From assembly GCF_022984075.1 (NCBI RefSeq), contig NZ_JALAAD010000001.1:972455-1036454 (forward strand): DNA of 64,000 nucleotides, written 5' to 3'. This stretch comes from Synechococcus sp. C9. GTDB taxonomy: Bacteria; Cyanobacteriota; Cyanobacteriia; Gloeomargaritales; Gloeomargaritaceae. Made by a program: the position numbers and the translations under genes. Shown in pieces: positions 1-64,000 of this stretch; position 1 is the first letter of the stretch, and each line of letters starts with the position of its first letter. The notes beneath the pieces were generated by a model. It did not search any database and had not been told where the DNA came from. It saw only the letters and a program-made list of their open reading frames with translations.

Positions 1-233
1 TGCCTTTGTCAGAGGCAGTAAAACTTCCCAATCGCCTGGGTTGGGTCATGAGTGATAAAGACGGACGCTTTCAAGTGGGACTGCCTGTCGGAGAATACAC
101 CCTCTTGGCAGAATACGGGGACGATTTATACTTAAACCTTTTTGCGGGAGATGGAAACTTTGCGACAGTGCAGGTGCAACCGCAACAAATCACCGCTGTG
201 GAACTACGCAACACGGAAAATGCAACGTTTTAG
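1..233 (+). CDS. C-terminal fragment of a protein with a carboxypeptidase-regulatory-like beta fold (5' partial)
   Basis: The reading frame is open from the window edge to the TAG stop, so the real start lies upstream. The visible 75 or so residues contain DKDGRFQVGLPVGEYTLLAE. Such a 'DGRF...LPxGxYTL' pattern is typical of the last strands of carboxypeptidase-regulatory-like or Cna-B-type domains, which are usually extracellular or periplasmic. No catalytic motif is visible. It is followed by a type-A repeat and then the 3' end of the cox operon on the other strand. The function cannot be assigned from this fragment. Confidence 0.55.
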   Translation, partial: PLSEAVKLPNRLGWVMSDKDGRFQVGLPVGEYTLLAEYGDDLYLNLFAGDGNFATVQVQPQQITAVELRNTENATF

Positions 234-250
234 ACCTGGGAAACAATATT

Positions 251-400
251 AGGACACCTCTATAAATTCTCTATAAATTAAAGTTAGCGTTCGCAGGGGG
301 CACCCCCCGTCCTTAGTTCTGGGGAATATGGGTATGCCAACGATAAGATTTATGGCTACACCACGCAGGCTATGGTTGGCTCAAATAAATAGAGATACCC
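251..400. repeat. Family A MITE-like element
   Basis: It begins AGGACACCTCTAT and ends ATAGAGATACCC, an imperfect terminal inverted repeat. Inside is the GC-rich hairpin core (GCAGGGGGCACCCCCCGTCC) followed by TTAGTTCTGGGGAATATGGG. The same ends and core recur at 8277, 18611, 43124 and elsewhere. There is no coding potential. It sits in the convergent spacer between the first gene and the cox operon. Confidence 0.75.
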
Positions 401-449
401 AAAAATTACCCCCTTCCCAGGGTTAGGAATAGTTTTGAGACAGGAGTTA

Positions 450-1067
450 TTAATTCACCAAAGCCAGGACATAAATCAACACAAATAATACAATCCAAAT
501 AATATCCACAAAATGCCAATAAATTTCCGCCATTTCTACGCCAACGTGTTTCTCCGCCGTGTAATGACCAGGCAGGCGGGAACGCCACAACACTCCCAAA
601 ATCAGCAAAATGCCAACGAACACATGGAGACCATGAAACCCAGTCATAATGTAGAAACAATTGGCAAAAACATTGGTGGTTAACCCATAGCCTAAAGTAG
701 CGTATTCATAGGCTTGCCCCCCCAAAAAAATTGCTCCCATCAGAGCCGTCACCCAATACCACTTTTGCAAACCAGCCACATTGCCCTTTTTGATCGCCAC
801 ATCCCCGTAATGGATGACAAAGCTACTGGAAACCAGAATCACCGTATTAATCGCCGGGAGAAGTAACTCCACCTCAGTCTCTTCCGGCGGCCACTGGGGA
901 AATTCCCCCCGAAAAATGAGAAATACGGCGAACAATGCCCCAAACATTAGGGATTCGGAAACGAGGAAGGTTAACAACCCAAACATCCGAAAATCATGAT
1001 GTTCATGGTCATCAACAGGGAGTTCTTCCTGAATGGCTAGCTCCGGTGGCGTGGGTGCAGTTGTCAT
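450..1067 (-). CDS. ctaE: Cytochrome c oxidase subunit III
   Basis: This is a 205-residue subunit III of the aa3-type terminal oxidase, an integral membrane subunit without redox centres that stabilises the catalytic core. The sequence shows several hydrophobic helices and the family features FGLLTFLVSESLMFGALFA near residue 30 and GFHGLHVFVG near residue 145. The length fits the short cyanobacterial form. It is the last gene of a minus-strand ctaC-ctaD-ctaE operon, 20 nt after ctaD. The start ATG (1065-1067) is preceded by a purine-rich stretch on the minus strand. Its role in respiratory electron transport of thylakoid or cytoplasmic membrane is inferred from the family. Confidence 0.95.
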   Translation of the reverse strand: MTTAPTPPELAIQEELPVDDHEHHDFRMFGLLTFLVSESLMFGALFAVFLIFRGEFPQWPPEETEVELLLPAINTVILVSSSFVIHYGDVAIKKGNVAGLQKWYWVTALMGAIFLGGQAYEYATLGYGLTTNVFANCFYIMTGFHGLHVFVGILLILGVLWRSRLPGHYTAEKHVGVEMAEIYWHFVDIIWIVLFVLIYVLALVN

Positions 1068-1087
1068 GGCAATTACCTGGTTAAAAA

Positions 1088-2746
1088 TTAAGAATGAGTC
1101 GCAGTGGCTGGGGACGTATCGTGACCGTTCATCCCGTAGTCGTAGGGACCGTGGGTCAACACCGGCAGACGATGCCAGTTTTCAATGATCGGTGGGGAAG
1201 CCGTCGTCCATTCCAAGGTCAACGCCCGCCAGGGATTACCACTGGCTTTTTCGCCCCAACCCCAACTCCAAATCACATTCACCAAAAAGGGAATCACGGA
1301 GAAGGCTAGGACAAACGCCCCAATCGTACAAATTTGGTTAATCTGGGTAAATTGTGGGTCGTACATCGCTACCCGGCGGGGCATCCCCTGGGTTCCCAAA
1401 ACGTGCATCGGTAAAAAGGTCAAATTTGCCCCAATTAAAGTCAACAGAAAATGCACTTTGCCCAGGGGTTCATTGAGCATTCTGCCGGTCATTTTGGGGA
1501 ACCAATGGTAAATCCCCGCATATAAACCAAACACCGAACCCCCAAATAAAACGTAGTGGAAATGCGCCACCACATAGTAGGTATCGTGCATGTGAATATC
1601 CACCGGTGCCGTGCCCAGGGTGACCCCACTCAAGCCCCCCACCACAAACATGATCAATAAACCAATGGCAAACAACATAGCACTGGTGTAGCGGATTTTT
1701 CCACCCCATAACGTCGCCGTCCAACTAAAGATTTTCACCCCCGTTGGCACCGCCACAATCAACGTTGAAACCGTGAAAAACATCCGCATCCAGGGGGGTG
1801 TGCCGCTGGTAAACATATGGTGTACCCACACGAATAAACCAATGAGACAAATTACCATACTCGAACCCACAATGGCTTTATAACCAAAAATGGGTTTGCG
1901 GGCGTGGACGGGAATCACCTCCGACATGATGCCAAAAATCGGCAAAATCATTAAATACACCGCCGGGTGGGAATAAAACCAGAATAAATGCTGGTAAATG
2001 ATCACATTACCCCCCGCATCGGGTTTGAAAAATGAGGTGCCAAAATTAATATCAAACAGCAGTAAAAGCAATCCAATGGCTAATACCGGCGTGGACAACA
2101 AAGCCAACAGGGAAGTTGCCATCATCGCCCAGCAAAATAGGGGCATTTTATCCCAAGGCATACTGGGCACCCGCATTTTTACCATCGTGACCACAAAATT
2201 CACCGAACCCAAAATCGAGGAAGTCCCCGCCAAAATGATGCTCAAGCACCACATGGATTGGGCGGTATTAGCAGTAATCAAACTCAGGGGCGGATAGGAT
2301 GTCCAACCCGCCTGCGCTCCCCCAAAAAAGAAGCTCCCCACGAGCAACAAACCCGCCGGGGGTAACATCCAAAATGCCAGGGCATTCAAGCGAGGAAATG
2401 CCATATCCCGTGCCCCGATCATCAAAGGCACTAAAAAATTTCCAAACCCCCCAATTGCCGCTGGGACAATCCAGCCAAAAATCATGATTGTACCGTGATT
2501 GGTCAAGAGGGCATTGTATAAATTGGGGTCAATCACATCCGCATCCGGGGTGTACAATTCGGTACGCATTACCACCGCCATCAATCCACCCAGCAAATAG
2601 AACACAAATGAGAATACTAAATACTGAATCCCAATGACTTTATGATCCACGTTGAACGTGAAATAGTCATACCATTTCCAAGCCGTGGGATGGTGCCCAA
2701 TCGCCTGGGGTAATTCACCGGAAACGGGAAGTTGTGCCTGTGCCAT
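1088..2746 (-). CDS. ctaD: Cytochrome c oxidase subunit I (A2-type haem-copper oxidase)
   Basis: The 552-residue catalytic subunit reduces O2 at the haem a3-CuB centre and pumps protons. Visible ligands include the haem a histidine in NHGTIMIFGW, the CuB histidine and cross-linked tyrosine in YSHPAVYLM, the two CuB histidines in WVHHMF, and the haem a3/haem a histidines in VAHFHYVLFG. The YSHPxVY motif, in place of GHPEVY, marks the A2 subtype, in which the D-channel glutamate is replaced by a Tyr-Ser pair. That matches cyanobacterial CtaD proteins. It lies 30 nt after ctaC and 20 nt before ctaE, in a clear operon. Confidence 0.97.
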   Translation of the reverse strand: MAQAQLPVSGELPQAIGHHPTAWKWYDYFTFNVDHKVIGIQYLVFSFVFYLLGGLMAVVMRTELYTPDADVIDPNLYNALLTNHGTIMIFGWIVPAAIGGFGNFLVPLMIGARDMAFPRLNALAFWMLPPAGLLLVGSFFFGGAQAGWTSYPPLSLITANTAQSMWCLSIILAGTSSILGSVNFVVTMVKMRVPSMPWDKMPLFCWAMMATSLLALLSTPVLAIGLLLLLFDINFGTSFFKPDAGGNVIIYQHLFWFYSHPAVYLMILPIFGIMSEVIPVHARKPIFGYKAIVGSSMVICLIGLFVWVHHMFTSGTPPWMRMFFTVSTLIVAVPTGVKIFSWTATLWGGKIRYTSAMLFAIGLLIMFVVGGLSGVTLGTAPVDIHMHDTYYVVAHFHYVLFGGSVFGLYAGIYHWFPKMTGRMLNEPLGKVHFLLTLIGANLTFLPMHVLGTQGMPRRVAMYDPQFTQINQICTIGAFVLAFSVIPFLVNVIWSWGWGEKASGNPWRALTLEWTTASPPIIENWHRLPVLTHGPYDYGMNGHDTSPATATHS

Positions 2747-2776
2747 AAACGGTTTTCCTCGTAAATAATGGGTTAA

Positions 2777-3676
2777 CTAATCCTCAGAATTAACTGCTAC
2801 CGCCCTAGATAAATCGGGGTTTTGGGCAAATTGATTTTCTTTCAACCACTGGTCGTATTCCTCCTGAGTATGAACGTACACCCGAGTACGCATCGCACCG
2901 TGATACCCACCGCACAATTCCGCACAAACCACCGGGTAATCCCCCACTTTCGTAGCGGTAAACCGCAGTTCCGTATCATGACCGGGGATCGCATCCTGCT
3001 TCAGGCGAAATTGGGGCACCCAAAAAGAATGAATCACATCGGCGGCTTTGATGTTCAACTGTACACTTTTATTCACCGGAATGTGTAATTCCCCTGCCGT
3101 TATCCCCTCAGGATAGTTAAAAATCCAAGCGTATTGCATCCCGGTAACAGTCACGGTTACATCCGGTTTTCCCGCCCCTCCCAATCCATATTCCGCCTGA
3201 AATTCGGGAGTATTTTCCGCCATATCATCACTAACCAGTTGGGTTTTCATTTCATGATTTTTCATCTCATGGTGCTGATGATGGCTCATTAATAGATGAT
3301 TGCCACCACCGCCAGCGGCAAACCCACCCATTTCCGTGAATACTTCCACGCTGTAAATTCCCAGGACAATGACAATCACCGCCGGAATCAGCGTCCAGTA
3401 GGCTTCCAGGGCAAAATCCCCCTCCAAGGGCACCCCATCCTCCTCATCGCCGGGGCGTTGCCGGAATTGAATCGCAAAGAAAATAATCGTGCCCGCCACC
3501 AACAAAAACAGGGCGACGGCAATCATAAACATGAGGTTAAAAAAGTTGTCCACCAGCGGAGCTTGCACCGAGGCTTGCTCTGGGAAGAATCTGCTATGGC
3601 TCCCCGCCCACAGGGCAATCAGGGTCACGACAACCCCTACAGTGAGTGTCCAAATCGAAGCTGGCAATTGTTTCAT
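2777..3676 (-). CDS. ctaC: Cytochrome c oxidase subunit II with a His/Met-rich insertion
   Basis: The 299-residue subunit accepts electrons from cytochrome c or plastocyanin through the dinuclear CuA centre. Three hydrophobic segments are visible (about 9-25, 45-70 and 96-113), then the periplasmic or lumenal cupredoxin domain. The CuA ligands are all present: H216 in IHSFWVP, then C251, E253, C255, H259 and M262 in CAELCGGYHGAM. Between the membrane part and the cupredoxin domain is an unusual stretch (residues 126-144) with six His and several Met, including SHHQHHEMKNHEM. This could bind copper, which is inference. It is the first gene of ctaCDE. Confidence 0.96.
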   Translation of the reverse strand: MKQLPASIWTLTVGVVVTLIALWAGSHSRFFPEQASVQAPLVDNFFNLMFMIAVALFLLVAGTIIFFAIQFRQRPGDEEDGVPLEGDFALEAYWTLIPAVIVIVLGIYSVEVFTEMGGFAAGGGGNHLLMSHHQHHEMKNHEMKTQLVSDDMAENTPEFQAEYGLGGAGKPDVTVTVTGMQYAWIFNYPEGITAGELHIPVNKSVQLNIKAADVIHSFWVPQFRLKQDAIPGHDTELRFTATKVGDYPVVCAELCGGYHGAMRTRVYVHTQEEYDQWLKENQFAQNPDLSRAVAVNSED

Positions 3677-3950
3677 CGGTAAAATCCAGAGTACGCCCGG
3701 ACATTACCGTTTGTAGCACAGGAGTTGGCGGGGGCTGGGAGAATCTCTAGGTAATTTTAAGGTTGTGCTGGCAAGGGGGCGCTCGTCCTCGCAACCAAGG
3801 CAATTTCCAGGGAATCGCCCACATCCGGTAATCAATGGCTACAAGTGGCTAAAAAGTACCATCTCTTCCTTGGTTATGCTCAAAACTTATTCAGCAATCG
3901 GGTAGGATGCTTAATGGGTGCCTTAAAAGTTTCTATCATGTCATTCCCTT

Positions 3951-4280
3951 ATGCCCCTACCTCCCATTTATCAGCAGCTTAGGCAATTTTTGACTTCCTT
4001 TGAGCAAGAATCAACCATGACTGAGCATAAAACGCCAGTGACAGGAATTGAAAAACAAATTGAAAACTTTATTGCTGAAATTCCACGGACATTTGATGAC
4101 ATGGAACCCCTTGCCCGCTCGTTGGGGGTAGAAATTCATAAGCAATTTCATCTACTAAAAAATGACTTACTTTTTTGGCATACTGCCCGCCAGATGGAAA
4201 CCAAAACCCAACGGTGGCGAACGATTCAACAACGCCTTACTACCATAAATGTGTATATGCAACAATTATTTAATCTGTGA
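3951..4280 (+). CDS. Small hypothetical protein, helical, no recognised domain
   Basis: A 109-codon frame begins ATGCCCCTACC. An internal ATG at 4017 (MTEHKTPVTG) would give a shorter product. The predicted protein is mostly charged and amphipathic helix (IEKQIENFIAEIPRTFDDM, QRWRTIQQRLTTINVYMQQL), with no signal peptide or membrane segment. It stops 10 nt before the next gene on the same strand, so it may head the small operon that ends with fmt. The base composition is more AT-rich than fmt. I do not recognise the family. Confidence 0.55.
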   Translation: MPLPPIYQQLRQFLTSFEQESTMTEHKTPVTGIEKQIENFIAEIPRTFDDMEPLARSLGVEIHKQFHLLKNDLLFWHTARQMETKTQRWRTIQQRLTTINVYMQQLFNL

Positions 4281-4290
4281 ACCTTGACCC

Positions 4291-4617
4291 ATGAATCCTC
4301 CCCCGCTCCTGCTCAAAATTGCCCTGAGTTTGCTTGTCGTTGCTATTTGTTATGGGGCGGGCTTGACGATTCCCCTCACCCTCGCCTGGGTGCTGTTGGG
4401 TGCTGAACCTGAGCGTCAAGTGGTACTCGAACGGGTGATGCGGGTGGGCGAAATTCTCCTGGTGTTTGGATTGAGTAGCCTGGGGATTTGGCAAATTTTC
4501 AGCAATCATTTATGGTTGGGGGTGGGCATTGCCCTGGCTTCTTGGCTGGTAGCCTTAATTTATTTAATCTTTTCAGATGTGCTGGTGAGCGTGATTCTAT
4601 TTTTACAAGGGCAATGA
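4291..4617 (+). CDS. Small integral membrane protein, unknown function
   Basis: The 108-residue product is almost entirely hydrophobic. There are three probable membrane helices at about residues 7-35 (with KIALSLLVVAICYGAGLTIP), 48-70 and 73-103. No catalytic or metal-binding motif is apparent. The TGA stop (4615-4617) overlaps the fmt start region in an ATGATG junction, implying translational coupling with fmt. Similar small membrane proteins are often listed as hypothetical in cyanobacterial genomes. I assign no function. Confidence 0.65.
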   Translation: MNPPPLLLKIALSLLVVAICYGAGLTIPLTLAWVLLGAEPERQVVLERVMRVGEILLVFGLSSLGIWQIFSNHLWLGVGIALASWLVALIYLIFSDVLVSVILFLQGQ

Positions 4618-5615
4618 TGCGAGTCGTTTTCTTTGGTACCCCGGATTTTGCCGTACCCACCTTAGCCGCCCTGTTAAGCCAACCGGAATTTGACGTTTTA
4701 GGGGTCGTTACCCAACCGGATCAACCCCAGGGAAGGGGGCAAAAAATCCAACCCTCCCCGGTGAAACTTTTGGCGCAACAATACCATCTTCCCCTATGGC
4801 AACCGCCACGATTGCGCCGAGATTTAGAAACCCAACAGGCATTAAATGAATTAAATGCGGATGTATTTGTGGTCGTCGCCTACGGGCAAATTTTACCCCC
4901 AGCCGTATTAAGGATGCCCCGGTGGGGTTGTGTGAATGGGCATGGTTCCCTATTGCCGAAATATCGGGGGGCGGCACCCATTCAATGGGCATTAGTCAAC
5001 GGCGAAACCCATACCGGAATTACCATCATGCTGATGGATGCGGGGATGGATACGGGACCAATGTTGGCTCAGGAAACAGTAGCTATTGATTTATTTACTT
5101 CCCTACCGGAATTGTGGCAAGAATTAGCCCAATTAACTGCTGAATTGTTAGTAAAAACCTTGCCCAAATTACCAGAACTCACGCCCATTCCCCAGGATGA
5201 AACCCAAGCCACCTATGCACCCTTGATTCAACCAGAAAATTATTTTTTAGATTGGCAGAAATCGGCATTAAAATTGCACAACCAAGTGCGGGGATTTTAT
5301 CCCAATTGCTATAGTTTATTACGGGGACAGCGGGTGAAAATTTTAGAAACAATTCCCCTCATGCCGGAACTTTTACCCCAGGTGCAGAGCCAATTTCCCG
5401 AATTAACCTTACCTACCCTACCCCAAGGGATGCCTGCGGGGACGTTTACCGCCGTGATCAAAAAATTCGGTCCCGTAGTGGCGACTCAGGATGGAAGCCT
5501 GATCCTCAAAACTGTCCAGCCTCCGGGCAAACGAGCCATGTCCGGCGGGGATTGGTGGAATGGGATGCGTTTAGAAATCGGGGAGAAGTGGGATACTCCT
5601 CCCCAGGGCATTTAG
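4617..5615 (+). CDS. fmt: Methionyl-tRNA formyltransferase
   Basis: The enzyme transfers a formyl group from 10-formyl-THF to initiator Met-tRNA. The N-terminus [16 protein letters not shown] is a classic start of the family. The active site is seen in [19 protein letters not shown] (catalytic Asn and His) and the later Asp in [11 protein letters not shown]. The C-terminal OB-like domain is present, giving 332 residues, the usual length. An overlapping ATG at 4614 is an alternative start. 4617 was preferred because the purine-rich AAGGGC upstream is then better spaced. The TAG stop overlaps the ferredoxin stop on the other strand in a shared TTAG. Confidence 0.95.
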
Positions 5616-5914
5616 TACAGATTTTCTTCCTGGTGGGTCATGATGGTGCAGTCGCCGGTGGGATAAGCCACGCAGGTCAGCACATACCCTTGGCTAATCT
5701 GGTCATCATCCAGGAAGGACTGGTCGGACTGGTCGGGAGCCGCCCCATCCACCAACTTACCGGCACAGGTGGAACAGGCACCCGCTCGACAGGAGTAGGG
5801 CAAGTCTAACCCCGCACTTTCGGCGGCGTCCAGGATGTACTCATCGTCGGGGCAGTCAATCACGGTATCAATCCCTTGATCCGCATTGATCAGGCGCACC
5901 TTGTAAGTAGCCAT
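5612..5914 (-). CDS. petF: Plant-type [2Fe-2S] ferredoxin I
   Basis: The 100-residue soluble electron carrier accepts electrons from photosystem I and feeds FNR and other reductases. The cluster ligands are C42, C47 and C50 in [13 protein letters not shown] and C81 in VLTCVAYP. The acidic surface and the C-terminal EENLY fit photosynthetic PetF. It is monocistronic, convergent with fmt with stops overlapping by 4 nt. The Shine-Dalgarno AGGAGA lies inside a 13-nt near-palindrome immediately before the ATG. Confidence 0.95.
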
Positions 5915-5927
5915 AGGAGATTCTCCT
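5915..5927 (-). promoter_or_regulatory. petF ribosome-binding site embedded in an inverted repeat
   Basis: Read on the minus strand, the 13 nt before the petF ATG are AGGAGAATCTCCT. The Shine-Dalgarno half AGGAGA is complementary to the TCTCCT that follows. A 4-bp stem with a 5-nt loop could hide the SD. The pairing is seen directly. Any regulatory effect is inference. Confidence 0.4.
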
Positions 5928-6194
5928 CAGAATGGATTAGGAACACGGATTTGTCCCATTCATCACCATAAAACGGATAAGGCAGATTGTCCGCACTGAA
6001 TTGGATTTGTAATCAAAACCGGATTTGTCTCCAGGTTTTCTTATAGGTGCCCCCGAATTGGGTAACGATGGCTACAATTTAACACCTCAAATCCGCTGGT
6101 GAGTCGTTCAGGTGCCGTTCCCGGTTACCCATGAGCACCAAGCCCCAGGGGACGTGCCGTTCATCCGAGCAATTTCTGAGAGATTTAGGGAAAT

Positions 6195-7073
6195 TTAGAG
6201 ATAGGGAGCTAAAATCGGGCGCAATTTCTCAAGGGTCGCTGGCGGTACTTTATCCAAAGGGGTCATGATCGCATTTTTTAACGCCCGGTGTGCCTTGGAT
6301 TGGGGGGGATGCGCCGCAATTTTTGCCACCGCTGTTTGAATCACCGCCTGGGCATTCGTAACATTTTTGCGTAAATTATTCACCACCATGTCCACCGAAA
6401 CGCTGGCGTGCTCCGGGTGCCAACAGTCATAGTCCGTCGCCAGAGCCAAGGTCGCATAGGCAATTTCCGCCTCCCGTGCCAGTTTCGCTTCCGGCAAGTT
6501 GGTCATGCCGATCACCGTCGCCCCCCAACTCCGATACAATTCCGACTCGGCGCGGGTGGAAAAGGCGGGACCTTCCATACACACATAGGTGCCCCGGGGA
6601 TGCAGGGTGACATCGGGTAAATTCAACTCACGAATGGCATCAATCACCACCTGAGCCAGGGCAGGGCACACGGGCTGTTCAAAGGTAATATGGGCGACAA
6701 TTCCTTCCCCAAAAAAGGTGGAAATGCGATTGCGGGTGCGGTCAATGAACTGATCCACCACGACTAAATCCAGGGGTTTCACCTCAGCTTGCAAAGAACC
6801 CACCGCCGACACGGAAATAATGTATTGCACCCCCAGGGTTTTCAGGGCATAGATATTCGCCCGGGCGGGTAATTCCGTCGGCAAAAGATGGTGATGCCGC
6901 CCATGCCGTGCCAAAAACGCCACCGGTACCCCCGCCAATTGCCCCACCAACAAGGCATCCGACGGATTGCCAAACGGAGTAGAAATTGTGTATTCCTGAA
7001 CATCGGTTAAGGCAGGCATCTGATACAAACCACTGCCGCCAATCACCCCAATTTTCACCGCTGGCAGTGCCAT
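6195..7073 (-). CDS. mtnP: S-methyl-5'-thioadenosine phosphorylase
   Basis: The 292-residue enzyme of the PNP/MTAP family cleaves methylthioadenosine to adenine and methylthioribose-1-phosphate, salvaging the by-product of polyamine synthesis. Diagnostic segments are [11 protein letters not shown] near the N-terminus (phosphate loop), [22 protein letters not shown], and [15 protein letters not shown] for nucleoside binding. A GTG at 7074-7076 directly precedes the chosen ATG (7071-7073). About 280 nt without an obvious gene separates it from petF, and no methionine-salvage partners are adjacent. Confidence 0.93.
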
Positions 7074-7195
7074 CACCCTATCCCCTGACCATTGGGTTCT
7101 AATGTATCACCCCGCCCTAAGTTTGGGGAACAACCCCATCCCTTCCCCCGTCTCAAAATGCAAGATAACGCTCACAGGTTTTTAGGATTGAGAAT

Positions 7196-7555
7196 ATGGG
7201 ATTGATGTTGCTACCAGTGTTGCTGGGGCTGGTTTTGGCTGTGCCTGCCCTGAGTCCAGAATTAGTACAATCGCCTAACGGTGAAGCCCTGCTTTTAGTG
7301 CCAGAGCAGTTGGCATTGACTCCCGAACAGCAGACCCGTCTGGAGGAAATTCAGACCCAAGCCGCAATCCAAGCCAGCCAAATCCTCACCCCTGCCCAGC
7401 AAGAGCAATGGACCAGCCTTTGGCACAACACCCAACCCCTCGACCTCACCCAAGAGCAAAAAAAACAAATGACCGTGCTACGGATGCAGGTGTTGGGGCA
7501 AATGCACCAGGTGCTCACCCCCGCCCAACGGCAACAATGGCAGGCGCAACGCTAA
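7196..7555 (+). CDS. Secreted LTxxQ-repeat protein (Spy/CpxP-like)
   Basis: The 119-residue protein begins with a hydrophobic signal-like segment (MGLMLLPVLLGLVLAVPAL). The remainder is Gln-rich helix with four LTxxQ-type motifs: LTPEQQ, LTPAQQ, LTQEQK and LTPAQR. Such motifs characterise the periplasmic Spy/CpxP chaperone-like and metal-sensor family. It is probably periplasmic. The last codon and stop overlap the stop of the facing membrane-protein gene in a shared CTAA. The role in envelope stress is inferred from the family only. Confidence 0.65.
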   Translation: MGLMLLPVLLGLVLAVPALSPELVQSPNGEALLLVPEQLALTPEQQTRLEEIQTQAAIQASQILTPAQQEQWTSLWHNTQPLDLTQEQKKQMTVLRMQVLGQMHQVLTPAQRQQWQAQR

Positions 7556-8184
7556 TCCGGCAAGCGGGGACGCAGGATTAGGTACAGAGCCGCTCCCACC
7601 ATCGGCAGTGCCGACACCAGGGCAAACCAGGGGGTATGATTCACCCGCCGTCGGGTCATGTCATCCCCCAGCACCAGGGGAAACAGCACACTCAACAGGA
7701 GAAAATCCAAACTCATCACATGGATAAACCGGCTGGTCTGAAACGCCTGCCACCACTCCCCCCAACTCCCCTGGGAGAGACCATAGCCCATGAACCCCAG
7801 GGTCAGCCCCAACCAAACCACCCCCAGCACCCGACTATTCCACAGCCGTAGCCCCCAGGACACCGAACCACGCCATTCGGGAAACGGGCGACGCAGAGCC
7901 AAGTAGGGGAGCAGGGCAAAAGCACCCAGGGCAAAGGAACCGGCGACAAACGGCCAGGCGGGAATTTTCTGCCCTCGTCCATCGGTGAGCAAAACAGCGG
8001 CATAAATCCCCGGCCAGACCCCCATCAAATTAAAGAGGGCGACAATCAGCGGATTTACCCCCGCCACGTCAAAGCGAATTAAGCGTTGAATCAAATCCCA
8101 GGTTTCCGGCTGATCCGGGGGTGCCAATAGAAAAGCATACCCCACAAAACCCAACCAAATGACCCAGAGCAGAGCAGTTTTCAT
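7552..8184 (-). CDS. Polytopic membrane protein, conserved in cyanobacteria, function unknown
   Basis: The 210-residue protein has about six hydrophobic helices. The N-terminus is LLWVIWLGFVGYAFLLAPP, with helices near 45-65, 78-95, 115-135, 150-170 and 185-203. The conserved-looking segment NPLIVALFNLMGVWPGIYAA resembles proteins related to DUF2834 that are found in cyanobacteria and plastids. No enzymatic motif is visible. It faces the LTxxQ gene with overlapping stops. The long repeat-bearing spacer upstream separates it from the methyltransferase gene. Confidence 0.65.
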   Translation of the reverse strand: MKTALLWVIWLGFVGYAFLLAPPDQPETWDLIQRLIRFDVAGVNPLIVALFNLMGVWPGIYAAVLLTDGRGQKIPAWPFVAGSFALGAFALLPYLALRRPFPEWRGSVSWGLRLWNSRVLGVVWLGLTLGFMGYGLSQGSWGEWWQAFQTSRFIHVMSLDFLLLSVLFPLVLGDDMTRRRVNHTPWFALVSALPMVGAALYLILRPRLPD

Positions 8185-8276
8185 AGTGCAAAAGACGGTA
8201 ATTTAGCCCTAATTTAGCTCAATTTTAACCCATAGCAGTTAGGATAAAATTTACGATATTTTAGAGCCAATTTATT

Positions 8277-8390
8277 AGGGCACCTCTATCAATTCAAAGT
8301 TAGCGGTCGCAACTCCCTTGGTTCTGGGTAATATGGGCATTCCCACGATGGGATTGATGATTGGTTCAAATAAATAAATAGAGGTTCCCA
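8277..8390. repeat. Family A MITE-like element
   Basis: It starts AGGGCACCTCTAT and ends AATAGAGGTTCCC. The GC hairpin has been largely lost (GGTCGCAACTCCCTTGGTTC), so this is a decayed copy. It lies in the 640-nt gene-free spacer 8185-8824, which otherwise holds only the C and B elements listed next. Confidence 0.7.
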
Positions 8391-8499
8391 TTGGTGGTTC
8401 CAGATGGGGATATTTGGATTTGTAAAATAACAATCTGTTAGCCGCTTTCTAAGCATTTCACTAACCATTCTGTGAGCCACTTTTTGATCTGTTCCAACC

Positions 8500-8616
8500 T
8501 ATATTCGTTTCACAAGAAAATGCAACACTTTGAGGCACTGGCAATCACTGTATCCCCTTTTAGGACAGGGTTTGCAGGTAAAGGTGAATGTCGCAAACTT
8601 GTTTGAAATTACTATA
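8500..8616. repeat. Family C MITE-like element
   Basis: It matches the complete C element at 37437: a divergent left end (TATATTCGTT), internal GCAACACTTT, GGCACTGGCAATCACTGTAT and AGGGTTTGCAGGTAAAGG, and right end GAAATTACTATA. The right TATA is shared with the adjoining B element. Confidence 0.65.
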
Positions 8617-8689
8617 GCGGTCGCAGGGGCACTGCCCCCGTATTTGGTTCTGGAGAACTTCTGTTCACTAATCAAATAGGACTGCTATA
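8613..8689. repeat. Family B MITE-like element, internally deleted
   Basis: TATAGC is joined directly to the core GGTCGCAGGGGCACTGCCCC, then GTATTTGGTTCTGGAGAA, and ends AGGACTGCTATA. The left arm found in full copies is missing, giving 77 bp instead of about 120. It abuts the C element, suggesting repeated insertion in the same spot. Confidence 0.65.
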
Positions 8690-8824
8690 GCTACGTCACG
8701 CTAAGTACAAAAATCACTTAATAAATTCATAAAGTTGCCCTGATTATTTACATAGATCGCCTGAGATGTTGGGTTCAGTTCTGTGGTAATTCTAGGCTCT
8801 CTTAGCCCATCTGTACCCTTATAG

Positions 8825-9808
8825 CTAAATATCATTGCCATTCAATTCCGATGAACCCGCTCGCACCGCCCGAAACATCCCAAAGCGGCATAACCCGGTG
8901 CCAAAAGCCAATCGCATCAGTAAAAACGTAGGCACTTCCCGCAAGGATTTCACCAAACCCACCACCCCAAACCGGATCAATCCCCCTGGGCGCACCACTC
9001 CCTGCCAAATCGAATCCAGCCAGGAAGGTAGGGTTGGTTCCGTCCAATCCGCCGTGACCACCCGACCCTCGACCCACCCGGTCGCCTCCAAAGCCTCGGC
9101 GAATCCTTCAATACTGGCAAATGCCGGATGTGCCCATTGGTCCAACAACTGCCGCATCACCCATTTTTCCCAAGGACGCAAGGGTTTTTGACGGTCATCC
9201 CGTTGGTTCCAGTCCGCCACCACCAAAATTCCCCCCGGTTTCAGCACCCGCAACAATTCCCGGGCAAATTGCGCCTTATCCGGCATATGGGGTCCCGCTT
9301 CGATGGACCAGACCACATCAAAACTGCCATCGGGAAAGGACAACGCCAGGGCATCCTCCACCTGAAACCGCACGGGTAACCCAGGGGGGGTCAACGCCTG
9401 TGCCCGCCGTACCTGCTGGGGACTGATGGTAATCCCGGTCACATGGAACCCGTAATCCTGCGCCAAAATCCGACTACTGCCCCCAATGCCGCACCCCACA
9501 TCCAACACCGTGGTTCCCGGCGGCAGCTGGTCTAAACCACCCCAGCGCACCATTTCATGGACAAAATCCACCTTGGCTTGGCGAAAATCCTTCCGGCGAG
9601 GGGGAAAACCATAGTGCCCCAGGTGAATATGCTCCCCCCAATAAAATTCCAGAATGCCATCTTGGGTCCACGTGTCGTAGGCAGTCGCCACCGAAGCCGC
9701 CGTTTGATACCGGCGGGGAAATAGCAAATACAACGCCAACCCCAGCAGTAACGCCGCCCCCACCAACCCCAAAATTAGCCCCAAAATCTGCCCAAGCGGT
9801 GTAGCCAT
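8825..9808 (-). CDS. 2-methyl-6-phytyl/solanyl-benzoquinone methyltransferase
   Basis: The SAM-dependent methyltransferase (327 residues) closely follows, as I recall it, the cyanobacterial MPBQ/MSBQ methyltransferase that acts in tocopherol and plastoquinone synthesis (Synechocystis Sll0418 type). It has an N-terminal membrane anchor (about residues 5-25). Next comes AYDTWTQDGILEFYWGEHIH, motif I VLDVGCGIGGSSRILA, and then VTGITISPQQVRRAQ, WSIEAGPHMPDK and VADWNQRDDRQ. The C-terminal REVPTFLLMRLAFG is also family-like. An ATG at 9808 was chosen over an in-frame TTG four codons upstream. It diverges from the aldo/keto reductase gene across 97 bp. Confidence 0.92.
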   Translation of the reverse strand: MATPLGQILGLILGLVGAALLLGLALYLLFPRRYQTAASVATAYDTWTQDGILEFYWGEHIHLGHYGFPPRRKDFRQAKVDFVHEMVRWGGLDQLPPGTTVLDVGCGIGGSSRILAQDYGFHVTGITISPQQVRRAQALTPPGLPVRFQVEDALALSFPDGSFDVVWSIEAGPHMPDKAQFARELLRVLKPGGILVVADWNQRDDRQKPLRPWEKWVMRQLLDQWAHPAFASIEGFAEALEATGWVEGRVVTADWTEPTLPSWLDSIWQGVVRPGGLIRFGVVGLVKSLREVPTFLLMRLAFGTGLCRFGMFRAVRAGSSELNGNDI

Positions 9809-9905
9809 CGTGCATCCCAAGATGTACCCATGTTCCTATTGTGACGCAGTTTCGTTACAAATTGTTATACTTGGCGGCAGAGGGCGTATAACAAAGGATG
9901 TTTTT

Positions 9906-10850
9906 ATGGAAGGGAGTACCCAGACCCGCTATCGCTTGGGGCAGACCGATGTGCAGGTGAGTCCGGTGGGCATTGGCACTTGGGCGTGGGGGGATCAGCT
10001 ATTTTGGGGCTACGGCAAGCAGTACAATGACCAGGATTTGCAAGCGGCTTACCGGGCGAGCATCGAGGGGGGAATTACCTTTTTTGACACGGCGGAAGTG
10101 TATGGGTTGGGGCGGTCAGAGCAATTATTGGGGCAATTTGTGCGGGAGATGGGTCGCTCGGCGGTGATTGCTACTAAATTTATGCCCCTGCCCTGGCGAT
10201 TTTGGCCCCAAACCCTGGTGGATGCCCTGCGCGCCAGCATTCAACGTTTGGGGGTGAATCAGGTGGATTTGTACCAAATTCATTGGCCGGTGCATTTCCC
10301 CGTGTCCCTCGCCAGTTGGATGCACGCCCTGGCGGATGCGGTGGAATTGGGGTTGACCCGCACGGTGGGGGTTTCCAACTATTCCCTCGCCCAGATGCAG
10401 GAAGCCCAGCGGGTGTTGGCGGACCGGGGCATTCCCCTCGCCAGCAACCAGGTGGAGTATAGCTTGATTTGCCGCACCCCGGAGCGCAACGGTTTGTTAA
10501 GTCGTTGTCAGGAATTGGGCATTACCTTGATTGCCTACAGTCCTTTGGGCATGGGGCTTTTGACCGGCAAATATACGGTGGACAACCCGCCGCCCAGTGC
10601 CCGGGGGTTACGCTTCCATCGGGAACGGCTACTGCAGGTACAACCTTTGCAGGGGTTGCTCCAGGAAATCGGGCAACGCTACGGCAAAACCCCGGCGCAG
10701 GTGGCATTAAATTGGGTGATGTGCAAGGGTGCCCTGCCCATTCCCGGTGCTAAAAATGCCCGCCAAGCCCAAGAAAACGCCGGAGCAATGGGGTGGCAAC
10801 TCACGCCTGATGAAGTCCAAGCCCTGGATCAAGCCAGCCCCAACTGGTAG
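9906..10850 (+). CDS. Aldo/keto reductase
   Basis: The 314-residue (beta/alpha)8 NADPH-dependent oxidoreductase carries the catalytic tetrad: Asp and Tyr in FFDTAEVYG, Lys in VIATKF and His in YQIHWP. The late segments GALPIPGAKNARQAQENAG bind the cofactor phosphate. Substrate cannot be read from sequence. The start ATG at 9906 follows a short purine-rich stretch. The frame is open 32 codons further upstream but that part overlaps the divergent promoter region. It stands alone, 10 nt from the convergent stress-protein gene. Confidence 0.9.
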   Translation: MEGSTQTRYRLGQTDVQVSPVGIGTWAWGDQLFWGYGKQYNDQDLQAAYRASIEGGITFFDTAEVYGLGRSEQLLGQFVREMGRSAVIATKFMPLPWRFWPQTLVDALRASIQRLGVNQVDLYQIHWPVHFPVSLASWMHALADAVELGLTRTVGVSNYSLAQMQEAQRVLADRGIPLASNQVEYSLICRTPERNGLLSRCQELGITLIAYSPLGMGLLTGKYTVDNPPPSARGLRFHRERLLQVQPLQGLLQEIGQRYGKTPAQVALNWVMCKGALPIPGAKNARQAQENAGAMGWQLTPDEVQALDQASPNW

Positions 10851-10860
10851 GGGTTCAAAG

Positions 10861-11736
10861 TCACTTATCCGGGCTGGAAAAGAGAATCAAGGGATAGGGA
10901 ATGCGGCGCAACAATTCCCCGCCCAGGGAAGGGGAAATATCCCACAGTTTGGTCATGTGGGCCTCGGTGAGGGTCACGGCACTGATGTCCAACATCTGCG
11001 CCAGGGTCATACAGGCTTCCACCGGGTTGCCCGTCCGCACATGGGTATAGACCTGGGGAATGTGGGGGGACAACTGCGCCGCCACCGCCTGCAATTCCTG
11101 TTCCGCCCGTCGGATTTCCTGGGGGTCAGGGTCAAAATCCCGGCGAATTGGGTCTTCCACCACCCACACCAGATGACAACATTCCACCCGGGGCACGGGG
11201 GTTTTTTGCACCTGCGCCAACACACTCTCCAATAAATGTTGGGACTCCGGGCGACCCCGATAGGGCAACATCAAATGGTAAAACAGATGGCGGCACCGCA
11301 AATCCAACTCCTCCGCCGTCAACACCTGCACCAACTGGGGACGGATCACCATCAGGGGAATCTCACACTTACGCATGATATTGAGCGCATCACTCCCCAC
11401 AAACTTTTCCGCCAGGGCATTGCGCTGTTGGGTGCCCACGAGGATCAAATCCGCTTCCACCTCCTGCGCCGCCTGCACCACCACTTCCGCCGGTTTCCCC
11501 GAACGAATCACCCGTTGCGCCTGCACCCCACCCGTGTCTGTGGGCAAGGTTAACGTGGCTGATGCCGCCGCCAGTGCCTCCGTATCCTCCCGTACCCGCA
11601 CCCCCACATCCCGGTAGGGCACCCCATGCACAAAGGTCACCGCCTCCACCCCCCCCGCCCCCAAAGCTGGGAGAAAATGGCTGAATCGGTACAAGCCATC
11701 CCGCAAATCTGTGGCAATAACCAATCGCTTGAACAC
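10861..11736 (-). CDS. Tandem universal stress protein (UspA family)
   Basis: The 291-residue protein consists of two Usp folds. Domain 1 (about 1-135) starts FKRLVIATDLRDG and includes DLILVGTQQRNALAEKFVGS, close to the ATP-binding G2xG9xGS pattern. Domain 2 (about 150-290) contains VEDPIRRDFDPD and ISAVTLTEAHMTKLWDISPS and lacks a clear nucleotide loop. The start codon is GTG. Downstream it converges on the aldo/keto reductase gene. It is likely cytosolic. The stress signal is not evident from the DNA. Confidence 0.87.
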   Translation of the reverse strand: MFKRLVIATDLRDGLYRFSHFLPALGAGGVEAVTFVHGVPYRDVGVRVREDTEALAAASATLTLPTDTGGVQAQRVIRSGKPAEVVVQAAQEVEADLILVGTQQRNALAEKFVGSDALNIMRKCEIPLMVIRPQLVQVLTAEELDLRCRHLFYHLMLPYRGRPESQHLLESVLAQVQKTPVPRVECCHLVWVVEDPIRRDFDPDPQEIRRAEQELQAVAAQLSPHIPQVYTHVRTGNPVEACMTLAQMLDISAVTLTEAHMTKLWDISPSLGGELLRRIPYPLILFSSPDK

Positions 11737-12001
11737 CCTACACCCCCACTGGCGTCAACCCGCTGTGATTGACTACGCCTGGCTGTGAGCAGTTTAACAT
11801 ACCTGTAGGGACAGTGCTTGCGACTATTCCCATGTTTATTCCTAATGCCCTGGATGCATCCTGATTAATTATTGTAAAGCACGAAATACCGGGATAATAT
11901 GCCTGCAACTCTTAATTTTTTAAGCATAATTTTTAAGCATAAAATTCCCGATCATCACTTAGGTGAAATTGCCCTATATGCTGAGCGGTGGTCATCACTT
12001 T

Positions 12002-12955
12002 TTACCTGGGCACCGGCACCTGTGCCAATATATTTTGAATCACCGTATCCACTTTTAGCCCCTCCAATTGGGCTTCCGGGCGCAATAATAACCGATGGCG
12101 CAGGAGGGGTAACGCCACCGATTTCACATCATCCGGGGTGACAAATTCCCGTCCTTGGATCGCCGCCTGTGCCCGACTGCTGGCTAACCACACCACCGCC
12201 GCCCGGGGGGAAGCTCCCAGGGAAACGTCCGGGTGTTGACGGGTGCGTTGAACCAAATGCAAGAGATAATCCACAAGGTTATCACTCACCACAATTTGGC
12301 TTAAAATTTGACGGCATTCTAACAGTTCCTGCACCGTTGTCAGGGGATGGAGTAAGGCTAAATGTGCCGGTTTCCCCAGCCCGGAAAACTCACTTTTCAG
12401 CATCTTTTTTTCACTTTCTAAATCAGGATAATCCACAACTAATTTGAATAAAAAGCGGTCTAATTGGGCTTCGGGCAGGGGATAGGTGCCTTCAAATTCC
12501 AGGGAGTTTTGCGTGGCAATGACCCAAAAAAAATCCGATAGGGGGCGGGTTTGACCGTCTAAAGTCACCTGTTGTTCCTGCATGGCTTCGAGTAAAGCGG
12601 CTTGGGTTTTGGGGGGCGTGCGATTGATTTCATCCGCCAGTAAAATCTGGGTAAAAATCGGTCCCGGTTGAAAAGTAAACCGAGCGACGTTGGCATCAAA
12701 AATACTGGTACCCAAAATATCCGCAGGTAAAATATCCGGGGTCAGTTGGATGCGCTGAAAATCCGCCTGAATCAAGCGAGCCAAGGTGCGAACCAACAGG
12801 GTTTTGCCCGTCCCCGGCACCCCTTCAATAATCAGATGCCCCCCCGCCAGACCTGCCACCAGCAATTGCTCCACCAGTGCCGTTTGCCCAACAATCACCT
12901 GATTGAGCGCATGCCGCAGGCGAGAAAACACCGTCATTACCCTTGTCGCATCCAT
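12002..12955 (-). CDS. MoxR-family AAA+ ATPase
   Basis: The 317-residue ATPase has Walker A GVPGTGKTLLVRTLA near residue 44, Walker B ILLADEINRTPPK and the following QAALLEAMQEQQVTLDG, plus the C-terminal lid with LGASPRAAVVWLASSRA. MoxR proteins act as chaperones that assemble or activate metal or VWA-domain partners. No VWA gene is adjacent here, so the client is unknown. A 265-nt spacer with no visible feature, apart from a short TTTTTAAGCATA direct repeat, separates it from the Usp gene. Confidence 0.9.
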   Translation of the reverse strand: MDATRVMTVFSRLRHALNQVIVGQTALVEQLLVAGLAGGHLIIEGVPGTGKTLLVRTLARLIQADFQRIQLTPDILPADILGTSIFDANVARFTFQPGPIFTQILLADEINRTPPKTQAALLEAMQEQQVTLDGQTRPLSDFFWVIATQNSLEFEGTYPLPEAQLDRFLFKLVVDYPDLESEKKMLKSEFSGLGKPAHLALLHPLTTVQELLECRQILSQIVVSDNLVDYLLHLVQRTRQHPDVSLGASPRAAVVWLASSRAQAAIQGREFVTPDDVKSVALPLLRHRLLLRPEAQLEGLKVDTVIQNILAQVPVPR

Positions 12956-13183
12956 GTTTGCCCCCAGGTGTAGTCCCCATTGCCAATCCTAGGGCAAAAT
13001 GCTCCAGACCCCATGCTTTGGGGTTGTGGGTCCCATTTACCTATAGCTCCGGCGGGATCAAGCGGGTTCAATCCGGCAATAAGCCATCTGCCCAGCACCA
13101 GGATTGATATTGATAAAATACATTTGAACCAAAGCGATGCCCACTGCGTATTCTGGATAAGTATTCATTCCCCCGCCCGCCCT

Positions 13184-13897
13184 ATGAAATTAACGGACTT
13201 CTTACGGCTGATTCACCCGACCCTAACGGTGATTGTGGTTTTTCCTTTGATTGGCATGGTCAGCAATTTGGCTTGGCAAACCATGCAACGTCGCCGCCAA
13301 ACTAAGGACGGGGGCAAAAGTAAAATTCCCCCGATGGTGGGTCCAGAACACGCAAAATTGGGACGCTGGCTCACGGGTTCGGTAGTGGGTTCGGTGCTGA
13401 TTGGAGTGATGATCCCAATTACCAAAAATATCCTCAAGAAAAATGTTTGGAGTACCAATCCCACTCAAGTCGTTTTAATTGGGTTATTCCTGGTGGGAAC
13501 CATTGCGGCTTTGATTGCCCTTTATTACGCTCAAAAAAAGGTTTGGCGGGCGGTTTTTGCCACCCTCACTGGCGTGGGTTTAGTCGTTTTGGGTGCCCAA
13601 GATGGGGTATGGCGACGGGGTTTTGAATGGTGGGTTTCCCATTACTATTACGGCATCACGGCGGCTTTGTTAATGGTGTTTTCCCTGGCGATTTTACCAG
13701 ATATTTATCAAGACCGTACTCACACCTGGCGGAAGGTACATATTGCCCTCAATACGCTTGCCCTATTATTATTCATCGGTCAGGGATTTACCGGCACCCG
13801 GGATTTGCTAGAAATTCCTTTGAGTTGGCAGGAACCCGCTGTTTATTCCTGTGATTTTGTTAATCTCACCTGTCCCCAAGGTCAACCCCAGCCTTGA
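13184..13897 (+). CDS. DUF4079 family membrane protein
   Basis: The 237-residue protein begins MKLTDFLRLIHPTLTVIVVF, a start typical of DUF4079 proteins of cyanobacteria. Helices are visible at about 12-28, 62-80, 92-112, 117-133, 144-162 and 178-195. A loop with HAKLGRWLTGSVVG resembles haem b-type membrane proteins and has conserved His, but I would not claim haem binding. The ATG at 13184 was chosen because the upstream part of the open frame is not protein-like. It is monocistronic. Function unknown. Confidence 0.72.
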   Translation: MKLTDFLRLIHPTLTVIVVFPLIGMVSNLAWQTMQRRRQTKDGGKSKIPPMVGPEHAKLGRWLTGSVVGSVLIGVMIPITKNILKKNVWSTNPTQVVLIGLFLVGTIAALIALYYAQKKVWRAVFATLTGVGLVVLGAQDGVWRRGFEWWVSHYYYGITAALLMVFSLAILPDIYQDRTHTWRKVHIALNTLALLLFIGQGFTGTRDLLEIPLSWQEPAVYSCDFVNLTCPQGQPQP

Positions 13898-14549
13898 CTT
13901 CTTTTTTACCAATTGAGGTGATTTTGGTGAGAGCGTAACGGATTGGTGGATGATGATCATCACCGCCGCAAAATAGGCGTGAATGGTATTTTATTGAACA
14001 TCTACTAACATTTGTGTTCTCTCCATCTCCACCGGCAAAACCTGCTGGGCGGTCTTAAGTAAAACGGAAAAAAAAAGTAATTACGGATAGCTTAAACATT
14101 CATCAAGCTGATAGCTTACAGGACAAAACCATATAGCAATCCTCAACCATTAAGCAACAAAAATTCGCCAGAACCAAGAACGGGGGCTACGCCCCTGCGA
14201 CCCCTGTTCCATTCTCAGTTAGGATTGCTATAGCATTATATTTGGCAATTTTACTCAATTAACGTACAGAAATTTTGCAGAAATGTAAGTATGGGGGCAT
14301 TGCCCTTGCAACCCCTATTTACGGGTAATTATTAAAACATCTTTTTCATGAATCCTCACTGTTTCGTAAATTTTTTGGCAAATTTGCCATCCTACTCCCT
14401 AGTCATAGGAAAACCATAATTCCCTGGGGATGTAAGTCAATAAAAGTGCCCTGATAGGTAGCCTGGATTGCGGGGAATGTGGTATCGTAAGATTTACAAG
14501 TGCGTTCTTTATATCCATCACAACTTCAACCCATTTTCCCGTAACTGCT
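13898..14549. other. 652-nt gene-free spacer with one family B element and a core fragment
   Basis: Apart from the B element at 14132-14232 and a partial core (GGGGGCATTGCCCTTGCAACC, around 14292-14313) I see no ORF of useful length, no tRNA and no strong terminator. A short inverted repeat GATGATGATCATC occurs near 13950. Confidence 0.5.
14132..14232. repeat. Family B MITE-like element
   Basis: It has near-perfect terminal inverted repeats TATAGCAATCCT / AGGATTGCTATA. The core appears in the reverse orientation (CCAGAACCAAGAACGGGGGC, then TACGCCCCTGCGACCCCTG). It is about 101 bp with no coding capacity. Confidence 0.8.
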
Positions 14550-15185
14550 ATGAGTGATAATGCCGTTGTTGATTTGGGACACAGTGACCTCTGGCTCCGA
14601 GGCTTATTAACCGTGGCCTGGGCGGATGGAAATTATACGGATGAGGAAAAAACCTTGGTTAAGGATTTATTAGGCAATAATGAAATAGATAATTTTGAAC
14701 CCCTGAAACCCCAGGAATTGGCAGATATATTTAGCCCGGATGACCCGAAAATTGATGATTTTTTACGAACTGCCGTGATGGTGGCGATTGCCGATGGTAC
14801 CTATTCGGAATCGGAAGACCAATTACTACAGGAATTTTGCCAAACGCTGGGGCGTTCTAGTGATATTTTGTCGGGTTTGAAAGCAACATTAGTGAAACGG
14901 GAAGGGGAACAATGCGTTCCCAGTGAAGAAGCACACCATGACCTCCTTGATCCCGTGCGAACATGGCTCGATCAAATGCAAATTCATGACCCCAAGGTTG
15001 CCCGTTTTCTCTGTCGAATGATTCCAGCGCAATGCCCTTTTGAGCGGGATGTGGTTTTATTCGGTCGCAAAATCGTTCACATTCCCCCCATGTGCAAACT
15101 GAATCCCCTTTATGAACAATTGGTCGGCTTGCGATTTCGGGCCCTTTCCTATCTGGCAGAGCAGGGAGAAGACGTACCCAACTGA
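14550..15185 (+). CDS. TerB-like domain fused to a Mo-nitro_C domain
   Basis: In this 211-residue protein, residues about 10-115 form a TerB-like helical domain with two acidic repeats (VAWADGNYTDEE and VAIADGTYSESEDQ). The C-terminal about 80 residues match the 'Mo-dependent nitrogenase C-terminal' family: CPFERDVVLFGRKIVHIPPM followed by CKLNPLYEQLVGLRFRAL. That domain is annotated by similarity only and occurs in non-diazotrophic cyanobacteria, so it is not evidence for nitrogen fixation. No nif genes are nearby. Composition is AT-richer than neighbours. Confidence 0.8.
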   Translation: MSDNAVVDLGHSDLWLRGLLTVAWADGNYTDEEKTLVKDLLGNNEIDNFEPLKPQELADIFSPDDPKIDDFLRTAVMVAIADGTYSESEDQLLQEFCQTLGRSSDILSGLKATLVKREGEQCVPSEEAHHDLLDPVRTWLDQMQIHDPKVARFLCRMIPAQCPFERDVVLFGRKIVHIPPMCKLNPLYEQLVGLRFRALSYLAEQGEDVPN

Positions 15186-15231
15186 TGCTTATCTTATTGA
15201 CGCAATAAAACCGGCAAATTAGAAACAGTTC

Positions 15232-15390
15232 TATAGCGATCCTACTTGATTTACATTAGGGCACCTATATTTAATTTATTGTCACCACTGGCAGATTATT
15301 TCGCTGAGATACCCATATTATTGAGAACCACAGACGGGGGCTACGCCCCTGCAACCTATTTTTAGAGATGCCCATTAGCGGCATTGCTGT
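15232..15390. repeat. Composite repeat: family A element inside a family B element
   Basis: The left arm of a B element (TATAGCGATCCTACTTGATT) is interrupted by a family A element running from GGGCACCTATAT to AGAGATGCCC, about 115 bp. B-like sequence (TTAGCGGCATTGCTG) follows. ATTA flanks the A element on both sides, as expected for a short AT-rich target duplication. Confidence 0.6.
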
Positions 15391-15651
15391 CCAAGTAATT
15401 GTTTATTATTACAATATTATTGCAATCAACACCATGCCTTCCCAAGAGAGTGGATACCATTCCAGACGGTAGGCTCTCTAACGTCTAGGGAGTAAATTCC
15501 TGCAAAGCTTTATCTGATGGATATTTGAGCAATATCTAACCCTACATTCACCCGTCACGCTTCTCCCTAGAGAAGTAAAGCCACCTATCGCCACAGAGTC
15601 CTTGGTACCATTTCTTAAGCATTACAAAGAGAGCGTTACCTGCCTTATGTA

Positions 15652-15771
15652 TATAGCAGTCCTAAATGAGAATGGAACAGGGGTCGCAGGGCACCGCCCC
15701 GTACTTGGTTCTGGAAAATTTTTGTATGCCTACGGCACGCAAGCTAATGTAAATCAAGTAGGATTGCTATA
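15652..15771. repeat. Family B MITE-like element, full-length reference copy
   Basis: This is the clearest complete B copy, 120 bp. It runs from TATAGCAGTCCTAAATGAG through GGGGTCGCAGGGCACCGCCC, GTACTTGGTTCTGGAAAA and GTATGCCTACGGCACGCAAG to AAATCAAGTAGGATTGCTATA (final 21 bases, ends matching the left terminus in reverse complement). Confidence 0.85.
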
Positions 15772-16040
15772 TCTGATAGTGGTATTGATGCTCGCAATAT
15801 GGCTATGGCTACGTTAACGTTCCCAACACTAGGGGCATGATCGTCTCAGTGACCTTGACAGTTGCTCCCTGGAACTTTCAAATACCCTATCAACAAGCGT
15901 TTCATCTCCCCTCGTTAAAATGTATTCCTTTATACGGTTTTAGCCACAAACTCGGCAGAGCCAAATGGGAACTTGACATAATTTTTTGTGTGTTGTATTT
16001 TTTTTTCATGTCCTAGGATTTATGAATGTGAGGTAAAACA

Positions 16041-17030
16041 ATGTTCAAGATCAGAAGCTATTCATCTGCAATTGGCGGAATCATTTTATTCCTAGGTATT
16101 TTATACAATCCAAATATTCGAGCCTGGGCGCAAGGGGTTGGTATAGAGCAGATTCAGGTACAGACAAAGAGGCGGGTAGCTGTATTAGATTTTGATTTTG
16201 CAAGTACAGGGGTAACTGGTTTAGGATTGTCAGGCTCGGTAGGACCAGCAAAGGCTATCAGTGATCTTTTAACCAATCGGCTTGTACAGAATGGAACCTA
16301 TATTGTAATTGAACGGAGTAGAATTAACCAAATTTTAGCAGAACAAAATCTGGGTTCATCGGGTCGAATTGAACTAGCAACAGCCGCCCAAGTGGGACGT
16401 TTACTTGGAGCAGATGTAGTAGTTATTGGAACAATTACTCAGTTTGGTGTGCAGGAATCAAAATCGGCCACAAACTACGGAATCTTTAATATTGTCAATG
16501 TGACACAGAGACAACAGGCAGATGTCAAACTTACCGCTCGAATTGTCAGTACAAGTACTGCAGAAATTTTGGGTGTTGCTGAGGGGGTGGGAACGGTGGA
16601 GCATACCAGCGGTGGGACAATGGTAGGACAAATCGGCAGTGTAAATGTTACAGATGCGCGGGACAAAATTCTGAATGAGGCGGCAGAGCAAGCGATTAGT
16701 CAGGTGGTTGAAAAAATTGCTCAACAAGAATCTGTTATTGCCGCACTACCAATTTTATTACCGGACGTGGTTGCTATTGTTGCAGATGTAACTCTAAAGC
16801 AAGTTATCGTCAATAAAGGCGCAAAAGATGGTCTCAAACCAGGAATGATACTCTCTGTAGAGCGGGTTGTACGAGAGGTTAAAGACCCACAGACGGGTAA
16901 AGTCTTAACCAGAAGTACCCAACCTATAGGACGAATACAGTTAACCAAAGTAGAGGCTAACTCGGCAACTGGACAAATTCTGGCTGGTCAAGGGCTGAAA
17001 ATCGGCGATCTTGCCAAACCAACGCAGTAA
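16041..17030 (+). CDS. CsgG-like secreted/lipid-associated protein
   Basis: The 329-residue protein has an N-terminal signal-like helix (residues about 9-30, ending RAWAQG). It continues KRRVAVLDFDFASTG, the start of the CsgG/FlgT-type domain. Further family features are NGTYIVIERSRINQILAEQN and GRLLGADVVVIGTITQFG. A C-terminal part (about 235-329) with VNKGAKDGLKPGMILSVER looks like a FlgT-C-type beta domain. There is no lipobox cysteine, unlike E. coli CsgG, so the mature protein is probably periplasmic. No curli genes are adjacent. The gene is AT-rich compared with glgC next door. Confidence 0.8.
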   Translation: MFKIRSYSSAIGGIILFLGILYNPNIRAWAQGVGIEQIQVQTKRRVAVLDFDFASTGVTGLGLSGSVGPAKAISDLLTNRLVQNGTYIVIERSRINQILAEQNLGSSGRIELATAAQVGRLLGADVVVIGTITQFGVQESKSATNYGIFNIVNVTQRQQADVKLTARIVSTSTAEILGVAEGVGTVEHTSGGTMVGQIGSVNVTDARDKILNEAAEQAISQVVEKIAQQESVIAALPILLPDVVAIVADVTLKQVIVNKGAKDGLKPGMILSVERVVREVKDPQTGKVLTRSTQPIGRIQLTKVEANSATGQILAGQGLKIGDLAKPTQ

Positions 17031-17049
17031 ATTGTTTCGCCCTTATTAG

Positions 17050-17154
17050 TATAGCCAAACACACAGAGGTTGACCTAAATCTGGGTCACAGGGCACCGCC
17101 CCGCCCTGGTTTTTAGGGTATTTTGTAACGACAAAGTTACCCTGTTTAGCTATA
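17050..17154. repeat. MITE-like element, B-related with different ends
   Basis: The ends are TATAGCCAAAC and GTTTAGCTATA. Between them lies a core GGGTCACAGGGCACCGCCCC then GCCCTGGTTTTTAGGG. The core is that of families A and B but the terminal repeats differ, suggesting a further variant. Confidence 0.6.
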
Positions 17155-17242
17155 TCTCATAAGAACCCTATAGGGATGAGATATTGGGGGTGAATCTATT
17201 AGATAAATATGAAATATGTTATAACACTGGAATAGGTGCTCT

Positions 17243-17280
17243 TGTCAGGGGTGCCATCTCGGGGGACACTGGTACTGACA
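17243..17280 (+). promoter_or_regulatory. Hairpin in the glgC leader
   Basis: TGTCAG (17243-17248) pairs with CTGACA (17275-17280), continued by TGCC/GGTA after a GGG bulge. The hairpin ends 8 nt before the SD GGGGAGG that serves the glgC ATG at 17303. Pairing is seen directly. A regulatory role is speculative. Confidence 0.35.
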
Positions 17281-17302
17281 ACCGCAAGGGGAGGCGAAAA
17301 CC

Positions 17303-18592
17303 ATGAAGCGGGTTCTAGGGGTGATTTTGGGCGGTGGTGCCGGGACGCGGCTCTATCCTTTGACCAAACTACGGGCGAAGCCAGCGGTGCCCCTAGCCGG
17401 TAAGTATCGTTTAATTGATATTCCGGTCAGCAATTGCATCAATTCGGAAATTCACAAAATTTATGTTCTCACCCAGTTCAATTCCGCTTCCTTGAACCGG
17501 CATATCAACCGTGCCTATGCGTTTTCCGGGTTTGTGGATGGGTTCGTGGAAGTCCTCGCCGCCCAGCAGACCCCCGACAATCCGGGCTGGTTCCAGGGGA
17601 CAGCGGATGCGGTGCGTCAGTACCTCTGGTTGTTTTCCACCTGGGATGTGGATCAATACCTGATCCTGTCCGGGGATCACCTGTACCGCATGGACTATCG
17701 GGATTTTATTGCCCATCACCAGCAGACCGGGGCGGATATTACCCTGTCGGTGATTCCGGTGGAGGAAAAACCAGCTTCCGCCTTTGGCTTGATGAAAATT
17801 GATGAGACGGGGCGTGTGGTTGCGTTTCGGGAAAAACCCAAGGGAGAGGCGTTGCGGGAAATGCGGGTGGATACCAGGGTGTTGGGGTTGTCCCCGGAGG
17901 AAGCCCAGCGCAAACCTTACATCGCCTCGATGGGGATTTATGTCTTCAACAAAGACATTTTGTGCAAACTTTTGCAGGAGGATACCCAGCGCACGGATTT
18001 TGGGAAAGAGGTGATTCCGGCGGCGATTAAGGACTATAAAATTCAGGTTTATTTATTCAATGACTATTGGGAAGATATTGGGACGATTGAGTCATTTTAT
18101 GAGGCAAATTTAGCTTTAACCAAACAGCCCAAGCCCCCCTTTAGTTTCTACGATGAAACCGCTCCGATTTACACCCGTCCCCGCTATTTACCGCCGTCGA
18201 AACTCTTGGATTGTGAGATTAGTGAGTCCCTGATCAGCGATGGCTGTATTTTGAAAAATTGTCGGGTACGGCATTCAGTTTTGGGGGTGCGCTCCCGGAT
18301 TCAGGCGGGCTGTGTGATTGAGGATACTTTGCTCATGGGGTCGGATTTTTATGAACCCTATGAACAGCGATTTGCGGAACCGAGCCAAAATCATATCCCC
18401 TTAGGAATTGGGGAAAATACGGTGATCCGCCGCTCAATTGTGGATAAAAATGCCCGGATTGGTAAGGATGTGCAAATTATTAACAAAGATTGGGTGCAGG
18501 AAGCGGATCGGGAAACCTTGGGGTTCTATATCCGCAGTGGGATTGTGGTGGTGATCAAAAACGCCACGATTCCCGATGGTACGATTATTTAA
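17303..18592 (+). CDS. glgC: Glucose-1-phosphate adenylyltransferase
   Basis: The 429-residue ADP-glucose pyrophosphorylase catalyses the committed step of glycogen synthesis from Glc-1-P and ATP. The nucleotidyltransferase loop is [20 protein letters not shown] at residues about 9-28. [11 protein letters not shown] (catalytic Asp) and [21 protein letters not shown] are present. The C-terminal left-handed beta helix carries [14 protein letters not shown]-like repeats (here [20 protein letters not shown]), the site of 3-PGA activation in the cyanobacterial enzyme. A strong SD (GGGGAGG) precedes the ATG by 8 nt. Length and sequence are standard. Confidence 0.97.
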
Positions 18593-18610
18593 CGATTATT
18601 TAGATTTTTA

Positions 18611-18738
18611 AGGCACCTCTATACCGCTATAAATTCAAAGTTAGCGGTCGCAGGGGGGCACCCCCCGCCCTTGGTTCTGGGGAATATGGGCATTTTAGCG
18701 AAACAATCTGGCAGTGGTGACAATACATAGAGGTGCCC
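18611..18738. repeat. Family A MITE-like element
   Basis: It begins AGGCACCTCTATACCGCTAT, contains GGTCGCAGGGGGGCACCCCC then CGCCCTTGGTTCTGGGGAAT, and ends CATAGAGGTGCCC. The arm CTGGCAGTGGTGACAATA recurs inverted in the composite at 15232. It lies between glgC and the restriction-modification locus. Confidence 0.8.
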
Positions 18739-18773
18739 TTTATTACTTTATTATTTGTAAACAATGATGTTGA

Positions 18774-19439
18774 TTATATTTCAGGTTTTTTTTCCCAGTA
18801 TTCTTTGATGCGTTTGAAGTAATCAATCCGCTTTTGAATTTTCTCAATTTCTTTTGGGTAAAACTCACTCATCACGTCGCACAACTCAAGCATCCACCTT
18901 TTTCGTGAATAGCCCTCATTAATGTTGATTATATTCGCATTCGCTATCTGAATCTGTCCCCATCCAAGTGCCCCAATTGTCAAACAGTCCCACCCCAAAA
19001 ACTCGATGGGGATAAAATGTACTTGTTTTGCCCCTACCCTTGTCTGATCAATTTCATATTGGACAATCAGTATAATAAAGTAATTCTTGTTATCTTCATA
19101 AAATCGTGCTAACCTCTCTACCGAGGTCAAGTTTGGCATATTGAATTTTGTATCGAGTCTATGCGTTTTTACATCCACGACATAGTAAAAGTCATCCTTA
19201 TCAGTGAATGCTAGATCAGCCATTGCTCTACGTGCAAATGTGGCTGAATACTCAGCACAAAGGTCACCAAGAAGTGATTGGAACTGCTCCGATAATATCG
19301 CTTGAATTGCGTCACCGACGGCTCTTGTACTTCCAGCAGTACGTTCAGATATAAAATCTGGCTGAGAATTGACCAGGTTCATGATTGCTTGTTCTACTCT
19401 CTTATAATTACCTGCGTAGAATAATTGGCTCTTTTCCAT
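18774..19439 (-). CDS. Probable type II restriction endonuclease (PD-(D/E)XK, EcoRV-like spacing)
   Basis: The 221-residue protein is encoded 5 nt downstream of a DNA methyltransferase gene on the same strand. The catalytic candidate is D75 in RRAMADLAF and D89-V-K91 in YYVVDVKTH, followed by a basic/aromatic segment and NMPNLTSVERL. The D-x13-DxK layout, with these residue numbers and the position in a protein of about 220 residues, is close to EcoRV (D74, D90, K92). I infer a nuclease from the motif and pairing. Target sequence is unknown. The coding DNA is AT-rich (25 of 60 bases G/C at 18841-18900), unlike flanking genes, suggesting recent acquisition. Confidence 0.75.
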   Translation of the reverse strand: MEKSQLFYAGNYKRVEQAIMNLVNSQPDFISERTAGSTRAVGDAIQAILSEQFQSLLGDLCAEYSATFARRAMADLAFTDKDDFYYVVDVKTHRLDTKFNMPNLTSVERLARFYEDNKNYFIILIVQYEIDQTRVGAKQVHFIPIEFLGWDCLTIGALGWGQIQIANANIININEGYSRKRWMLELCDVMSEFYPKEIEKIQKRIDYFKRIKEYWEKKPEI

Positions 19440-19444
19440 TAGGT

Positions 19445-20452
19445 TTACCTTTCAACTTCTGGGCTGAAGAGTGGCAAGTTACTTGGTTCTTTTTTTCCCG
19501 TTAGTGTATGCTTTTGGTAAGTATTGCGCTCCCAAAAAACACCATCAGAATAACCTTGTATGGATTTGTCATATTCTACTATGGCAAGTCGCTTCTCGGT
19601 GAGGCAACAATAAGTTAAATCAATCTCAACACCAACATATTTTCTTCCAAATTTTTTGGCTACGACAGAAGTTGTGCCGGAACCCAGGAATGGGTCAAAA
19701 ACTAAATCTCCAGGACTGGAACTTGCGAGGATAATTTTAGCCAGGAGTTTTTCTGGTTTTTGCGTTGGGTGGTCGGTGTTTTCTGGCATTGACCAAAATG
19801 GCACTGTCAAGTCAGTCCAAATGTTTGATGGGTAAGTCAGGCGAAAGTTACCATTCTCGGTTCTTTCCCAGTCTTTTGGATTTCCGTTTGGGTCAGTGTA
19901 CGGGGCAATCACGCGACGTTTGATTTTCACTGCCTCGACATTAAAGAAGTACTTGTCTGAAACAGTGCAAAACCAAATATCTTCAGAACAATTTTTCCAA
20001 TTCATTTTTGCTCCTCTGCCTTTCTCCCGTTCCCAAGTTATACGATTGCGGACAATAAGATATTTTTGTGCCACAAGATGAACCGCCGAAGATGATTGCC
20101 AATCAGCACATATATATATTGATGCTGTAGGTTTTAGTATTCTCAATAACCTGGGAAACCAAGACTCAAACCATTCCGTATATTCATCGAGTGGACGCTG
20201 TTGAAAGTGAGTTTTGTTAAATGATTTTGTCAAATTATAGGGTGGATCAATAAATAGAAGATCGACAAAAGCATCTGGTAGCCAATCGAGTATTTCAAAC
20301 AAATCTTGGTTGATTGTCCTATTCTCAATGTCTTTGGGCTGAGTATATCCTGAAAGCCTGAACAAATTCTTTGAATACCAACTTATTTCATCGGCAGAAA
20401 CGGTAATCGTTCTGTTTCTTGGTGCTCGTAGTTTCTTGTCATCTTGACTCAT
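19445..20452 (-). CDS. Type II DNA methyltransferase, beta class (N6-adenine or N4-cytosine)
   Basis: The 335-residue enzyme has motif IV LLFIDPPYNLTKSF at residues about 65-78, an internal target-recognition region, the HPTQKPEKLLAKII segment (motif X-like) and then motif I VFDPFLGSGTTSVVAKKF at about 251-268. The order IV to I defines the beta class. DPPY favours adenine methylation. The ATG (MSQDDKK) was preferred. An in-frame GTG at 20470 would add six residues. It precedes the endonuclease gene, so both are probably co-transcribed with the protective enzyme first. AT-rich (25 of 60 G/C at 19681-19740). Confidence 0.9.
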   Translation of the reverse strand: MSQDDKKLRAPRNRTITVSADEISWYSKNLFRLSGYTQPKDIENRTINQDLFEILDWLPDAFVDLLFIDPPYNLTKSFNKTHFQQRPLDEYTEWFESWFPRLLRILKPTASIYICADWQSSSAVHLVAQKYLIVRNRITWEREKGRGAKMNWKNCSEDIWFCTVSDKYFFNVEAVKIKRRVIAPYTDPNGNPKDWERTENGNFRLTYPSNIWTDLTVPFWSMPENTDHPTQKPEKLLAKIILASSSPGDLVFDPFLGSGTTSVVAKKFGRKYVGVEIDLTYCCLTEKRLAIVEYDKSIQGYSDGVFWERNTYQKHTLTGKKEPSNLPLFSPEVER

Positions 20453-20477
20453 TGAAATTCTGCTAATCACAAGATTT

Positions 20478-22049
20478 TCAACAAGGGGTATAGTCTCTAC
20501 CCAAACGTTCAGCGACCAGGCGAGACAGATTTAGCAAAACCTTGGCGGCGACTTGGGGGTGATGCTGCATCAACTGCTCCATCGCACTGCGGCTCAAGAT
20601 GACGGCTTGGGTGGGGCTGAGGGCAATCACATCGGCAGTCCGGCGGGCACCGGTGATGAACGCCATTTCCCCGACGATACGCCCAGGACCCAGGAGGGCG
20701 ATGGTATTCCCCTGGGGGGTGCGGACTTCCACCAAGCCGGTTTGGATAACGTATAAATCCTGTCCCAGGTCGTGGGCTTGGATCAGGGGTTCCCCCGGTT
20801 GGTAGGTGGCGCAGGTGCCGGTTTGCAGGACGATGGCGGAATCTTCAGCGGATAAGCCCTCTAAAAATACGACCGTGCCGCTAGCCGGTTCCCATTGGGC
20901 GCTCAGGCATCCCCACAGGGCTTTGAGGAGCCATTCGGCAACCCCGACGGAGGTGAGGGTTTGGGGGGTGGGGGTTTGGGCTTGCAGTTCGGTGACCTGG
21001 GCTTGGGCTTGCTGGAGCCGGTCGGCGAGGGTGTCGAGCAGTTCCTTTTGCAGGGTGTAGGTGGCTTGCCAACGGAAGTAGTCCTGGCTGGTTTGTTGCC
21101 AGAGGCGCTGGTGTTGTGCCAATTCCTGGGTGAGTTCCTGGGCGGTTTGTTCCTCAAGCGTGAGACGGGCTGACAGGGCTTGCAGGTCGGCTTGTTCCTG
21201 TTGCAGATGGTTTTTTTGCTGTTCGTAAAGGCTTTGGGTGCGTTGCCAGTGGCTCTGGATTTGGCTCTGAAACCAGTCCCAGGCGGGGGGTGGGTGACCG
21301 CTTTGACAAAGGAGGCTCAATTCCTGGCAGAGTTGATGCCAGCGGAGTTGTTCGTTTTGGTACACCTGTTGGTGGTGGGCGAGATTGCGGAGGTGTTGCT
21401 CCGAGGGCTGGGGGGCTGGGTGGTGCAGGGTACGCAGGTGCTCAATGTGGGTTTGCAGTTGGCTGGCTTGCTCTTTGATCTGGTGCAATAGAGGCTCCAA
21501 GAGCGGGGCGGGCGCAGGGGTTTCCCCGCAGGGAGCAAAAGTTTGGGCAAGGATGTACTGGACAAGGTACTGCTGGGACTGGAGCAGGTACTCCTGGTCT
21601 TGGATGTGCGCTGACAAAAAACGCACCAGGGCCCGGCGGCTATTTAATTCCCCCTGAAGCTGGGCGAGGGTGGTTTGGTGTTGTTGCCACGCCTGCTGGG
21701 TCTGCGCCAACTGTGCCGTTTGGGTTTGGTAATGGCGGTATCGCTCTTCCAACCAGGTGGCTCGGTCCTGGAGTTGTTGCCGCTGTTGCGCCACCAGGGA
21801 GGTCTGCAAATTCAGCAAGGTTTGCAAATGCGCCAGGGAATGGGTGGCACTGGGAAACCCCACCGGCAGGTATCTGTCCTGCTCTACCCACACCAAACTG
21901 CCCGGGGTGATCTCCGGGGGCAAGGGGTCAGCCGGAAATATGGGGGGCAAGGCAACCGCTACCCAACCGGTGTTATCCGCCTGGGCAAGGGGCTGGATGA
22001 CCAACCCACTCTCACTGGCGCTGACCAACCCCAAATACCTGTCCATCAA
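20478..22049 (-). CDS. Coiled-coil protein with C-terminal cyclic-nucleotide-binding domain
   Basis: In this 523-residue protein, residues 1-75 or so form a small beta-rich head (YLGLVSASESGLVIQPLAQ). About 80-350 is Gln-rich predicted coiled coil. The C-terminal about 120 residues are a cNMP-binding beta-roll with QDLYVIQTGLVEVRTPQGN, LLGPGRIVGEMAFITGARR and SRSAMEQLMQHHPQVAAKVL. The phosphate-binding cassette reads GEMAFITGARRTADV, close to the consensus GExALL...RxA. No DNA-binding helix-turn-helix follows, so this is not a CRP regulator. It overlaps the LapA-like gene by 4 nt. Its output is unknown. Confidence 0.78.
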   Translation of the reverse strand: MMDRYLGLVSASESGLVIQPLAQADNTGWVAVALPPIFPADPLPPEITPGSLVWVEQDRYLPVGFPSATHSLAHLQTLLNLQTSLVAQQRQQLQDRATWLEERYRHYQTQTAQLAQTQQAWQQHQTTLAQLQGELNSRRALVRFLSAHIQDQEYLLQSQQYLVQYILAQTFAPCGETPAPAPLLEPLLHQIKEQASQLQTHIEHLRTLHHPAPQPSEQHLRNLAHHQQVYQNEQLRWHQLCQELSLLCQSGHPPPAWDWFQSQIQSHWQRTQSLYEQQKNHLQQEQADLQALSARLTLEEQTAQELTQELAQHQRLWQQTSQDYFRWQATYTLQKELLDTLADRLQQAQAQVTELQAQTPTPQTLTSVGVAEWLLKALWGCLSAQWEPASGTVVFLEGLSAEDSAIVLQTGTCATYQPGEPLIQAHDLGQDLYVIQTGLVEVRTPQGNTIALLGPGRIVGEMAFITGARRTADVIALSPTQAVILSRSAMEQLMQHHPQVAAKVLLNLSRLVAERLGRDYTPC

Positions 22050-22369
22050 CGGACGGTTTCCTCCACCGGGCTGGGCAGGGAGGGTTGTTGGCGGTATTGT
22101 TCAATATCTTTTTCCAGGGCGGCAATTTTCTGATCCCGCCGCCACAGTTCCCGCCGGGCGATCAACCACCGCTGTAACTGGTTCCAAATCCCAAAGAGCC
22201 AGGCTAAAGTCGCCCCCACCCCCATCGCCAGGATCAATTCCACCGCCAAGGGATAGTTGACCGTGTAGGAACCGACCAGATGTACGGTGGCAGGTTCCAT
22301 ATTCTGCAAACTAAATAAAACCAGTGCCAAACAGAAGGCAAAGATCAAAGCGGCGTTAATCTGCACCAT
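22046..22369 (-). CDS. LapA-like (DUF1049) membrane protein
   Basis: The 107-residue protein has two membrane helices (about 3-24 and 42-62) followed by a basic coiled tail (RRELWRRDQKIAALEKDIEQ), the layout of the lipopolysaccharide-assembly-protein-A / DUF1049 family. The ATG at 22369 was chosen because GAGGTGGGG lies a few bases upstream on the minus strand. A GTG three codons earlier is possible but would overlap that SD. It is translationally coupled with the following cNMP-binding coiled-coil gene. It is inner-membrane, with a scaffold role inferred from the family. Confidence 0.75.
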   Translation of the reverse strand: MVQINAALIFAFCLALVLFSLQNMEPATVHLVGSYTVNYPLAVELILAMGVGATLAWLFGIWNQLQRWLIARRELWRRDQKIAALEKDIEQYRQQPSLPSPVEETVR

Positions 22370-22431
22370 AAGCCCCACCTCGTAGGTTAACGATTATAGG
22401 GTATCAGGGTTCCTGCCAGCCCCCCCAGTTC

Positions 22432-22995
22432 TCAAACTTCCTTAAAATCTGTCCCCCCCAAAAACCGCCGGGCTAGGAAAAAACTGGCGATGGTTTTGGC
22501 ATCCACCCCCTCCCCCCGGTCAATGGCGGCTTGCAATTCCAAGGGGGAGAGCAAAACCACCCGGATGTCCTCATCCGCATCCCGCTGGGGTTGGTGCGCC
22601 AAGGGAGCCAAATCCGTTGCCAAATAGGCATAGATCACCTCGTCGGAATAGCCGGGAGCCAGGAAAAATTCCCCCAGGGAACGCCAGGTATGCGCCCGAT
22701 AGCCGGTTTCCTCCTGCAATTCCCGCTGGATGGTGGTCAAGGGGTCTTCCCCCGCCTCCAGGGTACCCGCCGGAAATTCGAGTAACCGTCCCTGGGCGGC
22801 GAACCGATACTGATGCACCAGCACCAATTGCCCCTCTGGTGTCACGGGCACGGCGAGGGCACCGCCGGGATGGCGCACACAGTCCCATTCCCCCTCCGCA
22901 CCGTTGGGCAGGCGCAGGCGATTGACCTCATAGCGAAATTTGCGCCCCTGTACCCAAAGCCGCTTCTGCAAAAGTTCCGGGGATTCATTGCCCAT
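22432..22995 (-). CDS. NUDIX hydrolase (ADP-ribose pyrophosphatase-like)
   Basis: The 187-residue enzyme has a complete Nudix box in GTLEAGEDPLTTIQRELQEE followed by TGYRA, at residues about 77-101. The preceding VHQYRFAAQGRLLEFPAG is typical of the ADP-ribose/ADP-sugar pyrophosphatase group, which hydrolyses ADP-ribose to AMP and ribose-5-phosphate using Mg2+. It is cytosolic. It lies downstream of psaM and the GST gene on the same strand, 60 nt after the GST stop, so it may be co-transcribed. The exact substrate is inferred. Confidence 0.88.
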   Translation of the reverse strand: MGNESPELLQKRLWVQGRKFRYEVNRLRLPNGAEGEWDCVRHPGGALAVPVTPEGQLVLVHQYRFAAQGRLLEFPAGTLEAGEDPLTTIQRELQEETGYRAHTWRSLGEFFLAPGYSDEVIYAYLATDLAPLAHQPQRDADEDIRVVLLSPLELQAAIDRGEGVDAKTIASFFLARRFLGGTDFKEV

Positions 22996-23055
22996 TGCGG
23001 GGGAGTCCTTTGGTGATGTTTGATAATTGGCTAATGGGAAGATTTTAGCCCTAAC

Positions 23056-23607
23056 CTAGCCCGCCATCGCCTTTTGGAATGCCGGTCGCCCGCTACACCG
23101 CTGTAAATACGCCCCAATCGCCGGGTAGGGACTGACATCCAAGCCAAACATCTGCACCGCAAAGCCCAAAATAGAACCCAACGCCACATCCGCCACCGTC
23201 AATTCTGAACCGGTGATGTACTCCCGGTCGCTGAGAATTTGTTGCAAGGGGGGCAAAAGTTTAGCCATTTCCTGTTCCCGTTTTTCCCCCTGCGCCAGGG
23301 CTTGCACCAGGGTGGAATTGCTAAACAGAACCCACTGGTAGATGTGCCCCCGTTGCCCGACCTCCCCAGGCAGTTGTCCGTACTTATCCGCTAAGTACAA
23401 CAGGATTGCCCCGGACTCCCACACCACCGTCTCCCCATCCACCAGCGCCGGTACCTTGCCCATCGGATTGATGGCTAAATAATCTGCCTGCCGGTGTTCC
23501 CCAGCCGCCATATCTAACCGGACAAATTCGTAGGGGATGTGCAGTTCCTCCAGGTACCAGGCGACAATCATGGCCCGGGAACGACTGCCCCCGTAAAGTT
23601 TGAGCAT
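23056..23607 (-). CDS. Glutathione S-transferase family protein
   Basis: The 183-residue protein has a thioredoxin-fold N-domain: MLKLYGGSRSRAMIVAWYLE, with NPMGKVPALVDGETVVWESG containing the cis-Pro and the Glu-Ser glutathione-binding pair. A helical C-domain begins near residue 80. The catalytic position is a Ser/Arg region (GGSRSR), as in bacterial GSTs. It starts 20 nt after the psaM stop, so psaM and GST are likely co-transcribed, a context compatible with oxidative-stress protection near photosystem I (inference). Confidence 0.9.
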   Translation of the reverse strand: MLKLYGGSRSRAMIVAWYLEELHIPYEFVRLDMAAGEHRQADYLAINPMGKVPALVDGETVVWESGAILLYLADKYGQLPGEVGQRGHIYQWVLFSNSTLVQALAQGEKREQEMAKLLPPLQQILSDREYITGSELTVADVALGSILGFAVQMFGLDVSPYPAIGAYLQRCSGRPAFQKAMAG

Positions 23608-23627
23608 CGTGTTGAGTACAATTACAG

Positions 23628-23723
23628 CTATTTATACAAAGCCAAGCCTAACCGCACCGCCATCGCCAAGGGCAATAACGCCACCACCATCGCCACAAAC
23701 ACCTGGGTATCGGACAGTTCCAT
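23628..23723 (-). CDS. psaM: Photosystem I reaction centre subunit XII (PsaM)
   Basis: This 31-codon gene is far below usual ORF cut-offs. The product begins MELSDTQVFVAMVVALLP and ends VRLGLALYK, which matches PsaM (family start MALSDTQ, end in L.YK). It is a single transmembrane helix near the trimer interface of cyanobacterial photosystem I. A strong SD (GGAGG) lies 8 nt before the ATG on the minus strand. It is 20 nt upstream of the GST gene and divergent from terC. The length of 31 residues equals the family norm. Confidence 0.93.
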   Translation of the reverse strand: MELSDTQVFVAMVVALLPLAMAVRLGLALYK

Positions 23724-23824
23724 CGGGGCATCCTCCACAACAACTTTGCCTATAATACTGTGCCGGAAACCGTCGCCCTCTGCACCAATCTGTTACATTA
23801 TGAAATACTGTGCCCCCCAAATCC

Positions 23825-24526
23825 ATGCTTGACCAACTGATCGAACTACCCCAACAATTTGGACTGCAAACCCTGATTACCATTGGGATTTTGGTTTTAC
23901 TCGAAGCAGTACTTTCTGCTGATAATGCCATTGCATTAGCCGCCATTGTCCAGGGACTTCATGACCCCAAAATGGAGCAACAGGCTTTGAACTGGGGGTT
24001 GAGTGTCGCTTTTATTTTGCGAATTTTATTGATTTTAACCGCCACCTGGGTCTTAAAATTTCCCCTGGTCTCGATTGCGGGGGGATTGTATTTACTCTGG
24101 TTAGCGGTCAACTATGTGCGAACCCGGGGTAAAGAGGCAGGGGATGAGGAATTCAAAAAGCTCACCCCGGCGGAGTCCATTTGGCAGGTGGTGCCCACCT
24201 TGGCTTTAACGGATTTGGCGTTTTCTTTAGATAGTATTACCACAGCCATTGCAGTGGCGGAACAAACCTGGCTTGTCCTGTTGGGTGGGGTAATCGGGAT
24301 TATTGCCCTGAGATTTTTAGCGGGTTTATTTATCCGTTGGTTGGAAATTTATACCCATCTTCAGGATGCGGGTTATGCCACGGTGGTTTTGGTGGGGATG
24401 CGGTTACTTCTGAAAGCCACTCGCCCCGAATGGATCCCCCCGGAATGGGTGACCACCAGTGTGATTTTAATGCTCTTTGTGTGGGGATTTTCTAAGCGAA
24501 ATCCTGAGGCTCCCCGCTCTTCCTAA
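23825..24526 (+). CDS. TerC family integral membrane protein
   Basis: The 233-residue protein has about seven helices. It carries the two family signatures: VLLEAVLSADNAIALAAIV near residue 27 and LALTDLAFSLDSITTAIAVA near residue 130, each with membrane-embedded Asp/Asn thought to handle cations. Relatives are implicated in tellurite resistance, Mn or Ca homeostasis and, in plants, thylakoid biogenesis. The ATG at 23825 was chosen over an in-frame GTG at 23810. It diverges from psaM across 101 bp. Two TerB-domain genes lie within 10 kb. Confidence 0.88.
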   Translation: MLDQLIELPQQFGLQTLITIGILVLLEAVLSADNAIALAAIVQGLHDPKMEQQALNWGLSVAFILRILLILTATWVLKFPLVSIAGGLYLLWLAVNYVRTRGKEAGDEEFKKLTPAESIWQVVPTLALTDLAFSLDSITTAIAVAEQTWLVLLGGVIGIIALRFLAGLFIRWLEIYTHLQDAGYATVVLVGMRLLLKATRPEWIPPEWVTTSVILMLFVWGFSKRNPEAPRSS

Positions 24527-24540
24527 ATCCTGAATGAGTC

Positions 24541-24650
24541 TATCGCAATCCTACTTAATTTACATGAGCTTGCGGGCCGTAGGCATACAAAAATTTTCCA
24601 GAACCCAATACGGGGGCGGTGTTATTCCATGCTCATTTAGGATGGCTATA
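24541..24650. repeat. Family B MITE-like element
   Basis: It begins TATCGCAATCCTACTTAATT, carries the arm GTAGGCATACAAAAATTTTC, a core CCAGAACCCAATACGGGGGC with part of the hairpin deleted, and ends TTTAGGATGGCTATA. About 110 bp. Confidence 0.75.
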
Positions 24651-24669
24651 GTTCAGAAACACTCTATTC

Positions 24670-25632
24670 ATGGTCACGGCTACCCCAGTCCCTCGGTTTT
24701 TGGCAAAACTAGCGGCACAACTCTGGACGGACAACCCCCAAGTGCAAAATGACTTTATAAACGCATTACAAAATCCATCCCCCCTGGCTGCGGCGATTCT
24801 CTGGTGCCGTGAGCGCCCGGAACCTCACCCTTTTCCCGTCTTAGCTCCCTATGCTTGGCAACCGGACTGGGTGGACTGCTTACCCCCCGATACCCATCCC
24901 GGTCGGCACCCATACCATGCCCAGGGGTACTACTATTGTCTGGACATTTCCTCCGTATTTGCCGGGGCAGTATTGGGGGCGATTGCCATCCCTGAGCCAG
25001 TGGTGGTGGATGTCTGTGCCGCTCCGGGGGGCAAGGCACTCTTGGCGTGGCGGTATCTCCAGCCCCAGGTGTTGTTGGTCAATGAGCCGATTGGCAAGCG
25101 GTTGGGGATGTTGGTCAGCAATCTGCGCCGGTGTCGGGTGGCGGGGGTGGTTGTGCGCCAGGACAGTCAACACCTCGCCCAACATTTAGGGCAAACCGCC
25201 GATGTGGTGGTGGTGGATGCGCCCTGCTCCGGTCAATCCCTGCTGGCAAAAGGGGCAAAAAATCCCGGTTGTTTCCACCCCCGTACCATTGCCACCAATG
25301 CCAAGCGCCAACGACGGATTCTGGCGAATGCGGTGCAATTGGTCAAACCGGGGGGCTATTTAGCCTACATGACCTGCACCTACAGTCCCCAGGAGAATGA
25401 GGAAAATTGCCGGTGGTTGTCGGCAAACTTTCCCCACTTGCAGGCGGTGGCGGTGCCGCTTTTGACCCCCATGCAATCCCATTTGGCGGCGTTTCCCTGT
25501 TATCGCCTGTGGCCACAAACGGGTGCCGGGGCGGGGGCATTTACCTGTCTTTGGCGAAAGGATACCGAGGGAACCGGGGCGGAACTTCCCTGGGATTGGC
25601 TCGAGCAGGTGGCGGTTACGCGTCTGGCATAG
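24670..25632 (+). CDS. RsmB/NOP-type RNA (cytosine-5) methyltransferase
   Basis: The 320-residue SAM-dependent methyltransferase has motif I VVDVCAAPGGKALLAW near residue 115. The two catalytic cysteines of the m5C RNA methyltransferases are seen in DAPCSGQSLLAKGAKNPG and in YMTCTYSPQENEENC. It lacks the N-terminal NusB-like domain of E. coli RsmB, having about 100 unassigned residues instead. It is closer to the shorter NOP2/Sun forms. The exact rRNA or tRNA target is not predictable. It is followed 100 nt later by a TerB gene. Confidence 0.88.
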   Translation: MVTATPVPRFLAKLAAQLWTDNPQVQNDFINALQNPSPLAAAILWCRERPEPHPFPVLAPYAWQPDWVDCLPPDTHPGRHPYHAQGYYYCLDISSVFAGAVLGAIAIPEPVVVDVCAAPGGKALLAWRYLQPQVLLVNEPIGKRLGMLVSNLRRCRVAGVVVRQDSQHLAQHLGQTADVVVVDAPCSGQSLLAKGAKNPGCFHPRTIATNAKRQRRILANAVQLVKPGGYLAYMTCTYSPQENEENCRWLSANFPHLQAVAVPLLTPMQSHLAAFPCYRLWPQTGAGAGAFTCLWRKDTEGTGAELPWDWLEQVAVTRLA

Positions 25633-25736
25633 CCGTTGGTGCGCCTCACCCATTTCATCACAAATTTGATCAAAACGTCAGGAATGTTCCGGGATTGTGG
25701 TAGCGTCCAAATGAACCCCCTCGATGGATGGTTTTT

Positions 25737-26213
25737 ATGAGTGCGACCCCCAGCATTTCCCCCCGGCAGATGAACCTCCTGCGGGTGGTGGCGGCCATGT
25801 CCTGGAGCGATGGGGAGCTTTCTCCCGAGGAAAGTACCCTGATCCTCGACCGATTTTCCCAATTATTTGCCCAGGATGAGCCACAACAGGCGCAACTTCG
25901 TCAGGAATTGCAGGATTACGTCACCCAGAATATTCCCCTGGAGGAACTTGTCCCCAAACTCCAGAGTGACACGGAAAAATTCCTGGTTTTGCAATTGGGT
26001 TATGCGGTCATCCAAGCCAGTAGCCGTGCCCCCGGCGAACCCCTGGTGAATGAGGATGAAAAAGCCGCCTATAGGAAATTAATTTCCCTTTTGCAGATTC
26101 CCCCGGAGCAAGTCGCCGCCCTGGAAGCGGAAATGGATGCCCAACTCCAGCACCAAAATGTGGTGGATGCGGTGGTGGGTCAGGTGAACCAATACCTTCA
26201 GGGTCATGCTTAA
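25737..26213 (+). CDS. TerB family protein
   Basis: The 158-residue all-helical protein has the acidic TerB signature VVAAMSWSDGELSPEESTLI near the N-terminus. A second acidic loop (EPLVNEDEKAAYRKL) sits in the helical repeat. No signal peptide or membrane segment. TerB domains bind divalent metals and associate with membrane stress complexes in other bacteria. The function here is inferred from the family. An ATG at 25728 would add three residues. It lies 29 nt before dnaB. Confidence 0.75.
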   Translation: MSATPSISPRQMNLLRVVAAMSWSDGELSPEESTLILDRFSQLFAQDEPQQAQLRQELQDYVTQNIPLEELVPKLQSDTEKFLVLQLGYAVIQASSRAPGEPLVNEDEKAAYRKLISLLQIPPEQVAALEAEMDAQLQHQNVVDAVVGQVNQYLQGHA

Positions 26214-26242
26214 ATTTGGGTTGACCCCAGGAGATTCATCCG

Positions 26243-27640
26243 TTGGTTACAATGGGGGCAAATCACGGCTCTGCTATGCTTTCGGATGCGCCCAACCGTC
26301 CTCGTAATGCGGAATTAGGTTTTTCACCCCATCAATTGCCCCCGCAAAATGTGGCGGCGGAGGAGGCGATCCTGGGGGGGATTTTGCTTGACCCGGAAGC
26401 CCTGAGTCGGATTACCCATCTCCTCAAACCGGAATTTTTTTACATCCAGTCCCACCAGGATATTTATCGGGCGGCTCTGAGTTTGCAGATGCAGGGGAAA
26501 CCCACGGATATGACCGCCGTTGCTACCTGGTTGCAGGATCAGGGGTTGTTGGAAAAGGTGGGGGGATCGGCGAAATTGGTGCAGTTGGTGGAGCAGGTGG
26601 TCAGTGCGGTGAACATTGACCAATATGCCGCCCTGGTTGCGGATAAATATCTGCGTCGGCAGTTGATTCAGGCGGGGCAGGACATTCTCCGCTTGGGCTA
26701 TGAAACCAGTTTGCCCATCGAGCAGGTGTTGGATCAGGCGGAACAGCATATTTTTGCCATCTGTCAAAGCCAGCCCCGGCAGGAACTGGTGTCCACCGCC
26801 GAAATGGTCAGCACCATCTGGCAGGAAATCGAGCAACGTTCTGAGGATATGTTGCCGCCGGGGATTACCAGCGGGTTCTACGACCTGGATGCCCTTACCC
26901 AAGGGTTTCAACGTTCGGATTTGATCATTGTGGCGGGTCGTCCTTCGATGGGGAAAACCTCATTTTGTCTGAATATCGCCCGCAACATTGCCGCCACCCA
27001 CCGTCTGCCGGTTGCCCTATTTAGCCTGGAAATGTCCAAGGAACAGTTGGTGTACCGCCTGTTGGCGAGCGAAGCCCGCATTGAGAGCACCCGTCTGCGT
27101 ACCGGGCGCATTGCCGAGCAGGAATGGCCGAACCTGAACCAAGCCATCAGCAATTTGGCGCAATTACCCATCTTTATTGATGATTCCGCCAGTGCCACCT
27201 TGATGGAAATTCGCTCCAAAAGTCGGCGTTTGCAGGCAGAACAGGGGAGTTTGGGGTTGGTTTTAATTGATTACCTGCAACTGATGGACAGTGGCACCAA
27301 CAGCGACAACCGGGTGCTGGAATTGTCCCGCATGACCCGGGGCTTAAAAACCCTCGCCCGGGAATTGCAAGTGCCGGTGATCGTCCTGTCCCAGTTGAGC
27401 CGGGGGGTGGAACATCGCACCAACAAACGCCCGATGCTCTCGGATTTGCGGGAAAGTGGCAGTATCGAACAGGATGCGGACGTGGTGATCATGCTCTACC
27501 GGGATGAATATTACAACCCGGACACCCCCGAACGGGGCGTATCGGAAGTGATCATTGCCAAACACCGGAATGGGCCAACCGGGGTGGCCAAAATGTTATT
27601 TGATTCAAGTTTCACCCAGTTCCGCAATATGAAACATTAG
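26243..27640 (+). CDS. dnaB: Replicative DNA helicase
   Basis: The 465-residue hexameric helicase of the replication fork has an N-terminal DnaB domain starting LPPQNVAAEEAILGGILLDP. The RecA-like C-domain has Walker A VAGRPSMGKTSFCLNIARN and the H4-type motif SLGLVLIDYLQLMD. DLRESGSIEQDADVVIML carries the arginine-finger region. No intein is present (the family often has one). The TTG at 26243 has the best-spaced SD (AGGAGA). ATGs at 26252 and 26276 are alternatives and would lose only poorly conserved residues. Confidence 0.96.
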   Translation: MVTMGANHGSAMLSDAPNRPRNAELGFSPHQLPPQNVAAEEAILGGILLDPEALSRITHLLKPEFFYIQSHQDIYRAALSLQMQGKPTDMTAVATWLQDQGLLEKVGGSAKLVQLVEQVVSAVNIDQYAALVADKYLRRQLIQAGQDILRLGYETSLPIEQVLDQAEQHIFAICQSQPRQELVSTAEMVSTIWQEIEQRSEDMLPPGITSGFYDLDALTQGFQRSDLIIVAGRPSMGKTSFCLNIARNIAATHRLPVALFSLEMSKEQLVYRLLASEARIESTRLRTGRIAEQEWPNLNQAISNLAQLPIFIDDSASATLMEIRSKSRRLQAEQGSLGLVLIDYLQLMDSGTNSDNRVLELSRMTRGLKTLARELQVPVIVLSQLSRGVEHRTNKRPMLSDLRESGSIEQDADVVIMLYRDEYYNPDTPERGVSEVIIAKHRNGPTGVAKMLFDSSFTQFRNMKH

Positions 27641-27693
27641 GTGTTGAAAGACATAGGTGTGTATTAACTGTGAGCAAAAATCTTATACTTAGC

Positions 27694-27772
27694 AGGGCAC
27701 CTCTCTCAATTCAAAGTTAGCGGTCGCAGGGCACCGCCTCGTACTTGGTTCTACAGATATCTAAGATGGCTA
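27694..27772. repeat. Truncated family A/B hybrid repeat
   Basis: The left end is AGGGCACCTCTCTCAATTCA with core GGTCGCAGGGCACCGCCTCG and TACTTGGTTCTA. The expected right arm of family A is replaced by a short B-like end (AAGATGGCTATGGC). It lies between dnaB and the convergent kinase gene. Confidence 0.55.
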
Positions 27773-27794
27773 TGGCAATCACATTAACCTGAAA

Positions 27795-30700
27795 TTAAGC
27801 AATCAAGGGTTCGATCAGGGCAATGAGTGGCTCAATTTGCACCTGTTTGACCATACGTTGCAGGGTGGTGGCTAACTCCCCATTATCTGCACTAATTTGG
27901 CTGATCAGTTGATTCATTTTGCGGTTATTGAGACTAATGGCGGCACGATGAAATTCCCGTAACCAATCCTTGGGTAACACCTGCAAATCCGCCTGGGTTA
28001 AGGCTGGGGAAGTTGGCGATGCGGTTGCCGTTTGAGAACGGTCGGTTTCGTAGATAAATTTTAATCCTAAAAATTGCTCTAATTTAGCAAAAATAGTAGC
28101 TTCTCGGTAGGGTTTCATCACAAAATCATCAAATCCTGACGCTAAAGCATGGCGTTTTTCTTCCTCAAAGACACTGGCAGAAAGGGCAATGATAATAGGT
28201 TTAGGAATTTCGGAAGCGTGGGATCGAATATACTTGGTGGCTTCCATACCGTTCATTACTGGCATTTGTAAATCCATCCAGATCAGATGGGGTTGCCAGG
28301 CTTGCCAGATTTCAATCGCTTCTTGACCGTTGGTGGCTTCCCGGGAACTTAACCCCACCGACGCTAATAAGGCTTTTAAGACTTGCCGATTTTCTAACTT
28401 ATCATCCACGATGAGTAGGCGATATTCGGGTTGCCCTGGTGCGACAGATTTAACTGTTTTCGGGGTTGATGCCGCCACCGATTCAATACTACTTAATTCG
28501 GCTTGAATGGTGAAACTAAAAGTAGTACCTACGCCCTTTTCACTGGTGACGGTAATATCCCCACCCATCAGCTGGACAAACTGACGGGAAATGGCTAATC
28601 CTAAACCCGTGCCTTCGCTGACTTTTTTGCTGGTATCAGTTTGCACAAAGGCTTGAAATAATTGCCCCAATTCCTCAGGGGTCATGCCCACGCCGGTATC
28701 CGTTACGGCAAATTGGAGGGTACAATTTCGCTCCGTGCGTCCTAAGGGTTTTACCACCACAGAAACCCCACCTTCTTTGGTAAATTTGATGGCATTGCCA
28801 ATCAGATTGATTAACACCTGCCGCAGTTTATTTTCATCGGTTTGGATGGCTTGGGGCAGGTCGGGACTGAGTTCAAAAATTAAGCGCAAATTTTTCGCCT
28901 GCGCCCGCACATTCAACATATCCTGAATAGTTTTGAGCATCTGGTGTAAATCGAAACTGGAGGGTTGGAGGACGAGTTTACCCGCCTCGATTTTCGCCAT
29001 ATCTAAAACGTCATTGATTAAATTTAATAAATGCTCCCCACTGCGGTTGATGGTGCCGACGGTTTCCCGTTGTTTTTCGGTAAGGTGGGGGTCACGGTTG
29101 AGGATTTGGCTAAACCCAATGATCGCATTTAAGGGGGTGCGTAATTCATGGCTCATATTCGCCAGAAAAGTACTTTTGGCACGGTTGGCACTTTCCGCTT
29201 TTTGGCGAGCTTCTTCGAGTTGCTGTTCAAAGTCTTTGCGTTGGGTAATGTCAAAAATGACCCCATCCCGATAACGGATTTCGCCGGTGTCGTCCTGCGC
29301 CCCCTGTCCCCGTTCATTGACCCAACCGATTTGACCATCCGCCCGCTGAATCCGATATTCAATTTCGTAAGTATGATTTTTCACCCGACTGTTCAAAATG
29401 GCAGTTAACACCATGTCTTGATCTTCTGGCAAAATCAAATCCCAATACTGCCGCTCTCCCTGAAGAAATTCCCGGGCGGGATAACCGGTAATCCGCTCAA
29501 TCGGGTCCGAAAGATAAATGAAATCATAGCCGTCCATGCGTTGGGAACGAAATACCATCCCCGGAATGTTGCTGGTGAGGGTGCGAAACTGCCGCTCACT
29601 CGCCTGTACCTGTTGGGTGCGCTGTGCCACCCGGTCTTCCAGTTCCCGGTTCAGGGTTTCCAGTTGGGTGAAGGAATCCGCCAGTTGCTGGGACATTTGG
29701 TTAAAACTGTGGGCGAGTTGCGCCAACTCCCAAATCCCCCCCACCGCTACCTGCCGTCCCCGCTCCCCCCGGGCGATGGCTTGGGTGGCTTGCACCAATG
29801 CCTGCACCGGTTGGCTAAATTGACGGCTCAGAAAAAACCCCACCCCCAGGGCAATGACCAGGGTTACCCCGCACCAAAAGGCGGTCAGGGTATTGCCTGC
29901 GTAAATCTGTTCCAGGAAATCCCGCTCGGGCACCACCAGCACCAGCAACCAATCCAATCCCCTGGGGTCCTGGTAGGGCACCGCATGGAGAAAATGGGCT
30001 GACCCACCCAAATCCACCCGCACTGGCTCCGGCGTGGGTCGCTTGCCCTGGGGTTGCCCGGCTAACCAACGGGCGGCTTGCCGAATCAGGGGATGGGGAC
30101 TCTCCGTTGCCTTCAGCCGCTCCCGATTCTGTAGTAAGCTCACCTCATCGCCAGTGGAATCCGCCACCACCAAGCCCGCCGGATCGATGATAAATGCTTC
30201 CCCGCTCCGACCAATCCTGAGACTGCTGAGAAATTCACTCAAACGGGTGAGTTCCACATCGGCTCCCGTTGCCCCCAACACCTTCCCCTGGGGGGTTTTC
30301 ACCACCTGCGCCGCCGTAATCGCCAACCGCCCCGTGCTAAAGGAGACGTACACATCCGACCAAACCGGACTGTCCTGGGTCAGGGCTTTTTGATACCAGG
30401 GACGGGTGCGGCTATCAAAACGTTGGGCAGGAGCGGGAACCTGGTGTTGCATCCCCCGTTGCCCTTGGTTATTGAGGGTAAACTCCAGCCCGGTATTGAA
30501 ATACAACCGCAGGCTATTGTCCTCTAAACGCCGACGCACGCCGATAAACCGACCATCGGTGGCTGAGCCAAAATAAATAACCCGCAGTTGGGGTTGCAGG
30601 GTCATCTGTCGCCACAGATAGAGTTCCCCTTTGGGAGGTTGGGTTTGGATGAGATTCTGGCGGGCTAAATCCGCATTGAACGCCACCAGCTTGGGGGCAA

Positions 30701-30881
30701 AGTCCAAAAAATCATCCAATTCCCTGCGTACCCGCTCGGCAATCTCGGTTTGCAACCCCTGCGCCACCACCTGCACCGACTGTTGACCATTGCGAAAGGA
30801 TAAATAGCCGACCAGCCCCGTCGCCAAGGTGGTCACCACCACAAACGGCACCGTCACCACCCACCGCAGTCGCCAAGCCAT
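27795..30881 (-). CDS. Membrane hybrid sensor histidine kinase/response regulator
   Basis: The domains of this 1028-residue protein in order are: membrane helix (about 8-28), periplasmic Cache-type sensor (35-320), second helix (333-352), HAMP (353-405), PAS/PAC (430-550), HisKA with phospho-His H578 in ANMSHELRTPLNAIIGF, HATPase (685-795; N-box INLIGNAIKF, G-boxes DTGVGM and GTGLGL), and receiver with phospho-Asp D870 in WMDLQMPVMNG. About 75 residues of unassigned helix (TLQRMVKQVQ) close it, with a position suggesting a degenerate HPt, but no phospho-His motif is evident. It starts 3 nt after the response regulator gene, in one operon. Ligand unknown. Confidence 0.93.
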   Translation of the reverse strand: MAWRLRWVVTVPFVVVTTLATGLVGYLSFRNGQQSVQVVAQGLQTEIAERVRRELDDFLDFAPKLVAFNADLARQNLIQTQPPKGELYLWRQMTLQPQLRVIYFGSATDGRFIGVRRRLEDNSLRLYFNTGLEFTLNNQGQRGMQHQVPAPAQRFDSRTRPWYQKALTQDSPVWSDVYVSFSTGRLAITAAQVVKTPQGKVLGATGADVELTRLSEFLSSLRIGRSGEAFIIDPAGLVVADSTGDEVSLLQNRERLKATESPHPLIRQAARWLAGQPQGKRPTPEPVRVDLGGSAHFLHAVPYQDPRGLDWLLVLVVPERDFLEQIYAGNTLTAFWCGVTLVIALGVGFFLSRQFSQPVQALVQATQAIARGERGRQVAVGGIWELAQLAHSFNQMSQQLADSFTQLETLNRELEDRVAQRTQQVQASERQFRTLTSNIPGMVFRSQRMDGYDFIYLSDPIERITGYPAREFLQGERQYWDLILPEDQDMVLTAILNSRVKNHTYEIEYRIQRADGQIGWVNERGQGAQDDTGEIRYRDGVIFDITQRKDFEQQLEEARQKAESANRAKSTFLANMSHELRTPLNAIIGFSQILNRDPHLTEKQRETVGTINRSGEHLLNLINDVLDMAKIEAGKLVLQPSSFDLHQMLKTIQDMLNVRAQAKNLRLIFELSPDLPQAIQTDENKLRQVLINLIGNAIKFTKEGGVSVVVKPLGRTERNCTLQFAVTDTGVGMTPEELGQLFQAFVQTDTSKKVSEGTGLGLAISRQFVQLMGGDITVTSEKGVGTTFSFTIQAELSSIESVAASTPKTVKSVAPGQPEYRLLIVDDKLENRQVLKALLASVGLSSREATNGQEAIEIWQAWQPHLIWMDLQMPVMNGMEATKYIRSHASEIPKPIIIALSASVFEEEKRHALASGFDDFVMKPYREATIFAKLEQFLGLKFIYETDRSQTATASPTSPALTQADLQVLPKDWLREFHRAAISLNNRKMNQLISQISADNGELATTLQRMVKQVQIEPLIALIEPLIA

Positions 30882-30884
30882 AAC

Positions 30885-31409
30885 CTAAACCGAAGCGGGA
30901 TCGACCCCGTAGTAGCCCAGTACTTCTTCCAGGCGTTTGACCCGCTGGCGCAACTGCCGCACCTCCCGTTCCCGCTCTTCCAACGCCCGCCCCCGGTCTT
31001 CGAGGATTCGTTGCAGGAGGGCATTTTGCAAATGGGCTTCCACCCGTGCCACCACCTCCGCCGCCTGAAACGGCTTGGGAATGTAATCCACCCCGCCGGT
31101 TTCAAAAGCCCGTACCTTGTCCTGGGCATCATCCAACGCACTGATAAATAGCACCGGAATCCCCCAGGTGCTGGAATCAGATTTCAATTTGGCGCACACC
31201 TCATAGCCATCCATCCCCGGCATCATAATATCCAGGAGGATCAAATCCGGGGGTTCCGCCGCCACCGCCCGTAGAGCCATCGCCCCGTCAATCGCCCGCC
31301 GCACCTCGTAACCATGCCCCGTGAGCAAGTCATCCAGGACATCCAGATTCTCCAGGGTGTCATCCACCACCAAGATCGTCCCCCGGGAGAGTGATTCTGC
31401 TGATTCCAT
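30885..31409 (-). CDS. Single-domain response regulator with coiled-coil tail
   Basis: In this 174-residue protein the receiver domain (about 11-125) has acidic pocket VVDDTLEN, phospho-Asp D60 in LILLDIMMPGMDGYEV, and the Lys in DYIPKPF. The tail (about 135-168) is charged coiled coil (RILEDRGRALEEREREVRQL). No output domain follows. It precedes the hybrid kinase gene with 3 nt between them. Such a pair resembles cyanobacterial multistep phosphorelays, where the small regulator may act in signal passing or dimerisation (inference). Confidence 0.9.
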   Translation of the reverse strand: MESAESLSRGTILVVDDTLENLDVLDDLLTGHGYEVRRAIDGAMALRAVAAEPPDLILLDIMMPGMDGYEVCAKLKSDSSTWGIPVLFISALDDAQDKVRAFETGGVDYIPKPFQAAEVVARVEAHLQNALLQRILEDRGRALEEREREVRQLRQRVKRLEEVLGYYGVDPASV

Positions 31410-31435
31410 CTCTCCCTCCCCAGCTAAGTTTGAAC

Positions 31436-31702
31436 CTAAAATCCACCCCGACGGTTGTCATCCCGAGGGCGAGCCTTATTCACCCGCAACTGCCGCCCCA
31501 TCCATTCCGCCCCATCCAGAGCGGTAATCGCCTTGTCCTCCGCCTCATCCTCCGCCATTTCCACAAAGGCAAAGCCCCGCATTCGTCCCGTTTCCCGATC
31601 CATCGGCAGGGTGATCCGTTTCACCGACCCGTATTCCGAAAAAACTTCCTTCAAGTCCTGCTCAGTCGCTTTGAAGGACAAATTGCCCACATAGATGGTC
31701 AT
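31436..31702 (-). CDS. RRM-type RNA-binding protein
   Basis: The 88-residue protein has a single RNA recognition motif: RNP2 IYVGNL at the start and RNP1 RGFAFVEM near residue 42. A short basic tail ends DDNRRGGF. These cyanobacterial Rbp proteins are often cold-induced and bind mRNA, some helping target photosystem mRNAs to the thylakoid. The ATG at 31702 fits the conserved start MTIYVGNL. An open frame 20 codons further upstream is not homologous-looking. It lies immediately downstream of the two-component operon (26 nt before its first gene's end, same strand). Confidence 0.9.
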   Translation of the reverse strand: MTIYVGNLSFKATEQDLKEVFSEYGSVKRITLPMDRETGRMRGFAFVEMAEDEAEDKAITALDGAEWMGRQLRVNKARPRDDNRRGGF

Positions 31703-31929
31703 AACCTGAACCTGATAAAAATGCCCACTGCCATGACGGAATCGGCTAAGACCAAATCCCATTCACACCTAGGGCGGAACCATGTTTATCATAACCGTTG
31801 CTGTCAATTCTGTCAGGCGGTAATCAAGAAACATTTATTTATATTTATTTACATTTGTTCATGTTTATTCATGTTTTGTCCGCCATCCTCGCCCTGATAG
31901 GATAGGGACAGTGATTTTGGACGGTATTC

Positions 31930-32343
31930 ATGGCTGAGGCATCGCCGATCCCCCTGTATCCGGGGAGTACGCTGATGGGGGAATATCCCAGTGGGGACGG
32001 GATTGACCAGGTTTATGGTACCCCTGACCTCCTGCCCAAGGTTGTGGATTTTTACACCAAACATCTGGGGCAACCCCAGGAACTCGATGCCCGGGGGCTG
32101 AATTTAACCGAAAATACCATCATGCCCCAACTGGCGCAAATCTCCTGGGTACGAACCTGCCTGCACCAACAGAAGGTGGTCTATCATCGGGTGGGACTAA
32201 CGCCCGTGATCCCGCAAAAGCAAACTGCGGTGATGGGAGCCAATCAGGACAAAATCCCGGTGGAGGTGGGGAAAACTGGCTACAAAACCCTAATTTGCAT
32301 TGGACGCAAACAAATGCCCCAAGCGACCCCTGCCAAGCCCTAG
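31930..32343 (+). CDS. Hypothetical protein, 137 residues
   Basis: No family is recognised. The segment IPLYPGSTLMGEYPSGDGID, with LPKVVDFYTKHLGQPQELD following, resembles a recurring small alpha/beta unit of secreted proteins ('YPG...t.d....VvdFYkk.L'), but there is no signal peptide. The last about 20 residues are basic and Pro-rich. It is monocistronic, starting with ATG at 31930, followed by nested repeats. Real gene status is likely but not certain. Confidence 0.5.
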   Translation: MAEASPIPLYPGSTLMGEYPSGDGIDQVYGTPDLLPKVVDFYTKHLGQPQELDARGLNLTENTIMPQLAQISWVRTCLHQQKVVYHRVGLTPVIPQKQTAVMGANQDKIPVEVGKTGYKTLICIGRKQMPQATPAKP

Positions 32344-32352
32344 TATTTTTTT

Positions 32353-32556
32353 CATAGCAATCTTAAATGAGAATGGCACAGGGGTTCCGTCGTGGGTTTT
32401 GTAGAGTTTTTGTGCGTTATCGTAGTTTCAAATAAGTTTGCAACATTCGCCTTTACCTACAACCTCTGTCCTAAAAGGGGATAGAGCAATTGCAAATACC
32501 TAAAAAATTTGCATTCTAAATTGAAATGACTATAATCAGGCAAGTAGGATGGCTGG
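32353..32556. repeat. Composite repeat: family C element inserted in a family B element
   Basis: The B left part (CATAGCAATCTTAAATGAGA, GGGGTTCCGTCGTGGGTTTT) breaks off at about 32418. A C element in reverse orientation follows (GTTTGCAACATTCGCCTTTA ... AAATTGAAATGACTATA, ending 32534). B then resumes with ATCAGGCAAGTAGGATGGCT. This is evidence of nested insertion. Confidence 0.65.
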
Positions 32557-32577
32557 ATTCCTACGGACTGCCCAAGG

Positions 32578-33999
32578 TTAGGTAACGTGTTCTAACATCA
32601 ATTTCGACCGTTTGAGCGTATCCGGCGGGGAAATGGGATAATCCCCGGTAAAGCAAGCAGAACAGAACTTTTGGGGTGCTTCCCCGGTGGCGGCTAACAT
32701 CCCCGCCCAACTCAGGTAGGCGAGGGAATCCACCTCCAAATGCTGGCTAATTTCGCTCACCGACAGGCGGGCGGCGATCAGTTGATCCTGATTGTCCGTG
32801 TCAATCCCATAAAAGCAGGGATGGGTCACCGGGGGGGACGAAATCCGCATATGCACCTCCCGCACCCCCGCCTCCCGCAACGCCCGCACCAACTTGCGAC
32901 TCGTAGTGCCCCGCACAATGGAATCATCCACCACCACCACCCGTTGGGATTGGAGCACATCCCGCAGGGGGTTGAGCTTCATGCGAATGCCCGTTTCCCG
33001 CATGGTCTGGGTGGGTTGGATAAAGGTGCGCCCCACATAGCGGTTTTTGATCAACCCCTCGGCGTAGGGAATGCCACTGGCTTGGGCAAACCCAATGGCG
33101 GCGGGCACCCCCGAATCCGGCACCGCAATCACCAAATCCGCCGATACCGGGGCTTCCTGTGCCAAAACTTCCCCCAACCGGCGGCGATAGCTGTACAAAC
33201 TACCCCCTTCCATCACACTATCCGGGCGGGCGAAATAAATCATTTCAAATACACACAATTTCCGTTGCGCCCGCTGCCACTGCCCACAGGTGAACCCCTC
33301 CGGCGTGATCCAGACCCATTCCCCCGGCTCCACCTCCCGCAGATAATCCGCCCCGATAATATCCAACGCACAGGTTTCCGAAGCCAACACCAAACCCCGT
33401 TCCCCCAAAGTTCCCAACACCAAAGGACGCACCCCGTAGCTATCCCGCAGTCCCAAAATCCCCGCTGGTGTGCCAATCACCAGACTAAACGCCCCCTGAC
33501 ATTGGTGCGCCATCTGCACCGCCCCCGTCACCCAGTCCGCCCCCCCGTCCACCGCCTGCGCCAGCAACTGCGCCATGATCTCCGAATCCGTGGTGGAATA
33601 GAGGGGATACCGTTCCGGCGATAACTGCTGACGTAATTCTAATGTATTAACAAGATTGCCATTATGCGCCAGCGCCAATTCCCCCAAACGGGAAGACACC
33701 ACCACCGGCTGGGCATTTACCACCCGACTGCTCCCGGTTGTGGAATAGCGGTTGTGCCCCACCGCCCACTGCCCCGGCAATTCCCGCAAAATTTCCTCCC
33801 GAAACACCTGGGACACCAGCCCCATATGCTTGTAACAATGCACCCGCCCCTGGTCAAAAGTGGCAATCCCCGCCGATTCCTGACCCCGGTGTTGCAGGGC
33901 GTACAGACCAAAATAGGCTAATTTCGCGACCTCCTGCCCTGGGGCATAGACCCCAAACACACCACAGGCTTCTTCCGGCTTGTCAGGACGAATGTTCAT
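32578..33999 (-). CDS. purF: Amidophosphoribosyltransferase
   Basis: The first committed step of purine synthesis makes phosphoribosylamine from PRPP and glutamine. The 473-residue protein is class II glutaminase: an 11-residue propeptide precedes the nucleophile C12 in EEACGVFGVYAP. ALQHRGQESAGIA follows. The PRTase domain has the PRPP loop VVVVDDSIVRGTTSRKLV. Four later cysteines (for instance CFYGID and FCSACFTGDYP) suggest the Fe-S cluster of the Bacillus-type enzyme. A terminator-like hairpin separates it from the DUF4912 gene upstream. Confidence 0.96.
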   Translation of the reverse strand: MNIRPDKPEEACGVFGVYAPGQEVAKLAYFGLYALQHRGQESAGIATFDQGRVHCYKHMGLVSQVFREEILRELPGQWAVGHNRYSTTGSSRVVNAQPVVVSSRLGELALAHNGNLVNTLELRQQLSPERYPLYSTTDSEIMAQLLAQAVDGGADWVTGAVQMAHQCQGAFSLVIGTPAGILGLRDSYGVRPLVLGTLGERGLVLASETCALDIIGADYLREVEPGEWVWITPEGFTCGQWQRAQRKLCVFEMIYFARPDSVMEGGSLYSYRRRLGEVLAQEAPVSADLVIAVPDSGVPAAIGFAQASGIPYAEGLIKNRYVGRTFIQPTQTMRETGIRMKLNPLRDVLQSQRVVVVDDSIVRGTTSRKLVRALREAGVREVHMRISSPPVTHPCFYGIDTDNQDQLIAARLSVSEISQHLEVDSLAYLSWAGMLAATGEAPQKFCSACFTGDYPISPPDTLKRSKLMLEHVT

Positions 34000-34097
34000 G
34001 GGGTGACCCGCATAGGTTTAACCTAATCTTAACAATGAACCGTACCCACCCCTAGGGTATCGTCAGAAATTTTCCTTGGCGACCCTATCCCCAAAAG

Positions 34098-34127
34098 CAT
34101 ACCCCCCGATAGGCACCGAGGGGCATG
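34098..34127 (-). terminator. Probable intrinsic terminator after the DUF4912 gene
   Basis: On the minus strand an 11-bp stem (CATGCCCCTCG / CGGGGGGTATG, two G-T wobbles) encloses an 8-nt loop and is followed by CTTTT. On the plus strand the same hairpin is followed by GGTTTTT. Its place between the DUF4912 stop and the purF start, both minus strand, fits termination of the former. Confidence 0.6.
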
Positions 34128-34155
34128 GGTTTTTATGGTTTTGGCAGGGATGAAC

Positions 34156-35394
34156 TTAACCGAGCAACCATTCTTCCACCGCTTCTTCCCGGGTGTTGGT
34201 GCGCCGTGCCAGGGTACGCCGGTCAAAGGTCATGTGGATTTCCCGGTTTTGCTCCCCATCGGCGGCGACCGCAAAGATCGGGAAGTCCAGGTTGCCATCC
34301 GGGAAGCTCATCTGGAAGCGGAAGGTACCATCGGGATTCAACTTGATCCGCCGTCCCCCCACGGTCACGGTGGCATCCGGTTCCGTTGCCCCGTAAACGA
34401 TCAATTCCGCATCCGCCACCAACCAGAATTTCCGGGGACGAATCGGCGGCATGGAAGCGGCAAAGCCAATCCCCGACATCCCCACAGCGGACATGGTCGG
34501 AATCGCCCAGCGCCCAATCCCAGACGGGAACACATAGGAACTGATGGCAAACTCCGCACTACTGACGATGGAACCGGGGACGTGTTGCATGGAGCCATAC
34601 AGGGAACCAGCCACCCGCATTGATTCCGCCCCCGCCGCCAATTGCATGATTTCATCGTAAATGGGGGCATCCGTCGCTGGAACCTGCCGCTCACTGGGGG
34701 GCACCAACTGGAAGAATGTCCGACCCCGCAGGTCTTCGTTAAAATCCACCGTTATAAAGTGGTCTTCGACCCAATCCGAGGGATACACCGGGGGAATCCG
34801 CACCGGTGCCGAACGAGCCAAGCTCAACCACCGCCCATCGGCACAACGGTAGCCAATTTCCACCACATAATCCCGGTCACTCACCGGAATGGGCAAGTAC
34901 CACTCCCGTGCCAACTCATCACAGGCGTACTCCTGCACACTGTGGGGCGCCTGCACCGCCAGATTGATCCCCGTGGCATCGTACAACCGCAGGGCAAGCT
35001 GTTGTCCTCCCTGACGCCGCCGCTCCTCCCGTACCTCGTTGGGAATATCCCAATAGGCATAAGCCCACTGGGGGTCACGGGGCATGAGAACGATCCGGGT
35101 TTCCCCATAGCCGCCCGGTAAATCCGGCAATCCTTGATCCACATCCTTCAAAGCGGTCGCTACGCTGGTCTGCGCCGGTTCAGTCAATGCTTCTTTCACA
35201 GTGTCCACGGTGGTTTGCGCCTCCTGCATCATGGGGGAATAGTGGGAATAGGTGGTCTGGAGTTCAGCCGCCCGAATGGCAGTCACTAAATAGGACTTAC
35301 GCATCCGGCTGTATCGGGAAATGCCCAGTTCACTGGCCCGACGGCGCAGTTCCCGCAGGGTCATCTCCTCAAGCGGCGTAGGTTCTTGGGTCAT
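34156..35394 (-). CDS. DUF4912 domain protein with N-terminal Rho_N/SAP-like motif
   Basis: In this 412-residue protein the N-terminus has a short helix-extended-helix unit, LEEMTLRELRRRASELGISR then YSRMRKSYLVTAI (about 8-40), resembling Rho N-terminal or SAP nucleic-acid-binding folds. After a linker, residues about 95-235 match the DUF4912 beta-sandwich (MPRDPQWAYAYWDIPNEVRE, WLSLARSAPVRIPP). A second beta-rich domain (about 315-412) includes DAELIVYGATEPDATVTVGG and FRFQMSFPDGNLDFPIFAVA. The ATG at 35394 was chosen. The frame is open 41 codons further upstream. It is highly conserved in cyanobacteria, function unknown. Confidence 0.8.
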   Translation of the reverse strand: MTQEPTPLEEMTLRELRRRASELGISRYSRMRKSYLVTAIRAAELQTTYSHYSPMMQEAQTTVDTVKEALTEPAQTSVATALKDVDQGLPDLPGGYGETRIVLMPRDPQWAYAYWDIPNEVREERRRQGGQQLALRLYDATGINLAVQAPHSVQEYACDELAREWYLPIPVSDRDYVVEIGYRCADGRWLSLARSAPVRIPPVYPSDWVEDHFITVDFNEDLRGRTFFQLVPPSERQVPATDAPIYDEIMQLAAGAESMRVAGSLYGSMQHVPGSIVSSAEFAISSYVFPSGIGRWAIPTMSAVGMSGIGFAASMPPIRPRKFWLVADAELIVYGATEPDATVTVGGRRIKLNPDGTFRFQMSFPDGNLDFPIFAVAADGEQNREIHMTFDRRTLARRTNTREEAVEEWLLG

Positions 35395-35513
35395 AGGTTT
35401 AGAACCCGGTACCGGGATCGCAACGTTAACTACAAATTTAGGCACAAATCCCCAGGGGATCAAGCCGCTCCACCCCCCATTTTCCCCGTTTTTCCCTAAA
35501 AATCGCTTAAATA

Positions 35514-36956
35514 TCAAGATTTTTTGACATTTTCCATCTGGCGGACAATCGCTTGGGCGAACCCGGAGCAGGAGAGGGGCGGTTCCACCGGGGGTTCCAT
35601 GAGGCGGGCGAGGTCGTAGGTGACTTGGCGTTGGGCAATGGCGTTACCCAGGGCGGTTTGCACCAGGTCAGCCGCCTCCTGCCAGCCCAAAAATTCCAAC
35701 AGCATCACCCCCGACAGGATCAGGGAGCCTGGATTCACCCGGTCCTTGCCAGCGTGTTTGGGAGCCGTGCCGTGGGTCGCCTCAAAAATAGCGCAGGTAT
35801 CGCCGATATTGGCTCCGGGTCCCATCCCCAACCCGCCCACAATGGCGGCGGCGGCATCGGAAAGGTAATCCCCATTCAGGTTCATGGTAGCCAGAATCGA
35901 ATACTCCTGGGGACGGGTTTGGATTTGCTGAAAAATACTGTCGGCAATCCGGTCATTGACCATGACTTTAGTGCGCCATTGCCCCTGCCCGTGGGTGTCC
36001 CCAATCTGGGCGACAACCTGTTGGACTTCGGCAACAATCACCGCCTGTTTGGCGGGGGGCAAACTGTCGTAACCCGGTTCAATCAAGCGGGCATTTTCCT
36101 CTGGGGTAAGGTCGGGATTTTTTTCTAAGTTTTCTAAAATCCAAGACTCCCGCTCCGTCACGCATTCCTGGCGAAATTCATTTTGCACCAATTCATAACC
36201 CCAGTCCCGAAAGGCTCCTTCCGTGTATTTCATAATATTGCCCTTGTGAACCAACGTCACCAATTGTTTGGCTGGGGGCAGGCGCAAAGCGTGTTGAATC
36301 GCCCGGCGAATTAATCGTTGGGAACCGGTTTTACTAATCGGTTTAATGCCGATGCCGCTATCCAGAGGAATTTTTTTTCCCTGATGTTCCGGGGTATGGG
36401 GAATGAATTGTTCATTTAATAATTGAATCAGTTTTTGCGCCGGTTCCGTTTCCGCCCGCCATTCAATGCCTAGGTAAATATCCTCCGTATTTTCCCGATA
36501 AATAATCACATCCAATTGTTCCGGGTGACGGTGGGGCGAAGGGGTGCCAGGGTAATAGCGGCAGGGACGGATACAGGCGTACAGGTCAAAAATCTGGCGC
36601 AGAGCCACATTCAAGGAACGAATGCCCCCCCCGACCGGCGTGGTCAAAGGACCTTTGATGGCGACCCCATACTCCCGAATCGCCGTGAGGGTATCCTGGG
36701 GCAGGTACTGATATTCGCCATACACTTCACAGGCTTCATCCCCGGCATAGACCTTGAACCAATGGATTTTGCGGGCAGAACCGTAGCACAATTGCACCGC
36801 AGTGTCCAATACCAACTGGGTGGCAGGCCAAATATCCACCCCTGTGCCATCCCCCCGCAGGTAGGGAATGATTGGGTCATCGGGGACTTGGGGTATACCC
36901 CCGGCGGTGAAGGTGATCCGGGTGCCCTGGGTTGGGGGGCTAATTTTGGCGTACAT
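35514..36956 (-). CDS. icd: NADP-dependent isocitrate dehydrogenase
   Basis: The 480-residue enzyme oxidises isocitrate to 2-oxoglutarate, supplying the carbon skeleton for ammonium assimilation in cyanobacteria. Substrate-binding segments visible are GVAIKGPLTTPVGGGIRSLN with RQIFDLYACIRPCRYY, and IIYRENTEDIYLGIEW. Metal/cofactor sites are MNLNGDYLSDAAAAIVGGLG and TCAIFEATHGTAPKHAGKD. It is longer than E. coli Icd because of the cyanobacterial insertion around 265-305. The start ATG is 36954-36956. It is monocistronic, with a large repeat array upstream. Confidence 0.96.
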   Translation of the reverse strand: MYAKISPPTQGTRITFTAGGIPQVPDDPIIPYLRGDGTGVDIWPATQLVLDTAVQLCYGSARKIHWFKVYAGDEACEVYGEYQYLPQDTLTAIREYGVAIKGPLTTPVGGGIRSLNVALRQIFDLYACIRPCRYYPGTPSPHRHPEQLDVIIYRENTEDIYLGIEWRAETEPAQKLIQLLNEQFIPHTPEHQGKKIPLDSGIGIKPISKTGSQRLIRRAIQHALRLPPAKQLVTLVHKGNIMKYTEGAFRDWGYELVQNEFRQECVTERESWILENLEKNPDLTPEENARLIEPGYDSLPPAKQAVIVAEVQQVVAQIGDTHGQGQWRTKVMVNDRIADSIFQQIQTRPQEYSILATMNLNGDYLSDAAAAIVGGLGMGPGANIGDTCAIFEATHGTAPKHAGKDRVNPGSLILSGVMLLEFLGWQEAADLVQTALGNAIAQRQVTYDLARLMEPPVEPPLSCSGFAQAIVRQMENVKKS

Positions 36957-37027
36957 GGATGCTGGAACAATGGGTTGGTTGCCTATATTACCATGAAGAC
37001 ATCTCCGAGAATAATTGCTTTGGGAAC

Positions 37028-37718
37028 TATAGCAATCCTATTTACTTTAATTCAATTAGAAATTAGCAAATGGAAATTTCCCAGAACCAAATGCGGGGCG
37101 GTGCCCTGCGACGAGAAGTGAGGAGTAAGGAGTGAGAAACGAGAAGTGAGATTCCCAAGAACCAAATGCGGGAAGGTGCCCCTGCGACGAGAAGTGAGGA
37201 GTAAGGAGTGAGAAGCGAGAAGTGAGATTTCCTAGAACCAAATGCGGGGCGGTGCCCTGCGACCCATTTTTAGAAGTACCCTTAATTCAATTAGAAATTA
37301 ACGAATGGAAATTCCCAGAACCAATGATGGGGAAGGTGCCCCTGTGACGAGAAGTGAGGAGTAAGGAGTGAGAAGCGAGAAGTGAGATTTCCTAGAACCA
37401 AATGCGGGGCGATGCCCTGCGACCCATTTTTAGAAGTATAGTCATTCTGTTTTATAATGCGACACTTTTTAGGTATTGGCAATCGCTCTATTCCTTTCCG
37501 GGAGAGGGTTTGTAAGTAAAGGCGAATGTTGCAAATTTGTTTGAAATGACTATACCCTTAATTCAATTAGAAATTAACGAATGGAAATTCTCCAGAACCA
37601 ATGATGGGGAAGGTGCCCCTGCGACGAGAAGTGAGAAGTGAGGAGTGAGATTCCCTAGAACCAAATGCGGGGCGGTGCCCCTGCGACCTATATTCTAAAT
37701 TTATTTAGGATTGCTATA
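37028..37718. repeat. Composite repeat array bounded by family B ends
   Basis: About 690 bp between icd and carA begins TATAGCAATCCTA and ends TAGGATTGCTATA, the two ends of a single B element. Between them the core (AGAACCAAATGCGGGGCGGT) occurs at least eight times. It alternates with GACGAGAAGTGAGGAGTAAG and GAGTGAGAAGCGAGAAGTGA blocks, four copies in all. A larger unit beginning TTAATTCAATTAGAAATTAA is repeated. A family C element interrupts the array. It appears to have grown from one B element by tandem duplication. No gene is present in 36957-37755. Confidence 0.75.
37437..37554. mobile_element. Family C MITE with TA target-site duplication
   Basis: The 118-bp segment is bounded by TATAGTCATT and AATGACTATA, perfect inverted ends. 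The sequence AGAAG-TA-CCCTTAATTCAA occurs uninterrupted at 37272 and interrupted here as AGAAG-TA...TA-CCCTTAATTCAA. The insertion therefore duplicated TA, as IS630/Tc1/mariner-type elements do. There is no transposase inside. Reading GCAATCGCTCTATTCCTTTC and GGAGAGGGTTTGTAAGTAAA, internal parts match 8500-8616 and, inverted, 32418-32534. Confidence 0.8.
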
Positions 37719-37755
37719 TCTTTCTCACGCTTTAGAGTCATTATCTAACGCCAAT

Positions 37756-38904
37756 TTAACCCCGCCGTCTCTGCCGATACTGTTGCATCTGTTCCACAAA
37801 TTGGGCGAAAAAATAATCCGCATCGTGCGGCCCAGGGCTGGCTTCCGGGTGATATTGCACCGAAAAAATCGGCAATTCCTGATGACGCACCCCGGCTACT
37901 GTCTGGTCATTCAGATTCCAATCGGTAATCTGTAATTCCGGTGCCAGGGTATCTTTGTCCAGGGCAAAACCGTGATTTTGGCTACTGATGGCAACCTGGT
38001 TCCCTAAGCCCGCCGGGTGGTTCAACCCGTGATGTCCAAACTTGAGTTTGAAGGTCTGGCTTCCCATGGCCAACCCCAGGATTTGATGCCCCAGGCAAAT
38101 GCCGAATAGGGGTCGCCCAGTTTTCAGCAGGGCTTGGGTCGTGGCAATCCCCTCCCGGACGGCGGCGGGGTCCCCTGGACCATTGGATAAAAAAATACCA
38201 TCCGGGTCGTAGGCGAGAATCTCCGTAGCTGGGGTCGTCGCTGGCACCACCACCACCCGACAGCCGTAACTTGCCAGTCGTCGTAGTATATTGTGCTTAA
38301 TGCCAAAGTCAACAGCCACCACCAGCAAAGGTTCCGGCGGGGGGGACACCGGGGCAAATTCCCACATGGGCGCTGTGGGGGTACACCACTCGTAAACCCT
38401 AGAGGTACTCACCCGGGGCACCAGGTTTAACCCCTCCATGCTGGGAGCCTGCGCCACCACTTCCAAAAGTTCCTGGGGGTCGAGGATTTCCGTGGAAATT
38501 GCCCCATTCATCGCCCCTTGTTCTCGCAGACGACGGGTCAACAACCGGGTATCCACGCCACTGATCCCCACCACCCGCCACTGTTCCAGATAGTCCACCA
38601 GGGATGCCTGCGCCCGCCAACTGCTGGGTTGGGTACAGCCATGCCGGACGATCAGCCCCTGCACCTGCACCCGCTCCGATTCCACATCTTCGGCGTTCAC
38701 CCCCGTATTCCCCAACTCCGGGTAGGTAAACAGGACGATTTGTCCACAATAGCTGGGGTCGGTGAGAACCTCCTGATAGCCGGTCATCCCCGTATTAAAG
38801 ACCACTTCCCCGACGGTGGTGCCCTTCGCCCCATAGCGATACCCCCGCAGTGCCGTTCCATCCGCTAAAACCAACAGAGCCGGGGCAGTCGTCTGCAAAC
38901 CCAT
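37756..38904 (-). CDS. carA: Carbamoyl-phosphate synthase small subunit
   Basis: The 382-residue glutaminase subunit feeds ammonia to CarB for carbamoyl phosphate, used in arginine and pyrimidine synthesis. The N-terminal domain starts [20 protein letters not shown], with [19 protein letters not shown]. The class I glutaminase triad is C in [15 protein letters not shown], and H and E in [13 protein letters not shown]. The length is standard. carB is not in the window. pyrB lies 5 kb away on the other strand. Confidence 0.96.
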
Positions 38905-39070
38905 GTTGACTTCTCAAGGTAATTTCAGGTGGATCATACCACCGGTCATCTGGTAAGGATAGTTACGGCGAAACATCAACCACCCCCGGACGTTCCTCGA
39001 ACCCATTGGCATTCCCTGAGATGGTTGCCTGTGACCATTTATTGTTACAGTTTATGTAGATTATGAGCAT

Positions 39071-39781
39071 TTGACTGTGATCAACCTGGCGGACACGCTG
39101 TATTTTTGGGAGCAATGGGCGAACCAATGGGTGACCCAGGAGTTGCAACACCTGACTCCGGTGAGTTTGGGGCTGGTGCTGGGAGCCGGGGTGGTGACGA
39201 GTTTGAACCCCTGTGTTTTGTCCCTTTTACCCGTGACCGTGGCTTGTTTGGGGGCGGAGCAGGGGGGTGGGTGGCGGCGAGCCAGTTGGTTTACCCTGGG
39301 GCTGGCCACCACGTTAACGGCGTTGGGGATGGGGGCGGCACTCCTGGGGCGGGTTTACGGGCAATGGGGGAGTGGTTTGTCCCTGTTGGTGGCGGGGGTG
39401 GCGATTTGGATGGGGTTGGTACTGCTGGAAGTCCTGCCCTTGCCGATGTGGGCGGTGCCGAGTGGGACGGGCTGGGGACAGGGCGGTTGGCGTTCCTACG
39501 GCTTGGGTCTGACCTTTGGACTGGGGGCTTCCCCCTGTAGTACGCCGGTTTTGGCGAGTTTACTGGCGTGGGTGGCGAGTACGGGCAATGTCCTGCTGGG
39601 GTTTGGGCTGTTGTTGGCTTATACCTTGGGTTACACGTTGCCCATCTGGGTGGCGGGTACCTTTACGGCAACGGTGCGGCAATGGCTCCGCCTCCGCCCG
39701 ATTTCCCGCTGGTTTCCCCTGATCAGTGGGGTAATTTTGCTGGTCTTTGGAGTTTATACACTGTTAGCACAAGTGATCTAA
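39071..39781 (+). CDS. ccdA: CcdA-like cytochrome c biogenesis protein
   Basis: The 236-residue, six-helix membrane protein of the DsbD-transmembrane family passes reducing equivalents from cytoplasmic thioredoxin to lumenal/periplasmic apocytochrome c. The two redox cysteines are in SLNPCVLSLLPVTVACLG and GLGASPCSTPVLASLLAW. The start is uncertain: TTG at 39071 or GTG at 39077, no ATG in frame nearby. No ccsA/ccsB lies beside it. Strong G-rich codon usage contrasts with the AT-rich spacer upstream. Confidence 0.85.
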   Translation: MTVINLADTLYFWEQWANQWVTQELQHLTPVSLGLVLGAGVVTSLNPCVLSLLPVTVACLGAEQGGGWRRASWFTLGLATTLTALGMGAALLGRVYGQWGSGLSLLVAGVAIWMGLVLLEVLPLPMWAVPSGTGWGQGGWRSYGLGLTFGLGASPCSTPVLASLLAWVASTGNVLLGFGLLLAYTLGYTLPIWVAGTFTATVRQWLRLRPISRWFPLISGVILLVFGVYTLLAQVI

Positions 39782-39940
39782 GCGCAAATCAAATGTGAAT
39801 GTCATTGTTACAGAACGTCAACAGGGCAACACCCGCTGAACGCACATTTTCCAGAACTTCCGCTGGGTAGCCCTATGTCCTCATGATCCAGCGTTTCACC
39901 TGCGAGTTACCATAGGAAAGCGATTCCAAGGGGAAAATCC

Positions 39941-41746
39941 GTGCGTAGTCATTGGTGTGGTCAGATTAGCTCAGCCGAGGTGGGGCAAGCGGTGCAACTA
40001 TGCGGCTGGGTCGAGTATTACCGGGATCATGGCGGGGTAATTTTCTTTGACCTGCGGGATTATACCGGGCGGGTGCAGATTGTCAGTGACCCGGAACGCA
40101 CGCCCGCATCCTACCCGGTGGCGCAACAATTGCGGTTGGAATCGGTGGTGCAGATTGCTGGTACGGTCAGCCAGCGACCAACGGGTTCGGAAAATCCCCG
40201 TTTACCCACCGGTGCCCTGGAAATCTATGCGACTGAATTGGTGGTTTTGAACCCCGTGACCCGTCCCTTGCCATTTTTGCCCTCCGGGGGCGATCCGGTG
40301 CGGGAAGAATTGCGTTTGAAATATCGTTACTTGACCATTCGTGGGGATAAATTGCAACAGAATCTCCGCCTACGGCATCAAGTGGTGCAATCCATTCGCC
40401 GTTATTTGGAAGACCGGCTGGGTTTTTTGGAAGTGGAAACCCCCATGCTCACCCGTTCTACCCCCGAAGGCGCGCGGGATTATCTGGTTCCCTCTCGTAT
40501 TTATCCAGGGCAGTGGTATGCGTTGCCCCAATCCCCCCAGCTATTTAAGCAACTTTTAATGGTCGGTGGTTGCGACCGTTACTATCAGATTGTTCGCTGT
40601 TTTCGGGATGAGGATTTACGGGCGGATCGGCAACCGGAATTTACCCAATTGGACGTGGAATTGAGTTTTACTTCCATCCCAGAAATGTTGCGAATTAACG
40701 AGGAATTGGTCTGCCATGTTTTTTATAAAATTAAGGGGATAGAATTAACCGCACCGTTTCCCCGTTTAACCTATCAGCAAGCGATGGAATGGTATGGCAC
40801 CGACCGCCCCGACACCCGGTTTGATTTGAAATTAGTCAATGTTTCCGATGTATTAGCAGACTCAGGATTTCGTGTCTTTCGGGAAGCAGTCCAAAATGGG
40901 GGTTTGGTGAAAATTTTACCCGTTCCCGGTGGCAATGAAAAAATTTCCAATGTGCGGATCAAACCTGGCGGTGATTTATTTAAGTTGGTCACGGAAGCGG
41001 GGGGCAAAGGTCTCGCCTATATTCGGGTGCGGGAGGGATTTGAACTCGATACGATTGGGGCAATTAAGGAGCATTTAACCGAGGCGCAAAAACAAGCCAT
41101 TTTAGAACGCACCCATGCCCAACCCGGCGATTTATTACTCTTTGGGGCGGGGCCTGCCCATTTGGTGAATAAATCCCTGGATCATTTGCGGCAGTACCTG
41201 GGAAGAGAATTAGATTTGATTGATCCCCAAGCGGTTTCCCTTTTGTGGGTAGTGGATTTTCCCCTCGTGGAATGGAACCCAGAACAACAACGTTACGAAG
41301 CATTGCACCATCCTTTTACTGCCCCGCACCCGGACGATCTAGGGCATTTGGAAACCGCTAGAGCCTTAGCCTACGATTTGGTGTGGAATGGCACGGAAAT
41401 TGGGGGCGGCAGTTTACGGAATTACCAACGTTCTACCCAGGAAAAAATCTTTAATTTGATTGGTTTATCCCCTGCTGAGTATGAAGAGAAATTTGGCTTT
41501 TTATTAGAAGCCCTGGAGTATGGCGCACCACCGCACGGGGGAATTGCCTATGGTTTGGATCGGTGGGTCATGCTGTTAGCCGGGGAAGATTCGATCCGAG
41601 AAGTGATGGCTTTTCCCAAGACCCAACAGGCACGGGATTTACTCACGGATGCGCCAGCGGCAGTTTTGCCAGAACAATTAAAAGAACTCCATGTGCGTAT
41701 GGCTTCGCCACGCAAGCTATCGGAATTGCCAAAACCTCATGAATAA
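39941..41746 (+). CDS. aspS: Aspartyl-tRNA synthetase
   Basis: The class II synthetase (601 residues) is of bacterial type. The GTG start gives [20 protein letters not shown], matching the family N-terminus. The OB anticodon-binding domain has [20 protein letters not shown]. Catalytic motifs follow: motif 2 [20 protein letters not shown] with FTQLDVE, the GAD insertion (about 285-420), and motif 3 [20 protein letters not shown]. It charges tRNA-Asp and in many cyanobacteria may also mischarge tRNA-Asn. The stop directly abuts the next ATG. Confidence 0.96.
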
Positions 41747-42094
41747 ATGAATCCTTATCCCCCCGAATTTTTACAGGCGATTGACCAATTCAACCAGGGG
41801 GAATACTACGCCTGCCATGACACCCTGGAAGCCCTGTGGATGGAAGCGCTGGAGCCGGAACGCACGCTTTATCAGGGGTTATTGCAAATGGCGGTGGCGG
41901 GTTATCACCTGGGCAATGGCAATCAGCGGGGTGCCATTTTACTGCTGGGGGAGGGGTTGAGCCGTCTGCGCCGTTGTCAGGAATTGCCGCCTGGGTGGGA
42001 TTTTGAGAGATTAATTCAGCAAGGGCAAAGTCTATTGGCTCATCTACAAGCGCAACATTCCTGCGAATTTAACCTACGTTTGTTGCCCCTATAA
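41747..42094 (+). CDS. DUF309 domain protein
   Basis: The 115-residue helical protein has the family signature YYACHDTLEALWMEALEPER and LYQGLLQMAVAGYHLGNGN. The conserved His-Asp...Glu...Trp resembles a metal or ligand site, but no activity is established for DUF309. Its ATG follows the aspS stop with no intervening base, so it is translationally coupled with aspS. tRNA-Leu lies 12 nt downstream on the same strand. Confidence 0.8.
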   Translation: MNPYPPEFLQAIDQFNQGEYYACHDTLEALWMEALEPERTLYQGLLQMAVAGYHLGNGNQRGAILLLGEGLSRLRRCQELPPGWDFERLIQQGQSLLAHLQAQHSCEFNLRLLPL

Positions 42095-42106
42095 TAAAAG
42101 ATGCCT

Positions 42107-42186
<80 letters not shown>

Positions 42187-42199
42187 TGATCACATGGGG

Positions 42200-43024
42200 T
42201 TAAGGTGGCGGGAGCAATTCTTCAGCGCGGACAAATTCTTTGAGTGCCTGAATATCGGGATCAAACCGCCAATAGTCTTCAACTTCTTGACGATTGCCGC
42301 TGGATTTTAGCCGATAACTTTTATCCCCAATGCCGGTAGTGTTGAGGACAACCGTATAAAACGTGTCATTGTCACTGTCCGTTTCTTCTTTCAACTGTAG
42401 GGAAACTTGGTCTAAAAAAAGGGATTGCTTGAGGACAGTAAGTATAAAATATTTAATCAATAGAAGATTGTTATCGGTTTTACTCAAAATAATTCGTTCT
42501 CGATAGGGGGTACCAAGAAAAAACATGAGATTAAAAAAGTTCACTACAATAAAAAATATCGCTCCTAAAATATTACGATAATTATTCAAGTTAAGTTGAT
42601 AGGTGGTTCTTTCGGATTTGAGGAATGTTTCCAAGGAATTTTTGACCTGGTTTGTATAATCAGAACTCCGCTCCCAATCCGTGACCCGCACTGTTTTAGA
42701 ATTGTTGAGCACCAAACCTACTTGATAAATGGGATACTGACTGGCATCACTATAACCAATTGCTTCAGCTACAAACGCTCGCTGGACACCGCTCACTTTC
42801 TGGATTTGCCGGAATGCCCCCCAAAATAGACTGTCTGTAATTTGGCAATTAGTCAGGGTGGGTTCAATCTTTTCACAGCGAATGGAGCGGGTTTGGGCAA
42901 TAATCCCCCCGCCTATCCAAAGCCATAAAAGACTAAAAAAAATAAATACAATCCATTGCCACAGCAAACCCAGAGAAAGCGTCTCCGCCACCAACCGCTC
43001 GCCATCGTAATGGATAATCTTCAT
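42200..43024 (-). CDS. Hypothetical membrane protein, AT-rich
   Basis: In this 274-residue protein, two hydrophobic helices are visible at about 18-45 (LLWQWIVFIFFSLLWLWIGG) and 150-172 (NILGAIFFIVVNFFNLMFFL). Between them is a soluble region with one Cys pair (RCEKIEPTLTNC). No family is recognised. The Asn/Lys/Ile-rich coding DNA is clearly AT-richer than aspS or pyrB. It ends 13 nt from the 3' end of tRNA-Leu, a common insertion position for foreign DNA, though no integrase or att repeat is seen beside it. Confidence 0.6.
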   Translation of the reverse strand: MKIIHYDGERLVAETLSLGLLWQWIVFIFFSLLWLWIGGGIIAQTRSIRCEKIEPTLTNCQITDSLFWGAFRQIQKVSGVQRAFVAEAIGYSDASQYPIYQVGLVLNNSKTVRVTDWERSSDYTNQVKNSLETFLKSERTTYQLNLNNYRNILGAIFFIVVNFFNLMFFLGTPYRERIILSKTDNNLLLIKYFILTVLKQSLFLDQVSLQLKEETDSDNDTFYTVVLNTTGIGDKSYRLKSSGNRQEVEDYWRFDPDIQALKEFVRAEELLPPP

Positions 43025-43123
43025 ATTTTTTTACTCCATCATACCACCGCCAATAATACCCTAGATTTTAACCGAATTTTTGGGCATGGTAATTGTAGCG
43101 CACCCCTATAGTACTCCATATTA

Positions 43124-43250
43124 AGGGCATCTCTAAAAATAGGTCGTACCCCGTCTCTGGTTCTCGATAGCCTGCGTGGTGTAGCCATTAATATAGGCAT
43201 TTCAGGGAGATAATCTTGCAGTAGTGCTAATAAATAATATAGAGGTACCC
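43124..43250. repeat. Family A MITE-like element
   Basis: It starts AGGGCATCTCTAAAAATAGG and ends AATATAGAGGTACCC. The core is degraded (GGTCGTACCCCGTCTCTGGT). TTAA flanks both sides (ATATTAA / TTAAATT), which could be the target duplication. Confidence 0.7.
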
Positions 43251-43296
43251 TTAAATTGATTTTTGTACTTGGCGTTATGAATTAGTTAAAGATGCC

Positions 43297-43587
43297 CTAT
43301 GTTCCTTGGGCAACTGCATTCATTGCTAACCAATTTGCCAGATACTGACGGCATTGTTGCGCCGATAAACGGGGGGACAAACGGGGCAAGGGAATTTCCT
43401 GCTCTCCCCGCACCAGGGTCAGCACGGGAATTTCGTACTGATATTTCTGCCACCATTGGGCATCGGTGGTGATGTCCCGCTCCGTTAGGGTGAAGCATCC
43501 CGGCGCAATCTCGGTTAATTTTTCCCGTAGTCCCGCACACAGGTGACAACCGGGTTTACCATAAAGCACGAGGTGGGGCAGGGTCAT
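43297..43587 (-). CDS. Glutaredoxin-family protein
   Basis: The 96-residue thioredoxin-fold protein has the redox motif CHLC in LVLYGKPGCHLCAGLREKL near residue 14 and the cis-Pro in YEIPVLTLVRGEQEI. These short proteins belong to the DUF836/glutaredoxin-like group. The ATG at 43587 was chosen. It diverges from the DUF1823 gene with only 10 bp between start codons. The role in thiol redox control is inferred. Confidence 0.82.
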   Translation of the reverse strand: MTLPHLVLYGKPGCHLCAGLREKLTEIAPGCFTLTERDITTDAQWWQKYQYEIPVLTLVRGEQEIPLPRLSPRLSAQQCRQYLANWLAMNAVAQGT

Positions 43588-43597
43588 GATGTTGCCA

Positions 43598-43963
43598 ATG
43601 GGTAATACAACCAAATTAACCGATGCGCTTTTGTGGGAGATTCTCCAGGAACGGCTCCCGGCGGATGAGGTGAATCAATTGGTCTGGGAGTATTTGGGGT
43701 ACGAGTATGACCCCAGCCAGCAGACTTGGCGCACGGAGCGGGTGGCTTCCCCCTGGCGGGAGCGATTTCCCACCCCCCCTGATTTTATCCGGGATCGCTC
43801 GGCGATTGTCCAACTCACCCGCAGTATTCCCCCGGCGGCGAAACAATTACTCAAACAAGAATTAGGGTTCCCCGGCTACCAGGTGTCGGAACTCACCCCG
43901 GAGCGCACCCGCCGTGCCACGATTGTGAATTGGTTGTTGGGGATTCGCCGCACACACCCATGA
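43598..43963 (+). CDS. DUF1823 family protein
   Basis: The 121-residue soluble protein starts [20 protein letters not shown] and includes [20 protein letters not shown] and [20 protein letters not shown]. This family is conserved in cyanobacteria and plastid-bearing eukaryotes without known function. Upstream ATGs at 43586 and nearby overlap the start of the divergent glutaredoxin gene and are less likely. The TGA stop overlaps the pyrB ATG (ATGA), so the two are co-translated. Confidence 0.8.
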
Positions 43964-44940
43964 CCAGCCCCCAATGGCAACGACGGCATTTACTCTCCCT
44001 ACAGGATTTGGCACCTTGGGAGTATGAAATTATCCTGCAAACCACTGCCAGTTTTGTGGAGGTGCTGAGCCGCCCCACGCCCAAGGTTCCCACTTTGCAA
44101 GGACGGGTGGTTGCCCTGCTGTTTTTTGAATCTTCGACCCGCACCCGCAACAGCTTTGAACTCGCCGCCAAACGCCTCTCCGCCGATACCCTGAACTTTT
44201 CCCCCGGCACCTCCGCCCTGAATAAGGGGGAAACCATTTTGGATACCGCCAAAACCCTGCTGGCGATGAATACCAATCTGATGGTCATCCGCCACCAGTA
44301 CAGCGGTGTGCCCCACCAAATCGCCCAGGAGTGTGACCGCCTGGGTACGGGGGTGGGGGTGATCAACGCCGGGGATGGGCAACATGAACATCCGACCCAA
44401 GCCCTGCTGGATTTATTTACTTTGTGCAGTCAAAATCATGCAAAACCACCCAGTTTAGCCAGTTTGCGGGGGTGCAAAATTGCCATTGTTGGGGATATTC
44501 GCCACTCCCGGGTCGCCCGTTCTAATATCTACAGCCTGCGTGCCGCTGGCGCAGAGGTGCATCTGGCGGGACCCCCCACTTTGGTTACTAAGGAATGGCA
44601 AGCCCTGGGCGTACAGGTGCATTGGGACTTGGCTCCCGCTTTACAATCGGCTCATTTTGTCATGGCATTGCGCTTACAAACGGAACGGATGGAGCAACAT
44701 TTTTTGCCCAGCCTGCGGGAGTACCACCGGGAATATGGCTTGACCCGGGAACGGCTCTCTTTGTGCCAACCGGGGGTGAAAATTCTCCATCCTGGTCCGG
44801 CGAATCGGGGGGTGGAACTGACTTCCGATGTCATGGATGACCCGGAGTTGAGCCTGGTGTCCCAACAGGTGAGCAATGGGGTGGCGGTACGCATGGCGGT
44901 TTTGTATCTCCTGAGTCGGGCGAAACTGACTGGTTCGTAG
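43960..44940 (+). CDS. pyrB: Aspartate carbamoyltransferase catalytic subunit
   Basis: The 326-residue enzyme condenses carbamoyl phosphate and aspartate, the committed step of pyrimidine synthesis. The carbamoyl-phosphate loop is [19 protein letters not shown] near residue 52. Other landmarks are [20 protein letters not shown] and [20 protein letters not shown]. The ATG at 43960 overlaps the DUF1823 stop by 4 nt. No pyrI regulatory subunit is adjacent, typical of cyanobacteria. carA is nearby on the opposite strand. Confidence 0.96.
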
Positions 44941-45010
44941 TAGGAAGGGCGGGGCTATCCTGGGTTATACATTTGCGATACAATGCCCCGTAAATGTTGG
45001 CGGTGGCGTG

Positions 45011-45952
45011 ATGACAAGTTCCCTGGCTCCCATCACCACAGACCCATCCCTGAGCGGTCAAACCCATCCGGTTTTGATTTATCTTGCCCGTCTGAGTCCC
45101 GGTTCCCGGCGCACCCTGTCTGAGGCGTTGGAATTGCTTGCCCGGTGGAGTAGCCAAGGTCGGTTGGGACTTTGGGAATTTCCCTGGTGGGAGTTGCGGT
45201 ATCCCCACACGGCGGCGTTGCGCTCCCGGTTGGCGACCCAGTATGCCCCGGCGACGGTCAACAAACAACTGGCGGCTTTGCGGGGGGTTCTGCGGGAATG
45301 CTGGCGGTTGGGACTGCTGACGGCAGAGGACTACCACCGCACCATTGATCTGCCCACGGTCAAGGGGCAACGGTTATTGCGGGGTCGGGTGTTGAGTGAG
45401 GATGAAGTCAATAAATTGTTAGCCGTTTGTCAACGGGAACATAGCCCTGCTGGCTGTCGGGATGCGACCTTGGTGGGACTATTGGCGGGTTCGGGACTGC
45501 GGCGGGCGGAGGTAGTGGCATTACAAATGCAGGACTATGAACCGACGGAACGTCGTCTGCGGGTGCGGGCTGGCAAAGGGAATAAGGACCGGCTGGTGTA
45601 TGTGGCACCGGGGGCGGATGTGTGGTTAGAACGGTGGTTGCGGTTGCGGGGCACCCAAAGCGGGGCACTCCTCTGTCCGGTAAATCGCTGGGGGCAGGTG
45701 GTGGTGCGGGCGTTGACCGAACAGGCGGTGTTGCACATTCTCACCAAACGGGGGCGACAGGCGGGGATTGCGGCTTTTAGTCCCCACGATTTGCGCCGCA
45801 CATTTATTTCCAATTTGTTGGATGCGGGGGTGGATGTGGCGACGGTGCAAAAATTGGCGGGTCATGCCAATGTACAGACTACAGTTCGCTATGACCGGCG
45901 GGATGAACGGGCAAAACGGGCGGCGGTGGCTCGGTTACAGATTCGTTTTTAA
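45011..45952 (+). CDS. Tyrosine recombinase (XerC/D-like or integrase)
   Basis: The 313-residue protein has an N-terminal SAM-like core-binding domain (about 15-110) and a catalytic domain with all active residues: R164 in GSGLRRAEV, K189 in GKGNKDR, H259 and R262 in SPHDLRRTF, H285 in LAGHANVQTT and Y294 in VRYDRR. The set is intact, so the protein is predicted active. An in-frame GTG one codon upstream is possible. No phage, excisionase or transposon genes are near. It may act in chromosome dimer resolution or on an element elsewhere. Confidence 0.9.
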   Translation: MTSSLAPITTDPSLSGQTHPVLIYLARLSPGSRRTLSEALELLARWSSQGRLGLWEFPWWELRYPHTAALRSRLATQYAPATVNKQLAALRGVLRECWRLGLLTAEDYHRTIDLPTVKGQRLLRGRVLSEDEVNKLLAVCQREHSPAGCRDATLVGLLAGSGLRRAEVVALQMQDYEPTERRLRVRAGKGNKDRLVYVAPGADVWLERWLRLRGTQSGALLCPVNRWGQVVVRALTEQAVLHILTKRGRQAGIAAFSPHDLRRTFISNLLDAGVDVATVQKLAGHANVQTTVRYDRRDERAKRAAVARLQIRF

Positions 45953-45994
45953 TGTGGCGATCATATTTGAATTGTGAGTGAATAAAAGTTTAAT

Positions 45995-46080
45995 ACTCAA
46001 AAAATGAGGGGTCGCAGGGCACCGCCCCGCCCTGGTTCCGGCTAACTTGGCAATTCCCATAGACCGCTTGAGATTGCCAT
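45995..46080. repeat. Partial repeat core
   Basis: TTAATACTCAAAAAATGAGG joins GGTCGCAGGGCACCGCCCCG and CCCTGGTTCCGG, then TTGAGATTGCCATATTT. The AT-rich left flank resembles that at 50730 (ATTGTGAGTAAACTTTTATA), suggesting another arm type. Ends are not clear. Confidence 0.5.
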
Positions 46081-46099
46081 ATTTATCTAATCCTTGCGG

Positions 46100-47005
46100 C
46101 TAGGGGACAAATTGGGTAGATGCCCGTTGCACCCGAATCTGACGGGTGGCGAGATTGCCATCAGCACGGCTACCGGTGACCGTCAAGGGGGGGTCATTTT
46201 GGCGGTAAAATACATTCCCAACCGCCGTGACCTCCTGGGCAGGAATGCGCCATTCCACCTCTTGCGCCCGCAGTTGTCCCCGCTGGTTGACCGCATCTAC
46301 CCCCTGGGTGAGCCGCAGGACTTGATTTTGAAAATCCATTTGCCCCCGTCCCGCCTTCACCACCAACTGCTGGGGGGGATGGATGATTTGTACCGGTTGC
46401 AGTGCCTGGATGTGCCCCTTTTGCCATTCCCAATCTAGGGCTTCCCCGGTGATATTCAAAGCCGGTTTTTGATTGGTAACTTGGACGTTTTTGCGTAGTG
46501 CCAGGTGGTTGTCCCGCAGGCGAATCGTGGCTTCCTGCGCCTTGGCTTGTAGCTTGGGTTGCTGAAATTCCAGATTGCCTTTGAGAATTAATTCCTGTTG
46601 CTGGGGTCGCCAGAGCAGGGATTGGGTGGTAATCCGGGTTTTGTCTTGCAGATCAGTGGCAATTAGCCGTCCCTGAATGTCCAAGGTTTCCCCCTGTTCC
46701 AAGACCGTCGCCTGCGCCGTTTCCACCCGGTAGCGGGGTTTCCCCCGGTCGTAGATGTTTCCCACCAGTTTTTGCACCTGCACCCGGCGGGTTTTGGGGT
46801 CGGCGACCGCCTGCTCTACCTGCAATTTCCAGAGGATTTGACCATTTTTATCCACCTGTTGCAGATTCAAGGATTGAAAGGTGAGTTGCTGGGTCGCTTC
46901 CAAATTCGCCTCCGGCTCCAGGGGACGTTCCGCCACCCGACAACCGCTCACAACCAGTCCCAGGCTCAACCCCAGGGCACACCAGCCCCGCCTACTCCCC
47001 AGCAC
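46100..47005 (-). CDS. lptC: LptC-like lipoprotein (LPS export system)
   Basis: The 301-residue product has a GTG start at 47005, giving a lipoprotein signal (RR in the n-region, then WCALGLSLGLVVSGC with lipobox VSGC). The rest is repetitive beta structure of the LptC/OstA type, such as LQVEQAVADPKTRRVQVQKL and AVGNVFYRQNDPPLTVTGSR. LptC bridges the inner-membrane LPS transporter and LptA. It is larger than E. coli LptC, as in other cyanobacteria. An ATG at 47062 would overlap the upstream NYN gene by 71 nt. The GTG overlaps it by 14 nt. Confidence 0.8.
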   Translation of the reverse strand: MLGSRRGWCALGLSLGLVVSGCRVAERPLEPEANLEATQQLTFQSLNLQQVDKNGQILWKLQVEQAVADPKTRRVQVQKLVGNIYDRGKPRYRVETAQATVLEQGETLDIQGRLIATDLQDKTRITTQSLLWRPQQQELILKGNLEFQQPKLQAKAQEATIRLRDNHLALRKNVQVTNQKPALNITGEALDWEWQKGHIQALQPVQIIHPPQQLVVKAGRGQMDFQNQVLRLTQGVDAVNQRGQLRAQEVEWRIPAQEVTAVGNVFYRQNDPPLTVTGSRADGNLATRQIRVQRASTQFVP

Positions 47006-47579
47006 CGGGTAAATCCGACACCGGGCGATAGGTTTGGGGGCGATGGGATTTGCGGATTTCATCCCGAATGGACTCCAGGTCAATGTACCGATCCGACACA
47101 TTGATTAAACTATCACTGGTCATGGAACGCAAGCTGACCACCTCCACCCGTACCCCCCGGTAGCTGACCGCATCCACCGCATAGGCTAAATCCCCATCCC
47201 CACTCACCAGAATCGCCGTGTCGTAGGAACCCACCAGGGAGAGCATATCTACGGCAATTTCCACGTCTAAATTTGCCTTTTTTGACCCATCCGGCAACTG
47301 CACCAATTCCTTGTAAACCACCCGGTAGCCATTGCGCCGCATCCAGAGTAAAAAACCCTGTTGCTTTTCATTGGTGGGGTCAACACCGGTATAAAAAAAG
47401 GCACGCAATAAACGAGAACCCGCCGTCAAGTAACACAATAGCTTGGTATAATCAATTTCAATATTTAACTGGAGAGCGGCATAAAATAAATTGGAACCGT
47501 CAATGAAAATCGCCAGTCGCCCCCGGTTTTCCAATACCTGTTGTGGTGTAAATAAGCCCATCGTATCCATGCCAGACAT
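46992..47579 (-). CDS. NYN-domain protein, LabA-like
   Basis: The 195-residue PIN-like/NYN fold has acidic positions RLAIFIDGSNLFYAALQ, KKANLDVEIAVDMLSLVGSY and ILVSGDGDLAYAVDAV. These match the LabA/DUF88 family, whose cyanobacterial member LabA modulates negative feedback of clock output downstream of KaiC. Nuclease activity is possible given the conserved Asp set. It is co-transcribed with lptC (overlap). sasA lies 2 kb away on the other strand. The clock link for this copy is inference. Confidence 0.85.
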   Translation of the reverse strand: MSGMDTMGLFTPQQVLENRGRLAIFIDGSNLFYAALQLNIEIDYTKLLCYLTAGSRLLRAFFYTGVDPTNEKQQGFLLWMRRNGYRVVYKELVQLPDGSKKANLDVEIAVDMLSLVGSYDTAILVSGDGDLAYAVDAVSYRGVRVEVVSLRSMTSDSLINVSDRYIDLESIRDEIRKSHRPQTYRPVSDLPGAGE

Positions 47580-47695
47580 AGGATCATTCCTTGCTAAATG
47601 CCAAAATTATGGACTTTTTATTATGGGTTCCCGTGGAGCATTCCACAAGGATCACTCATCATTTTAACCAGGGAATTTTGCACCCCCTGAAAACC

Positions 47696-49261
47696 TTAGG
47701 ATTTTATTACTTTTGGTATGCCAATCCGGGCAAAGACGGGTTCCGGTTGTGCCACGGGTTGCCCCACGGGTAATGCCCCCCACCGCCCGTGCCGGTCGTA
47801 GTCCGAGGGTGGGTCTTGGTCAAAATCAACTTCGTAGCCCAACTGCTGGTAAATGCGGGTGCTGGTCTGGGGGATCACCGGGCTGAGCAGATAGGCGGCT
47901 AACCGCACCGCCTCCAACAACCGATAGAGAACCGCCTCCAAGTCTGCCTGCGCTCCCGTTTTCGCCAACTGCCAGGGGGCTTGCTCATCGATCCATTTAT
48001 TTGCCCGTTGGGCTAGAGCCAGGGGCAGACCACAGGCTCGGTGGAGGGCAAAGTGCTGATACGCCTCAGCAACCTGCGCCCCCAAATCCTGCCCCAAAAG
48101 ACGCAAAGGGTCATCCGGGAGGACGTTCACCGGCGGGACTTTCCCATCACAATACTTATGCACCAATTTCAGGGTGCGGTTCAGCAGATTACCCAGATCG
48201 TTGGCTAAATCCGCATTCACCGTTTGGATAAATCGCTCCTCGTTAAAATCCCCATCTTTCCCCAGTTCAATTTCTTTCAAAAAATAATAGCGCAGGGCAT
48301 CACTGCCATATTCTGCCACCAAATAAAAAGGGTCAATGATATTCCCCAGGGATTTGCTCATTTTCTGCCCATCTTTGGTGAGAAATCCGTGGGCAAAAAT
48401 CCGCTTGGGCAATGGTAATTCCGCCGAGAGTAACATGGCGGGCCAATACACCGCATGGAAGCGCAAAATATCCTTACCAATTAAATGCACATCCACCGGC
48501 CACCAGGTTTTCACCGCCTGGGCTAAACTCGGTTCCTCCTCAACCTCTAGCAGGGCGGTTACATATCCCAACAGGGCATCAAACCACACATAAATCACCT
48601 GGTTGGGGTCAACGGGCACGGGAAATCCCCAGTCCAAATGCAGGCGAGAAATGGAAAAATCCGCCAACCCCTGGCTGACAAATTTTAATACCTCATTGCG
48701 GCGGGTTTCCGGTTGGATAAAATCCGGTTGGGACTGATATAAATCTTCCAGTTGGGCTTGATAGCGGGAGAGGCGAAAAAAGTAATTGGGTTCATCCCGC
48801 CATTCCACCTGGAGATGGGGGTGTAGGGGGCAAAACTGACCCGGTAATAATTCCCGTTCATCCTTAAATTCCTCACAGGCGACGCAATACCAACCCTGCT
48901 GTTGGTGCAGATAAATATCCCCCCGCTCCCACACCTTTTGAAAAAATTCCCGGACAATCACGCCGTGCCGGGGGTCGGTGGTGCGACTGAACCTCTGCCA
49001 ACGGATGTTTAACTTCTCCCAAAGTGCCTGAAATTCCCGCACCATCTCATCGCAATGTACTTGCGGGGCGACTCCCCGTTCCTGGGCGGTGCGTTGGATT
49101 TTTTGCCCATGCTCATCCGTCCCCGTCACCAAAAGCACCTGATCCCCCCGCAGACGGGCAAACCGAGCGAGGGCATCGGCGGCCATCGTGGTGTAGGCAC
49201 TGCCGATATGGGGGCGGGCATTCACGTAATACAAGGGGGTGGTCACACTAAACCGAGCCAT
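47696..49261 (-). CDS. metG: Methionyl-tRNA synthetase
   Basis: The class I synthetase (521 residues) has the HIGH motif as YYVNARPHIGSAYTTMAADA and KMSKS in GFLTKDGQKMSKSLGNIIDP. A zinc knuckle is suggested by WYCVACEEFKDERELLPGQF with CPLH. The anticodon domain follows (about 375-500). It lacks the C-terminal tRNA-binding extension found in E. coli MetG. Lengths near 520 are usual in cyanobacteria. It is monocistronic on the minus strand, divergent from sasA with 122 bp between starts. Confidence 0.95.
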   Translation of the reverse strand: MARFSVTTPLYYVNARPHIGSAYTTMAADALARFARLRGDQVLLVTGTDEHGQKIQRTAQERGVAPQVHCDEMVREFQALWEKLNIRWQRFSRTTDPRHGVIVREFFQKVWERGDIYLHQQQGWYCVACEEFKDERELLPGQFCPLHPHLQVEWRDEPNYFFRLSRYQAQLEDLYQSQPDFIQPETRRNEVLKFVSQGLADFSISRLHLDWGFPVPVDPNQVIYVWFDALLGYVTALLEVEEEPSLAQAVKTWWPVDVHLIGKDILRFHAVYWPAMLLSAELPLPKRIFAHGFLTKDGQKMSKSLGNIIDPFYLVAEYGSDALRYYFLKEIELGKDGDFNEERFIQTVNADLANDLGNLLNRTLKLVHKYCDGKVPPVNVLPDDPLRLLGQDLGAQVAEAYQHFALHRACGLPLALAQRANKWIDEQAPWQLAKTGAQADLEAVLYRLLEAVRLAAYLLSPVIPQTSTRIYQQLGYEVDFDQDPPSDYDRHGRWGALPVGQPVAQPEPVFARIGIPKVIKS

Positions 49262-49383
49262 GCCTACACAATTGGGAAAGAATTAGGAGAGTCGCATTTT
49301 TCCATGATAGAAGGATTTTACCTGCCCCCATGCCCCGGTTCATCTCTTATCCTGGTAAATGGGATTGTTATCCTGGATACCCT

Positions 49384-50442
49384 ATGTCCCCCATTCAGGT
49401 TTACCTTTTCACCAGCAAGGCCGCCAGCCGGGAACAGATGCGGCAGTTGGCCCAACGGCTTCATACCCTGGGTTGTGGGGAGGAGGCGGTGCAAATGGTG
49501 GATGTGAGTGAACAACCCTATTTGGCGGAACGGTTTCGGGTGGTGGTCACCCCGGCGCTGGTCAAGACCAAACCGGAACCCCGGCAGGTGTTGGTGGGGA
49601 GCGACCTATTGGATCAACTGGAGTACTGGTGGCCCCGGTGGCAGGCGGAAAAATCCAGTCAACCGGCGAGCGGCAATTCCAGCCCCACCCCTGATGTGGC
49701 GACCCTCGAAGAAGAATTAACCCGTGCCAAACTCACCATTCAACAACTGACCGCCCAGGTGCAATTCCGGGACCAGGTTTTGGAACTGCTGGCGCACGAC
49801 CTACGCAACCCCCTAACGGCGGTGGGCATCGCCCTGGAGACCCTAGAACTCACCCCCGACCGGGCGGATTTAGCCCCGCAACTGCTGCATCAAGCCCGCA
49901 ATCAGGTGAAAACCCTGGATCGGCTGATCCATAGCATTCTCCAGGTGCGCCGCAACCAACAAAGCGCCCTGCAACTCAACCCCCAAGCCGTACATCTGCG
50001 GGAAATGATTGAATTGGTGGCGCAGAGTTTTGCCCCCCAGTTCGCCCACCGGAATCACCACCTGGAACTGGATGTCCCCGAACCCTGTCCGCCCGTATTT
50101 GCCGACCCGGATGCCCTGCGGCGGGTGTTGACCAACCTGCTGGACAATGCCTGTAAGTACACCCCCCCCGGCGGTCGGATTCAGATCAGCACCCTGCACA
50201 GCACCACCCTCAAGGTACAGGTGACGGTGGCGGACAATGGCCCCGGCATCCCCCCGGAGGATCAGGAGCGGATTTTTGAACCCAGTACCCGCTTGGAACA
50301 TCAGCACCATGAGGCGGGCTATGGGTTGGGCTTGGCGGTCTGTCGGCAAATTGTCCAGGCGCACTACGGACGGATTTGGGTGGAATCCGCACCGGGGAGG
50401 GGCAGTACCTTTCACTTTACCTTGCCCGTGTACCGACCCTAG
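49384..50442 (+). CDS. sasA: SasA-type adaptive-response/clock histidine kinase
   Basis: In this 352-residue protein, residues 1-92 form a KaiB-like thioredoxin fold (IQVYLFTSKAASREQMRQLA, VTPALVKTKPEPRQVLVGSD), the KaiC-binding sensor domain. A short coiled linker leads to HisKA with phospho-His H138 in LLAHDLRNPLTAVGIALETL. HATPase boxes are LTNLLDNACKYTPPGG, DNGPGIPPED and AGYGLGLAVC. No membrane segment. SasA phosphorylates RpaA to drive circadian transcription in other cyanobacteria. The ATG at 49384 matches the family start. kaiABC and rpaA are not in the window. Confidence 0.92.
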   Translation: MSPIQVYLFTSKAASREQMRQLAQRLHTLGCGEEAVQMVDVSEQPYLAERFRVVVTPALVKTKPEPRQVLVGSDLLDQLEYWWPRWQAEKSSQPASGNSSPTPDVATLEEELTRAKLTIQQLTAQVQFRDQVLELLAHDLRNPLTAVGIALETLELTPDRADLAPQLLHQARNQVKTLDRLIHSILQVRRNQQSALQLNPQAVHLREMIELVAQSFAPQFAHRNHHLELDVPEPCPPVFADPDALRRVLTNLLDNACKYTPPGGRIQISTLHSTTLKVQVTVADNGPGIPPEDQERIFEPSTRLEHQHHEAGYGLGLAVCRQIVQAHYGRIWVESAPGRGSTFHFTLPVYRP

Positions 50443-50507
50443 GGCAGAGGAGCAAATTGACAGATTTCCCCCAAGTTAGCTAAGGTAGTAAATGCGATTG
50501 CAATCCT

Positions 50508-50580
50508 GCCCCCATCGTCTAGTGGACTAGGACACCTCCCTTTCACGGAGGCGACAGGGATTCGAATTCCCTTGGGGGTA
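50508..50580 (+). tRNA. tRNA-Glu (anticodon UUC)
   Basis: The acceptor GCCCCCA pairs with TGGGGGT (G-T at the first pair), discriminator A at 50580. The anticodon stem CCTCC/GGAGG holds loop CTTTCAC with TTC at 50542-50544. The T-arm includes GGGATTCGAATTCCC. CCA is not encoded. In photosynthetic organisms this tRNA also donates Glu for tetrapyrrole synthesis. Confidence 0.95.
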
Positions 50581-50926
50581 TCCTAATCAAAATTAAATAG
50601 CTCAGCCATCTCCTTGGGGTGGTTAGACGCAGATGGGATGACCCAAAACCCTCTTCTGCATACGCCTGACCCAGTAGGAAATCACCTTACCAAAACGAAT
50701 TTCATATTAGGAATTGCACTTGGATTGTGAGTAAACTTTTATACTTAATAAAATACTTAAAAAATCAGCGGTCACAGAGTATCACCCCGTACTTGGTTCT
50801 ATAGAATCTCACTTCTCGTCGCCGGGCACCCCCGCCCTTGGTTCTGCGGATAACCCTATCTCCCAGGAGCAACGTCCACGTGGGATTTAGTTAAGCTGAA
50901 AGGGAGGTTTACGCTGTGGTGTCCCT
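50581..50926. repeat. 346-nt spacer holding partial A/B repeat cores
   Basis: Two incomplete cores lie at about 50770-50803 (GGTCACAGAGTATCACCCCG, TACTTGGTTCTA) and 50812-50846 (CACTTCTCGTCGCCGGGCAC, CCCTTGGTTCTG). The CTCACTTCTCGTCG piece is the inverted form of the GAGAAGTGAG block in the icd-carA array. The first 120 nt show nothing recognisable. An AGGGAGG precedes the FTR1 ATG by about 20 nt. Confidence 0.5.
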
Positions 50927-51787
50927 ATGGGTCATTGGGCTTTAGCCATTCCCAGTTTTGTGATCACCCTGAGAGAGGGGGTAGAAGCCGCCTTGGTGGT
51001 GGGCATTATCCTGACAGTTTTAGGACAAACCCAACGCAAAGACCTGTACCCCTGGGTGGGAGCGGGGGTAGTGGCGGGCGTGGGATTAAGCCTGGCGGGG
51101 GGGGGGCTGTTGGTGGTGGGTCTGCACCAATTGACCCAGATGCGCCCCCGGTTGCAGTACGGGGTGGAAGCGGGCTTGGAACTGGTAGCCGCCGGGTTGT
51201 TGACCTGGATGTTGCTGTGGATGACCCGGCAGGGACGGGGGATGGCGGGGCTGATCCGGCAACAGGTGTCCGAACAACGGCAGGGTTGGGGCATTGCCCT
51301 CCTGGTGCTGGCCGCCGTGGGACGGGAGGGGGTCGAAACGGTGATTTTCATCACTGCCCAGTTCCGCCAGGGGGGACTGCCCTTGTTGGGGGCGTTGGCG
51401 GGGGTGTTGGGAGCGGTGCTGGTGGGCTATCTGCTGTTTGGGCTGGGGATGCGGTTGCCCCTGCGAGCATTTTTCCTGGTGATGGGCAGTGGTTTATTGC
51501 TGATTGTGGGGGGCTTGTTGGTCAGTGCCCTCCTGCACCTGAGTAAAGCCCTGGCGGAGGCGGGGACGGGGCTGGGAATGCTGGTCTGGGATACCTCCCG
51601 GTGGTTGCCGGATGGGGAATGGCCGGGACTCCTACTCAAGGTGCTGTTGGGCTACCGGGATCACCTCTACCTCCTGCAAGTGCTGGTTTATGGCTTGTTT
51701 GTGGGTGGGGTCGGGTTTTTGTACTACCGCTCCTTGACGGGTGGTGTATCTTCCCCAGACCAAGGCTCTGCCGTCCAGGGCAGTTGA
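50927..51787 (+). CDS. FTR1-family iron permease
   Basis: The 286-residue protein has about seven membrane helices. It carries two REGLE-type iron-binding motifs: TLREGVEAALVVGIIL in helix 1 and AAVGREGVETVIFI in helix 4. FTR1 proteins import iron, ferric in yeast with a multicopper oxidase and ferrous in EfeU systems. No oxidase or EfeO/EfeB gene is adjacent. The 3' end overlaps the facing histidine kinase gene by 64 nt. Confidence 0.88.
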   Translation: MGHWALAIPSFVITLREGVEAALVVGIILTVLGQTQRKDLYPWVGAGVVAGVGLSLAGGGLLVVGLHQLTQMRPRLQYGVEAGLELVAAGLLTWMLLWMTRQGRGMAGLIRQQVSEQRQGWGIALLVLAAVGREGVETVIFITAQFRQGGLPLLGALAGVLGAVLVGYLLFGLGMRLPLRAFFLVMGSGLLLIVGGLLVSALLHLSKALAEAGTGLGMLVWDTSRWLPDGEWPGLLLKVLLGYRDHLYLLQVLVYGLFVGGVGFLYYRSLTGGVSSPDQGSAVQGS

Positions 51788-52878
51788 ATGCGTAGCCATG
51801 CCCCGCCCCATTGGGGATGGTTGCTCGCCTGCACGTCCCCCCCATGCGCCACGACAATTTGGCGGACGATGGCCAGCCCCAGTCCCGTGCCGCTTTCCTG
51901 CCATTGGGCATCCCGTTGCCCTTGGTAAAATCGCTCAAACAGATGGGGCAAGTCGGCGGTGGGAAACCCCGCTCCCTCGTCAATGACATCAATCTCTACC
52001 CGCTGGTGAACCGCTTGGGGGGTAATCCGCACATGAATCGTGCCCCCCGGCGGACTATATTTAATGCTGTTGTCCAGCACATTGCAGAACATCCGGTACA
52101 GGCGCAGTTCATCCCCCTTCAGCCAGAGACAGGCTGGACCAAGGTAGTCCAGGGTGAGATTTTTGCGTTGGGCGAGGGGTTCCAGAGCCTGCCAAACCGT
52201 CTGCACCAGGGCGACCACATCCACCGGGGTGGGGTTGCGAACCGGACTACGTCCCTGCGCCACTTCCAGCCAATTCTGTACCAAATGAATCAGGCGGTCC
52301 AATTCCCCCAGCAGGCGGGTGACCCAGGTTTGCAGGGGCGGTTCTAGCCGTTGGTGTAAAGCCTCCGCCACCAATCGCATGGCGGTCAAGGGGGTTTTCA
52401 GTTCGTGGGTCAAATCCGTCACCCACCGTTCCCGGGCTTGGCTGAGTTCCACCAGGGTTTGCCGGTTTTCCAAAAACACCACCACCTGCCCCTGGGACAG
52501 CCGTTGGGCTGTAGCCCGCAGGGCAATGGGGAGGGGAGCGGATTCCCCCGCCGGTGGATAAAAGGCCCATTCCTCCGTACAGGGAGTGGTGTGACTGCGG
52601 GTGCGTTGGATCAGTTGGTCCAGTTCGTAGGAGCGCACCAATTCCAGCAGGAGGCGGGGTTGTTCCGGTTGCCAACGGTGTAAACTCAGCAACTCCCTCG
52701 CCGCCGGGTTACACAGGATCAGTTGATTTTCCTCATCCACCACCAGACAACCGCAGGGCAAACCTTGGATCATTTCCGCCCAGGCCAACGACGGGGGAGG
52801 CATCCGCCAGCGGCTCAACCCCCACCCCACCGCACCGCCCAGCCCCAGCCCGAGCAACAGCAGGCTCCATTCCATCAC
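51724..52878 (-). CDS. sphS: Phosphate-sensing histidine kinase SphS-like
   Basis: The 384-residue kinase is anchored by one N-terminal helix (about 4-20). A PAS-like region (about 30-140) precedes HisKA with H158 in WVTDLTHELKTPLTAMRLVA. HATPase has FCNVLDNSIKYSPPGG, DEGAGFPTADLPHLFERFYQ and GTGLGLAIVRQIV. With the adjacent OmpR-type regulator (4-nt ATGA overlap) this matches SphS-SphR, the cyanobacterial PhoR-PhoB pair controlling phosphate starvation genes. Identity is by similarity of architecture and regulator. The 3' end overlaps the FTR1 gene by 64 nt. Confidence 0.85.
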   Translation of the reverse strand: MMEWSLLLLGLGLGGAVGWGLSRWRMPPPSLAWAEMIQGLPCGCLVVDEENQLILCNPAARELLSLHRWQPEQPRLLLELVRSYELDQLIQRTRSHTTPCTEEWAFYPPAGESAPLPIALRATAQRLSQGQVVVFLENRQTLVELSQARERWVTDLTHELKTPLTAMRLVAEALHQRLEPPLQTWVTRLLGELDRLIHLVQNWLEVAQGRSPVRNPTPVDVVALVQTVWQALEPLAQRKNLTLDYLGPACLWLKGDELRLYRMFCNVLDNSIKYSPPGGTIHVRITPQAVHQRVEIDVIDEGAGFPTADLPHLFERFYQGQRDAQWQESGTGLGLAIVRQIVVAHGGDVQASNHPQWGGAWLRIQLPWTAEPWSGEDTPPVKER

Positions 52879-53627
52879 CCAAAGCGGTAGCCAAAGCCCC
52901 GCACCGTCAGGATGTATTCCGGGTGGCTGGGGTCACGCTCCAGTTTTTGGCGCAACCAGCGGATGTGCACATCTACCGTTTTGCTGTCCCCCACAAAGTC
53001 CGACCCCCACACCCGGTCCAGCAAACTTTCCCGGGACCAAACCCGGCGGGGATAGTTCATAAACAGTTCCAGCAGGCGAAATTCCTTGGGGGACAAATTC
53101 ACCACCTCCCCCCGCACCGTCACCCGGCACTGTTGGGGGTAGCAGTAAATGTCTTTATAATGTAAAACAGTGGGTTGGGGCAGGTAGTTTTGCTTTTGCC
53201 GCCGCAGGAGGGCCCGACACCGGGCGATCAATTCCCGGGTACTAAAGGGTTTGATCAGATAATCATCCGCCCCCACCTCCAACCCCAACACCCGGTCGGT
53301 TTCGCTCCCCCGGGCACTGAGGATCAAAATCGGCGTGGCATTTCCCTGGCGGCGCAGGAGACGGCACAAATCCAAACCATTCACCTGGGGCAACATCAAA
53401 TCCAAAACCACCAAATCAAAGGGGGGCAATGCCTGGCTGGGTTCCGTCTGGAGCAATAGCCCTAAGGCCGCCCGCCCATCCGCCACCGCCGTGACACAAT
53501 AGCCTTCCTCCGTCAGGGAAAGCTGGAGCATTTCCCGAATCAAGTCCTCATCTTCCACCACCAAAATCCGGTTGGCTTCAGTTAATGCCACCGGTGCGGG
53601 CGCATCCGTCAGTTCCACGGCCTGCAT
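52875..53627 (-). CDS. sphR: OmpR/PhoB-type response regulator SphR-like
   Basis: In this 250-residue protein the receiver (about 20-138) has the acidic pair VVEDEDLI, phospho-Asp D76 in LVVLDLMLPQVNGLD, and Lys in DDYLIKPFSTREL. The winged-helix DNA-binding domain (about 155-250) has VVNLSPKEFRLLELFMNYPR and KTVDVHIRWLRQKLERDPSH with YILTVRGFGYRFG. It resembles PhoB-like SphR, which activates alkaline phosphatase and pst genes. It is the first gene of the two-gene operon. Pho boxes were not searched. Confidence 0.87.
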   Translation of the reverse strand: MQAVELTDAPAPVALTEANRILVVEDEDLIREMLQLSLTEEGYCVTAVADGRAALGLLLQTEPSQALPPFDLVVLDLMLPQVNGLDLCRLLRRQGNATPILILSARGSETDRVLGLEVGADDYLIKPFSTRELIARCRALLRRQKQNYLPQPTVLHYKDIYCYPQQCRVTVRGEVVNLSPKEFRLLELFMNYPRRVWSRESLLDRVWGSDFVGDSKTVDVHIRWLRQKLERDPSHPEYILTVRGFGYRFG

Positions 53628-53680
53628 GGGAAATTGTGGGAAAACACGTGCCCTTCCATCTTACCCCCAATTTCTCTCGA

Positions 53681-54328
53681 TCAATCCCGCCGTTCCGGCC
53701 ACAGGGGCAACAGCACCGCCCCCGCCAAAAACCCCGCCACATGGGCAAGATAGGCAATCCCCGGCATTCCCGGTTCCGTCGCCGCCGCCCGCAGGGTCTC
53801 AAAAACGATCCAGAATCCCAGATAGACCACCGCCGGAATACGAATCACCGTGATAAAAATTACCAAAATCAACAGGGTGTGAATCTGGGCGTGGGGAAAC
53901 CGCACGATATAGCCCCCCATCACCCCGGCAATCGCCCCGCTGGCACCGATCAGGGGTATGCCGGAATGAGCCGTAACCCCCGCTTGGACAAAGGCGGCCA
54001 CCGCCCCACACAGCAGGTAAAAGCATAAAAACGGCCCGCGTCCCAACACATCTTCCAAATTATTCCCAAACAGCCAGAGAAACCACATATTCCCCGCCAG
54101 ATGCCACAGCCCGCCGTGCAGAAATTGGGAACTCACCAGGGTAAACCACTCTCGGTCAAAATGGGTAAACAATTCCCGGGGAATCACCGCCCAGGTTTGG
54201 ATAAAGGGTTTTAATTCCGCCGCCTCCAATCCCACCTGGTAGAAAAAAACCACCACACATACCGTGATCAGCCCGTAGGTCATCACCGGGGTACGCCCGG
54301 TTGGGTTATCGTCGTAAAGGGGAAACAT
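53681..54328 (-). CDS. Rhomboid family intramembrane serine protease
   Basis: The 215-residue, six-helix protein has the catalytic Ser S130 in LIGASGAIAGVMGGYIV (GxSG) and the catalytic His H196 in AYLAHVAGFLAG. The oxyanion-region motif HGGLWHLAGNMWFLWLFGNN is complete. It cleaves transmembrane substrates. Targets unknown. The ATG at 54328 (MFPLYDDNPTGRTP) fits the family start. The start codon of the divergent methyltransferase lies only 10 bp away, so each promoter must overlap the other gene or be very compact. Confidence 0.9.
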   Translation of the reverse strand: MFPLYDDNPTGRTPVMTYGLITVCVVVFFYQVGLEAAELKPFIQTWAVIPRELFTHFDREWFTLVSSQFLHGGLWHLAGNMWFLWLFGNNLEDVLGRGPFLCFYLLCGAVAAFVQAGVTAHSGIPLIGASGAIAGVMGGYIVRFPHAQIHTLLILVIFITVIRIPAVVYLGFWIVFETLRAAATEPGMPGIAYLAHVAGFLAGAVLLPLWPERRD

Positions 54329-54338
54329 AGGAGTAACG

Positions 54339-55034
54339 GTGTCTGCCACGATTCGACCAGGGGAAGTATTTGCCCACGCCAGGGACTTTGACCAGGGCAT
54401 CCGCCGGTTGCTTCCCCATTATGACCAGCTTTTGACCGCCTTGAGTTGGTGTGTGCCCCCGGAGGCGCAGCGGGTGTTGGACTTGGGGTGCGGCACGGGT
54501 AATCTCAGCGCCCGTATCCTCGAACGGTTGCCCCAGGTGCAGATCATGGCGATGGACTATTCCCCGGCGATGATCCAGCAGGCACAGGGGAAATTACCCC
54601 CAGCGCAAACCACCTTCATCACCGCCGATTTTGGGGCGTGGGCGGTCAACCCCCAGGATTTTCCCCCCATTGAGCCGGTGGATGCCTGCGTGTCCTCCCT
54701 GGCGATTCACCACCTGAGCGATGCCATGAAGGGGCAGTTGTTCCGGCAGATTTTTGCCCACCTGCGCCCCGGCGGTTGTTTTTGGAATGCCGACCCGGTG
54801 TTGGCACCCCATCCCCACAGTGCCGCCCTGTACCAACGGGTGCGTCAGGAATGTACCCCCAGCGAACTCATCCCGGAACGGGGCATCGTACACACCTGCG
54901 GCACCTCCAGCCAAGACCAGTTGGCAACCCTGGCAACCCAATTGGAATTACTCAGAGCCGCCGGATTTGTGGGGGTGGATGGGGTCTGGCAATGGTTTGG
55001 CGTGGCAATCTTTGGTGGCTATGTACCCGTCTAA
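54339..55034 (+). CDS. Class I SAM-dependent methyltransferase
   Basis: The 231-residue enzyme has motif I VLDLGCGTGNLSARILERLP near residue 48, motif II-like IMAMDYSPAMIQQAQ, and the post-II segment DACVSSLAIHHLSDAMKGQL, as in UbiE/TehB-like small-molecule methyltransferases. Substrate cannot be deduced. The GTG start is supported by lack of later in-frame Met before motif I. It overlaps larB by 14 nt and so may be co-expressed with larB and pgi. Confidence 0.8.
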   Translation: MSATIRPGEVFAHARDFDQGIRRLLPHYDQLLTALSWCVPPEAQRVLDLGCGTGNLSARILERLPQVQIMAMDYSPAMIQQAQGKLPPAQTTFITADFGAWAVNPQDFPPIEPVDACVSSLAIHHLSDAMKGQLFRQIFAHLRPGGCFWNADPVLAPHPHSAALYQRVRQECTPSELIPERGIVHTCGTSSQDQLATLATQLELLRAAGFVGVDGVWQWFGVAIFGGYVPV

Positions 55035-55722
55035 TCTGGGGGATTTTGCCCATTTGGACTGGGATCGTGCCGCCCGCACCGGCATTCCTGAAGTGGTGTG
55101 GGGGTTGGGGAAAACGCCAGAACAAATTGCTACGATTTTACAGCAAATGTATGAACGCAATGGTCTAGCACTGGCAACCCGGATCAGCCCATCAGTGGCG
55201 CAGGTCATTCAAGGTCAAATTCACAACCAATTAAGTAACAGTCCTCTGACCTATGACTCCCTGGGGGAAACCCTGGTGCTGGGTACGCCAACAGTACGCC
55301 ATGCGGGGTTGGTGGGGGTGATTACGGCGGGGACGGCGGATCAAAAGGTGGCGCAGGAAGCCCTGGTCACCCTGCACTATCTGGGGTTTCAGAGCCAGTC
55401 CTTTCGGGATGTGGGGGTGGCGGGAATACAGCGGTTGCTCCAGCGGTGGGCGGAGATACAGCCCTGCGATGTGCTAATTGTGGTGGCGGGGATGGAGGGG
55501 GCACTGCCTTCGGTGGTGGCGGGGTTAAGTTCGGTGCCGGTGATTGGCGTGCCGACCAGTATTGGCTACGGGGCGCAGTGGCAGGGATTAGCACCTCTAT
55601 TAACCATGCTGAATAGCTGTGCGCCGGGGCTGGCGGTGGTGAACATTGACAATGGGTTTGGGGCGGCAGTCCTGGCGGGGAAAATTCTGCGTTTGCTGGC
55701 TCGGCGGGGGGAGGGATGTTAA
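55021..55722 (+). CDS. larB: Nickel-pincer cofactor synthesis protein LarB
   Basis: The 233-residue protein is related to PurE (AIR carboxylase). The C-terminal half has [20 protein letters not shown] with [33 protein letters not shown] and [20 protein letters not shown]. These match LarB, which carboxylates and hydrolyses nicotinic acid adenine dinucleotide in pincer-cofactor synthesis for lactate racemase-like enzymes. LarC, LarE and LarA are not in the window. The ATG at 55021 overlaps the methyltransferase end. Confidence 0.88.
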
Positions 55723-55768
55723 GATGAAGCCGCCTGGGTTGCTTGCTGAATTACTTGGGGGAAGGAAC

Positions 55769-57358
55769 ATGGCACCGACACTCTGGCAACGGTATCAGGA
55801 CTGGTTGTATTACCACAGCGGTTTGGAACTGTATCTGGATGTGAGCCGGGTGGACAGTTTGACGCAGGAACTATATCAAGAACTCCAGCCGCAGTTCATC
55901 CGGGCGTTTCAGGATATGGCGGCTTTAGAAAGCGGTAGCATTGCCAACCCGGACGAGCAACGCATGGTGGGGCACTATTGGTTGCGGGACCCGGATTTAG
56001 CCCCCACCCCAGAAATTCAGCGGGACATTCGGGAGTCCATTGACCGAGTGGAGCAGTTTGCCCAGCAGGTGCATCGGGGGGAAATCAGGGCAGGGAACGG
56101 GGAACCCTTTACGGATGTGGTTTCTGTGGGCATTGGCGGTTCAGCCCTTGGTCCTCAGTTTGTGGCGCAGGCGTTGGCTCCCGTTCAGCCACCCTTGGGA
56201 ATTCATTTTATTGACAATACCGATCCCGCAGGCATTGACCGGCTGGTGGCAACCTTGGGGAACCGTTTACGCACCAGTGTAATTTTGGTCACGTCCAAAT
56301 CCGGCGGCACCCCCGAACCCCGCAACGGCATGTGGGAATTACAGCGGGTCTTTCGCCAGCGGGAATGGCTGTTTGCGCCCCAGGCGGTGGCGGTGACCAT
56401 GCCCGGCAGTGATTTGGATCAAACCGCCCAACAGGAGCGGTGGCTGGCCCGTTTTCCCATGTTTGACTGGGTGGGGGGGCGCACCTCGGAATTGGCGACG
56501 GTGGGGCTGGTACCGGCGGCTCTGCAGGGGATTCCCATCCGGGAGATGTTGCGGGGGGCACGGGAAATGGATCAGGCGACCCGCATCGCTGAAGTACGGC
56601 AAAATCCGGCGGCACTCCTCGCCTTGGCTTGGTATGCGGCGGGGCAGGGACAGGGGCGCAAAGACATGGTGATCCTGCCCTACAAGGACAGCCTGAGTTT
56701 GCTCAGCCGCTATCTGCAACAGTTGGTGATGGAATCCCTGGGCAAGGAAAAGGATTTGGATGGCAAGGTGGTGAATCAGGGCATTGCCGTCTATGGCAAC
56801 AAGGGTTCCACCGACCAACACGCCTATGTGCAACAGTTGCGGGAGGGGTTGAATAACTTTTTTGCCACCTTTATCGAAGTACTCAAGGATCGAGATGGTG
56901 GGGACTGGGAAATCGAACCGGGGATCACCACCGGGGATTACCTCTCCGGCTTTTTGCAGGGCACCCGGCAAGCCTTGTACGAAAACGGTCGGGAATCCAT
57001 TACCATCACCCTGCGGGAAGTCACCCCCAAAACCGTAGCCGCCTTGATTGCCCTGTACGAACGGGCGGTGGGTTTGTATGCTTCGTTAATCAATATCAAT
57101 GCCTACCATCAGCCGGGGGTCGAAGCGGGGAAAAAAGCCGCCAGTGCCATCTTGCAACTGCAACGCCAATTGCTGAAAACCCTACGGGAGCATCCCCACG
57201 GGTTAACTTTAGAAGAAATAGCACAACAGGTACAGGCACCAGCGGAAGTGGAAACGATTTACAAAATTTTGCGCCATCTCGAAGCCAACCAGCGGGGGGT
57301 GGAATTTATCGGTGAAAAGCATAAACTCGCTGGATTGATGGTGCGCCCCCAGGGGTAA
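55769..57358 (+). CDS. pgi: Glucose-6-phosphate isomerase
   Basis: The 529-residue enzyme interconverts glucose-6-P and fructose-6-P, linking glycogen (glgC is in this window) with glycolysis and the Calvin cycle. The sugar-phosphate loop is [19 protein letters not shown] with [34 protein letters not shown] contains active-site residues. The ATG at 55769 has a strong SD (GGGGGAAGGAAC) and gives [20 protein letters not shown], the cyanobacterial start. An ATG at 55724 would add 15 residues. It follows larB by 46 nt. Confidence 0.95.
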
Positions 57359-57386
57359 AGGACTATTTCCAGTTGCGGTTGGGGGT

Positions 57387-57648
57387 AGGGCATCTCTAAA
57401 AAATAGGTCGCAGGGGCACCACCCCCGTTCTTGGTTCTGGAGAATTTCTGTATGCCTACGGCACGCAAGCTAATGCAAATCAAGTAGGATTGCTAAATCT
57501 GCCACTGGCGATAATAAATACAGTCTATTTGTCAATTAAAGGATGCAAAAAGCCTTGATTATTCTAAAATTTCAGCATGATTGACCTACGGTAAGTGGGG
57601 TTCAACTGTATCCCATAACTACTTAAAAGACTGTAAATAGAGGTGCCG
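57387..57648. repeat. Composite repeat: family A interrupted by family B right arm
   Basis: An A-type left end (AGGGCATCTCTAAAAAATAG) leads into the core GGTCGCAGGGGCACCACCCC. A B-type right arm follows (GTATGCCTACGGCACGCAAG ... AAGTAGGATTGCT) to about 57495. A-type sequence (CTGCCACTGGCGATAATAAA) then resumes and ends AATAGAGGTGCC. It nearly fills the 307-nt spacer 57359-57665. Confidence 0.65.
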
Positions 57649-57665
57649 TTAATTAAAAATGCCCG

Positions 57666-58217
57666 TTATTTATCCCCACAACCCAGGTGAGGGCTAGTGA
57701 TTCGCTGTACCTGCACCCGTAATTCAGGCATGAGGGTAGCCACCTGCGCCCGGTGATAATTGTGACCATTAATGCGTACATTGGGGGCGGTTTTGCAGGC
57801 TTTCTGGCAACCACTCCCTTCCACAAAAACCCATTCTTCCCAACCCTGCGCGCGCACCATTTCGCTAAGTTCTTGCAATAATTGCACTCCCCCCTGCTTG
57901 CGGCAATTGCCCTTTTGGCAGACCTCGACCCGACAAGGCGGATGGGTGGCGGCCATGCTTTGGGCGAGGGTGGGCGGGGAAACCAGGGACTCCGTACCGG
58001 AAAACAAAATAATATCCGTAGCTTGCCAACTGTGGTCATGCCAACGTACTGCCACTTTTACGCCCATCCCCACCACCAATTCCCGCATTAGCCCCGCCCG
58101 CATATACTTGGGCAATTTCACCTGATACTCCTGGGCCCCATCCTGGATGCGGATAAACTTGAGCTTGCCCTTGCTCGAAGGCCAAAACCCCACAAACACG
58201 CCGGTGAAAATTTCCAT
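57666..58217 (-). CDS. Thioredoxin-like [2Fe-2S] ferredoxin with N-terminal beta domain
   Basis: In this 183-residue protein the N-terminal about 80 residues form a beta-rich domain (FTGVFVGFWPSSKGKLKFIR, VKVAVRWHDHSWQATDIILF) of unknown role. The C-terminal about 95 residues carry VEVCQKGNCRKQGGVQLLQE and FVEGSGCQKACKTAPNVRIN, the four cysteines of thioredoxin-like (NuoE-type or Azotobacter FeSII-type) [2Fe-2S] proteins. The ATG at 58217 was chosen over one six codons upstream. Such proteins are common in cyanobacteria. The electron partner is unknown. Confidence 0.82.
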   Translation of the reverse strand: MEIFTGVFVGFWPSSKGKLKFIRIQDGAQEYQVKLPKYMRAGLMRELVVGMGVKVAVRWHDHSWQATDIILFSGTESLVSPPTLAQSMAATHPPCRVEVCQKGNCRKQGGVQLLQELSEMVRAQGWEEWVFVEGSGCQKACKTAPNVRINGHNYHRAQVATLMPELRVQVQRITSPHLGCGDK

Positions 58218-58334
58218 AATGATATTTATGTGCAATAAACTTACCTTTAGTATAGGGGCAGATGACCCGGGGTCACAAGGGGATCACCAGGATGGTTTAC
58301 CCTGGGAAACGCCGGGATACGCGACGCCGCTGGG

Positions 58335-58997
58335 ATGGCAAAAATTCAGGTAATTCAGGCGGGATCGGTGCCCTATCCCCACGCCTGGGCATGGCAAAAG
58401 GAACAGGTGCAGGAACGGTTGGATCACCCGGAACTCCCGGATGTATTGGCATTATTAGAACATGAGCCGGTCTATACCCTGGGGCAGGGGGCATCTTTAG
58501 ATTTTCTGCATTTTTCCATCGGTAGGATTGGCATTCCCGTCTATCGCACGGAACGGGGCGGGGAAGTGACCTATCATGGGCCGGGGCAGGTGGTGGGCTA
58601 TCCGATTTTGCGCCTGAAAAATTACGGGTTGGATGTGCATCAGTATCTGCGTGCTTTAGAGCAAATTATTATCAATGTCCTGGAAAAATATGGTATTCCT
58701 GGGGAACGGAAACCCGGCTATACCGGGGTATGGGTGGGGGACCAAAAGGTGGCGGCGCTGGGCATCAAGGTACGGCGGGGGGTGACGATGCACGGGTTTG
58801 CCCTGAATGTGTGTACGGATTTAAGGGCTTTTGAGCGGATTGTGCCCTGTGGGATTCGGGGCTATGGGGTGGGAAATGTGGCGCAATTTTGCCCCGATAT
58901 TGACCTGGCAGGGGTGTGCGAGGGTTTGATCCAGAGCTTTGGGGCAGTTTTGGGCGCAGACATGGAGCAGGGGGGCCCAATTTCGATAAGATGCTAA
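58335..58997 (+). CDS. lipB: Octanoyltransferase (lipoyl synthesis)
   Basis: The 220-residue enzyme transfers octanoyl from acyl carrier protein to lipoyl domains. Signature segments are [20 protein letters not shown] near residue 75, the catalytic Lys in [20 protein letters not shown] and the acyl-intermediate Cys in [11 protein letters not shown]. acpP, whose product is the donor protein, lies 22 nt downstream on the same strand, so the two may share a transcript. The ATG at 58335 fits the family start. Confidence 0.94.
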
Positions 58998-59019
58998 GGA
59001 TACCCAATGGAGTTGTGGC

Positions 59020-59268
59020 ATGGATAAGCAGGAAATTCTCACTGAAGTCCAAAAAATTGTGGCGGACACCCTGGATGTGGAATTGGAAAAGGTGACTCCA
59101 GAGGCGAGTTTTGCCAATGATTTGGGGGCGGATTCCCTGGCGACGGTGGACTTGGTGATGAAGTTGGAAGAGTCCTTTGATATTGAAATCCCCGACAGTG
59201 CCGCCGAGCAGATCACGACGGTACAACAGGCGGTGGACTATATTGCCCAACAGAAGGTAGCGGCGTAG
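59020..59268 (+). CDS. acpP: Acyl carrier protein
   Basis: The 82-residue acidic protein carries growing acyl chains on a 4'-phosphopantetheine attached to S39 in [20 protein letters not shown]. The length and helix pattern are standard for bacterial type II fatty-acid synthesis. The usual DSLDTVEL is DSLATVDL here, a mild variation. It is four bases upstream of fabF, the common acpP-fabF operon. Confidence 0.97.
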
Positions 59269-59272
59269 GTTC

Positions 59273-60520
59273 ATGACGAGTCGGGAGCGGGTGGTCGTCA
59301 CGGGGCTGGGGGCAATTACACCCCTGGGGAATACGGTGGCGGACTATTGGGCGGGTCTGCTGGCGGGTCGCAGTGGCATTGGCCCGGTGACCTTGTTTGA
59401 TGCCTCCCAACAGGACTGCCGGATTGCCGGGGAGGTGAAAGATTTTGACCCCTGTGCCTATCTGGAGCGGCGGGATGCGAAACGGATGGATCGTTTTGCC
59501 CAGTTTGGGGTGTGTGCCAGTTTGCAAGCCCTCCAGGATGCGGGGCTGACCATCACGGCGGCGAATGCCTGTCAGGTGGGGGTGGTGCTGGGGACGGGTG
59601 TCGGGGGTCTGCGGATTATGGAGGAGCAGGAGCAGGTATTGCTGACCAAAGGGCCCGGTCGCTGTAGCCCCTTTACCGTGCCGATGATGATTTGTAATAT
59701 GGCCGCCGGGTTGACCGCCATTCACACGGGTGCCAAGGGCCCCAATTCCTGTCCCGTGACCGCCTGTGCCGCCGGTGCCAACGCCATTGGGGATGCCCTG
59801 CGTCTGTTGCAACAGGGGTATGTGCAGGCGATGATTTGTGGGGGCACGGAGGGTGCCATTACCCCCCTGGGGATGGCCGCTTTTGCCGCCTGTAAAGCCA
59901 TTTCCCTGCGGAATGAGGAACCGACCCGGGCTTCCCGTCCCTTTGACCGTGACCGGGATGGGTTTGTGCTGGGGGAGGGGGCGGGGGTCTTGATTTTGGA
60001 AACCCTCAGCCATGCCCAACGGCGGGGTGCCCGGATTTATGCGGAATTGGTGGGGTATGGTTCCACCTGTGATGCTTACCATATCACTGCCCCCACGCCG
60101 GACGGGGAGGGAGCGATCCGGGCGATTGAATTGGCTCTCAAGGATGGGCATCTCCGCCCTGACCAGGTGAATTATATCAACGCCCACGGCACCAGCACCC
60201 CCGCCAACGATGTGACGGAAACCAAAGCGATCAAAAAAGCCCTGGGGGACCACGCCTACCGGGTTGCCGTGAGTTCCACCAAATCCATGACCGGTCATTT
60301 GTTAGGGGGTTCGGGGGGGATTGAAGCGGTGGCGACGGTGTTGGCGGTCTATCACGACCAGGTGCCGCCGACGATTAACCTTGACCATCCCGACCCGGAA
60401 TGTGACCTGGATTATGTGCCCCATCAGGCTCGTAACCTACCTGTGGAGGTGGCGTTGTCCAATTCCTTTGGTTTTGGGGGTCACAATGTCACCCTAGCGT
60501 TTCGGAAATTTCGCACTTAG
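59273..60520 (+). CDS. fabF: 3-oxoacyl-[acyl-carrier-protein] synthase II
   Basis: The 415-residue elongating condensing enzyme begins RERVVVTGLGAITPLGNTVA. The nucleophile is C165 in SCPVTACAAGANAIGDALRL. The two catalytic histidines are in NYINAHGTSTPANDVTETKA and KSMTGHLLGGSGGIEAV. It extends acyl-ACP with malonyl-ACP and helps set temperature-dependent fatty-acid chain length. It follows acpP by 4 nt and precedes a NUDIX gene by 1 nt. Confidence 0.97.
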   Translation: MTSRERVVVTGLGAITPLGNTVADYWAGLLAGRSGIGPVTLFDASQQDCRIAGEVKDFDPCAYLERRDAKRMDRFAQFGVCASLQALQDAGLTITAANACQVGVVLGTGVGGLRIMEEQEQVLLTKGPGRCSPFTVPMMICNMAAGLTAIHTGAKGPNSCPVTACAAGANAIGDALRLLQQGYVQAMICGGTEGAITPLGMAAFAACKAISLRNEEPTRASRPFDRDRDGFVLGEGAGVLILETLSHAQRRGARIYAELVGYGSTCDAYHITAPTPDGEGAIRAIELALKDGHLRPDQVNYINAHGTSTPANDVTETKAIKKALGDHAYRVAVSSTKSMTGHLLGGSGGIEAVATVLAVYHDQVPPTINLDHPDPECDLDYVPHQARNLPVEVALSNSFGFGGHNVTLAFRKFRT

Positions 60521-60521
60521 T

Positions 60522-60956
60522 ATGGGCTGGAGCGAGCGGATTCGGGTGCTGGCTTTGGGGTTAATCCAACGGGACAACCGGGTGTTTTTGTCCCAAGGTT
60601 ATGACCCGGCTCGCCAACTCACTTTTTACCGAGCGTTGGGGGGTGGGGTGGAGTTTGGGGAACCCAGTGCCCGTGCCCTAGAGCGGGAATTTTGGGAAGA
60701 ATTGCAGGCGGAACTGCGGGATATTGAATATCTGGGTTGTTTGGAGAATATTTTTACCTACAATGGCAAGCCGGGGCATGAAATTATCCAGCTTTATCGC
60801 TGTGGTTTTGTTGACCCGAAATTTTATGAATGTGAATCCCTGCAATTCCAGGAGGGGGAACGGACTAAAATCGCCCGTTGGGTGGCTATAGAACCCCTAT
60901 TAAATGGGGAATTGATCCTTTATCCAGAGGGATTTAGCCAGTATTTAACCCGCTGA
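60522..60956 (+). CDS. NUDIX hydrolase
   Basis: The 144-residue protein has a Nudix box GGVEFGEPSARALEREFWEE followed by LQAEL, at about 46-71. The REFWEE catalytic glutamates are intact, but the Gly of the consensus EExGU is replaced by Gln/Ala. The preceding YRALGGG is family-like. Substrate unknown. The ATG is 1 nt after the fabF stop, so it is translated from the same mRNA. The coupling of a nucleotide-cleaning enzyme to fatty-acid genes is unexplained. Confidence 0.85.
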   Translation: MGWSERIRVLALGLIQRDNRVFLSQGYDPARQLTFYRALGGGVEFGEPSARALEREFWEELQAELRDIEYLGCLENIFTYNGKPGHEIIQLYRCGFVDPKFYECESLQFQEGERTKIARWVAIEPLLNGELILYPEGFSQYLTR

Positions 60957-60984
60957 TTGACCAAAAATTCTGGTTGGAATAATA

Positions 60985-61303
60985 AGGGAACCTCTGTTTA
61001 TTTGAACCAACCATAAATCCCCTTGTGGGAATGCCTATATTACCCAGAACCAAATACGGGGGCGGTACCCCTGCGACCCCTGTTCTCAATTCATTTAGGT
61101 TTACTGTAGCAATCTTACTTGCTTGATTAACAACGAAGAGAAATTCCCCAAAGCCAAATACGGGGGCGGTGCCCCTGCGACCCCTGCTCTCAATTCATTT
61201 AGGTTTACTGTAGCAATCTTACTTGCTTGATTAACAACGAAGAGAAATTCCCCAAAGCCAAATACGGGGGCGGCGCCCCTGCGACCTATTTTTAGAAGTG
61301 CCC
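60985..61303. repeat. Composite repeat with a 104-bp tandem duplication
   Basis: The bounds are AGGGAACCTCTGTTTATTTG and TTTTTAGAAGTGCCCT (family A ends). Inside, a 104-bp unit starting TGTTCTCAATTCATTTAGGT and ending with the core GGGGGCGGTGCCCCTGCGAC occurs twice in tandem (61081 and 61185). Each copy includes the B-like CTGTAGCAATCTTACTTGCT. No gene occupies 60957-61352. Confidence 0.75.
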
Positions 61304-61323
61304 TATATTTTTAAGTTTTGTAT

Positions 61324-61349
61324 AAAAAACTCCCGACCTGCGGTTTTTT
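61324..61349 (-). terminator. Possible terminator of purA
   Basis: On the minus strand, just past the purA stop, six As, CCG-CAGGT-CGG, GAG and six Ts form an A-tract/U-tract hairpin with a weak 3-bp inner stem. Its position 4-30 nt downstream of purA supports termination. The short stem lowers confidence. Confidence 0.4.
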
Positions 61350-61352
61350 GGC

Positions 61353-62681
<1,329 letters not shown>

Positions 62682-62727
62682 TCAAGAAACCACAAGCTTC
62701 TGATTGTAACATAGGGGTTGCTCCCAA

Positions 62728-63567
62728 TCAAGAATTGCCCTTGAAGTCCTTGAGGTTAAATAAAAAGGGTACGCCGGTGGTATTGCCGCCCCCCATGACT
62801 AAAACTTGGGGCATTTGGGCACCCCCGGATTTCCAGGCTTCGATGGCTTCTTTTTGCAGTACCAATTCCCCCCCTTGGGCCCGCAGGGTTTCGGCGAGCA
62901 ACCGCTGGGCTTCCGCTTTCCCCCGGGCCCGGTTAACTTCCGCCTGGGCTTCCTGTTCCGCCGCTTGGGCCACATACACCGCCCGTTGGGCCTGCTGTTC
63001 GGCGATTTGTTTTTCTTCCACCGCCCGGGCAAATTCCGGTGAGAAATTCAAATCCACCACACTCGTATCCAGGACGATGATGCCGTATTTTTCCAAGCGA
63101 CTTTGCAGGGCACTATCAAAATCATTTTTGAGCAATTCCCGCTGGGTAATGGATTCCTCGGCGGTGCGGCGGGCGGCGGCCACCTTGAAGGATTCCTGGG
63201 TCTGGGGGGCAATGATTTTCGCCACGATATTGGCTAGGGAACCCTGGGTACGGCGAATTTCCACCACCCGTTGGGGGTCGAGCCGGAAGTTGATGGCAAA
63301 TCGCCCGGTCAGGTCCTGTAAATCCTTGGTGGCACTTTGCGCCGGGACTTCAAATTTTTGCACCGTCACATCATAGACATCCACCTGGGAAATCAAGGGG
63401 GGTTTGAGGTGTATCCCCTCCAAAAGTGCCCCGTCCTGGGATTTGCCCAAAATACTCAGCACTCCCGCTTCCCCGGGGTTGATGATCACATAGGAACTCA
63501 ACCCCAGAAACAAAACTAGGGCGAGAATCACACCACTGAATAAGTTAGATACATTTGGGGTTTTCAC
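62728..63567 (-). CDS. Prohibitin/SPFH-domain membrane protein
   Basis: In this 279-residue protein one N-terminal helix (about 11-30) anchors an SPFH domain (YVIINPGEAGVLSILGKSQD, GIHLKPPLISQVDVYDVTV, IVLDTSVVDLNFSPEFARAV). A coiled-coil region rich in Ala/Glu follows (about 175-245, EKQIAEQQAQRAVYVAQAAE). It matches bacterial prohibitin homologues of cyanobacteria. These form membrane ring assemblies and regulate FtsH proteases in other systems, the latter inferred here. The start codon is GTG. It lies upstream of purA on the same strand. Confidence 0.9.
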   Translation of the reverse strand: MKTPNVSNLFSGVILALVLFLGLSSYVIINPGEAGVLSILGKSQDGALLEGIHLKPPLISQVDVYDVTVQKFEVPAQSATKDLQDLTGRFAINFRLDPQRVVEIRRTQGSLANIVAKIIAPQTQESFKVAAARRTAEESITQRELLKNDFDSALQSRLEKYGIIVLDTSVVDLNFSPEFARAVEEKQIAEQQAQRAVYVAQAAEQEAQAEVNRARGKAEAQRLLAETLRAQGGELVLQKEAIEAWKSGGAQMPQVLVMGGGNTTGVPFLFNLKDFKGNS

Positions 63568-63899
63568 GGGGCAATCCCTCCGCAGATGACGCTCCTATTA
63601 TTCCCCACCGGGAGCAGGTCAGGCAACCTGTACTGCATTTGACCCGTCGCTTGGGTCACAAACCCATAGGGTTATGTGCAGATAGAACCACTCTCAAATC
63701 AGGGCACCTCTGTTGAGGAAAAAGCAGGGGTACTGTAGATACTTGCTTCGTATTTTTTTTATTAAGATGCCTGGGGTTTATTGATTTTTATAGATACTAT
63801 GCCAATATGATTGAAAACCGACCGAATATGGGGCGAAAATTCACAAATACCTCAGTTATGATGATAAAATACCATGCGACTGTTCCTCACTGACCCCCT
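63568..63899. other. 332-nt spacer, one decayed A-type end
   Basis: AGGGCACCTCTGTTGAGGAA at 63701 is a lone family A left end with no clear partner. The remaining sequence is AT-rich (TATTTTTTTTATTAAGATGC) and shows no gene. It must contain the divergent promoters of the prohibitin-like gene and the helicase, which I cannot place with confidence. Confidence 0.45.
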
Positions 63900-64000
63900 A
63901 TGGACACCCCAAGCCTGCTGTTATCCGGGCTGAATCCGGCACAACGTCAAGCGGTGCAACATTTTTGCGGCCCTCTGCTGGTGGTGGCGGGGGCAGGTTC
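63900..64000 (+). CDS. pcrA: UvrD/PcrA-type DNA helicase, N-terminus (3' partial)
   Basis: The ATG at 63900 opens a frame of about 33 codons that runs off the window. It reads LLLSGLNPAQRQAVQHFCGP followed by LLVVAGAGS. LNPAQRQAV is the Q-motif of superfamily 1A helicases and VAGAGS is the start of Walker A (GxGSGKT). This identifies the UvrD/Rep/PcrA family. Which paralogue it is (PcrA, UvrD or Rep) cannot be decided from this fragment. Confidence 0.85.
   Translation, partial: MDTPSLLLSGLNPAQRQAVQHFCGPLLVVAGAG

Follow-up and report, generated by a model that had tools for sequence, protein, structure and literature searches.

A TA-flanked 114-bp element of the IS630 group within a tandem repeat array of Synechococcus sp. 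C9

In Synechococcus sp. C9, the interval that follows the 3′ end of carA and leads up to the 5′ side of icd contains one short sequence twice, once intact and once split by an element with palindromic ends, which raises the question of what this element is and whether it was inserted there. We analysed the surrounding stretch of 64,000 nucleotides (the window) and the genome to which it belongs (2.96 Mb in four contigs). The features concerned are as follows.

37028..37718, no strand assigned: outer host, 691 bp, apparently a copy enlarged in tandem and belonging to a second TA-flanked repeat family, TATAGCAATCCTA...TAGGATTGCTATA, with TA outside both ends
37272..37291, + strand: paralogous empty site AGAAG-TA-CCCTTAATTCAA, with a single TA at 37277-37278
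37437..37438, no strand assigned: duplicated TA target, left copy
37439..37552, no strand assigned: 114-bp element, very probably a MITE, beginning TAGTCATT and ending AATGACTA; its 28-bp ends correspond to the right and left ends of a resident IS630-type IS
37553..37554, no strand assigned: duplicated TA target, right copy

The intact and the split copy read as an earlier note on this DNA had described them. The 19-mer across the empty junction (AGAAGTACCCTTAATTCAA) is found uninterrupted once in the window, at 37272-37290, with none expected in shuffled sequences even when two mismatches are allowed, and the filled site reads AGAAG-TA-[37439-37552]-TA-CCCTTAATTCAA. When aligned with the joined flanks of the filled site, the empty copy is identical at 89 of 90 positions on the left side, and on the right side 30 of 30 positions agree without a gap, while a single 1-bp gap extends the match to about 90 bp. 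The pair shows both the end points of the element and the duplication of TA, one TA being present in the empty copy and one on each side of the filled copy. The length of 118 bp given in the earlier note holds if both flanking TAs are counted; the element proper measures 114 bp. The two sites, however, are not alleles but tandem paralogous units of one array, spaced 160 bp apart. For this reason the pair alone does not distinguish insertion from deletion, and the claim that it proves insertion without outside comparison was too strong.

The direction of the event follows from the element being multicopy and from empty sites elsewhere. The genome contains 38 matches to the 114-bp element, 29 of them full or nearly full length when the copies are aligned individually, and TA, which the earlier note had named as a check on other copies, lies on both sides of 25 of these 29. 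The copies are short, have terminal inverted repeats (TAGTCATT/AATGACTA) and carry no transposase gene. Several subgroups, which have the right part in common and differ in the left 22 bp, include identical copies, a sign of recent spread. For ten other copies, we searched three genomes with the flanks joined. One of them, at C1:917.8k, has an uninterrupted orthologous counterpart in a related species (G002), which is 96% identical and contains exactly one TA. Another, at C1:512.9k, lies inside a transposase gene (PF01609), and four uninterrupted copies of this host gene in the same genome are 100% identical across the junction, providing exact empty sites. At both loci, insertion with duplication of TA is supported without recourse to the pair in the window. 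No orthologous empty site was found in G002 for the window locus itself, because G002 lacks synteny with the window downstream of carA and does not share the carA-icd junction; the comparison with relatives that the earlier note proposed thus succeeded for another copy only.

The earlier note had also suggested a search of the genome for an IS630-type transposase gene flanked by the same ends, and there is one. A DDE_3 search revealed several IS630-type families, among them a 957-bp IS with TAGTCATT/AATGACTA ends. It is present in seven full-length copies, five identical (all with TA on both sides) and the other two 99% identical, as well as in older fragments. It encodes an HTH_Tnp_IS630 half (PF01710, E 3.1e-43) and a DDE_3 half (PF13358, E 2.3e-28), which lie in different frames, the switch from one frame to the other falling at a run of eight A (A8). 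Both halves match NF033545 IS630, each under the full-length cut-off, as expected for the halves of a split frame. The D and E residues are 34 residues apart (D34E); with its HTH and DDE_3 domains, this spacing and the TA duplication, the 957-bp IS bears the marks of the IS630 family. By BLAST, positions 1-28 of the 114-bp element correspond to IS positions 957-930 (right end; 24 of 28 identical) and positions 87-114 to IS positions 28-1 (left end; 23 of 28), so that each 28-bp end has its own partner in the IS. The interior (29-86) had no match in the 957-bp IS and is thus not derived from it, meaning that the element is not a simple deletion derivative. Three other IS630-type families of the genome (ends TAGTCAAACAGGG, CAGTCTTTT and TAGCAATCC) were considered as the source and rejected, as their ends match at only 10-16 of 28 positions.

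The ends, the TA duplication, the copy number, the empty sites and the matching IS with its DDE transposase lead us to regard the 114-bp element, with a probability of about 95%, as a non-autonomous MITE of the IS630/Tc1-mariner group, moved by the transposase of the resident 957-bp IS or of a close relative since lost. The earlier attribution to IS630/Tc1/mariner-type transposition is borne out by the IS, the TA-flanked copies and the empty sites. The transposase would recognise the approximately 28-bp ends, excise the donor copy and join the donor 3′ ends to the TA in one unit of the repeat array, whereupon host repair would duplicate the TA. We infer that the transposase of the resident IS acts on the MITE in trans; its synthesis presumably involves a frameshift at the A8 run.

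The cut-and-paste chemistry that we ascribe to the MITE is known from ISY100, an IS630 relative of the cyanobacterium Synechocystis, whose transposase suffices for excision and for integration, the latter occurring almost only at TA, which is duplicated (PMC2170065). By analogy, these steps would explain everything seen at the MITE. The system described here resembles IS630/Tc1-mariner elements such as ISY100 in the duplicated TA target, the terminal inverted repeats, the N-terminal HTH and the DDE catalytic domain (PMC2170065). It differs in that the element in the window is a 114-bp non-autonomous partner, and in that ISY100-type elements are described with single transposase genes, whereas the local IS is split into two frames at the A8 run. 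The mechanism, non-autonomous IS630/Tc1-mariner transposition, is ordinary and well known, and the MITE is a clear example of an already familiar type.

We considered whether the MITE might owe its mobility to a different, now lost IS630 relative with better-matching ends, the resident IS being merely kin; this is a variant of the preferred explanation that differs only in the transposase. It would account for the imperfect identity of the MITE ends to those of the resident IS and for the divergence of the MITE subfamilies in the left 22 bp. The situation in G002 also speaks for it: this species has at least 22 good MITE copies, yet its only trace of the matching IS is a 140-bp remnant, and none of the intact IS630-type genes examined there has MITE-like ends. 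However, the resident IS is the sole family found in the genome with matching ends, and its five identical copies indicate recent activity, so we judge a lost source possible but the less probable of the two.

Two further explanations would do without insertion of a transposon. The 114 bp could be ancestral to the array and precisely deleted, or lost by recombination, from the other tandem unit; because the two sites are paralogous and belong to a single array, units could in principle be reshuffled by unequal exchange. Yet the element is present at many unrelated TA sites, and the other empty sites, in this and in another species, have exactly one TA, making such a loss very improbable. The palindromic ends and the intergenic position in the window might instead suggest a structured RNA or a regulatory repeat kept for its function. 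This we consider slightly less probable still, given that the element folds only weakly better than shuffled sequences (z −1.74), has no Rfam match, has one copy inside a transposase gene and was found at no conserved position across species. Transposition of a MITE thus remains the preferred explanation.

Exact matches to the pattern of the MITE ends in a public species collection, from which the genome of the window may itself be absent, came only from Gloeomargaritales cyanobacterium VI4D9, and among 39 relatives MITE matches were confined to the same genus. A plasmid collection yielded no match. One genome (G004) carries an IS with similar ends that is 82% identical to the 957-bp IS.

The array into which the MITE is inserted belongs to a much larger family, with TATAGCAATCCTA ends and a hairpin core (CCAGAACC...GCGACC). 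Its 13-mer end motif occurs 177 times in the genome of the window, 437 times in G002, 91 times in G004 and 31 times in G005, and is absent from three other genomes of the genus. Complete short copies are 101 bp long (for example 14132-14232 in the window). Because a decayed two-frame IS630-type element (L052:1390-2517) carries matching ends, this outer family, which we followed less closely than the 114-bp MITE, is probably also derived from IS630. The 691-bp host seems to be a copy enlarged by tandem duplication, into which the MITE was inserted afterwards; given the probable origin of the outer family, the arrangement is probably that of a MITE nested in a MITE. Fourteen of the 29 MITE copies lie within 120 bp of motifs of abundant interspersed repeats, compared with 8% of random window segments, although both may simply accumulate between genes. 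Between the hairpin units of the array there are also degenerate 7-bp repeats (GAGAAGTGAGGAGTAAGGAGTGAG; 37100-37650).

Tentatively, and at somewhat less than even odds, two IS630-type MITE families may coexist in genomes of the Gloeomargarita lineage: a very large one, with hundreds of ends and a hairpin core maybe swapped between transposon ends, and a smaller one that inserts into it repeatedly, the composite arrays expanding by tandem duplication, with the small family outlasting its IS in one species. Only the nesting and this apparent loss of the IS go beyond the textbook. Among cyanobacteria, Gloeomargarita is held to be the lineage nearest to plastids, and we found no paper on its transposons in the open literature. 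The locus offers a clean filled and empty pair within one genome, together with a candidate transposase resident in that genome, for a MITE family of Gloeomargarita. It also suggests that repeats derived from transposons supply a major part of the intergenic DNA in this lineage.

Bacterial MITEs, including the cyanobacterial Nezha (cited in PMC10969869), are likewise short, non-coding and multicopy, with terminal inverted repeats and a resident relative as a possible source of transposase; the likeness, drawn from description, concerns the kind of element. The 691-bp host, which resembles a MITE lengthened by tandem repeats in its interior, recalls the Porphyromonas gingivalis MITE with an internal minisatellite (PMC4596501), but here a second MITE family is inserted into the expanded array.

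In several half-MITEs (among L029, L031 and L033-L037), the left end runs directly into the abundant hairpin repeat, with the junction at a similar place, as would be seen if a truncated chimera had been propagated. At G000:C1:538257-539490 (L045, L009, L017), two MITE copies flank one IS630-type copy within about 1.2 kb, a possible composite.
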